Source of the DNA: Thermoplasmata archaeon
Lineage (GTDB): Archaea; Thermoplasmatota; Thermoplasmata; UBA10834
Length of the DNA stretch: 34,265 nt
NCBI GenBank assembly: GCA_025457815.1
Contig: JALOTQ010000006.1
Span: 1-34,265 of the forward strand
Direction: 5' to 3'
The notes beneath the pieces were generated by a model. That model was not told the origin of the DNA. It made no database searches and saw only the letters and a list, made by a program, of their open reading frames with translations. Position 1 is the first letter of the stretch, and the number at the start of each line of letters is the position of its first letter. The translations under genes and the position numbers were made by a program. Below, one piece after another: positions 1 through 34,265 of this stretch.

Positions 1-2
1 GC

Positions 3-92
3 TACATGGAGGGGAACCTCCACTTCCACGGCAAGGCCCCGAACAAGCAGGAGTACGAGCAGGCCATGAAGGAGCTCGGGGGTGACAAGTGA
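3..92 (+). CDS. Transketolase N-terminal subunit, C-terminal end only (truncated by window start)
   Basis: Open frame from the window edge: YMEGNLHFHGKAPNKQEYEQAMKELGGDK*, typical end of a split transketolase N-subunit; stop overlaps the ATG of the C-subunit (TGATG). Confidence 0.75.
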   Translation, partial: YMEGNLHFHGKAPNKQEYEQAMKELGGDK

Positions 93-1036
93 TGAAGTGG
101 AAGGAGGAGAGCCAGAGGAAGCAGTACGGGAAGGCCCTCGTCGAGCTCGGCAAGGAGAGGGGGGACATAGTGGTGCTCGACGCGGACCTGTCGAGCTCCA
201 CACGGACGGCGGACTTCGCCGCGGCGTTCCCCGAGAGGTTCTTCAACGCGGGCATCGCCGAGCAGAACATGATGGACACGGCCGCCGGCCTGGCAGCCTC
301 CGGCAAGACCGTTTTCGTGTCGACATTCGCGGTCTTCGGGACAGGCCGCTGCTACGACCAGATACGACAGTCCATCGCCTATCCGAGCCTCAACATCAAG
401 ATAGTCGCGTCCCACGCGGGCATCACGGTCGGCGGGGACGGCGCGTCTCACCAGATCGTGGAGGACCTCGCCATCATGCGGGTGCTGCCGAACATGACGG
501 TCATAGTGCCCTGCGACTCCACGGAGACCTACAAGGTGGTCAAGTCCATCGCGAAGACCAAGGGGCCGGTCTACGTCCGGATCGGCCGGTCGGACGTACC
601 GACCATAACGGATGAGGCCACGCCCTTCGACGTCACGCGCGCGCCCGTCATGCGCGAGGGAAAGGACGTCACGCTCATAGGCTGCGGCATCATGGTCTCG
701 AAGTGCCTCGAGGCCGCCGAGGAGCTGCTCAAGCACGGGGTCGATGCGAGGGTCATCAACCTGCACACGATCAAGCCCTTGGACGAGAAGACCATCGTGA
801 GGGCCGCCCGGGAGACAGGCGGGGTCGTGACCGCCGAGGAGCACTCCGTCATGATGGGCATGGGGAGCGCGGTCGCGATGGTGCTCGTCGAGAACTTCCA
901 TGTGCCGATGAAGAGGGTGGGCATCCCCGACGTGTTCGGCGAGTCAGGCGCGTGCGACGAGCTTATGGGCAAGTACGGCCTCACCGTGGACAACATCGTC
1001 GAGGCGGCACACGACGTGCTCAAACGCAAGAAGTGA
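92..1036 (+). CDS. Transketolase C-terminal subunit
   Basis: ORF with [53 protein letters not shown], transketolase pyrimidine-binding and C-terminal domains. Confidence 0.93.
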
Positions 1037-1046
1037 AGGTGGTCGG

Positions 1047-1694
1047 ATGAAGATCTTCATAGACACCGCGAACCTGGACCATATACGGGAAGTCAACAGC
1101 TGGGGAATTCTGGACGGCGTCACCACGAACCCGAGCCTCGTGGCCAAGGAGAACAGGGATTTCATGGCGCTCGTCAAGGAGATATGCTCGATCGTGGACG
1201 GGCCCATAAGCGCTGAGGCCGTGTCCATGGATTCCGAGGGCATGGTGAAGGAGGCCAGGGAGCTCTCGAAGATCCACAAGAACGTGATAGTCAAGATACC
1301 CATGACGTCCGAGGGCCTGAAGGCCGTCAAGGTCCTCTCGAGGGAGGGCATCAGGACCAACGTCACGCTGGTGTTCTCGCCCACCCAGGCACTGCTCGCC
1401 GCGAAGGCCGGTGCGACCTACGTCTCCCCATTCGTCGGCCGCCTGGACGACATCAGCCATGACGGCATGGCGCTCGTCAGGGACATCGTGACCATACTCA
1501 ACAACTACGGGTTCAAAACTCAGGTGATAGCCGCCAGCATAAGGCATCCTGTGCACGTGACCGAGGCGGCCCTCGCGGGGGCGCACATCGCGACAGTCCC
1601 GTACGACGTCCTGAAGAAGATGCTCAAGCACAACCTGACGGACGAGGGCATCCAGAAGTTCCTGAAGGATTGGGAGAAGGTCCCGAAGAAGTGA
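1047..1694 (+). CDS. Transaldolase / fructose-6-phosphate aldolase family (TalC/MipB-like)
   Basis: [35 protein letters not shown]...[18 protein letters not shown]; short transaldolase family. Confidence 0.93.
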
Positions 1695-1698
1695 GTCC

Positions 1699-2211
1699 TC
1701 AGTTGATGTAGCTGGCGGTGCTCGACCTGTCGAATCCTTTCACCAGCTCGAGCTGGTACTCCTCCTGAGGCACCCACCCGTAGACCGGGTACACCAGCTT
1801 GGGGACGAACCTCGATAGGTCAGCTGCGAACTGCGTGACAGGGTGGCTCTTGCCGAAGGTGCTCTCGCTTATCTCGTAGGCCTTCGACCTGGTCGCGGCC
1901 TCGTCGATTATGCCCAGCGCATGGAGGTACTCGTGGAGAAGGATGTGGAACACGTACGGCCTGTAGAGTGCGGGATCGGTCTCCCTGATCCTCCTCAGTG
2001 GCAAGCTGTTCATAACGATGATGTTGGTGGCCACGGGATAGAAAGCACCGACGAAACCCTGAGGCCCCCCGCCGAGGTTCGCGAGGCCGAGCATGAGGCC
2101 TGAGCGCTCCCTGCCAGTGCTCTTCCTGACGACCCTCTTCACTATCTCGAATATGTCTGCCAGGTCCTTCGCGGAGTCCAGCTGTGCGTCGAAATCCCTC
2201 TGCCCATTCAC
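1699..2211 (-). CDS. Putative zincin-like metallopeptidase, HExxH motif
   Basis: HILLHEYLHALGIIDEAATRSKAYEISE contains HEYLH; 170 aa, function unknown. Confidence 0.7.
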   Translation of the reverse strand: MNGQRDFDAQLDSAKDLADIFEIVKRVVRKSTGRERSGLMLGLANLGGGPQGFVGAFYPVATNIIVMNSLPLRRIRETDPALYRPYVFHILLHEYLHALGIIDEAATRSKAYEISESTFGKSHPVTQFAADLSRFVPKLVYPVYGWVPQEEYQLELVKGFDRSSTASYIN

Positions 2212-2322
2212 GTGAGGCAGTTAGGACCTCCGGTCTTATAGCAGATTCGCCAGACAAGTGAGAATCACGCTTGGGTGGCGCCTGGACAAACCTGAAATAT
2301 CGGGGATACCGCTCCAGCAGCC

Positions 2323-3480
2323 GTGCGCGCGGACGTGCTGGTAGTCGGCGGAGGCCCTGCAGGTTCAACGGCTGCGAGGCTGCTCGCCAGGGACCACGAC
2401 GTGGCTATCGTCGAGGAGCACCGCACCCCAGGAGAGCCGCTCCAGTGCGCAGGGCTCGTGACGGAGCGCGGTGTTCCGATGTTCGCCCGCGAGAGCGTCG
2501 TGAGCGAGGTCAAGGGCGTGAGGCTCCACTCTCCCCTGGGGTTCGCGCTAACCCTGGAGTCGAGGAGTTCAAGGGCCTACGTGATCGACCGCTCGCACTT
2601 CGACCGAATCATGTTCCACGAAGCGGTGGATGCGGGTGCTGTGCCCAAACTGGGAACCTCGGTGCGTTCCCTGGCTGACTCCGCGCACGGAGTCAGAGCT
2701 TCCCTTCGGAGCGAAGGCAAGGAAGAATCGATCGAGGCGAGGATTGTGGTCGGGGCCGACGGCTACAAGTCAATCTGCAGGAGGTTTTCGGGCCTTCCCT
2801 CCCCGAAGCACATGCTCACGGGGATCCAGGTGGATGTGAAGTGCGTGGACATCGACCCCGACTTCGTGGAGGTTTTCTTCGGGCGGGATGTCGCCCCGGG
2901 CTTCTTCGCATGGGCGATTCCCGCGGGGGATCTCACAAGGCTCGGACTGTGCACGTGGGATGCGTCCGATGCGCCGGCGGTCTACCTCAAGAAGCTGCTC
3001 GCGCGTCCGCAGTTCAGAGGCTGCAAGAGAGTGTCCACGACATCTGGCAAGATCCCGATAGGCCCGGGAAGGAGCGCGGTCGGCGGAAGGATCATGCTCG
3101 TCGGGGACGCCGCCTGCCACGCGAAGCCCCTTTCGGGCGGCGGGGTATATACTGGCATCAAGGGGGCTGAGCTGTGCGCTCATACGGCGTCGGAGTTCCT
3201 GGAGAGCCGGGGCAGGACGACCCTCAAGGCCTACGATTCGCTCTGGAACGAGGAGTTCGGGAAGGAGCTGTCAAGGGCCTTCCGCGTTCGACGGATATTC
3301 CTCAACCTCACGGACAAGAAGATCGAGAAGGCACTCCGGATATTCTCCGACCCCGCTGTCAAAAGACTACTTGAGAAACAAGGGGATATCGATTATCCAG
3401 CCTCACTTTCTCCTGCGATCCTTAAGCTTGCCCCAAGACTCCTGCAGTTTTCCCCTCAGATAGTAGAATCTCTTCTCTAG
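2323..3480 (+). CDS. Geranylgeranyl reductase family FAD-dependent oxidoreductase
   Basis: DVLVVGGGPAGSTAARLLA dinucleotide motif, PLQCAGLVTERG, RIMLVGDAACHAKPLSGGGVYTGIKGAELCA; GTG start. Confidence 0.9.
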   Translation: MRADVLVVGGGPAGSTAARLLARDHDVAIVEEHRTPGEPLQCAGLVTERGVPMFARESVVSEVKGVRLHSPLGFALTLESRSSRAYVIDRSHFDRIMFHEAVDAGAVPKLGTSVRSLADSAHGVRASLRSEGKEESIEARIVVGADGYKSICRRFSGLPSPKHMLTGIQVDVKCVDIDPDFVEVFFGRDVAPGFFAWAIPAGDLTRLGLCTWDASDAPAVYLKKLLARPQFRGCKRVSTTSGKIPIGPGRSAVGGRIMLVGDAACHAKPLSGGGVYTGIKGAELCAHTASEFLESRGRTTLKAYDSLWNEEFGKELSRAFRVRRIFLNLTDKKIEKALRIFSDPAVKRLLEKQGDIDYPASLSPAILKLAPRLLQFSPQIVESLL

Positions 3481-4212
3481 GCCAGGGTACTTGCCGGGAT
3501 TGTCCATCGTGAAATAGTACAGGGCCATCAGGCTCAGCCCGGCGCAGCCGGCCACAATGACTCCAAGAGGCCAGGTCGGGATTGGGACCTTGATCCCGAA
3601 GGACGAATCGGGCAGCAGTCCGTCGACCCCAAGTGATTTCATGTAGGTCCTGTTCACAATCTCCTCACCTGGCTCGAAGGACGTTATGTTGTCCCACTCC
3701 TGGTCCGTGAAGCAGCCTCTTGATTTCAGGACGACCAGGGAGTCGTCGTCCTCGAAGGTGAAAGTCATGTTGAACCTAACGAAGTAGGTGCTCTGGGAGA
3801 AGTAGGAGCCGTGCGGAGTGTCCTTCTTGGTCTCAATGGTGAGGTTCACCCTCACCGTCTCGCCAAAGGTGATTGCCCCCAGCTCATACGACATCTCAGG
3901 AGACACACCCTCGATCAGAGGAGGTTTCTTGAAGTCCTCGGTCACGTTGCGGATGCGCTCCTCGGTGGCGTATCTGTAGACCCCGATCGTGAGTCTCACG
4001 TCGGTCATGTTGTTGTTAAACCCGTACGAATTGGTCACATTGAACGAGAACTCGAAATCGTCTCCGGGTTCGATGACGGGCGTCCTGAAGCCACCCAGGA
4101 TGCTGTTCGTGTACTGCGGTGCCCCTGGGTCGTCCACCTCGGCGCGCACGTATCCTGGAAGCAGAACCATCACGCACAGCGCAGCCGCGACGGCCCTAGT
4201 GCCCAACCTCAT
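3403..4212 (-). CDS. Predicted secreted, membrane-anchored surface protein (signal peptide, beta-rich ectodomain, one C-terminal TM helix)
   Basis: MRLGTRAVAAALCVMVLLPGYVRA signal-like N-terminus; several N-x-S/T sequons; WPLGVIVAGCAGLSLMALYYF TM and basic tail. The ORF track extends to 4266. Confidence 0.7.
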   Translation of the reverse strand: MRLGTRAVAAALCVMVLLPGYVRAEVDDPGAPQYTNSILGGFRTPVIEPGDDFEFSFNVTNSYGFNNNMTDVRLTIGVYRYATEERIRNVTEDFKKPPLIEGVSPEMSYELGAITFGETVRVNLTIETKKDTPHGSYFSQSTYFVRFNMTFTFEDDDSLVVLKSRGCFTDQEWDNITSFEPGEEIVNRTYMKSLGVDGLLPDSSFGIKVPIPTWPLGVIVAGCAGLSLMALYYFTMDNPGKYPGLEKRFYYLRGKLQESWGKLKDRRRK

Positions 4213-4311
4213 CTCTGGTCGAAAGCTCGGAGACTGACTATATGACTTTCGGTCGGGGCGGCCCATGATGATTTGTAAGGCTTAATAACCCGTCCAGTCA
4301 TTGACAACGCC

Positions 4312-5340
4312 GTGCTCGGAGCAAGGGTGTCGAGGGCCAACGCGGAATCATTCAGGAAGGACATCACCAAGGCGCGTCTTCTGGACAAGAAACACTTCAT
4401 CACCGACGAGGGCAGGGACGTCCTGATACCGCTCGTCGGCAGCCCGGGCGGCGAGCTCCTGGCCAAGCATGGGGCGAGGCTGATAGACTTCCCGTTCAGG
4501 GACAGGAGCTGGAGGATCGACCCGATCGAGAAGATCAGGACCATCTGCCGCATACCAGAGGGTCTGAAATCGGCGCTCCCGGACAAGTGGGAGCAGTTCG
4601 GGGACGTGGCGGTGATAAGGCTTGATCACACCCTCGACGACTACGAGCCCGAGGTGGCCGACGCATATGCCAAGGTGCTGGGGCTCAAAGCGGTCATCCG
4701 GGACGTCGGCGGGGTGGCCGGTGACCTCAGGGAACCGGTCGCGCGCGTGCTATTGGGCAAGGACACGATCTCAACCCACCTTGAGAACGGTATCCGGTAC
4801 AGGTTCGACGCGTCCAAGATAATGTTCTCATCCGGCAACGTCGAGGAGCGGCTCAGGATGGCCGACATTCAGTGTGACGGGGAGACAGTCGTCGACATGT
4901 TCGCCGGGATCGGCTACTTCTCGCTCCCGCTAGCCGTGTACCAGAGACCAGAGAAGATAATCGCGTGCGAGCTCAATCCTGTGGCGTACTCTTTCCTCGT
5001 TGAGAACGTCGCCCTGAACGATTCGACAGGGCGCATCGAGCCAGTCCTGGGCGACAACAGGACGCTCGCAGGGTCAGGGTTCGCTGACAGGGTGATCATG
5101 GGATACGTGAAGAAGACCCACGAGTTCCTGCCCACTGCGATGAGACTGCTGCGGAGCGGGGGCATGCTCCACTATCACGAGACCTGTCCGAACGAACTGC
5201 TCCCGACGCGACCGGTGCAGAGACTCGTCTCCGCCGCGAAAGGTCACCGGGTCGAGATACTCCGTTTCAAGGAGATCAAATCATACGCCCCGGGCGTCAG
5301 CCATGTAGTGTTGGACACGAGGATAACTAGGCTCTCCTGA
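4312..5340 (+). CDS. tRNA(Phe) wybutosine-pathway aminocarboxypropyltransferase, Taw2/TYW2-like (Trm5/TYW2 family)
   Basis: ENGIRYRFDASKIMFSSGNVEERLRM and VVDMFAGIGYFSLPLAVYQRPEKIIACELNPVAYSFLVENVALN; the SGN-ERxRM segment favours Taw2 over Trm5. Confidence 0.85.
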   Translation: MLGARVSRANAESFRKDITKARLLDKKHFITDEGRDVLIPLVGSPGGELLAKHGARLIDFPFRDRSWRIDPIEKIRTICRIPEGLKSALPDKWEQFGDVAVIRLDHTLDDYEPEVADAYAKVLGLKAVIRDVGGVAGDLREPVARVLLGKDTISTHLENGIRYRFDASKIMFSSGNVEERLRMADIQCDGETVVDMFAGIGYFSLPLAVYQRPEKIIACELNPVAYSFLVENVALNDSTGRIEPVLGDNRTLAGSGFADRVIMGYVKKTHEFLPTAMRLLRSGGMLHYHETCPNELLPTRPVQRLVSAAKGHRVEILRFKEIKSYAPGVSHVVLDTRITRLS

Positions 5341-6895
5341 GCTCCTCGGTGGAGCCTGCCTGAGTCAGAAGGTCCGAGAATGCGGAGTGGTATTGGTCCT
5401 GGTCCGCGCTGTCCAGAAGCTTCCTGGCGAAGGTCTGTAGGTGCTTCCCGTACTCCTTCTCCTCGTCCGTGAACTTCCACGACTTGGTCGTTATGCCCAA
5501 TGACAGGTAGAACGCGTGCACGATCGACCTGGTCCGGTGATCGCTGGACTTCTCCGCATCGAGGACCGAGACTGCGCCCGCGGATCCGGAGGTCTTGTAC
5601 GCCCGGGCAACGCGGTCCGCGAGGTCTCCGTACTGGGACAGCTTCTTGTAGCGCGGGATTCTGGACACCACGGTCTGATGCTCAACCTCCTTCGCCGCCT
5701 GACGGATGGCTTTGAGCGGGGACTTCGACTCCTCGTCGTAGTCCTTGAAGTGTTTCTCCGCGACCTCCTCAGGAACTATGGCCTTGAGAGCGTCCATGCC
5801 GTGCGCAGGCCAGTACTTCGAGAGCAGCTTGTTGACTGAATCGCTCTGGTCAATGACGACCGGATGGCCGATTCGCGAAAGCAGCCCCAGGAGCGCCTTC
5901 CTCTCAAGCTCGTCCTCGGTGAGGTCATTGACGAACGCCTCGGCGTCGTCTCCGTAGCATCTGTCCCCCTTCGCGAACGCCTTCTTGTCGAGTTCCTCGA
6001 TCGATTCGCGGACCACCTGCATGTGCTTGTCGATCAGCTCCCTGTTGCCTATCTCGCCCCGCGAGTATTTGGTCAGCAGCTCCTTGTCGACGGGCCTGTC
6101 CAGCAGGTCCTTGCACTTGTCGCCACCCGAGGAGGTTTTGAGCGGGCGCTTGACGGATATCTCGAACTCGCTGAGGACGTTCGGGACTGCCATGCCTTCG
6201 GACAGTTTGGAAAGCGTGTTCTTCAGCTTCGCGCTGCACTGGTCGCAGATAGCGATCTTCTTCCCAGCGCTCACCCAGTCGAACACCATGTGGTCTGTCT
6301 CGGACGGGTTGTGAGGGCACGAAAAGACGTTTCCCTCCGATCTGCCGGCGCCGACGCCCTCCGCTGCCATCTTGACATATTCCTCAGGCGGTCTCGAGTA
6401 CCTGCCCGTGCATACGAAACTGTCCTCATAGGAGTAGAAGTGGAGGCCTTTCTTCTGGACGAGGTCCGCGACGCTGAGGACCCTCCACTTTGGTGAGTCG
6501 AAGTTCTGGACGCCAATGAGCTTCTCCTTCGGGGTCTTCCCCCGCAGGACGTAGGTGATGGTCCCGCCAGGGTACGTTGCGGTCGCCAGGTAAGGGGTCT
6601 TCTGCTCGTGCGCGAGCGCTATTGTCGCCGCGTACGCGCGCGCGAGCTTGTCACCCCGCTTCGCGAACTTCGCGAGCTTGTCGGGGTTGTCCTTGTACTT
6701 GGAGATCTTCTCGAGTCTAGCCCGAGTCTTCTTGAAGGGGCATGAGCCGCAGTCCTCGGCGCAGTCTGGGAGGATGAGCTCGTAGTCGTCCATCAAGAGC
6801 TTGGCCTTCTCGATCAGGTCCTTCTCGCGGACCTTCGATGCGATCCTAGCCTTGACCCTCAGCCTCGGGAGGCCTTTGCGTTTTGAGAGAGGCAT
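5327..6895 (-). CDS. Uncharacterised 522-aa protein with several Cys clusters
   Basis: Long ORF with consistent protein-like composition; CAEDCGSC, SCPHNPSETDH and CDQC motifs; no family recognised. Confidence 0.8.
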   Translation of the reverse strand: MPLSKRKGLPRLRVKARIASKVREKDLIEKAKLLMDDYELILPDCAEDCGSCPFKKTRARLEKISKYKDNPDKLAKFAKRGDKLARAYAATIALAHEQKTPYLATATYPGGTITYVLRGKTPKEKLIGVQNFDSPKWRVLSVADLVQKKGLHFYSYEDSFVCTGRYSRPPEEYVKMAAEGVGAGRSEGNVFSCPHNPSETDHMVFDWVSAGKKIAICDQCSAKLKNTLSKLSEGMAVPNVLSEFEISVKRPLKTSSGGDKCKDLLDRPVDKELLTKYSRGEIGNRELIDKHMQVVRESIEELDKKAFAKGDRCYGDDAEAFVNDLTEDELERKALLGLLSRIGHPVVIDQSDSVNKLLSKYWPAHGMDALKAIVPEEVAEKHFKDYDEESKSPLKAIRQAAKEVEHQTVVSRIPRYKKLSQYGDLADRVARAYKTSGSAGAVSVLDAEKSSDHRTRSIVHAFYLSLGITTKSWKFTDEEKEYGKHLQTFARKLLDSADQDQYHSAFSDLLTQAGSTEELRRA

Positions 6896-7016
6896 GTCGG
6901 CCTCCGATGTTACCCCCGGCCTATATTTCTTTTCGCTATACTGTGTGAGTCAGTCCAGGCGAATCCGGCAAAGGTTATTAGTCTGGCCATCCCATAAGGA
7001 AAGGTGCGACCAGTGG

Positions 7017-7763
7017 ATGGGACAGATGAGCCAAGAAGAGGATTCCGCTAGAGGCTACATCAAGGGATTCCAGGAAGGCCTCCAGGACGCCTGGGACGAG
7101 ATCATCAAGTTGTCCACCAAAGGCTATACTTCTCGCGAACTGCAGATAATGGCAAAGACCAAGCGGTCTATGATCTTCCAGAGGGTACAGCAGAAGGTCG
7201 ACGAGGTCGAACGGGCGATCGGGAAGAAACTCACGGCGCAGGACTCCGGAGCACCTGTCGTTTCCAAGCCCGTCCCGCCACCTGTACAGCTCTCCCCTGG
7301 CTGGAGCTACGTTATCCGAGAGGAGAGGCCCGAGAGAAGCTTCGCACTGTTCTCCAGTCTGCTGTCGAAGGGCGGCAGAGGCCTCTGTATTTCCAGGACT
7401 CACCCTGACATCCTGCGGCAGAAGTACGATTTCAAAGGAGACGCGATATGGCTGACCAAGAGTGAGACCGCTCAGCCGCCGCCGCAGTCCAAGGACATCG
7501 AGTACGTCTCGCCCAACAACCTCGCCCGGCTCGCGTCATCAATCAAGGATTTCCTGTCGAAGGGTGAGAGTGGGGCCGTGATTGTGGAAGGCCTGGAGTA
7601 TCTCACGACTCAGAACGATTTCAAGAGCGTCCTGAAGTTCGTGCAGCTCATAAACGAACAGGTAGTGCTCGACAAAGGCTATCTTCTCGTCCCGGTGGAC
7701 GGATCCACGATGGACCCGAAGGAGTTCTCCCTCGTGGAGAGAGAGATGAGCCAGGTGCTGTGA
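7017..7763 (+). CDS. DUF835 domain-containing protein
   Basis: SYVIREERPERSFALFSSLLSKGGRGLCISRTHPDILRQKY...AVIVEGLEYLTTQNDFKSVLKFVQLI...LLVPVDGSTMDPKEFSLVEREM. Start taken at ATG 7017 (or 7026) rather than 6801. Confidence 0.8.
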   Translation: MGQMSQEEDSARGYIKGFQEGLQDAWDEIIKLSTKGYTSRELQIMAKTKRSMIFQRVQQKVDEVERAIGKKLTAQDSGAPVVSKPVPPPVQLSPGWSYVIREERPERSFALFSSLLSKGGRGLCISRTHPDILRQKYDFKGDAIWLTKSETAQPPPQSKDIEYVSPNNLARLASSIKDFLSKGESGAVIVEGLEYLTTQNDFKSVLKFVQLINEQVVLDKGYLLVPVDGSTMDPKEFSLVEREMSQVL

Positions 7764-7776
7764 TGAGAGCCCCAGG

Positions 7777-7851
7777 TGCTCCCGCCGGGATTCGAACCCG
7801 GGTATCCAGCTCGAAAGGCTGGAATGATTGACCGGACTACACTACGGGAGC
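7777..7851 (-). tRNA. tRNA-Glu (anticodon TTC)
   Basis: Reverse complement folds: acceptor GCTCCCG/CGGGAGC, anticodon stem-loop CCAGC-CTTTCGA-GCTGG, T arm GGGTTCGAATCCC; CCA not encoded, no intron. Confidence 0.95.
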
Positions 7852-7892
7852 AGATGGTCGTCCTGTGCCGCTTCTTGGCACTATGATATGTC

Positions 7893-7902
7893 CATATTTA
7901 AT
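7893..7902 (-). promoter_or_regulatory. Candidate TATA box for tRNA-Glu
   Basis: ATTAAATATGG on the minus strand about 41-50 nt upstream of the mature tRNA 5' end; consensus by eye only. Confidence 0.35.
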
Positions 7903-7984
7903 CCTTCTCGGCTCCGAATCGGCGGTCCAGATGGCCAGCATCCAATCCAAAGTTTAATGCCAATCCTGGGAATTAGGCTCCCGA

Positions 7985-8668
7985 ATGGACCAGCCGAAGG
8001 AGAAGTTGAGCGCGGCAGAGCTCACGAGGCAGTACATCGACCGCCATCCGAGCATAAAGGACTGCATCAGCAAGGACCTTGTCAACTACTCATCGCTCTC
8101 AAGGCTCATCATGAAGGAGCTCGGCGTGAAGAACGAGGAGGCAGTCCTCGCAGCTAGCCGCAGATACGCCATGAAGCTCGCGAAGACCGACAACGAGGGC
8201 GCCATCATGAGGGTCTTCGAGTCGAGCCGACTGGAGCTCAAGACGAAGATATGCATCGTCGTCGCGAAGAACGAATGGATTGTCCTAAAGAACCTGGAGG
8301 ACGTCGTCAAGGAGATACTCGGCGAGAAGAGCACCATGCAGGTTCTCCAGAGCACGAACGCCATAACGGTCATATCGGAGGACAAGCACCTTCCAAGGAT
8401 CATCCAGGCCATAGGTCAGGCGCATGTGGTCAGCGTCAAGGAGAACCTTGGTGAGATAACCCTCAAGAGCCCTCCGACGATCGAGGAGACGTCGGGCGTC
8501 TTCGCCTACATCATGGGGATGCTCTCCGAGCAGGGCATCAACCTTCTGGAAGCCGTGAGCTGCTACACGGATACTATATTCATCGTGAGCCGCGAGGACA
8601 TGATGCGGGCATTCGACATTCTCTCCTCATGCATCGAGAACAGGATCGTGCCCGCGAACTCCAGGTGA
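7985..8668 (+). CDS. ACT domain-containing protein (putative regulator)
   Basis: C-terminal ACT-like repeats (ITVISEDKHLPRIIQAIGQAHVVSVKENLGEITLKSP; GVFAYIMGMLSEQGINLLEAVSCYTDTIFIVSREDMMRAFDIL). Confidence 0.75.
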   Translation: MDQPKEKLSAAELTRQYIDRHPSIKDCISKDLVNYSSLSRLIMKELGVKNEEAVLAASRRYAMKLAKTDNEGAIMRVFESSRLELKTKICIVVAKNEWIVLKNLEDVVKEILGEKSTMQVLQSTNAITVISEDKHLPRIIQAIGQAHVVSVKENLGEITLKSPPTIEETSGVFAYIMGMLSEQGINLLEAVSCYTDTIFIVSREDMMRAFDILSSCIENRIVPANSR

Positions 8669-10120
8669 TCAAGCCCACAGCAGCCTGTCCACGGCAGAGA
8701 CATCCTGCATCAGTTTCTCGACGGAGCCTCTGTTCTTCCCCAACATCTCCTCGGCAACCGAAAGCTGGTGCGCGACGGCCCCCTTCGAGGTGCCTCCGGT
8801 CGAACCACGCCTGGCAATCGAGCGCTCTGCGGTGAGCGTCTCCGAGGCATTGGCGTCCAGGTCGGGAAGCTCCTTCACAAGCAGCTCGTCCGCGCGCTTC
8901 AGGAATTCCCCGTGGTCGCCTTTCGAACGGAGCGTTGCCTCGCGCACGAGCCCGTGCGCCTTCCTGAAGGGCACCCCGCGGATTGCGAGGAGGTCGGCGA
9001 GGTCGGTCGCGGTCATCAGACCGGCCTCGGCCGCCTTCCTCATCCTCACCTTGTCGAATTCAGCTCCTGCGAGGAAGCGTGTGAGGGCACGAAGCGAGGC
9101 CTCAGATGTGTCGAAAACATCGAAGAGGCTCTCCTTGTCTTCCTGCAGATCGCGGTTATACGCGAGGGGAAGAGATTTCAGCAAGGTGAGGACTGCGACG
9201 AGGTCACCGATAGCCCTGCCCGATTTGCCACGGGCGAGCTCGGCTATGTCCGGGTTCTGCTTCTGCGGCATCATGCTCGAGCCTCCGGTGAGGCCCGCCA
9301 GGAACCTCACGAAGCCGAACTCGCGGGATGACCACATGACGAGCTCCTCGCTGAGCGAGGAGAGATGTACCATCATGAGCGATAGTGCAAAGGCCGCTTC
9401 GGCCACGAAATCCCTGTCGGAGACCGAATCCATGGAGTTCTGTGTCACACCGTCCATGGAGAGCATGTCCGCGACGGCCTCGCGGTCTATTGCGAAAGCC
9501 GTGCCGGCTACGGCTCCAGCCCCCAATGGCGACAGATTCGTCCTCTTGTAGCAGTCGAGGAGCCTTCCGAGATCACGCTCCAGCCTCCAGTAGTGCGCCA
9601 GGAGATGGTGCGCGAGCAGGACCGGCTGTGCGGGCTGCATGTGTGTGTACCCCGGCATGATGCTGTCCGAGGTGTCCTTCGCCTTCGTGAGGAGCACCTC
9701 CTGGAGCTGGAGTATCTTGGAGGAGACGTCCAACAGCGACTCGCGCGTCATGAGCCTCATGTCAAGCGCGACCTGGTCGTTCCTGCTCCTTCCGGTATGG
9801 AGCTTGGCGCCTGCGTCCCCGATCCTGTCCGTCAACAGCTTCTCGATGTTCATGTGGACATCCTCAAGTGATGGGTCGAGCGCGGCTCGGCCCTCTTTGA
9901 GTTCAGCTGCTATCTCTCTCAGGCCGGACTGGATCGATTCTAGCTCCGCTTCATCAATGACGCCTGCGCGCGCGAGCGCATGGGCATGCGCGATGCTGCC
10001 CGCTATGTCATGTCTCCACAGCCTGTGGTCGAACTGAACCGATGCGGTGAAGCTGAGGAACTCGTCATTTGCCTGCGGAGGCCGACTCCTCAGTGACCGC
10101 GACTTCGCTTCCTGCACCAT
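8669..10120 (-). CDS. argH: Argininosuccinate lyase
   Basis: Fumarase/ASL signature GGSSMMPQKQNPDIAELARGK; HTGRSRNDQVALDMRL. Confidence 0.95.
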   Translation of the reverse strand: MVQEAKSRSLRSRPPQANDEFLSFTASVQFDHRLWRHDIAGSIAHAHALARAGVIDEAELESIQSGLREIAAELKEGRAALDPSLEDVHMNIEKLLTDRIGDAGAKLHTGRSRNDQVALDMRLMTRESLLDVSSKILQLQEVLLTKAKDTSDSIMPGYTHMQPAQPVLLAHHLLAHYWRLERDLGRLLDCYKRTNLSPLGAGAVAGTAFAIDREAVADMLSMDGVTQNSMDSVSDRDFVAEAAFALSLMMVHLSSLSEELVMWSSREFGFVRFLAGLTGGSSMMPQKQNPDIAELARGKSGRAIGDLVAVLTLLKSLPLAYNRDLQEDKESLFDVFDTSEASLRALTRFLAGAEFDKVRMRKAAEAGLMTATDLADLLAIRGVPFRKAHGLVREATLRSKGDHGEFLKRADELLVKELPDLDANASETLTAERSIARRGSTGGTSKGAVAHQLSVAEEMLGKNRGSVEKLMQDVSAVDRLLWA

Positions 10121-11345
10121 TCCCGTTCGCCCCTGCCTTGACGATGCTCCCCACCTTCAGCGGCAGCCCCCACACGTAGATGAACCCCTTCGCCGCCGAA
10201 TGGTCGAACTCATCGCCCTTCGCGTAAGTCGAGAGCGCCGTGTTGTACAGCGAGTACGGTGACTCCCTGCCGACCACCACCGCGCTACCCTTGAACAGCT
10301 TGAGCCTCACAGTGCCAGTGACGCCTTCTTGCGTCTTCTCAACGAACGCCTCCAGGGCCTCCTTCAGTGGCGAGAACCAGAGCCCGTTGTAGATGAGGTC
10401 CGCGTAGTGCTGCTCCACGATCTTCTTGTAGTGTAGCAGATCCTTGGTCATCACCAGGCTCTCGAGGTCCTGATGTGCCTTGATGAGGACCATCGCGGCT
10501 GGTGCCTCGTAGACCTCTCTCGACTTGATGCCCACAAGGCGGTTCTCGATGTGATCGATCCTGCCCACCCCGTGGTTGCCGGCGATCTCGTTCAGTTTCT
10601 TGATCATGTCAAGGAGTTCCATCGGCGAGCCGTTCATCGTCGTGGGCTTGCCTTGTTCGAACCCGAGTTCCACGTACTCGGGGGCGTCAGGGGACCCGTC
10701 CATTCCCTTGGTCCACTCGAAGACGTCCTCGGGCGGTTCGGCCCACGGGTCCTCCAGCACGCCGCACTCGATTGCCCTGCTCCAGACGCTCTCGTCGATG
10801 CTGTAAGGGGCCTCGACCGTAACGGGCACTGGTATGCCGTGCTCCTTGGCGTATGCGATTTCCTCCTCTCTGGTCATGCCCCAGTCGCGCGTGGGGGCGA
10901 GTATCTCCATGTCCGGTGCAAGCGCCATGATGGAGACCTCGAACCTGACTTGGTCGTTCCCCTTGCCCGTGCAACCGTGCGCGATGGTCTTCGCCCCGAA
11001 GCGCTTCGCCATGTCCACGAGCTTCGCGACCATGAGCGGTCTTGCGATGGCGGTTCCCAACGGGTAGTTGCCCTCATAGAGCGAGTTGGCCTTGAGGGCA
11101 GGGAGCACGTAGTTGTCTGCGAACTCCTTCTTCGCGTCAACCACCCATGCTCTCGAGGCACCTATGCTCTTAGCCCTCCTCATCGCATCCTTGAGATCAT
11201 CCGATTGACCGACATCGACGGTCACGGCGATGACCTCGCAGCCGTACTTCTCGTTCAGCCAGTGGATCGCCACTGACGTGTCCAGGCCGCCGGAATACGC
11301 GAGCAGGATCTTGTCCTTCTCTTTGTTGTGAGCAGTGCCTTCCAT
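10065..11345 (-). CDS. argG: Argininosuccinate synthase
   Basis: KILLAYSGGLDTSVAIHWL, AHGCTGKGNDQVRFE, GVGRIDHIENRLVGIKSREVYEAPAA; start at MEGTAHNKEK rather than 11471. Confidence 0.95.
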   Translation of the reverse strand: MEGTAHNKEKDKILLAYSGGLDTSVAIHWLNEKYGCEVIAVTVDVGQSDDLKDAMRRAKSIGASRAWVVDAKKEFADNYVLPALKANSLYEGNYPLGTAIARPLMVAKLVDMAKRFGAKTIAHGCTGKGNDQVRFEVSIMALAPDMEILAPTRDWGMTREEEIAYAKEHGIPVPVTVEAPYSIDESVWSRAIECGVLEDPWAEPPEDVFEWTKGMDGSPDAPEYVELGFEQGKPTTMNGSPMELLDMIKKLNEIAGNHGVGRIDHIENRLVGIKSREVYEAPAAMVLIKAHQDLESLVMTKDLLHYKKIVEQHYADLIYNGLWFSPLKEALEAFVEKTQEGVTGTVRLKLFKGSAVVVGRESPYSLYNTALSTYAKGDEFDHSAAKGFIYVWGLPLKVGSIVKAGANGNGAGSEVAVTEESASAGK

Positions 11346-11558
11346 GGTCTGCCGCCTCCGACCGCTTGAGCCTGGTGTTCGTATATGGTCGTGATGACAT
11401 CGCCTCAACAGCGCCGCATCAGCGGTGTCTGAAATCCGACAAAGCAGCGCGCGGGCGATTGCAGAAATCATCTGTCAGAAAACGTGCTGGCTCGGCAGGA
11501 ATATCCCACTAGCCTTAAGTACGCCGAACATATTACTCACCAGCACCGGGAGAATCAC

Positions 11559-11906
11559 TTGCCATTCAGACCACGCGAAGAGGAGCCGGAGATAGGCCCT
11601 GACGGGCAGCCTGAATTCGTCAGGGTGCGTCTGCCCAGGAAGAAGGACGGGGAGATGTTCGGCATAGCGGACCAGCTTCTCGGTGCGTCTCGTATCAAGA
11701 TCATGTGCGCGGACGGCAAGTACCGCATGGGCCGCATACCGGGCAAGATCAAGAAGCGCATGTGGATCCGGGAAGGCGACCTCGTCATCGTGCAACCCTG
11801 GGAGTTCCAGGATGAGAAGGCGAACATCCAGTACAGGTACACGAAGACCCAGTCGATGTACCTGAGCAGGAAGAAGATGATCCCGAAGTCCATAGACATC
11901 TTCTGA
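11559..11906 (+). CDS. eif1A: Translation initiation factor aIF-1A
   Basis: MFGIADQLLGASRIKIMCADGKYRMGRIPGKIKKRMWIREGDLVIVQPWEFQ (S1/OB fold); start proposed at TTG 11559 because the 11484 start would lie upstream of or inside the putative promoter. Confidence 0.92.
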   Translation: MPFRPREEEPEIGPDGQPEFVRVRLPRKKDGEMFGIADQLLGASRIKIMCADGKYRMGRIPGKIKKRMWIREGDLVIVQPWEFQDEKANIQYRYTKTQSMYLSRKKMIPKSIDIF

Positions 11907-11926
11907 AGGACGACCGGTGGCTTCCT

Positions 11927-12697
11927 GTGGCAAGAGCTGATGATTATCATTCTTTTGAGAGGGAGATTGACAGCTGGCGTATCAGGAAGAAGAACCAGAC
12001 AGACGACCGCAAGTCGTACGACGAGGTCTTCGACAAACAGAACCTGATGCGCATCTACAAGCTCTTCTCGGATGGCGTGATGGACAGGTTCGACTTCCCG
12101 ATATCGACCGGCAAGGAAGGGAACGTGTTCAGGGCTAGCACGAATTCCGGGACCATGCTCGCCGTGAAGATCTACCGCACCTCGACTGGGACCTTCAGCG
12201 ACATGTGGAAGTACATCGCGGGCGACCCCAGGTTCCGGGGGCTGCCAACCAACCGCAGAAGGCTCATCCCTGCGTGGGCGAAGAAGGAGTTCCTCAACCT
12301 CGGCCTGCTGTACAGGGCAGGCGTCAGGGTGCCCCAGCCCATCGTACAGCACGAGAACATCATCGTCATGGAGTACATCGGGGACGAGGTCGAGCCCGCC
12401 CGTCAGCTGCGGTACGTCGAGCTCGAGGACCCCGAAGGGACTGCGAGGACAATCTTCGAGTACATGAAGCTCAGTTATCAGAAGGCGAAGCTGGTGCACT
12501 GCGACATGAGCGAGTTCAACGTCCTGATGCTCGATCAGGAGCCGGTCATCATCGACGTCGGTCAGGGGGTCCTCGTCCAACATCCGAACGCCGAGGAGTG
12601 GCTCCAGCGCGACGTCTTTAACATGGTGAAGTTCTTCAAGAAGTACGGAATCTCGGTGGACGCCAAGGACTCGCTGAAGGAGATAAAGGGCAAATGA
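11927..12697 (+). CDS. rio1: RIO1-family serine protein kinase
   Basis: ISTGKEGNVFRA P-loop, LVHCDMSEFNVLM catalytic loop, VIIDVGQGV metal-binding loop. Confidence 0.92.
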   Translation: MARADDYHSFEREIDSWRIRKKNQTDDRKSYDEVFDKQNLMRIYKLFSDGVMDRFDFPISTGKEGNVFRASTNSGTMLAVKIYRTSTGTFSDMWKYIAGDPRFRGLPTNRRRLIPAWAKKEFLNLGLLYRAGVRVPQPIVQHENIIVMEYIGDEVEPARQLRYVELEDPEGTARTIFEYMKLSYQKAKLVHCDMSEFNVLMLDQEPVIIDVGQGVLVQHPNAEEWLQRDVFNMVKFFKKYGISVDAKDSLKEIKGK

Positions 12698-13236
12698 TAC
12701 AGTCGGTCAAGATCCCCGGGGAGAGGATCGGGGCGCTTATAGGAAAGGACGGCGAGACGAAGGACAGGATCGAGAAGAGGACCGGCACGAAGCTTTCGAT
12801 CGACTCTCAGGAAGGCGACGTCCAGATCGACTCGACCCGCTCGGAAGACCCTGCCATCGGCCTGTCGGTGCTCAATGTCGTGACCGCCATTGGCCGGGGC
12901 TTCTCGCCGGAGAAGGCGATGCTCCTGCTCGACGAGAATTACATGCTTGAAATCCTGGACATCAGGGACTTCGTCGGGAAGAAGCAGGAACACGTGATGC
13001 GCGTGCGCGCACGCGTGATAGGCAGCCACGGCAAGACCAGGGCCATCATCGAGGAGCTCACGGGCGCGTTCATCTCGGTGTATGGGAACACGGTCTCGGT
13101 CATAGCCAACAGCATCCAGATGAACGTCGCTCTCAGAGCCCTCGACATGCTGCTCTCTGGTAGCGAGCACGCAGCCGTCTACCAGTTCCTTGAGAAGATG
13201 AGACCACAGCTCAAGGTCGATGGGATGGGATTCTAG
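12694..13236 (+). CDS. KH-domain RNA-binding protein (Dim2/PNO1-like)
   Basis: IPGERIGALIGKDGETKDRIEKRTGTKLSID and RVIGSHGKTRAIIEELTGAFISVYGNTVSVIA; adjacent to rio1 and aIF1A as commonly seen in archaea. Confidence 0.9.
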   Translation: MIQSVKIPGERIGALIGKDGETKDRIEKRTGTKLSIDSQEGDVQIDSTRSEDPAIGLSVLNVVTAIGRGFSPEKAMLLLDENYMLEILDIRDFVGKKQEHVMRVRARVIGSHGKTRAIIEELTGAFISVYGNTVSVIANSIQMNVALRALDMLLSGSEHAAVYQFLEKMRPQLKVDGMGF

Positions 13237-13289
13237 ACGCCCATGTCCTAGTACGATTGAAATAGCCCAACAGACAATAACATGAGCTG

Positions 13290-13835
13290 ATGTCAGAGGC
13301 GCTCCTCAAGGCGGTGGACAGCGACATGTCGCAGATCCCCATGGCCTCGGTGAGTGGCGACACTCCCAGGGACAGGGTGATGAAGCTCCTGGCCCACATG
13401 CTACTCAGGGTCTGGACCAGGATGGCCCTGGAGTCCGGGCAGAAGCTCTCGATGTCACCTTCCCAATATGTCCTCGGTACCTACGACGGACAGATGCGCT
13501 GGACGCTCAGCGAGTCGGTGAACTACAAGGGCATCGCCCAGCTGAACATAAGTGGCATCGCCAAGAGGCGGTACTCGTTGGTCGCGGAAACCTATGTCCA
13601 CAAGGGCGACGAAAGGATCAGGCTGATGTTCACGCTGGAAGACGAGAAGGTCAGGAACAAGCCTGTCTACGTGAACTACCTTGTCTTCGATTCTGCGCTC
13701 GAGGATTTCGATCTGAACGCCGCCATAGCAAGCCTCAAGCCCGTCCTCCCGAAGTGGCTGGAGACGATACTGACGACGGATGACAGGCCGCTTTGGGACT
13801 ATTGCGACGCCCAGCTCGAGTGCGTCGGAATCTAG
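13290..13835 (+). CDS. Hypothetical protein, 181 aa
   Basis: Intact ORF in a coherent gene neighbourhood; no family recognised. Confidence 0.65.
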   Translation: MSEALLKAVDSDMSQIPMASVSGDTPRDRVMKLLAHMLLRVWTRMALESGQKLSMSPSQYVLGTYDGQMRWTLSESVNYKGIAQLNISGIAKRRYSLVAETYVHKGDERIRLMFTLEDEKVRNKPVYVNYLVFDSALEDFDLNAAIASLKPVLPKWLETILTTDDRPLWDYCDAQLECVGI

Positions 13836-13883
13836 TCGGGCGGGCTGCGCCTATCAGGCACGCGGAGCATGACGACCGGCAAA

Positions 13884-13893
13884 CCATAAATAC
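13884..13893 (+). promoter_or_regulatory. Candidate TATA box for pus10
   Basis: CCATAAATAC about 28-37 nt before ATG 13921, spacing expected for a leaderless or very short leader archaeal transcript. Confidence 0.45.
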
Positions 13894-13920
13894 GGGCCAC
13901 GCCTGCTGTTGACACCGACA

Positions 13921-15141
13921 ATGTCCGAAAGGCTCGCGATCGCAGGGCGAGCGCTTCAGCGCCCCTTGTGCAACCACTGCCTGGGAAGGCTTTTTGCATC
14001 CGTCTCCAGAGGCCTCTCGAACGATCAGAGGGGCATGATGGTCAGAGGGTCAGTGGATGGCGCCCCGGAGGCGCCCTCGGACATGTCGGAATGCTATCTG
14101 TGCAGAGGCCTGTTCTCCGAGGTGGCGAAGTTCGCCGACCTTGCTGTCAAGACATCCACGGGTTTCGAGTTCTCGACATTCCTTGTCGGGACCAAGATCG
14201 ACGCCGAGACCGTCGAGCGAGAGGAATCCTTCTGGACCGAGGTGGGAGCCAAGGAGACTGAGTCGATCAAGACCGAGATGAACAGGGAGATCGGCAAGCT
14301 CCTTGAGACGAGGCTCGACAAGCCCGTGGACTTCGCCAACCCCGACATGGTGTTCCTTGTAGACACGAGGTTTGACCAGGTGGTCCTCGACGTCGCACCG
14401 CTCTTCGTCTATGGAAGATACATGAAGAACTCCAGGGAGATGCCCCAAACCCGGTGGATGTGCAGGGAGTGCAGGGGCAAGGGTTGTCCCCACTGCTCGG
14501 GCAAGGGCCGGATGTACGAGACGAGCGTGCAAGACCATATCGGCCCCATCGTCATGAAGCGCGCTTCCGGGGAGGCCGAGTTCTTCCACGGGATGGGCCG
14601 GGAGGACATAGACGCCCGCATGCTGGGCAACGGGAGGCCGTTCGTCGCCGAGGTCAGGAGGCCGAGGGTGCGCAGCCTGGACCTCGGGCTGATACAGAGG
14701 GAGATCAACGAGGGCGGCAGGGGGGTGGTTGAGGTGGAGGGCATTCGCCCGTCCACAAGGGCTGAGATGAGGGCGATCAAGGAGGCCGCCCACTCCAAAA
14801 CTTACAGGGTCAGTGTGCGTTTCCAGGGCGATTTCGACCACGGAAAGCTTAATGAAGTAGTTACATCATTGGCCGAAAAGCCCATACGTCAGCAGACGCC
14901 AAACAGGGTAGCCCATCGGCGTGCCGACCTCGAGCGTGTCAGGGCCGTCAGGAACATCGCAGTCGAGTCCGTCAAGGACCGGGACGTGGTGTTCGTGGTT
15001 GAGGCGGACAGCGGAACGTACATCAAGGAACTGATGCACGGGGACGAGGGTCGGACTCAGCCGAACGTCGCGGCGATCGTCGGTGTGCCCTGCGAGGTGC
15101 TCGAGCTAGACGTCATCAGGATCGGAGACCAAGGGGAGTGA
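13921..15141 (+). CDS. pus10: tRNA pseudouridine(54/55) synthase Pus10
   Basis: LCNHCLGRLFA, CRECRGKGCPHCSGKGRMYE, FHGMGREDIDARMLGNGRPFVAEVRRPRVR. Confidence 0.93.
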   Translation: MSERLAIAGRALQRPLCNHCLGRLFASVSRGLSNDQRGMMVRGSVDGAPEAPSDMSECYLCRGLFSEVAKFADLAVKTSTGFEFSTFLVGTKIDAETVEREESFWTEVGAKETESIKTEMNREIGKLLETRLDKPVDFANPDMVFLVDTRFDQVVLDVAPLFVYGRYMKNSREMPQTRWMCRECRGKGCPHCSGKGRMYETSVQDHIGPIVMKRASGEAEFFHGMGREDIDARMLGNGRPFVAEVRRPRVRSLDLGLIQREINEGGRGVVEVEGIRPSTRAEMRAIKEAAHSKTYRVSVRFQGDFDHGKLNEVVTSLAEKPIRQQTPNRVAHRRADLERVRAVRNIAVESVKDRDVVFVVEADSGTYIKELMHGDEGRTQPNVAAIVGVPCEVLELDVIRIGDQGE

Positions 15142-15145
15142 AGAC

Positions 15146-15439
15146 ATGGTGAAGGCTTCCAAAGGCTACAGGCGCCGGACACGATCGGTCATGCAGAAGC
15201 GCTCGCGAGACAGGGGTCTCTCTCCCATCACAAGGGCTTTCCAGTCATTCGAAGTCGGTGAGAAGGTGAACGTCAACATCGACCCGAGCATACACAAGGG
15301 CCAGCCGCACGTGAGGTTCCACGGGCATACGGCCACGGTCACGCGCATGCAGGGGAAGTCCTACATGCTGGATGTGCGCATGGGCGGGAAGATGAAGCAG
15401 ATTATCGTGAGGCCGGAGCACCTCAGGAAGTCGAAGTAA
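15146..15439 (+). CDS. rpl21e: Large ribosomal subunit protein L21e
   Basis: MVKASKGYRRRTRSVMQKRSRDRGLSPITRAFQSFEVGEKVNVNIDPSIHKGQPHVRFHGHT. Confidence 0.96.
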   Translation: MVKASKGYRRRTRSVMQKRSRDRGLSPITRAFQSFEVGEKVNVNIDPSIHKGQPHVRFHGHTATVTRMQGKSYMLDVRMGGKMKQIIVRPEHLRKSK

Positions 15440-15458
15440 GGGCCGGCGGTGTTTCTCT

Positions 15459-15779
15459 ATGGAAGACAAGAAGATGGTCTCACTGGCAGAGGTAAAGGAG
15501 ATACTTACCGAGCGGCAGACAGAGGGCGAGCTGACGCCCGAGCAGAAGCTCGCGTTGGAGCATTCACAGAGATTCTCACGGATCGACTCCAAGAAGGCCA
15601 AGAAGTTGATCAAGGAACTGACCGAGCTCGGATTCGTTTCCGAGATAAACGCGGTGAAGATAGCAGATACGATGCCATCCGCCGCGGACGATGTCCGGCT
15701 GATTTTCTCGAAGGAGAGGGCCAGCGTAGAGAAGAAGGACATCGAAAAGATACTTAGCGTTGTAGAGAAGTACCACTGA
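15459..15779 (+). CDS. rpoF: DNA-directed RNA polymerase subunit F (Rpb4)
   Basis: Rpb4-like helices (LALEHSQRFSRIDSKKAKKLIKELTELGFVSEINAVKIADTMPSAADDVRLIFSKE); follows L21e as is typical in archaea. Confidence 0.9.
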   Translation: MEDKKMVSLAEVKEILTERQTEGELTPEQKLALEHSQRFSRIDSKKAKKLIKELTELGFVSEINAVKIADTMPSAADDVRLIFSKERASVEKKDIEKILSVVEKYH

Positions 15780-15798
15780 CGAGCTCGGGGGGATTGCC

Positions 15799-16347
15799 GT
15801 GGAGGACTACGCTCGAATACTAGATTACTTGCCCCAAGGACTCCCGGATGAAAAGATGTACAAGCGGGAGCCCGTAGCGTACGCCATTGGCGAGGACCAG
15901 TTCAAGCTTTTCGAGCTCGTGCCCAAGGAGAACGTGCCTCTTGCCCCGGGCGACAAGGTCTACATCGGCAAGGACCTCGAGCTGAGGCAGGAGATACTCC
16001 ATGTCAAGAAGCGGATCAGCTACAACGAGCTCACCAACGCCGCCCAGAGCGAGCTGCCCTTCGTCATATTGCAGGTCATAAAGGCGCACGAGGAGCGCTT
16101 CGTCAGATTCTTCAACGAATCCCAGCCCATCACCAGCAGGTTCCACATGCTGGAGCTCCTGCCGGGCCTTGGAAAGAAGACCATGTGGGCAATCGTCGAG
16201 GAGAGGAAGAAGGGCCCGTTCAGGGATGTGGCGGACATAACCACGAGGGTACCTCTCGCGCACCAGATCGAGAAGCATGTCGCGCAGCGGATCGAGGAAG
16301 AGCTGAAGAACCCCGACGAGAAGTACCGCATATTCGTCGCGAGATGA
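15799..16347 (+). CDS. DUF655 family putative nucleic-acid-binding protein
   Basis: MEDYARILDYLPQGLPD...KVYIGKD...RFHMLELLPGLGKKTMWAIVEERKKGPF (HhH-like); conserved neighbour of rpoF and ksgA. Confidence 0.9.
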   Translation: MEDYARILDYLPQGLPDEKMYKREPVAYAIGEDQFKLFELVPKENVPLAPGDKVYIGKDLELRQEILHVKKRISYNELTNAAQSELPFVILQVIKAHEERFVRFFNESQPITSRFHMLELLPGLGKKTMWAIVEERKKGPFRDVADITTRVPLAHQIEKHVAQRIEEELKNPDEKYRIFVAR

Positions 16348-16362
16348 TGCCTCGCGGGTCGG

Positions 16363-17211
16363 ATGGATGGCATGAGGGCAGAAGAGTTGAAGGCCATCCT
16401 CGGTTCGATGGGCAAGCGACCGTCGAAGAGGCTGGGCCAGAACTTCCTTCTTGACGATTCGGTTCTCAGGCGCGCTGTCGAGGCTGCGGACCTTTCAGAT
16501 AAGGACACCGTCCTCGAGATCGGGCCCGGTCTCGGCAACCTCACGGAGGAGCTTCTGAGGACGGGCGCCAAGGTGGTGGCCGTGGAACAGGACCCGGAGT
16601 TCTGCAGGTTCCTTGAGCGCAGATTCGGCGACCGTGTCAGACTGGTCCGAGCGGACGCAGTGAAGGCGTTCCTGCCTGAGTTCAACAAGGTCGTCTCGAA
16701 CCTGCCTTACCAGATATCCTCCCCCATCACGTTCAAGCTGCTGGACGCGGGCTTCGACACGGCGGTGCTGATGCTGCAGAGGGAGTTCGCGGAGAGGATG
16801 GTCGCGACGAATGGCACGGCTGAGTATGGCAGGCTCTCGGTCGGGGTCTACTATAGGTCGGAGTGCGAGATACTGTTCAACGTCTCAAGGGCGTCCTTCT
16901 GGCCGCAGCCCAAGGTGGACTCGTGCGTTGTCAGGCTCGTGCCAAGGGGACCTCCCTTCCAAGTCGATGACGAGGATGCGTTCTTCAGGGTGACGAAGGC
17001 GATCTTCTCCCACAGGCGCAAGAAGATCCTGAACTCGCTCCTTACTGACCCGTCAGTGGCGTCTCTGGTGGAAGGCATGGAGAAGGAGACACTTGCCAGG
17101 TTGCCCTATTCGGATCAGAGGGCCGAGGAACTCTCTCCCGAGATGATCGGGCAGATATCAGACGCCCTGGTCGCCCTCAGGTCTTCTTCGGCTTCAAAGC
17201 GAACTTCTTGA
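16363..17211 (+). CDS. ksgA: rRNA adenine dimethyltransferase KsgA/Dim1
   Basis: KRLGQNFLLDDSVLRRAVEAADLSDKDTVLEIGPGLGNLTEELL, KVVSNLPYQISSPI. Confidence 0.95.
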   Translation: MDGMRAEELKAILGSMGKRPSKRLGQNFLLDDSVLRRAVEAADLSDKDTVLEIGPGLGNLTEELLRTGAKVVAVEQDPEFCRFLERRFGDRVRLVRADAVKAFLPEFNKVVSNLPYQISSPITFKLLDAGFDTAVLMLQREFAERMVATNGTAEYGRLSVGVYYRSECEILFNVSRASFWPQPKVDSCVVRLVPRGPPFQVDDEDAFFRVTKAIFSHRRKKILNSLLTDPSVASLVEGMEKETLARLPYSDQRAEELSPEMIGQISDALVALRSSSASKRTS

Positions 17212-18256
17212 TGATGGCGTCCGCGATCTTGTCAACGCCATCGACTAGGGGGTCGCATGCTGGAACGCGGTACTTCTTCTCGTACTCCGATATCTTCTTC
17301 TCGACCTGCTTCCTGGTCATCTCCGTGTGGTTGATCGTTATGCCGACTATGTCGGTCTTGGCGTAGACCTTGATGAGCTCCATTTCACGGTCTATCGTCC
17401 CGTTGGGCAGATGCAATTCGTCCGTGTGATAGCTCCTGTGCTTCCTCGCGGGCGCATGCTGTAGTACGACCGTGCTCGGCGCAGATGCGCAGACGATGGC
17501 CCTCGAGCCCGTCACATAGGCCGGGTGGCTCAACGCCCCCTGCCCCTCCACGATTATGACCTGTGGCTTCTCGGCCCGGTAGGCCATGTCGATCGCGTTC
17601 TCGAGCTCGCCGACGACGTAGTCTCCCCTGATGGCGTCCAGAGGTATCCCGAACCTCGAACCCTGCAGGAGGCCGGTCTGGCCCGTCGCGACGAAGCTCG
17701 TCCGTATGCCGCGCTCGTTGAGCTTCTTGGCGAGTATGACGCCCGTCGTCCGCTTCCCGCTCGCGGCGTCCGTGCCCAGTATGGGTATCCTCACGCACTT
17801 CATCTTGGTGGCCAGGCCACGGTAGTGGTGCATCGTCTCAAGTGGTGGCTCCTTCCGTATGTCGGTGATGGTCGCGCCATGCTTCTTGGCGAGCTTGGAG
17901 AACTCGGGATCCTGGTTGAGCCACTCGTGCAGGCCGGAGATGACGTCGATCTTTTTCCCCAGGGCCTCGGCGATGATGGGTCTGAATTGCTTCGGCAGCA
18001 TGCCGCCCACGGTCGCAACGCCGATGATCAGGTAGTCTGGCCTTCGCTTCTGCCTGGCGAGAGCTTCGCCCAGCGAGGCGAATATGGGTATCCCAGCCTT
18101 CTTGCCGTCAAGGACCTCGCCAGCATCCTTGCCTGCGGACGTGCTGTCGATGATCCCGAGTATCTCAAACCTAAGGGAGTGTCTGACCAGTCCAGCGGCG
18201 GTCTTTCCTGGCGGTCTGTTGAACGCCCCTTCGCAGAGAACGAGAGCGGTCTCCAT
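17177..18256 (-). CDS. DUF1611 (P-loop) family protein, DgcN-like
   Basis: LGTDAASGKRTTGVILAKKLNERGIRTSFVATGQTGLLQG, VIIVEGQGALSHPAYV; start at METALVL. Confidence 0.85.
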   Translation of the reverse strand: METALVLCEGAFNRPPGKTAAGLVRHSLRFEILGIIDSTSAGKDAGEVLDGKKAGIPIFASLGEALARQKRRPDYLIIGVATVGGMLPKQFRPIIAEALGKKIDVISGLHEWLNQDPEFSKLAKKHGATITDIRKEPPLETMHHYRGLATKMKCVRIPILGTDAASGKRTTGVILAKKLNERGIRTSFVATGQTGLLQGSRFGIPLDAIRGDYVVGELENAIDMAYRAEKPQVIIVEGQGALSHPAYVTGSRAIVCASAPSTVVLQHAPARKHRSYHTDELHLPNGTIDREMELIKVYAKTDIVGITINHTEMTRKQVEKKISEYEKKYRVPACDPLVDGVDKIADAIIKKFALKPKKT

Positions 18257-18382
18257 GGTCAGCCGCAGGCGAGTGGCCGTATAAATCATTTCACAACGTA
18301 TCGGAATTGTGGATATTGCGCTGGATATGGGCACCGAGCAGTTTTTCTATTCAGAACCTCATCGGCCCTCGGGGGGAATAGC

Positions 18383-19570
18383 GTGCTCGTTGGCATAGTA
18401 GGGAAACCCAATGTCGGCAAGTCCACCTTTTTCTCGGCGCTGACTCTCGCGACTGCCCAGATCGCATCATACCCGTTCACGACCATCGAAGCGAACCGAG
18501 GAGTGGGATACGTCAGGGGGCAGTGTCCCCATGTCGCGTTCGGGAAGCAGTGCACGCCTAACAACTCGCCTTGCGAGAACGGCACGAGATTCGTGCCAAT
18601 CGAGGTGTTGGACGTGGCCGGCCTTGTCCCTGACGCTCATGCTGGCCGCGGCCTCGGGAACAAGTTCTTGGACGACCTCCGCCAGGCGGACGCGTTCATC
18701 CACGTCGTCGATGCCAGCGGGGGCACGGACTTCGAGGGGAATCCAGTCGGGGTGGGCGACCACGACCCTGTCCTCGATGTAAGCTTCCTCGAGAAGGAGA
18801 TATCGTACTGGATCTACGGGATACTCGAGAAGAATTTCACCAAGATAGCCAAGCAGTCGAAGCTCGCTGGCACGAAGATCGAGAAGTCCCTCCACGAGAA
18901 GCTCACCGGCCTCTCGATAACCGAGAGCCAAATACTCGCAGCGCTACGGCACACGCCAGCAGAACAGGACGCCTCGCTCTGGAACGACCAGGACCTGCTT
19001 AGGTTCTGTCAGGAGCTCCAGAAGATCGCGAAGCCCATGATTATCGCCGCCAACAAGGCGGATATCGCGCCCAAGGAGAACATCGAGAAGCTGAAAGCGA
19101 CAGGATACCCGGTCGTTCCGACGAGCGCGGAGTACGAGCTCGCGCTCCGGAGGGCCACGAAGGCCGGGCTCATCAGCTATGTCCCAGGGAACAACCATTT
19201 CGAGTTCCCCAGCAAGGACAAGCTGAACGAGAAGCAGATCGCGGCCTGCACCAAGATGGGGGATTGGCTCAGGGACAACGGCACCACGGGCGTTCAGGCC
19301 GTGCTCGAGGACGTCGTGTTCAAGGTCCTCGACATGATGATCATCTATCCGGTGGAGGACGAGCATCACTGGACGGACAAGCAGAACCGGATACTGCCGG
19401 ACGCGTATCTGATGAGGCGCGGGACGAACGCCAAGGACCTTGCATACAAGGTACACAGTGACCTGGGTGATAACTTTATTAGGGCGATTGACGGAAAGAC
19501 CCACATGACGATAGGTCACGACCATGTCCTGAAGGACAATGATGTGATCAAGATAGTCGCAAGAGCTTGA
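18383..19570 (+). CDS. YchF/Obg-like redox-regulated GTPase
   Basis: GIVGKPNVGKSTFFSALTLATAQIASYPFTTIEANRGVGYV, LDVAGLVPDAHAGRGLGNKFLDDLRQADAFIHVVD, NKAD; GTG start after GGGGGGAATAGC; C-terminal TGS-like domain. Confidence 0.93.
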   Translation: MLVGIVGKPNVGKSTFFSALTLATAQIASYPFTTIEANRGVGYVRGQCPHVAFGKQCTPNNSPCENGTRFVPIEVLDVAGLVPDAHAGRGLGNKFLDDLRQADAFIHVVDASGGTDFEGNPVGVGDHDPVLDVSFLEKEISYWIYGILEKNFTKIAKQSKLAGTKIEKSLHEKLTGLSITESQILAALRHTPAEQDASLWNDQDLLRFCQELQKIAKPMIIAANKADIAPKENIEKLKATGYPVVPTSAEYELALRRATKAGLISYVPGNNHFEFPSKDKLNEKQIAACTKMGDWLRDNGTTGVQAVLEDVVFKVLDMMIIYPVEDEHHWTDKQNRILPDAYLMRRGTNAKDLAYKVHSDLGDNFIRAIDGKTHMTIGHDHVLKDNDVIKIVARA

Positions 19571-19575
19571 TTTCG

Positions 19576-21993
19576 ATGGGATCTTGGGACATTAGGCTGA
19601 TCGGCGCCTCGTACAAGAAGATGGAGGGGGACCTCGCCGTCCATATCTACGGCAAGACGAGGGACGGGAAGTCCATCGCGGTCAAGTATACGGGCTTCGA
19701 GCCGTACTTCTTCTTCGTCGAGCCGGACTCCAAGGACGCTCTTCAGGAGATCGTCGACATGCTCGGCACGGACGAGCGCGTGAAGCGTCTCGAGGATGCC
19801 GAGCTGCTGTACAAGGGCGAGATGAAGAAGTGCAAGAGGGTGGTCGCGACATTCCCCTGGCTGGTTCCTGACATCAGGAAGACCATCATTCCGAAGACAA
19901 CAGTCCTCGCTGCCGATATCCCGTTCCACTTCAGGTTCGTCTACGACATGAAAATCGGCTCGTGCGCCCGGGTGATCGGGGAGGAGCTCGATGACAAGGC
20001 TTACAGAACCGACCTGGTCGTCAAGGCGGAGCGGTTCGAGCCAATCAAGGCCTTCAGGCCGAAGCTGACCATACTCAGCTTCGATGTCGAGACGAGCCTC
20101 AAGGAACCCAAGATATTCTGCATCTGTTCCATCCTGAAGAAGGGCGACAGGATCGAGGACAAGCACTTCCCGGGGGACGGTCCTGGCGGCGAGAGGCAGA
20201 TGATCCAGGATTTCGTCAAGTACATTCACGAGACGGATCCGGATGTCATCACGGGCTACAACATCGACGGGTTCGACATCCCGCAGATACTGCAGCGGGC
20301 AGAGGCGCTGAGGATGCCTGAGCTCTCCTGGGGAAGGTATCCGGGAGGGCTGTCGCAGTACAACAACAGGTTCTGGTGGACCGAGGGCAGGATCATCGTC
20401 GATGCGTGGTGGGCCGTGAAGAAGATCCTGAAGCCCAAGCAGGAGACGCTCAACGCGGTCTCGAAGCTGCTGCTCGGCGAGGAGAAGCACGATGTCGACC
20501 CCAAGAAGATGGACGAGGAATGGGCCTCCGACAAGGAGAAGGTGATGAAGTACTGCGCCCAGGACAGCATGCTCGCCCTCAAGGTCCTCGAGAAGATCGC
20601 CGTCCTGCAGCGGGGTATGGACCTTGCGACGGTTTCGATGCTGCCGCTGGACGATGTTGTCAACGGTACCACCTCGCAGCTGGTCGACTCGATACTGATA
20701 CGGGAGGCCGACAGGGAACATGTCGCCGTGCCCATGACCACCCGCAACTACGAGGAGGCGGAGACCATCGAGGGCGGGTATGTGCACGAGATGAAGCAGG
20801 GCCTGTTCCACTGGGTTCTCACGCTCGACTTCAGGAGCATGTACCCGAGCATGATCATATCGAAGAACATCTGCTTCACCACCCTGTCCCCCAAGGGGAC
20901 CATAGAGTCTCCAACGGGCGCGAGGTTCCTCGACAAGAGCGTCCGCGAGGGGCTTCTCCCCAGGATACTCATCAGGCTGATGGAGGAGCGTGCTTCGACC
21001 AAGAAGGCGATGAAGGAGGCGAAGACTCCCGACGAGAAGGACTACTACAACGGCCTCCAGGAAGCCATCAAGATACTGATGAACTCGTTCTACGGAGTTC
21101 TCGCATCCTCGTTCTACAGGTTCACCGACCCGAAGATCGGCGCGAGCATCACGGCCTTCGCGAGGGAGGCGACCAAGGACCTCATCAAGAAGCTCGAGGC
21201 CGAAGGCCTCGAGGTCATCTACTCCGACACCGACTCGGTGTTCTTCCTATCGCCTCATCCGAACCTCGAGGAGAGCGTCAGGCTCGGGCAGCAGATCGCT
21301 GAGCGGTTCTCGTCGGGGAACGTTGTGCTCGAGTTCGAGAAGATAATGAACCCGTTCTTCTCCCACGGCATGAAGAAGCGGTATGTGGGCAGGATGGTCT
21401 GGCCAAGGAACGAGATGATCATCAGGGGCTACGAGATGCGCAGGACTGACTCGTTCGATCTCCAGAGCGAGACCTTACAGGTGGTCTTCGAGAAGATCCT
21501 GGACGGCGACAACGACGGCGCGGTCACATACACCAAAGATGTCCTGCGGCAGCTCATGGACGGAGAGATCGACCCTGGCAAGCTCGTGATATCGCGCTCG
21601 GTCAAGGACGAGAGCCAGTACAAGAACAGCGAGAGCATGATCAACGTAAGGGTCGCGAAGAAGCTGAAGGAGCTGGGGTACGAGGTTGTGCCGGGGATGA
21701 AGGTCTCATGGATAATCACGGACTCGAAGTCGTCCCAGCAGAAGTTCGAGCCTTGGGTCGAGAGCAGGGGCTTGCCGGAGGGCGTCAAGCCAGACTACCG
21801 CTACTATGCCACTCGCGTCGCCGCCACCGTGTCGAGGGTCACGGACTCCTTCGGATGGGACGAGAGGAAGCTGGTCTCAGACGGGTCTCAGAAGACGCTC
21901 GTTTTCGATGGCACGGAGACGAAGAGCAGGCCGAGGGAGAGTCCAAAGGCCAAGAAGACCGACAAGAAGTTGAGCCTGGACCATTTCATGTGA
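19576..21993 (+). CDS. polB: Family B DNA polymerase
   Basis: Exo motif SFDVET, Pol motif A DFRSMYPSMI, motif B KILMNSFYGV, motif C YSDTDSVFF; C-terminal PIP-box-like KLSLDHFM. Confidence 0.97.
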   Translation: MGSWDIRLIGASYKKMEGDLAVHIYGKTRDGKSIAVKYTGFEPYFFFVEPDSKDALQEIVDMLGTDERVKRLEDAELLYKGEMKKCKRVVATFPWLVPDIRKTIIPKTTVLAADIPFHFRFVYDMKIGSCARVIGEELDDKAYRTDLVVKAERFEPIKAFRPKLTILSFDVETSLKEPKIFCICSILKKGDRIEDKHFPGDGPGGERQMIQDFVKYIHETDPDVITGYNIDGFDIPQILQRAEALRMPELSWGRYPGGLSQYNNRFWWTEGRIIVDAWWAVKKILKPKQETLNAVSKLLLGEEKHDVDPKKMDEEWASDKEKVMKYCAQDSMLALKVLEKIAVLQRGMDLATVSMLPLDDVVNGTTSQLVDSILIREADREHVAVPMTTRNYEEAETIEGGYVHEMKQGLFHWVLTLDFRSMYPSMIISKNICFTTLSPKGTIESPTGARFLDKSVREGLLPRILIRLMEERASTKKAMKEAKTPDEKDYYNGLQEAIKILMNSFYGVLASSFYRFTDPKIGASITAFAREATKDLIKKLEAEGLEVIYSDTDSVFFLSPHPNLEESVRLGQQIAERFSSGNVVLEFEKIMNPFFSHGMKKRYVGRMVWPRNEMIIRGYEMRRTDSFDLQSETLQVVFEKILDGDNDGAVTYTKDVLRQLMDGEIDPGKLVISRSVKDESQYKNSESMINVRVAKKLKELGYEVVPGMKVSWIITDSKSSQQKFEPWVESRGLPEGVKPDYRYYATRVAATVSRVTDSFGWDERKLVSDGSQKTLVFDGTETKSRPRESPKAKKTDKKLSLDHFM

Positions 21994-22060
21994 CGGCCTG
22001 CACGGCTTTCGCATTGTACCTACCCAAACCATCAATACTCGTTCTCCCGCTCTAGCTTGC

Positions 22061-22900
22061 GTGAACATCTCAATCGTGCCGTTCGGCTCAGGCGACATCC
22101 CGTTCGGGAAGTCGCTCACAGACGCAGAGGAATGGCACCGCACCGGGGCGGACTGGGCAAGGTTGCTGCGGATCGAGCCCCAGGGTGTTTTCAAGGCGAC
22201 GGTCGATGGGAAGGGTGCAGGCGTGGCTGCGATCACGAGCTACGGGAAGCTGGCGTGGGTCCATTCTGTTATCGTAGACCGGAAGTACCGAGGCCAGGGT
22301 GTCGGGAAGGCCCTGGTGAACGCCTGCATCGACTACTCTGATGGTCTGGGGGTCCGGACCCTCAAGCTGGACGCCGTACCACCCGCGAAGAAGTTCTATG
22401 AGAAGCTCGAATTCAAGACGGAGTTCGAATCCCTCAGGTTCACCCGCTCCGGAGCGAAAGGCTCCGCTCTGGTCCAGCGGATGAGACCCGAGGACCTCCC
22501 GCGAGTCGAGGCGTTCGATCAGACCATGACGAAGATCGACAGGACGAGGGTCATTCGGGAGATATTCAGGGACAATCCAGAGTGGGCATTCATGGCAAGG
22601 GATTCACACGGGATCCGAGGCTACCTCCTGGGCAGGCCGGACGACGCTCGGGTCAATCTAGGGCCGTGCATCTGTGTTCCCGGAACGGAGCAGTGGTTCG
22701 TGAAGATGGTCAGGAGCGCGATGAGCACCGTTCCTGAGAAATCGTACAGGATATGCGTGGCCGCGACGAATCACAAGGCATTGATCGCTCTCAAGAGCAT
22801 GAGCTTCCAAGTCTCTCAGTCATCAACTCGAATGTACATGGGGGAGAAGTTCTCGGAGACTGAGGCGAACTTCGCGATGATATCTCCCGAGAAAGGATGA
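22061..22900 (+). CDS. GNAT-family N-acetyltransferase (probable tandem GNAT domains)
   Basis: VHSVIVDRKYRGQGVGKALVNACIDYSDGLGVRTLKLDAVPPAKKFYEKLEFK, then a second GNAT-like half. Confidence 0.85.
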   Translation: MNISIVPFGSGDIPFGKSLTDAEEWHRTGADWARLLRIEPQGVFKATVDGKGAGVAAITSYGKLAWVHSVIVDRKYRGQGVGKALVNACIDYSDGLGVRTLKLDAVPPAKKFYEKLEFKTEFESLRFTRSGAKGSALVQRMRPEDLPRVEAFDQTMTKIDRTRVIREIFRDNPEWAFMARDSHGIRGYLLGRPDDARVNLGPCICVPGTEQWFVKMVRSAMSTVPEKSYRICVAATNHKALIALKSMSFQVSQSSTRMYMGEKFSETEANFAMISPEKG

Positions 22901-22943
22901 AGCCAGCTGCCCCGGGGAGCGATGAACGCCGCTATTCAACACG

Positions 22944-22951
22944 TTTATATA
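22944..22951 (+). promoter_or_regulatory. TATA box for rpl15e
   Basis: TTTATATA, about 106 nt upstream of ATG 23057; predicted start site around 22970-22976. Confidence 0.6.
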
Positions 22952-22970
22952 AGCCAAGCCTTTTGGTGTG

Positions 22971-23001
22971 TCTCGCAGCGGCGAGATCCGCCTGGTCTCG
23001 C
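22971..23001 (+). repeat. Overlapping inverted repeats TCTCGC - GCGAGA - TCTCGC in the rpl15e leader/promoter
   Basis: TCTCGC 22971-22976, GCGAGA 22981-22986, TCTCGC 22996-23001; the central arm is exactly complementary to both flanking arms. Confidence 0.75.
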
Positions 23002-23056
23002 AATACCGGGGATGTGCGCTCATGCGTGAACCCGAAAACGGCTGGATGTGAACACA

Positions 23057-23785
23057 ATGGCAGAAGAGGCGAAGAAGGCTCCCGCGAAGAAGGAGCGCAA
23101 GGTCAAGGAACCCGCTGAGGCGCCAGTTGAGGCGGCCCCGGCAGCGGCCCCCCAGACCGGGGCGGCAGCGCCCGAGGGCAAGAAGCCCGTCAGCGGCAAG
23201 AACATGTATCATTTTATGGGCGAGGCCTGGAAGGACCCTTCCAGCGACGCGATGAAGCAGCTGATGTGGCAGAGGCTCGTGGACTGGAGGAAGGAAGGCA
23301 CCTACGTCAGGGTCGACAAGCCGCTCAGGCTGGACAGGGCCAGGACGCTGGGATACAAGGCGAAACCAGGCGTGGTCGTTGTCCGCACGAAGGTCAGGAA
23401 GGGCGGCCTGAGAAAGCACAGGATCAAGAAGGGCCGCAGGCCGAAGAGGAAAGGTATTCTGAAGATCACCATGAGGAAGAACATCCAGAGGATCGCAGAG
23501 GAGAGGACGGCCAAGCGCTACCCGAACCTCGAGGTCCTCGCGTCCTACTGGGTCGGAGAGGACGGCAGGCACAAGTGGTTCGAGATCATCATGCTGGACC
23601 CCAACCACCCCGTCATCAAGTCGGACCCGAAGCTCAACTGGATCTGCTCGACGAAGCACGCCAACAGGGCCAACAGGGGCCTTACACCGGCGGGCAAGAA
23701 GGGCAGGGGCTTAGTGAGGACCCGTGGGATGGGAGTGGAGAAGAACCGACCGTCCCTCAGGGCGCACAACAGGCAGGGTACCTAG
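23057..23785 (+). CDS. rpl15e: Large ribosomal subunit protein L15e with Lys/Ala/Pro-rich N-terminal extension
   Basis: Core from MYHFMGEAWKDP; RLVDWRKEGTYVRVDKPLRLDRARTLGYKAKPGVVVVRTKVRKGGLRKHRIKKGRRPKRKG; ~50 extra N-terminal residues. Confidence 0.93.
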   Translation: MAEEAKKAPAKKERKVKEPAEAPVEAAPAAAPQTGAAAPEGKKPVSGKNMYHFMGEAWKDPSSDAMKQLMWQRLVDWRKEGTYVRVDKPLRLDRARTLGYKAKPGVVVVRTKVRKGGLRKHRIKKGRRPKRKGILKITMRKNIQRIAEERTAKRYPNLEVLASYWVGEDGRHKWFEIIMLDPNHPVIKSDPKLNWICSTKHANRANRGLTPAGKKGRGLVRTRGMGVEKNRPSLRAHNRQGT

Positions 23786-24651
23786 GACAGTACCCTCGCC
23801 AGCAAACTCCTTATTTCATCTTCATTCATGCCGACCAAGGGATAGAAGACTGGCAGGTCGCCCTTGGGAGCTCCTTCTGTCTCGATCTCGTGTAGCGACC
23901 ACTCGAACGCGATCCCAGTGCACTCGTTCTCCTCGGCCTGTATGAACGGGCTCGCACTCCTTTCAGCAGTTCTGAGATGAGGGTTCCAGACGTTCAGAGG
24001 GGCGAGCATCGCCTGGTCTTGGGCCGCCACGAGGACGCTGCACCCCCGCTTCATCATGAGCCAGGTGGCTGCAAGCCCCCTCTCCGATTCGACCACGGAG
24101 AGTATCCTCCCCTGCGTCCCCAGGGGCATCCCTCCCGGGCCCGCGAGCGTCGAGCTGAACAGGTAGGCCTTGTTGTCCCTCACCTCGACCGAGAGCTCGA
24201 TCTCCGGCTCCTCGAGCCTCACCTTGACATTCAACGAGGAGTACCTGTCGAGCACCGCCCTCCCGAGATGCTCGGCAAGGGTCTGGCTCGTGTACTTGTG
24301 GCTTCCTGACCTGCGGGCCCGGATCGCGAACGTCGCGCCCTCGCACATGAGCGGTTCCGAGAACTCAAGGGCCGCCTTCGTGAGCTCGTCGAGGTCGCTC
24401 CCGACCACGGTCACGGGGCTGAAAGACACTATTCCGAAGGTCCTCGAGAGTATCTCGCTCGATTTCCTCCAGTCGTCGGAATCCACGAAGATCCTGCCTC
24501 TGGCCTGGGATATCACGCACGGAACCTTCGCCAGAGCGTGCCTGGTGCGGATATCGGCCACGAGCTGTTGCTCGAACCTCCTGCGGACGGACTCGCTCTT
24601 GAGCCCTATCTCCCCGTACCTCACCAGCAGGGTAGGCATCGGATGCTCCAT
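23782..24651 (-). CDS. ThiI-like THUMP-domain protein with degenerate, truncated PP-loop domain
   Basis: LLVRYGEIGLKSESVRRRFEQQL (ThiI N-terminus), THUMP region, LAGPGGMPLGTQGRILSVVESERGLAATWLMMKRGC. Alternative start MPTLL at 24639. Confidence 0.85.
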   Translation of the reverse strand: MEHPMPTLLVRYGEIGLKSESVRRRFEQQLVADIRTRHALAKVPCVISQARGRIFVDSDDWRKSSEILSRTFGIVSFSPVTVVGSDLDELTKAALEFSEPLMCEGATFAIRARRSGSHKYTSQTLAEHLGRAVLDRYSSLNVKVRLEEPEIELSVEVRDNKAYLFSSTLAGPGGMPLGTQGRILSVVESERGLAATWLMMKRGCSVLVAAQDQAMLAPLNVWNPHLRTAERSASPFIQAEENECTGIAFEWSLHEIETEGAPKGDLPVFYPLVGMNEDEIRSLLARVLS

Positions 24652-24755
24652 GGCCTTCCCCGGATTAAGCCTTTCATGACCACTATTGGCAACAGAAGCA
24701 AAGTTTAAACAAGGGGTTCAACCTTCACGTTTTCAGACAGCCGAAGAGGGGTATA

Positions 24756-26114
24756 TTGAACACAAGTCGAAAAGCAAAGGTTTCTTTGAAAAGAGTGTGT
24801 GAAGTACCCGGACCAAAGGCAAAAGCTTGGGTGAAGCGAGACAACGCGGTTCTGTCGCCGTACAACAGGCCCTACTACTACCCGATGGTGGTCGAGAAGG
24901 GCAAGGGTTGCATCATAGAGGACGTCGACGGGAACGAGTACATCGACTTCAACAGCGGTCTCGGGGCGATGAACGTCGGCCACTGCCACCCAGAGGTGGT
25001 TGAGGCCATCAAGAAGCAGTCGGAGCGCCTGCTGCACTACTCGTACACGGACTTCTACTACCGGTATGCGGTGGAGCTCGGCGAGAAACTGCAGAAGATC
25101 ACGCCCGGAAGCTTCGCGAAGAAGGTCTTCCTGAGCGGGAGCGGTGCCGAGAGCATTGAGGCATTCGCCAAGGTCTCCAGATGGCACTCGAAGCGGCCGC
25201 AGTTCCTGGCATTCACAGGAGCTTTCCACGGAAGGTCGATGGGCGCGTTGAGCTTCACGGCAAGCTCGATAGGCCAGAAGGCGAGGTACTTCCCCACCAT
25301 GCCGGGTGTGGAGCACGTCCCGTTCGCCTACTGCTACAGGTGCCCGTACAAGCAGACCTACCCGGAATGCAACTTCTGGTGTGTCGACTTCATAGACGAC
25401 TGGCTCTTCAAGAAGTTCCTGCCGCCCCAGGAGGTCGCGGCAGCGCTGATAGAGCCGATCCAGGGCGAGGGCGGATACATCGTCCCGCCAAAGGATTACC
25501 ACAGGAGGCTGAAGAAGCTCCTGGACAAGCACGGCATCCTGTTCGCGGTGGACGAGGTCCAGTCCGGCATGGGCAGGACCGGCAAGTGGTGCGCCATCGA
25601 GAACTTCGGGGTCGTGCCAGACATCGTCTGCATGTCGAAGGCGCTCGGAGGCGGCATATCGCTCGGAGCGACCATCGGACGCGCGGAGATATACGACTGG
25701 TCCCCTGGTTCGCACTGCACGACCCTGGGCGGCACGCCTGTCGCATGCGAGGCGTCCTTGGCTACCATGAGAGTCATCGAGAAGGAGAAGCTGAGGGAGA
25801 ACGCGGTCAAGCAGGGCGACTATGCGGTCAAGAGGCTCAGGGAATGGATCGACCAGTATGAGATCGTCGGCGATGTCCGCGGCAAGGGCCTCATGATAGG
25901 TGTCGAGATAATCAAGGACAAGAAGTCCAAGGAGAAGGACGGCGACACCGCCCACGAGATCATCGAGCACGCGTGGCACAAGGGAGTGGTGGCCATCGGA
26001 GCGGGTGAGAACTGCTTCAGGATCGCCCCGCCACTGTGCATCACGCGCGACCTGATGGACGCTGGCCTGGACATGCTCGAGGACTCGATCAAGGAGGTCA
26101 TGCGCAAGAAGTGA
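24756..26114 (+). CDS. Class III (acetylornithine/GABA/beta-alanine-type) PLP aminotransferase
   Basis: FLSGSGAESIEAFAKVSRW, GAFHGRSMGALSFT, EPIQGEGGYIVPPKDY, FAVDEVQSGMGRTGKWCA, MSKALGGG; TTG start, exact start uncertain. Confidence 0.92.
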   Translation: MNTSRKAKVSLKRVCEVPGPKAKAWVKRDNAVLSPYNRPYYYPMVVEKGKGCIIEDVDGNEYIDFNSGLGAMNVGHCHPEVVEAIKKQSERLLHYSYTDFYYRYAVELGEKLQKITPGSFAKKVFLSGSGAESIEAFAKVSRWHSKRPQFLAFTGAFHGRSMGALSFTASSIGQKARYFPTMPGVEHVPFAYCYRCPYKQTYPECNFWCVDFIDDWLFKKFLPPQEVAAALIEPIQGEGGYIVPPKDYHRRLKKLLDKHGILFAVDEVQSGMGRTGKWCAIENFGVVPDIVCMSKALGGGISLGATIGRAEIYDWSPGSHCTTLGGTPVACEASLATMRVIEKEKLRENAVKQGDYAVKRLREWIDQYEIVGDVRGKGLMIGVEIIKDKKSKEKDGDTAHEIIEHAWHKGVVAIGAGENCFRIAPPLCITRDLMDAGLDMLEDSIKEVMRKK

Positions 26115-26191
26115 GCCGCTCGCAGGACGAGCGGTTCCCCGAAACCCTTTATCATTCTCATCTATCGGGGAACAAGAAGGAGTATGGTACA

Positions 26192-27550
26192 TTGGTCAAG
26201 AAGTACAACCTGAAGGGTCCCAAGATAGTGGTGGAGCCGCCAGGACCCAAGGCTAAGAAGGCGTTGGCTCGGAAGGAGAAGTACGTCACGAACGGCATCA
26301 GGATCGGCCTCCCGACGGCACTCGACGTGGCCGAGGGACCGTTCATGAGGGATGTCGACGGGAACGTGTTCCTGGACTTCACGGTCGGTATCGGAGTCCA
26401 CAACTGCGGCCACAGGGCGCCGGAGTTCGTGAAGGCGTGCCAGGACCAGCTGGACAAGTTCGTGCACATCTGCGTGATGGTGACGCCGTACGAGCCCTAT
26501 CTTGAGCTCGCGGAGGAGATGGCCAAGATCTGCCCGGGCAAGATGACTAAGAGCATCTTCCTGAACAGCGGGTCGGAGGCGATCGAGAACGCGGTCAAGA
26601 TCGCGCGGTCGTACAACAAGAAGAAGTGGATACTGTCGTACAAGACTTCGTTCCACGGCAGGACATTCCTGGACATATCTCTGACAGGCAAGGAGAAGCC
26701 CTACAGGGACGGCTTCGGGCCGCTGGTGCCGTACATCCAGCACCTGGACTACGCGTACTGCTACAGATGCCCGCTCAAGCTGGAGTACCCGTCATGTAAC
26801 TTCGCGTGCGTCGACAGCATCCGCACGGTCATGGAGACCAAGCCCATGGAGGGCGACGTCTGCGCCTTGGTGGCAGAGCCGATCCAGGGTGAGGGAGGGT
26901 TCATCAACCCGCCCCCGGGCTACTGGGAGAAGGTCAGGAAGGTCTGCGACGACAACGGCGTGGTGCTCATCGACGACGAGGTCCAGACGGGCTTCGGCAG
27001 GACCGGCAAGATGTGGGGCATCGAGCACTGGAAGTGCGACCCCGACATGCTCGTGTCCGGAAAGGGCCTGTCCCTGGGGATGCCCCTCGGTGGCGTGACG
27101 GGCAAGGAGGACATCATGGCCTCTCCGCCGCCCGCAAGCCTTGGCGGCACATTCGGAGGCAACCCTGTCTGTTGCGCGGGCGCGCTCGCGTCAATAAAGC
27201 TGACCAAGAAGGCGATGCCCAACACGAAGATGATCAACAAGGTCGAGAAGAAGCGGCTCATGGAGTGGAAGGAGCAGTACGAGTGGGTCGGGGACGTCAG
27301 GGGACTCGGCGCGATGCTCGGCATGGAGTTCGTGAAGACGAAGGCGAGCAAGGAGGCTGTGCCCGAGTTCACAAGGAACGTGCAGCTGAACTGCTTCAAG
27401 CACGGGCTATACATTCTCACGGCCGGGCAGTTCAACAACGTCATACGGCTGCACCCGCCGCTGATCATCAAGCAGGACCTTCTCGAGAAGGGCCTCGACA
27501 TCATCGAGGCGGCCATGGTAGAAGAGGCCAAGAAGGCAGGCTTTAGCTGA
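26192..27550 (+). CDS. Class III PLP aminotransferase, paralogue of the upstream gene
   Basis: FLNSGSEAIENAVKIARSYN, TSFHGRTFLDISLTGK, EPIQGEGGFINPPPGYW, LIDDEVQTGFGRTGKMW, SGKGLSLGMPL; TTG start with upstream AAGGAG; ORF track extends to 26036. Confidence 0.92.
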   Translation: MVKKYNLKGPKIVVEPPGPKAKKALARKEKYVTNGIRIGLPTALDVAEGPFMRDVDGNVFLDFTVGIGVHNCGHRAPEFVKACQDQLDKFVHICVMVTPYEPYLELAEEMAKICPGKMTKSIFLNSGSEAIENAVKIARSYNKKKWILSYKTSFHGRTFLDISLTGKEKPYRDGFGPLVPYIQHLDYAYCYRCPLKLEYPSCNFACVDSIRTVMETKPMEGDVCALVAEPIQGEGGFINPPPGYWEKVRKVCDDNGVVLIDDEVQTGFGRTGKMWGIEHWKCDPDMLVSGKGLSLGMPLGGVTGKEDIMASPPPASLGGTFGGNPVCCAGALASIKLTKKAMPNTKMINKVEKKRLMEWKEQYEWVGDVRGLGAMLGMEFVKTKASKEAVPEFTRNVQLNCFKHGLYILTAGQFNNVIRLHPPLIIKQDLLEKGLDIIEAAMVEEAKKAGFS

Positions 27551-27953
27551 AGGCGTGCCCGATCGGTCAAACCCCTTACCTTCTCCTTTCACCTTTGATT
27601 CTTCGTCCAGAGCCCTCTGTCGGCCGTTGTTCGATGGATGATTACGAATTTCGCATCTTGTTTCATGGGGGTTTGGGGCGGTCTGTCGGTCGTCATGTTC
27701 CTGTGCGGCCAGCATTCCCTGGAACGAACCCCTCAGGGTGACCCCCAGCTGCTCTGTTTACACAGCAATCTATATTACCGGGGAGCACATACCGGCGAAA
27801 TAGGCCGAAAATTCCTGATGCATCTGCAGATTTGGGCCTAAGAATCTGAATATCTTCCGAACATCGAGATGCAATCAAGAAAGTTGCGGGGGAGGAGGCG
27901 CAGGAGTTCTTGGCCTAGTGGTAGAGAGACGTCTACTTGGGAGAACAGATATA

Positions 27954-29435
27954 ATGGCGCTTTTGACTGAAGTCCAGAAGAACTACGGGAAGCTGAAGAA
28001 CTACGTGAACGGGGAGTGGGTTGATTCCACTACCGACAAGTGGTTGGATATCGAGAACCCCTCGACCGGAGCGACAATCGGGCAGGTGCCCATGTCCACC
28101 GCCGACGAAACGAAGGCCGCGATTGAGGCGGCGAACGAAGCCTGGTGGACGTGGAGAGAGACCCCTCCGATAGCCCGGGCGCGGTTGTTCTTCAAGCTCA
28201 AGGAACTGATGGAACAGCATTTTGAGAACGTGGCCAGGATAATGGTTCAAGAGCAGGGCAAGACGATCGACGAGGCAAGAGGGGAGACGAGAAGAGCCAT
28301 CGAGAACGTCGAGGTCGCAGCTGGAATACCGTCCTTGATGATGGGCTACAATCTCGAGGACGGCGCTGCGGAGGGCATAGACGAAGACGCCATCATCTCG
28401 CCTCTGGGCGTTTTCGGTGCCATCTGTCCATTCAACTTCCCCGCCATGATCCCGTTCTGGTTCTGGCCCTATGCGGTTGCCACGGGCAACACCTACCTCG
28501 TCAAGCCGTCCAGCCAGGTGCCGCTGACGATGAACTACCTGACGAAGATAGTCGAGCAGGCTGGCTTCCCGCCCGGGATTCTGAACGTCGTGAATGGAAG
28601 TCACGAAGTATCGGACACCATGATGGAGCACCCGAAAGTGAAGGGGATTTCCTTCGTCGGCTCGACGCCCGTTGCGAAGTACATCTACAAGCACTCGGCC
28701 GAGAACGGCAAGAGAGTGCAGGCCCAAGGCGGGGCGAAGAACTCTCTGGTGATCATGCCCGACGCCAACCTCGACAGGACGGTCGCGAACATGCTCGCCT
28801 CCTACTACGGATGCGCCGGCCAGAGATGCCTCGCAGGGTCGAACATGATCGCTGTTGGGAACGTAGCGGATCCACTGCTGAAGAAGTGGCTTGAGGGGAC
28901 GAGGAAGATCAAGATGGGCTATGGTCTCGATGAGAGCGTCAACATGGGTCCAGTGGTCTCCGCGAAGGCGAAGAAGAAGGTAATCGAGTACATAGACGGC
29001 GCGGAGAAGCAGGGCGCGAAGGTTCTAATCGACGGGAGAAAGGCGGTGGTCCCGGGATACGAGAAGGGGCACTTCGTGGGCCCGACCGTAATCGACGGGG
29101 TCACGCCAGACATGACAATCGCCAACGAAGAGGTCTTCGGACCAGTCGTGAGCTTCATGCGCATGGAATCGATGGATGATGCGATAGAGTTCATCCACAA
29201 GAGCCCGTTCGGAAACGCCGCCTCGATCTACACGCAGAGCGGCAAATCGGCGAGGGACTTCAGGTACCGCGTGCAGTGCGGGAACATCGGCATCAACGTC
29301 GGTATCGTCGCCGCGATGGCATACTTCCCGTTCGCGGGATACAAGGACTCCTTCTTCGGTGACCTACACGGCCAGGGTCAGGACGCCATAAAGTTCTTCA
29401 CCGACAGAAAGGTTGTCATCACCCGGTGGTACTGA
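27954..29435 (+). CDS. CoA-acylating methylmalonate-/malonate-semialdehyde dehydrogenase family (ALDH superfamily)
   Basis: MMSDH-type sequence: VNGEWVDSTTDKWLDIENPSTGATIGQVPMST, LGVFGAICPFNFPAMIPFWFWPYAVATGNTYLVKPS, YGCAGQRCLAGSNMIAVG, PFAGYKDSFFGDLHGQGQDAIKFFTDRKVV. Confidence 0.9.
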   Translation: MALLTEVQKNYGKLKNYVNGEWVDSTTDKWLDIENPSTGATIGQVPMSTADETKAAIEAANEAWWTWRETPPIARARLFFKLKELMEQHFENVARIMVQEQGKTIDEARGETRRAIENVEVAAGIPSLMMGYNLEDGAAEGIDEDAIISPLGVFGAICPFNFPAMIPFWFWPYAVATGNTYLVKPSSQVPLTMNYLTKIVEQAGFPPGILNVVNGSHEVSDTMMEHPKVKGISFVGSTPVAKYIYKHSAENGKRVQAQGGAKNSLVIMPDANLDRTVANMLASYYGCAGQRCLAGSNMIAVGNVADPLLKKWLEGTRKIKMGYGLDESVNMGPVVSAKAKKKVIEYIDGAEKQGAKVLIDGRKAVVPGYEKGHFVGPTVIDGVTPDMTIANEEVFGPVVSFMRMESMDDAIEFIHKSPFGNAASIYTQSGKSARDFRYRVQCGNIGINVGIVAAMAYFPFAGYKDSFFGDLHGQGQDAIKFFTDRKVVITRWY

Positions 29436-29884
29436 TGGTGGAGTGCGACTTCCCGGAATGCACGACTTTCGGAGCGGTCGTCAGGTTCTCGATAGAGCTC
29501 GAGAAGGGAGCCGCGGGCATATACGAGGAGCTCGCGAAGAACCCGAAGGCAGCCTCTGGGGCAACGCTCTTCAAGGAGCTCGCGGAACTGCACAAGAAGC
29601 GCATGGCATCTGTGGAGAACATGAGGCAGCAGAAGCTCAACGAGATGATTCTCGAGCCGATACAGGACATGAAGCGTGAGCTGTACCTGATTGACACGAA
29701 GGTCCCGGCGGGCGCTGACGCCAAGGCTGGCGCGCAGTTCGTGATGAAGGTCGAGGAGACCTCGTCAAGGTTCTACGTTGACGCCGCCAAGATAGCCAAG
29801 ATGATCATGGCCGAGGGTTCCCGCTTCATGGACAAGTTGGGCAAGGAGAACTTGGCCATTAAGGCGAGGCTAGCGGCCCTGTGA
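29435..29884 (+). CDS. Ferritin-like / rubrerythrin-like helical protein
   Basis: RFSIELEKGAAGIYEEL, ELAELHKKRM (ExxH), VEETSSRFYVDAAK; TGATG overlap with the upstream stop. Confidence 0.65.
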   Translation: MVECDFPECTTFGAVVRFSIELEKGAAGIYEELAKNPKAASGATLFKELAELHKKRMASVENMRQQKLNEMILEPIQDMKRELYLIDTKVPAGADAKAGAQFVMKVEETSSRFYVDAAKIAKMIMAEGSRFMDKLGKENLAIKARLAAL

Positions 29885-29908
29885 TTCACGCACGGGCCCC
29901 GAAACGGT

Positions 29909-30280
29909 TCAAACCCCTTTCTGATGTTTTCTTGAAAGCCTCGCGAGATCCCTCATCCCAAGCTCTTCGAGGGTTCCTGACTGAAGCGCCTCAAGCGAGG
30001 CTCGCACAGAGGATTCCTGGGTCACGAACACCTTCACGTTCGCGCTCGCGAACTTGAACAGCGAGGTAGTTGTCAGGTCTTTCACAACTGCTGCGTCAAT
30101 GCCTCGTCTTATGATGGGCTCTATCAGATCTGCGCACAAGCATCGCCTCCCCTGTGCAGTGTGCTCGAAGGTGCCATCCTCGCGCATCTCGAAGTAGTCG
30201 AAGAGCTCAGAATCCTCGAGCGAGAAGAGGATCCGTGCGTCCATTCCGCCAGGAAACTGCGTTCCTACGCAGACCTTCAT
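29909..30280 (-). CDS. Dinitrogenase iron-molybdenum cofactor biosynthesis (NifX/NifB C-terminal)-like protein
   Basis: MKVCVGTQFPGGMDARILFSLEDSELFDYFEM...CADLIEPIIRRGIDAAVVKDLTTTSLFKFASANVKVFV. Confidence 0.65.
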   Translation of the reverse strand: MKVCVGTQFPGGMDARILFSLEDSELFDYFEMREDGTFEHTAQGRRCLCADLIEPIIRRGIDAAVVKDLTTTSLFKFASANVKVFVTQESSVRASLEALQSGTLEELGMRDLARLSRKHQKGV

Positions 30281-30338
30281 GCTCAACTGTAGACCGTGGG
30301 CGGGGATTACGCTTTCGCCGCACCTGTGTTCGACTTGG

Positions 30339-30809
30339 TCACTTCTTCCTGACGGGGAACATGACCTTTGCGTACAGTATCGTTACTCCGTTCACAACCT
30401 CCGGCTTCTTCGAGTAGACCTCAATCGGCGGACCCGTGCAGATGTATCCGTGCTCCTCGTTCCACTTGGCGAGGTTGGCATACGTCTTCGGAAACTCACT
30501 TCCGGGCCCCTTGTGGGATACTGTCGAGACCATCGTCTCCGACATCTCCCTCACCTTGACTCTTCCTCTGCTCTGGGCAATCCCCTTGTATGGGATGCAG
30601 ATGTCGCTCCGAAGCTGCTCAGCAGGTTTCTGCTGAGGGGCGTCGTAGTAAATGGCGAACGGGTGGAACCCAGGCATGACTCTGTTCTCCTTCGCCCATC
30701 CGTATAGCTCTTCAATGTACACATCCCACGGGACCTTGTCGTACGGCCCCTTGTGCTCAATGAACGCCACTTTCGAGGCCTTTCTCTTCTCCACCTTTGG
30801 ACCTGTCAT
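30339..30809 (-). CDS. GyrI-like (AraC effector-binding-like) small-molecule-binding domain protein
   Basis: VEKRKASKVAFIEHKGPYDKVPWDVYIEELYGWAKENRVMPGFHPFAIYYDAP; ...SETMVSTVSHKGPGSEFPKTYANLAKWNEEHGYICTGPPIEVY. Confidence 0.8.
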   Translation of the reverse strand: MTGPKVEKRKASKVAFIEHKGPYDKVPWDVYIEELYGWAKENRVMPGFHPFAIYYDAPQQKPAEQLRSDICIPYKGIAQSRGRVKVREMSETMVSTVSHKGPGSEFPKTYANLAKWNEEHGYICTGPPIEVYSKKPEVVNGVTILYAKVMFPVRKK

Positions 30810-30926
30810 TCCGCCTCCCCTGTCTTGAATCACCTTACTTCATTAATCATCTTTCCGAAAGAGGATGTCTTTCCGACAGCGCAAGTGAAATCTACGTCAG
30901 TGCGCAATCCCTGAAGGAGGGTTCTA

Positions 30927-31346
30927 ATGAGCATCGGAGGCTTCATAGATGGAAACCGCAAGCCAACGGCGAAGGAGATTGGCGATGCCTTGGGGAGCAA
31001 GGCCCCGCTGTGGGACGATCTCGTTGGCTACCTGGACCAGAAGCACGGCGTCCAAGGGCAGTTGTCCTTCGGAGGCCAGAAGTACGGCTGGTTCCTAGGG
31101 TTCAGGAAGGGTGGCAGGCCGCTCGCAGACCTGTACCCGGGAGCTGACACTCTCACGGTCCAGGTCGTCCTTGGGAAGGCCGCGACGGCAGAAGCCCTGA
31201 GACTCAAATTCGGCAGACAAGTGCAGGAGGTCTTCGATAACGCCCGTCAGCTCTACGACGGTAGGTGGTTGTTCGTGCCTGTCCGCACCAAGCGGGACTT
31301 GGAGGACGTGAAGACCCTGATCGACACGAAGGCGAGCGCCAAGTGA
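30927..31346 (+). CDS. DUF3788-like protein
   Basis: PTAKEIGDALGSKAPLWDDLVGYL...WFLGFRKGGRPLADLYPGADTLTVQVVLGK...YDGRWLFVPVRTKRDLEDVKTLI. Confidence 0.65.
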   Translation: MSIGGFIDGNRKPTAKEIGDALGSKAPLWDDLVGYLDQKHGVQGQLSFGGQKYGWFLGFRKGGRPLADLYPGADTLTVQVVLGKAATAEALRLKFGRQVQEVFDNARQLYDGRWLFVPVRTKRDLEDVKTLIDTKASAK

Positions 31347-31369
31347 CAAAGGGGCTACTTCGCAGGCCA

Positions 31370-33160
31370 TTACAGGCCAAGTCCTGACAGGGTCTCTTTC
31401 GTAGGCACGCCCTCGCTCGTCCAGCCCCAGAGCCTGTAGTACTCCTGCAGCTCTGCGTCGAAGTCCGCCTTGTTGACGACGGCGTTCTTCGACGGACCGT
31501 CGTGGATGGGGAGAGTGAAGAACCTCTCGGGCAACGTGTCGTCCTTCTTCGACAGTCCCTCCCGAAGGTTGAACAGCCTCTCAACGGTCCAGATCCTCGC
31601 GCCGACCTTCTTGAGGTCGTCGAGCGTGTACCCGAAGCCAGTGGCGGCGTTGACGAGCATCACCATGTTGTTCCAGTCGTTCGCGAAGGCGTTCCTGGCG
31701 CCGAACTTGCAGAGGATCATCGCGTCGTAGACCGTGAAGAGTTCCTGCAGCTCCTTGAGCGTCTTGGCCTTCCCCTTGACCGTGAACCTGTCGAGCACTC
31801 CCTGGAACAGCTCAGGGACGTACATCGTGGCCCTCAGGTGGCATGCGCCCCTGGTCGATGTGGCAAAGGCGAGCGACATCCCCTGGATCCCTCTGGGGTC
31901 GTAGCCGGGGAACTCCATGCCCTTGACGTTCATCGCGTACTTCTGAGCCTCGGGGCCGTGCTTGGCGGCCATCCTCCTCGATCCTTCCCCGATCAGCTGC
32001 CCTATGCCCTCCCTCTTGCCGGTCATCTGGACAAGCTTGACCATGGCGGCGTGGTTGCCCCAGTCAAGCTTCAGGCCTCCAGTGTCTTTCTCCTTCAGGA
32101 TGCCCTTCTCGAAGAGCTCGTACGCGCACGCGATGGTGTCCGCGCACGAAATGGTGTCCATCCCGAAGTCGTTGCACACGTTGTTCGCCATGATGATGGA
32201 TTCCAAGTTCGTGTTGCCCAGGTTCGACCCGAACATGGCCAGGGTCTCGTACTCCGGCCCTTCGGTCTCCGCCTGGTAGTCCTTGGTCGCCTTGGTCATG
32301 TTACCGCAATGGAGCGGGCATCTGGCGCACGCCGTGTCCTTCGTCTTGTAGTTGTTGACGAGCGTGTCGCCGCCGATCTTCTCGTACTCCGGGAAGTAGC
32401 CGGTCTGCATGTTCTTCGTGGGTATCGTCCCTGCCTTGCCCGTGATACCGACCACCATCGAAGTCCCGTACTTCGAGAACGCGGCAGACTTCTCTTTCAC
32501 CGTCGCCGTGGCCGTCTTGAACGTCTCCTTGAGCTTCTCGGGGTCTGCCTGGGAAACCTCTTTCGTGCCGTGGACGACGACCGCCTTGAGGTTCTTCGAT
32601 CCCATGACGGCTCCGACACCTCCACGGCCAGCGGCCCTGTGATGGTCGTTCATGATGGCCGCGAACCTGACGAGCTTCTCCCCTGCCGGCCCGATGACGG
32701 CTGCACGCGCCTTCTCGTGCCTGGCCTGGAGCGCGTCGATGGTGTCGAACGTGCCCTTGCCCCAGAGGTCGGCCGAGTCCTTGAGCTCCGGCCCAGCGTC
32801 AGTGATCAGGAGATACACGGGCTTCGGGGATTTGCCCTTGAAGACGATGCCATCGTAGCCCGTCTTCCTGAACATCGGTCCCCAGTGGCCTCCCGAGTGT
32901 GCTGAGAGGATTGCCCCCGTGAGTGGCGACTTCGTGGTGACGTTGTAGAATGCGGTGAACGACCCGAGGGTTCCCGTGTAGGGGCCTGCCATGAATATGA
33001 GCCTGTTCTCGGGATCGAAGGCGTCGATCTTCGGTTTGTTCTCATCGAATAGGATCTTCGCGGCCAATCCCCTCCCGCCGAGGAACTTGACGCTGTCTTC
33101 CTTCGAGATCTCCTGGTCGTGCATCTTGCCAGTGGTCAGGTCAACTCTCAATATCTTCAA
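31370..33160 (-). CDS. aor: Aldehyde:ferredoxin oxidoreductase family (tungstopterin enzyme)
   Basis: MKILRVDLTTGK, FLGGRGLAAKIL, GRGGVGAVMGSKNLKAVVV, CARCPLHCGN plus a C-terminal LCKFG cysteine. Confidence 0.95.
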   Translation of the reverse strand: MKILRVDLTTGKMHDQEISKEDSVKFLGGRGLAAKILFDENKPKIDAFDPENRLIFMAGPYTGTLGSFTAFYNVTTKSPLTGAILSAHSGGHWGPMFRKTGYDGIVFKGKSPKPVYLLITDAGPELKDSADLWGKGTFDTIDALQARHEKARAAVIGPAGEKLVRFAAIMNDHHRAAGRGGVGAVMGSKNLKAVVVHGTKEVSQADPEKLKETFKTATATVKEKSAAFSKYGTSMVVGITGKAGTIPTKNMQTGYFPEYEKIGGDTLVNNYKTKDTACARCPLHCGNMTKATKDYQAETEGPEYETLAMFGSNLGNTNLESIIMANNVCNDFGMDTISCADTIACAYELFEKGILKEKDTGGLKLDWGNHAAMVKLVQMTGKREGIGQLIGEGSRRMAAKHGPEAQKYAMNVKGMEFPGYDPRGIQGMSLAFATSTRGACHLRATMYVPELFQGVLDRFTVKGKAKTLKELQELFTVYDAMILCKFGARNAFANDWNNMVMLVNAATGFGYTLDDLKKVGARIWTVERLFNLREGLSKKDDTLPERFFTLPIHDGPSKNAVVNKADFDAELQEYYRLWGWTSEGVPTKETLSGLGL

Positions 33161-33203
33161 TCGCTCAGGCCTCCCAGTCGAGCGTCCGAAAGAATTGCGA
33201 CAG

Positions 33204-33214
33204 AATATAAAAGG
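33204..33214 (-). promoter_or_regulatory. Candidate TATA box for the AOR gene
   Basis: CCTTTTATATT on the minus strand about 45-55 nt upstream of the AOR ATG. Confidence 0.5.
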
Positions 33215-33301
33215 ATTTGGGGTGTTTCGATTTTACCAGTACATTGTTCGCAAGAATTCCGTCAAAAGGGCCTGTTGTTCGAACGTATGTACAATCGCAC
33301 C

Positions 33302-33310
33302 CATTTAATA
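33302..33310 (+). promoter_or_regulatory. Candidate TATA box for the TauE/SafE gene
   Basis: CATTTAATA, 23-31 nt upstream of ATG 33333; implies a leaderless transcript. Confidence 0.45.
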
Positions 33311-33332
33311 CGCAGGATTTGTTCACAATCGC

Positions 33333-34148
33333 ATGGCGTTAGAGGGCGTCGGAACGGACATCATCGCTGTCGTCACGGTCCTCATAGGAATCGTGGCTTT
33401 CTTCTACTCCAATCTCGGACTCGGCGGCGGCCAGCTATACGTTCCGATCATGGATTTCTTCTTGCCGGACACGTATTCGATGAAAGACATAGTCCCGCTC
33501 TCTCTCATGTTCGCATTCGTCACGATGATCACAGCTACGTACACGCACACCAAGAAGAAGCTCGTGAACTTCAAACTGGGGATACCCCTCGCGCTTGCCG
33601 GGCTTATCGGAGTTGCTGCTGGAGTCACGTTCACGTCAACGGTGGAGGAGACCATCGTGAAGGCGGGTTTCGCGTTGCTGCTCATCATCGTTGCGACGAA
33701 GATGTTGTATGATATCTACAGGGCCAAGGCTGAGAACAAGATCAGCCCCGAGGCTTTCAGTCGCAAGCAATGGTTGGCAGGGATTGGGGTGAGTGTTCTC
33801 ACGGGCTTCTTCATCGGCAGCTTTGGCATCGGAGGAGGCGTCGTCAGCGTCCCGCTCATCATTTATGCATTCAGGGTCGAAGCGAGGAAGGCCATCGGGA
33901 CTTCAGCTCTGATGGGAGCGATACTCACGCCGGCAGCGTTTCTGGCGTATGTTCTGACTACGACTGGTGATGGTTCGGAGATACCTTACGGGCTTGGACT
34001 AATACTCACGCCGATAGTCTTCGTGATGGCGTTCGTCGGCTCCACGTGGGGCCTCAAGAAGCTTCGAACGCCGATAGTCAAGACGATCTTCACATGCGGT
34101 GTGTATATCGCGGCCAGCGAGATGATATACAGCCTTCTCTACACCTAG
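33333..34148 (+). CDS. TauE/SafE family membrane permease
   Basis: Multiple hydrophobic helices; SNLGLGGGQLYVPIM and GSFGIGGGVVSVPLIIY paired Gly-rich motifs. Confidence 0.92.
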   Translation: MALEGVGTDIIAVVTVLIGIVAFFYSNLGLGGGQLYVPIMDFFLPDTYSMKDIVPLSLMFAFVTMITATYTHTKKKLVNFKLGIPLALAGLIGVAAGVTFTSTVEETIVKAGFALLLIIVATKMLYDIYRAKAENKISPEAFSRKQWLAGIGVSVLTGFFIGSFGIGGGVVSVPLIIYAFRVEARKAIGTSALMGAILTPAAFLAYVLTTTGDGSEIPYGLGLILTPIVFVMAFVGSTWGLKKLRTPIVKTIFTCGVYIAASEMIYSLLYT

Positions 34149-34150
34149 GC

Positions 34151-34264
34151 CTAATTCTTGATTCCGACAGAATCGAGCATGAAAGCATACAGGAACGCCG
34201 TGTACTTGAGATGGTCATACCGTCCCGAGGCGCCCGCGTGTCCCTCGTTCATACCCATGCGAAG
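34151..34264 (-). CDS. S9-family (oligopeptidase B-like) serine peptidase, C-terminal end (truncated by window end)
   Basis: Reverse-strand frame LRMGMNEGHAGASGRYDHLKYTAFLYAFMLDSVGIKN*, matching the GHxGxSGRYD segment around the catalytic His of oligopeptidase B-type enzymes; not in the supplied ORF list. Confidence 0.8.
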   Translation of the reverse strand, partial: LRMGMNEGHAGASGRYDHLKYTAFLYAFMLDSVGIKN

Positions 34265-34265
34265 A

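Follow-up and report, generated by a model that had tools for sequence, protein, structure and literature searches.

In descriptions so far, 4-thiouridine at position 8 of tRNA (s4U8) is made by a single polypeptide, which acts as a homodimer. The window, i.e., the whole stretch of 34,265 nucleotides analysed here (contig JALOTQ010000006.1 of a Thermoplasmata archaeon), encodes a ThiI-like protein from which the SGGxDSP PP-loop has been lost. The question raised by this locus is what such a protein does. The preliminary description had proposed a pseudoenzyme that binds tRNA and may assist a separate thiolase, and this proposal is supported: a stand-alone catalytic half of ThiI was found in the same genome. 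The reading retained here, with a probability of about 0.8, is that of an s4U8 synthetase made of two polypeptides, in which the window protein binds the tRNA. It can be inferred that the two chains form a heteromer, that the window protein has a docking role and that the product is s4U8.

Features of the window gene and of the gene that overlaps its end (positions are those of the window, residues those of the window protein)
Feature	Position	Strand	Remarks
ThiI-like THUMP subunit (S)	23782..24651	(-)	289 aa, without PP-loop; class-wide homologues
Ferredoxin-like domain (Pfam ThiI_fer), N-terminal	24418..24630	(-)	residues 8-78; E 1.4e-15, over cut-off
THUMP domain (Pfam)	24157..24399	(-)	residues 85-165; E 1.4e-14, over cut-off; binding of the tRNA 3'-CCA expected
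Degenerate, truncated PP-loop (pyrophosphatase) domain	23785..24129	(-)	residues 175-289; proposed docking surface
SVVESERG at the site of the lost SGGxDSP PP-loop	24076..24099	(-)	residues 185-192; from alignment
Ribosomal protein L15e	23048..23785	(+)	convergent; 4 bp overlap with the stop of the THUMP half; context, outside the proposed system

Read as an ORF, the frame of the window gene is open across all its 289 codons. Translation may begin at residue 5 (ATG at 24639), since the relatives begin at this second ATG (MPTLLVRYGE). The L15e gene is kept as a neighbour at 76 of the 141 homologous loci, and no tRNA gene was found in the sampled loci. The region 24756-29435 (+) holds two class-III aminotransferases, then an ORF (27918-29435) that can be read as a putative aldehyde dehydrogenase.

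The ThiI N-terminal and THUMP regions had been described as intact, and both Pfam models indeed score over their cut-offs. The PP-loop domain PF02568 gives 13.2 bits (cut-off 20.5), and full ThiI (TIGR00342) gives 127.9 bits (cut-off 264.5), with a match that stops at position 200 of 373. The linker GPGGMPLGTQG connects the THUMP domain to the dead PP-loop-type domain, in which the region of the lost loop reads RIL-SVVESERG-LAATWLMMKRGC. The letters SVVESERG reported before in place of SGGxDSP are right; in the alignment the loop is one residue shorter than the SGGIDSPVA of fused ThiI relatives. The PP-loop of T. maritima ThiI (S182-G-G-I-D-S187) aligns to E-S-E-R-G-L of the window protein, and the residues by which the T. 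maritima loop makes contact with the ATP phosphates have been replaced. The dimer-interface loop GESLGQVASQT and the catalytic cysteines are also absent from the dead domain in the alignment; loop and cysteines are present in the partner described below. With both loops (the ATP loop and GESLGQVASQT) and every catalytic cysteine gone, the known route of U8 activation is closed to the window protein, as had been anticipated. The early end of the protein is correct as regards its length. It is not a mere ragged end: what remains of the PP-loop domain at the C-terminus is compact, and the AlphaFold model of the whole protein is one compact fold (mean pLDDT 93.3). The dead domain has conserved residues of its own and is kept through the phylum.

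A search of the genome of the window with PF02568 gave a stand-alone ThiI PP-loop domain of 208 aa (contig C111:774-1400, locus L042), which matches the model at positions 5-196 of 197 (E 1e-61). This catalytic half carries SGGIDSPVAGYL at its N-terminus, CVLC, GESLGQVASQTL and GLCCTIAPKKP, with SGGIDSP intact, and its AlphaFold model is one compact domain (pLDDT 94.7). The PP-loop is kept in all complete catalytic halves and in no THUMP half. The THUMP and catalytic genes are unlinked in this genome. No second intact full-length ThiI was found there, the protein search returning the window protein alone. An NcsA/TtuA-type PP-loop protein (L041) could in principle also be the partner, but it is a member of the general PP-loop family, and the dedicated ThiI-type domain is the stronger candidate. 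Frames of 571 and 603 aa (L062 and L063) were considered as fusions of the catalytic half; no second domain was recognised in them, and their length seems to come from reading through a G+C-rich frame that is non-coding.

The motif CxxC plus C is reportedly, from the 2022 work of He et al., the signature of those archaeal TtuI enzymes which work with a [4Fe-4S] cluster. It is present in 28 of the 31 catalytic halves of the first set, including that of the genome of the window, and absent from the catalytic halves of family f9 and from the divergent f32, f38 and f42 sequences examined. A [4Fe-4S] cluster has been reported in the TtuI of M. maripaludis and P. furiosus (PMC9957541). The catalytic half resembles these archaeal enzymes by the motif, and the cluster itself is predicted.

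At C111:774-1400 the catalytic half is flanked by an E1/ThiF-like gene, immediately upstream, and by a Nob1-like gene, downstream, in an apparent operon. In 13 of 51 loci, from three families including that of the window, an E1/ThiF-like gene lies immediately next to the catalytic half, and a Nob1-like nuclease is often near. E1 enzymes load ubiquitin-like sulfur carriers. ThiS-like proteins are present in the genome of the window and, taken with the E1 neighbour, make a carrier-fed route for sulfur plausible.

Co-occurrence was examined in 147 Thermoplasmatota genomes of completeness at least 85%. Both halves are found in 77 genomes, the THUMP half only in 6, the catalytic half only in 2 and neither in about 35. 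A fused ThiI is present in 27 of the 147, and in none of these 27 does a complete half stand apart; the additional catalytic half seen in one of them (G090) is probably the remaining piece of a ThiI gene interrupted by a contig end. The co-occurrence gives a Fisher p of about 1e-21, a value that overstates the case since the genomes are related. A single half was detected in G079, G092, G105, G108, G141 and G158, and in G100 and G155. The six genomes with the THUMP half only are all incomplete assemblies, most of them with congeners having both halves; it is likely that assembly gaps explain them. Presence varies within the families f32 and f38, where a DNA-polymerase tree gives 5 independent pairs with a difference in the THUMP half. 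In 4 of these pairs the catalytic half changes along with it, in 1 it shows no difference and in none does it change in the opposite way (too few for significance). The joint loss in these two families is not one deletion, because the two genes lie apart in them; in the genome G070 (a single contig) the distance is more than 0.9 Mb.

According to the reading retained here, the THUMP half would grip the acceptor stem and the CCA end of the tRNA. Its dead PP-loop domain would offer a docking site to the free catalytic half, which would take the place that the second PP-loop domain has in homodimeric ThiI. In that homodimer the two chains meet mainly through their pyrophosphatase domains (PMC4041423). 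U8 would then be placed in the active site of the partner and adenylated by it. The sulfur would be delivered by the catalytic half through its Fe-S cluster and, in lineages with an adjoining E1 gene, would probably be supplied by an E1/ubiquitin-like carrier. Such an arrangement of split chains would need no new geometry, as homodimeric ThiI already works in trans.

As regards the binding of tRNA, R11 and K18 of the THUMP half are invariant, and R23 and G52-R53 nearly so. These residues match RNA-facing positions of ThiI, K18 and R23 being K17 and R21 of the T. maritima enzyme. The CCA contacts of T. maritima ThiI are partly lost (K104 is replaced by A, Y119 by Q, and R141 varies), so that the recognition of CCA may differ in detail. 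These unlike residues are consistent with an alternative in which the complex is as proposed and the product is not, or not only, s4U8 (e.g., s4U9, or a site in another RNA). It must be noticed that tRNA of Thermoplasma acidophilum has both s4U8 and s4U9 and that the enzyme for s4U9 is uncertain (PMC6313347). This alternative is nevertheless unlikely: the two halves are recognisably ThiI over their whole length, and on the tree the split arrangement and ordinary ThiI take each other's place.

In the tree of the N-terminal half, all Thermoplasmatota THUMP halves fall in one group (support 100/97), together with the fused ThiI of family f18 (L070-L072, L202, L203), which bears a rhodanese domain. 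Family f23 (L169-L176) has both fused (377-408 aa) and split members. The mixture in f23 and the placement of the f18 N-terminal half imply that fusion or fission, or transfer, occurred more than once, and for the catalytic halves at least two changes of state are required. In family f9 (L035, L038, L040) the catalytic half without CxxC branches near bacterial ThiI, and the THUMP half is ordinary and lies in its own clade. This suggests, from the sequences, that the catalytic partner was exchanged in f9. One genome (G152; L179, L180, L181) has two copies of each half, one pair being adjacent and divergent; a substrate specialisation of the duplicated halves is possible.

In another alternative, the THUMP protein serves as adaptor to some other enzyme of tRNA modification, and the free PP-loop domain acts alone or elsewhere. 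A THUMP adaptor in trans is an established arrangement, i.e., Tan1/THUMPD1 for the acetyltransferase Kre33/NAT10 (PMC9957541). No separate Tan1-like protein was found by the THUMP search in the genome of the window, where the other THUMP match is a Pus10-like protein only. In the window itself, 13909-15141 (+) encodes an archaeal Pus10-like protein carrying its own THUMP domain. That the window protein serves another enzyme is however very unlikely, for three reasons: (i) the THUMP half co-occurs with the ThiI catalytic domain, and the genomes with fused ThiI are without both; (ii) in two genomes the two halves form a tandem operon, which speaks against such a role; (iii) a remnant of a ThiI-type PP-loop domain is kept, whereas Tan1 has not been described with one. 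The operon is seen at the Methanomethylophilaceae-like loci L125 and L130, where the THUMP half is followed, after a 4-bp gap and on the same strand, by the catalytic half, i.e., in the order of the fused enzyme. It was called from gene order; L126 was left out, its catalytic frame being incomplete. By description, Tan1/THUMPD1 consists of the ferredoxin-like and THUMP parts only, and the window protein adds a conserved third part that is PP-loop-domain-like.

The state without PP-loop is common to the THUMP halves of the phylum. A detectable match to the window protein was obtained in 54 of 60 relatives, a few of these matches being fused ThiI. In the first aligned set the PP-loop is present in none of 41 THUMP halves and in 4 of 4 fused ThiI. 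The motif S[GPSD]GxDS occurs in 0 of 141 homologous loci of the phylum Thermoplasmatota, a number that includes some genomes fetched twice. For unsaturated pairs of homologues (dS 0.11-0.48, the calculation being restricted to pairs with dS under 0.5), dN/dS is about 0.14-0.18, and both halves are under purifying selection. The preliminary description had held the clean frame against a recent pseudogene and had named two possible refuters of its reading, i.e., an intact SGGxDS in orthologues and relaxed selection (dN/dS near 1). None of the orthologues keeps SGGxDS, and selection is far from relaxed. The motif count, the open frame and the dN/dS values rule out a recent pseudogene or a sequencing error. 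Although the catalytic motif is lost and the C-terminus truncated, the same evidence, with the conserved residues of the dead domain, makes it hardly credible that the protein is an inert relic or a decaying gene kept by chance. Against the related option, in which the THUMP domain would explain why a relic is kept, stand the conservation of the dead domain through the phylum and the co-occurrence of the gene with the free catalytic domain.

The two-polypeptide synthetase can be compared with several known systems. ThiI/TtuI (COG0301, TIGR00342; PDB 2C5S, 4KR6/4KR7) is one polypeptide, whereas here there are two, the THUMP half having an additional dead PP-loop domain. Taken together, the ferredoxin-like and THUMP parts of the window protein and the separate PP-loop gene account for the enzyme in full. 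In NCBIfam the catalytic half best matches NF006222 (PRK08349, «hypothetical protein», 198 positions), also a ThiI-type PP-loop domain that stands alone; the score of 216.8 bits is below the curated cut-off of 251. In Ncs6-Ncs2 (Ctu1-Ctu2) and Tan1-Kre33 (THUMPD1-NAT10), which were compared from the literature, a catalytic protein also works with a non-catalytic partner, as proposed here, but at other positions and with other chemistries, and the proteins are non-orthologous. No description of a split ThiI was found in the literature; subscription journals were mostly outside the search, so that this absence is no proof.

Among solved structures, the best match of the model of the window protein (Foldseek) is 1VBK, i.e., PH1313 of Pyrococcus horikoshii, over the whole length (TM 0.84/0.80), followed by ThiI of B. 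anthracis and T. maritima. PH1313 resembles the window protein by its three-part architecture, the lack of a PP-loop, the same loop length and a shortened C-terminal domain; the two sequences share only 28% identity. In the tree of the N-terminal half, a well-supported branch separates PH1313 from the Thermoplasmatota clade, PH1313 being one distant sequence on a long branch. A single origin with PH1313 thus receives no support from the tree. PH1313 and the Thermoplasmatota clade may have lost the loop separately, and the placement of PH1313 may also be a long-branch effect. In a 2023 review, PH1313 is a «ThiI-like protein» without known activity (PMC9957541).

The proposed split ThiI would be a new form of a known enzyme, the type of protein without PP-loop being already known structurally (PH1313, 1VBK). 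The odds are about even for a wider reading, i.e., a phylum-wide two-protein thiolase in which the dead PP-loop domain, as a platform for docking, brings the tRNA to a free, exchangeable Fe-S catalytic subunit, and which may also explain PH1313. Read gene by gene, the two halves are likely to be annotated by error as a broken ThiI or as two partial ones; together they make a complete ThiI. The split suggests a function for the PH1313 structure, released in 2005, and for the «hypothetical protein» family NF006222. A natural split in which the order of the parts is preserved and a pseudoenzyme domain is kept would directly test the trans-dimer model of ThiI, i.e., which half binds the tRNA, which half activates U8 and what the role of the second PP-loop domain is.
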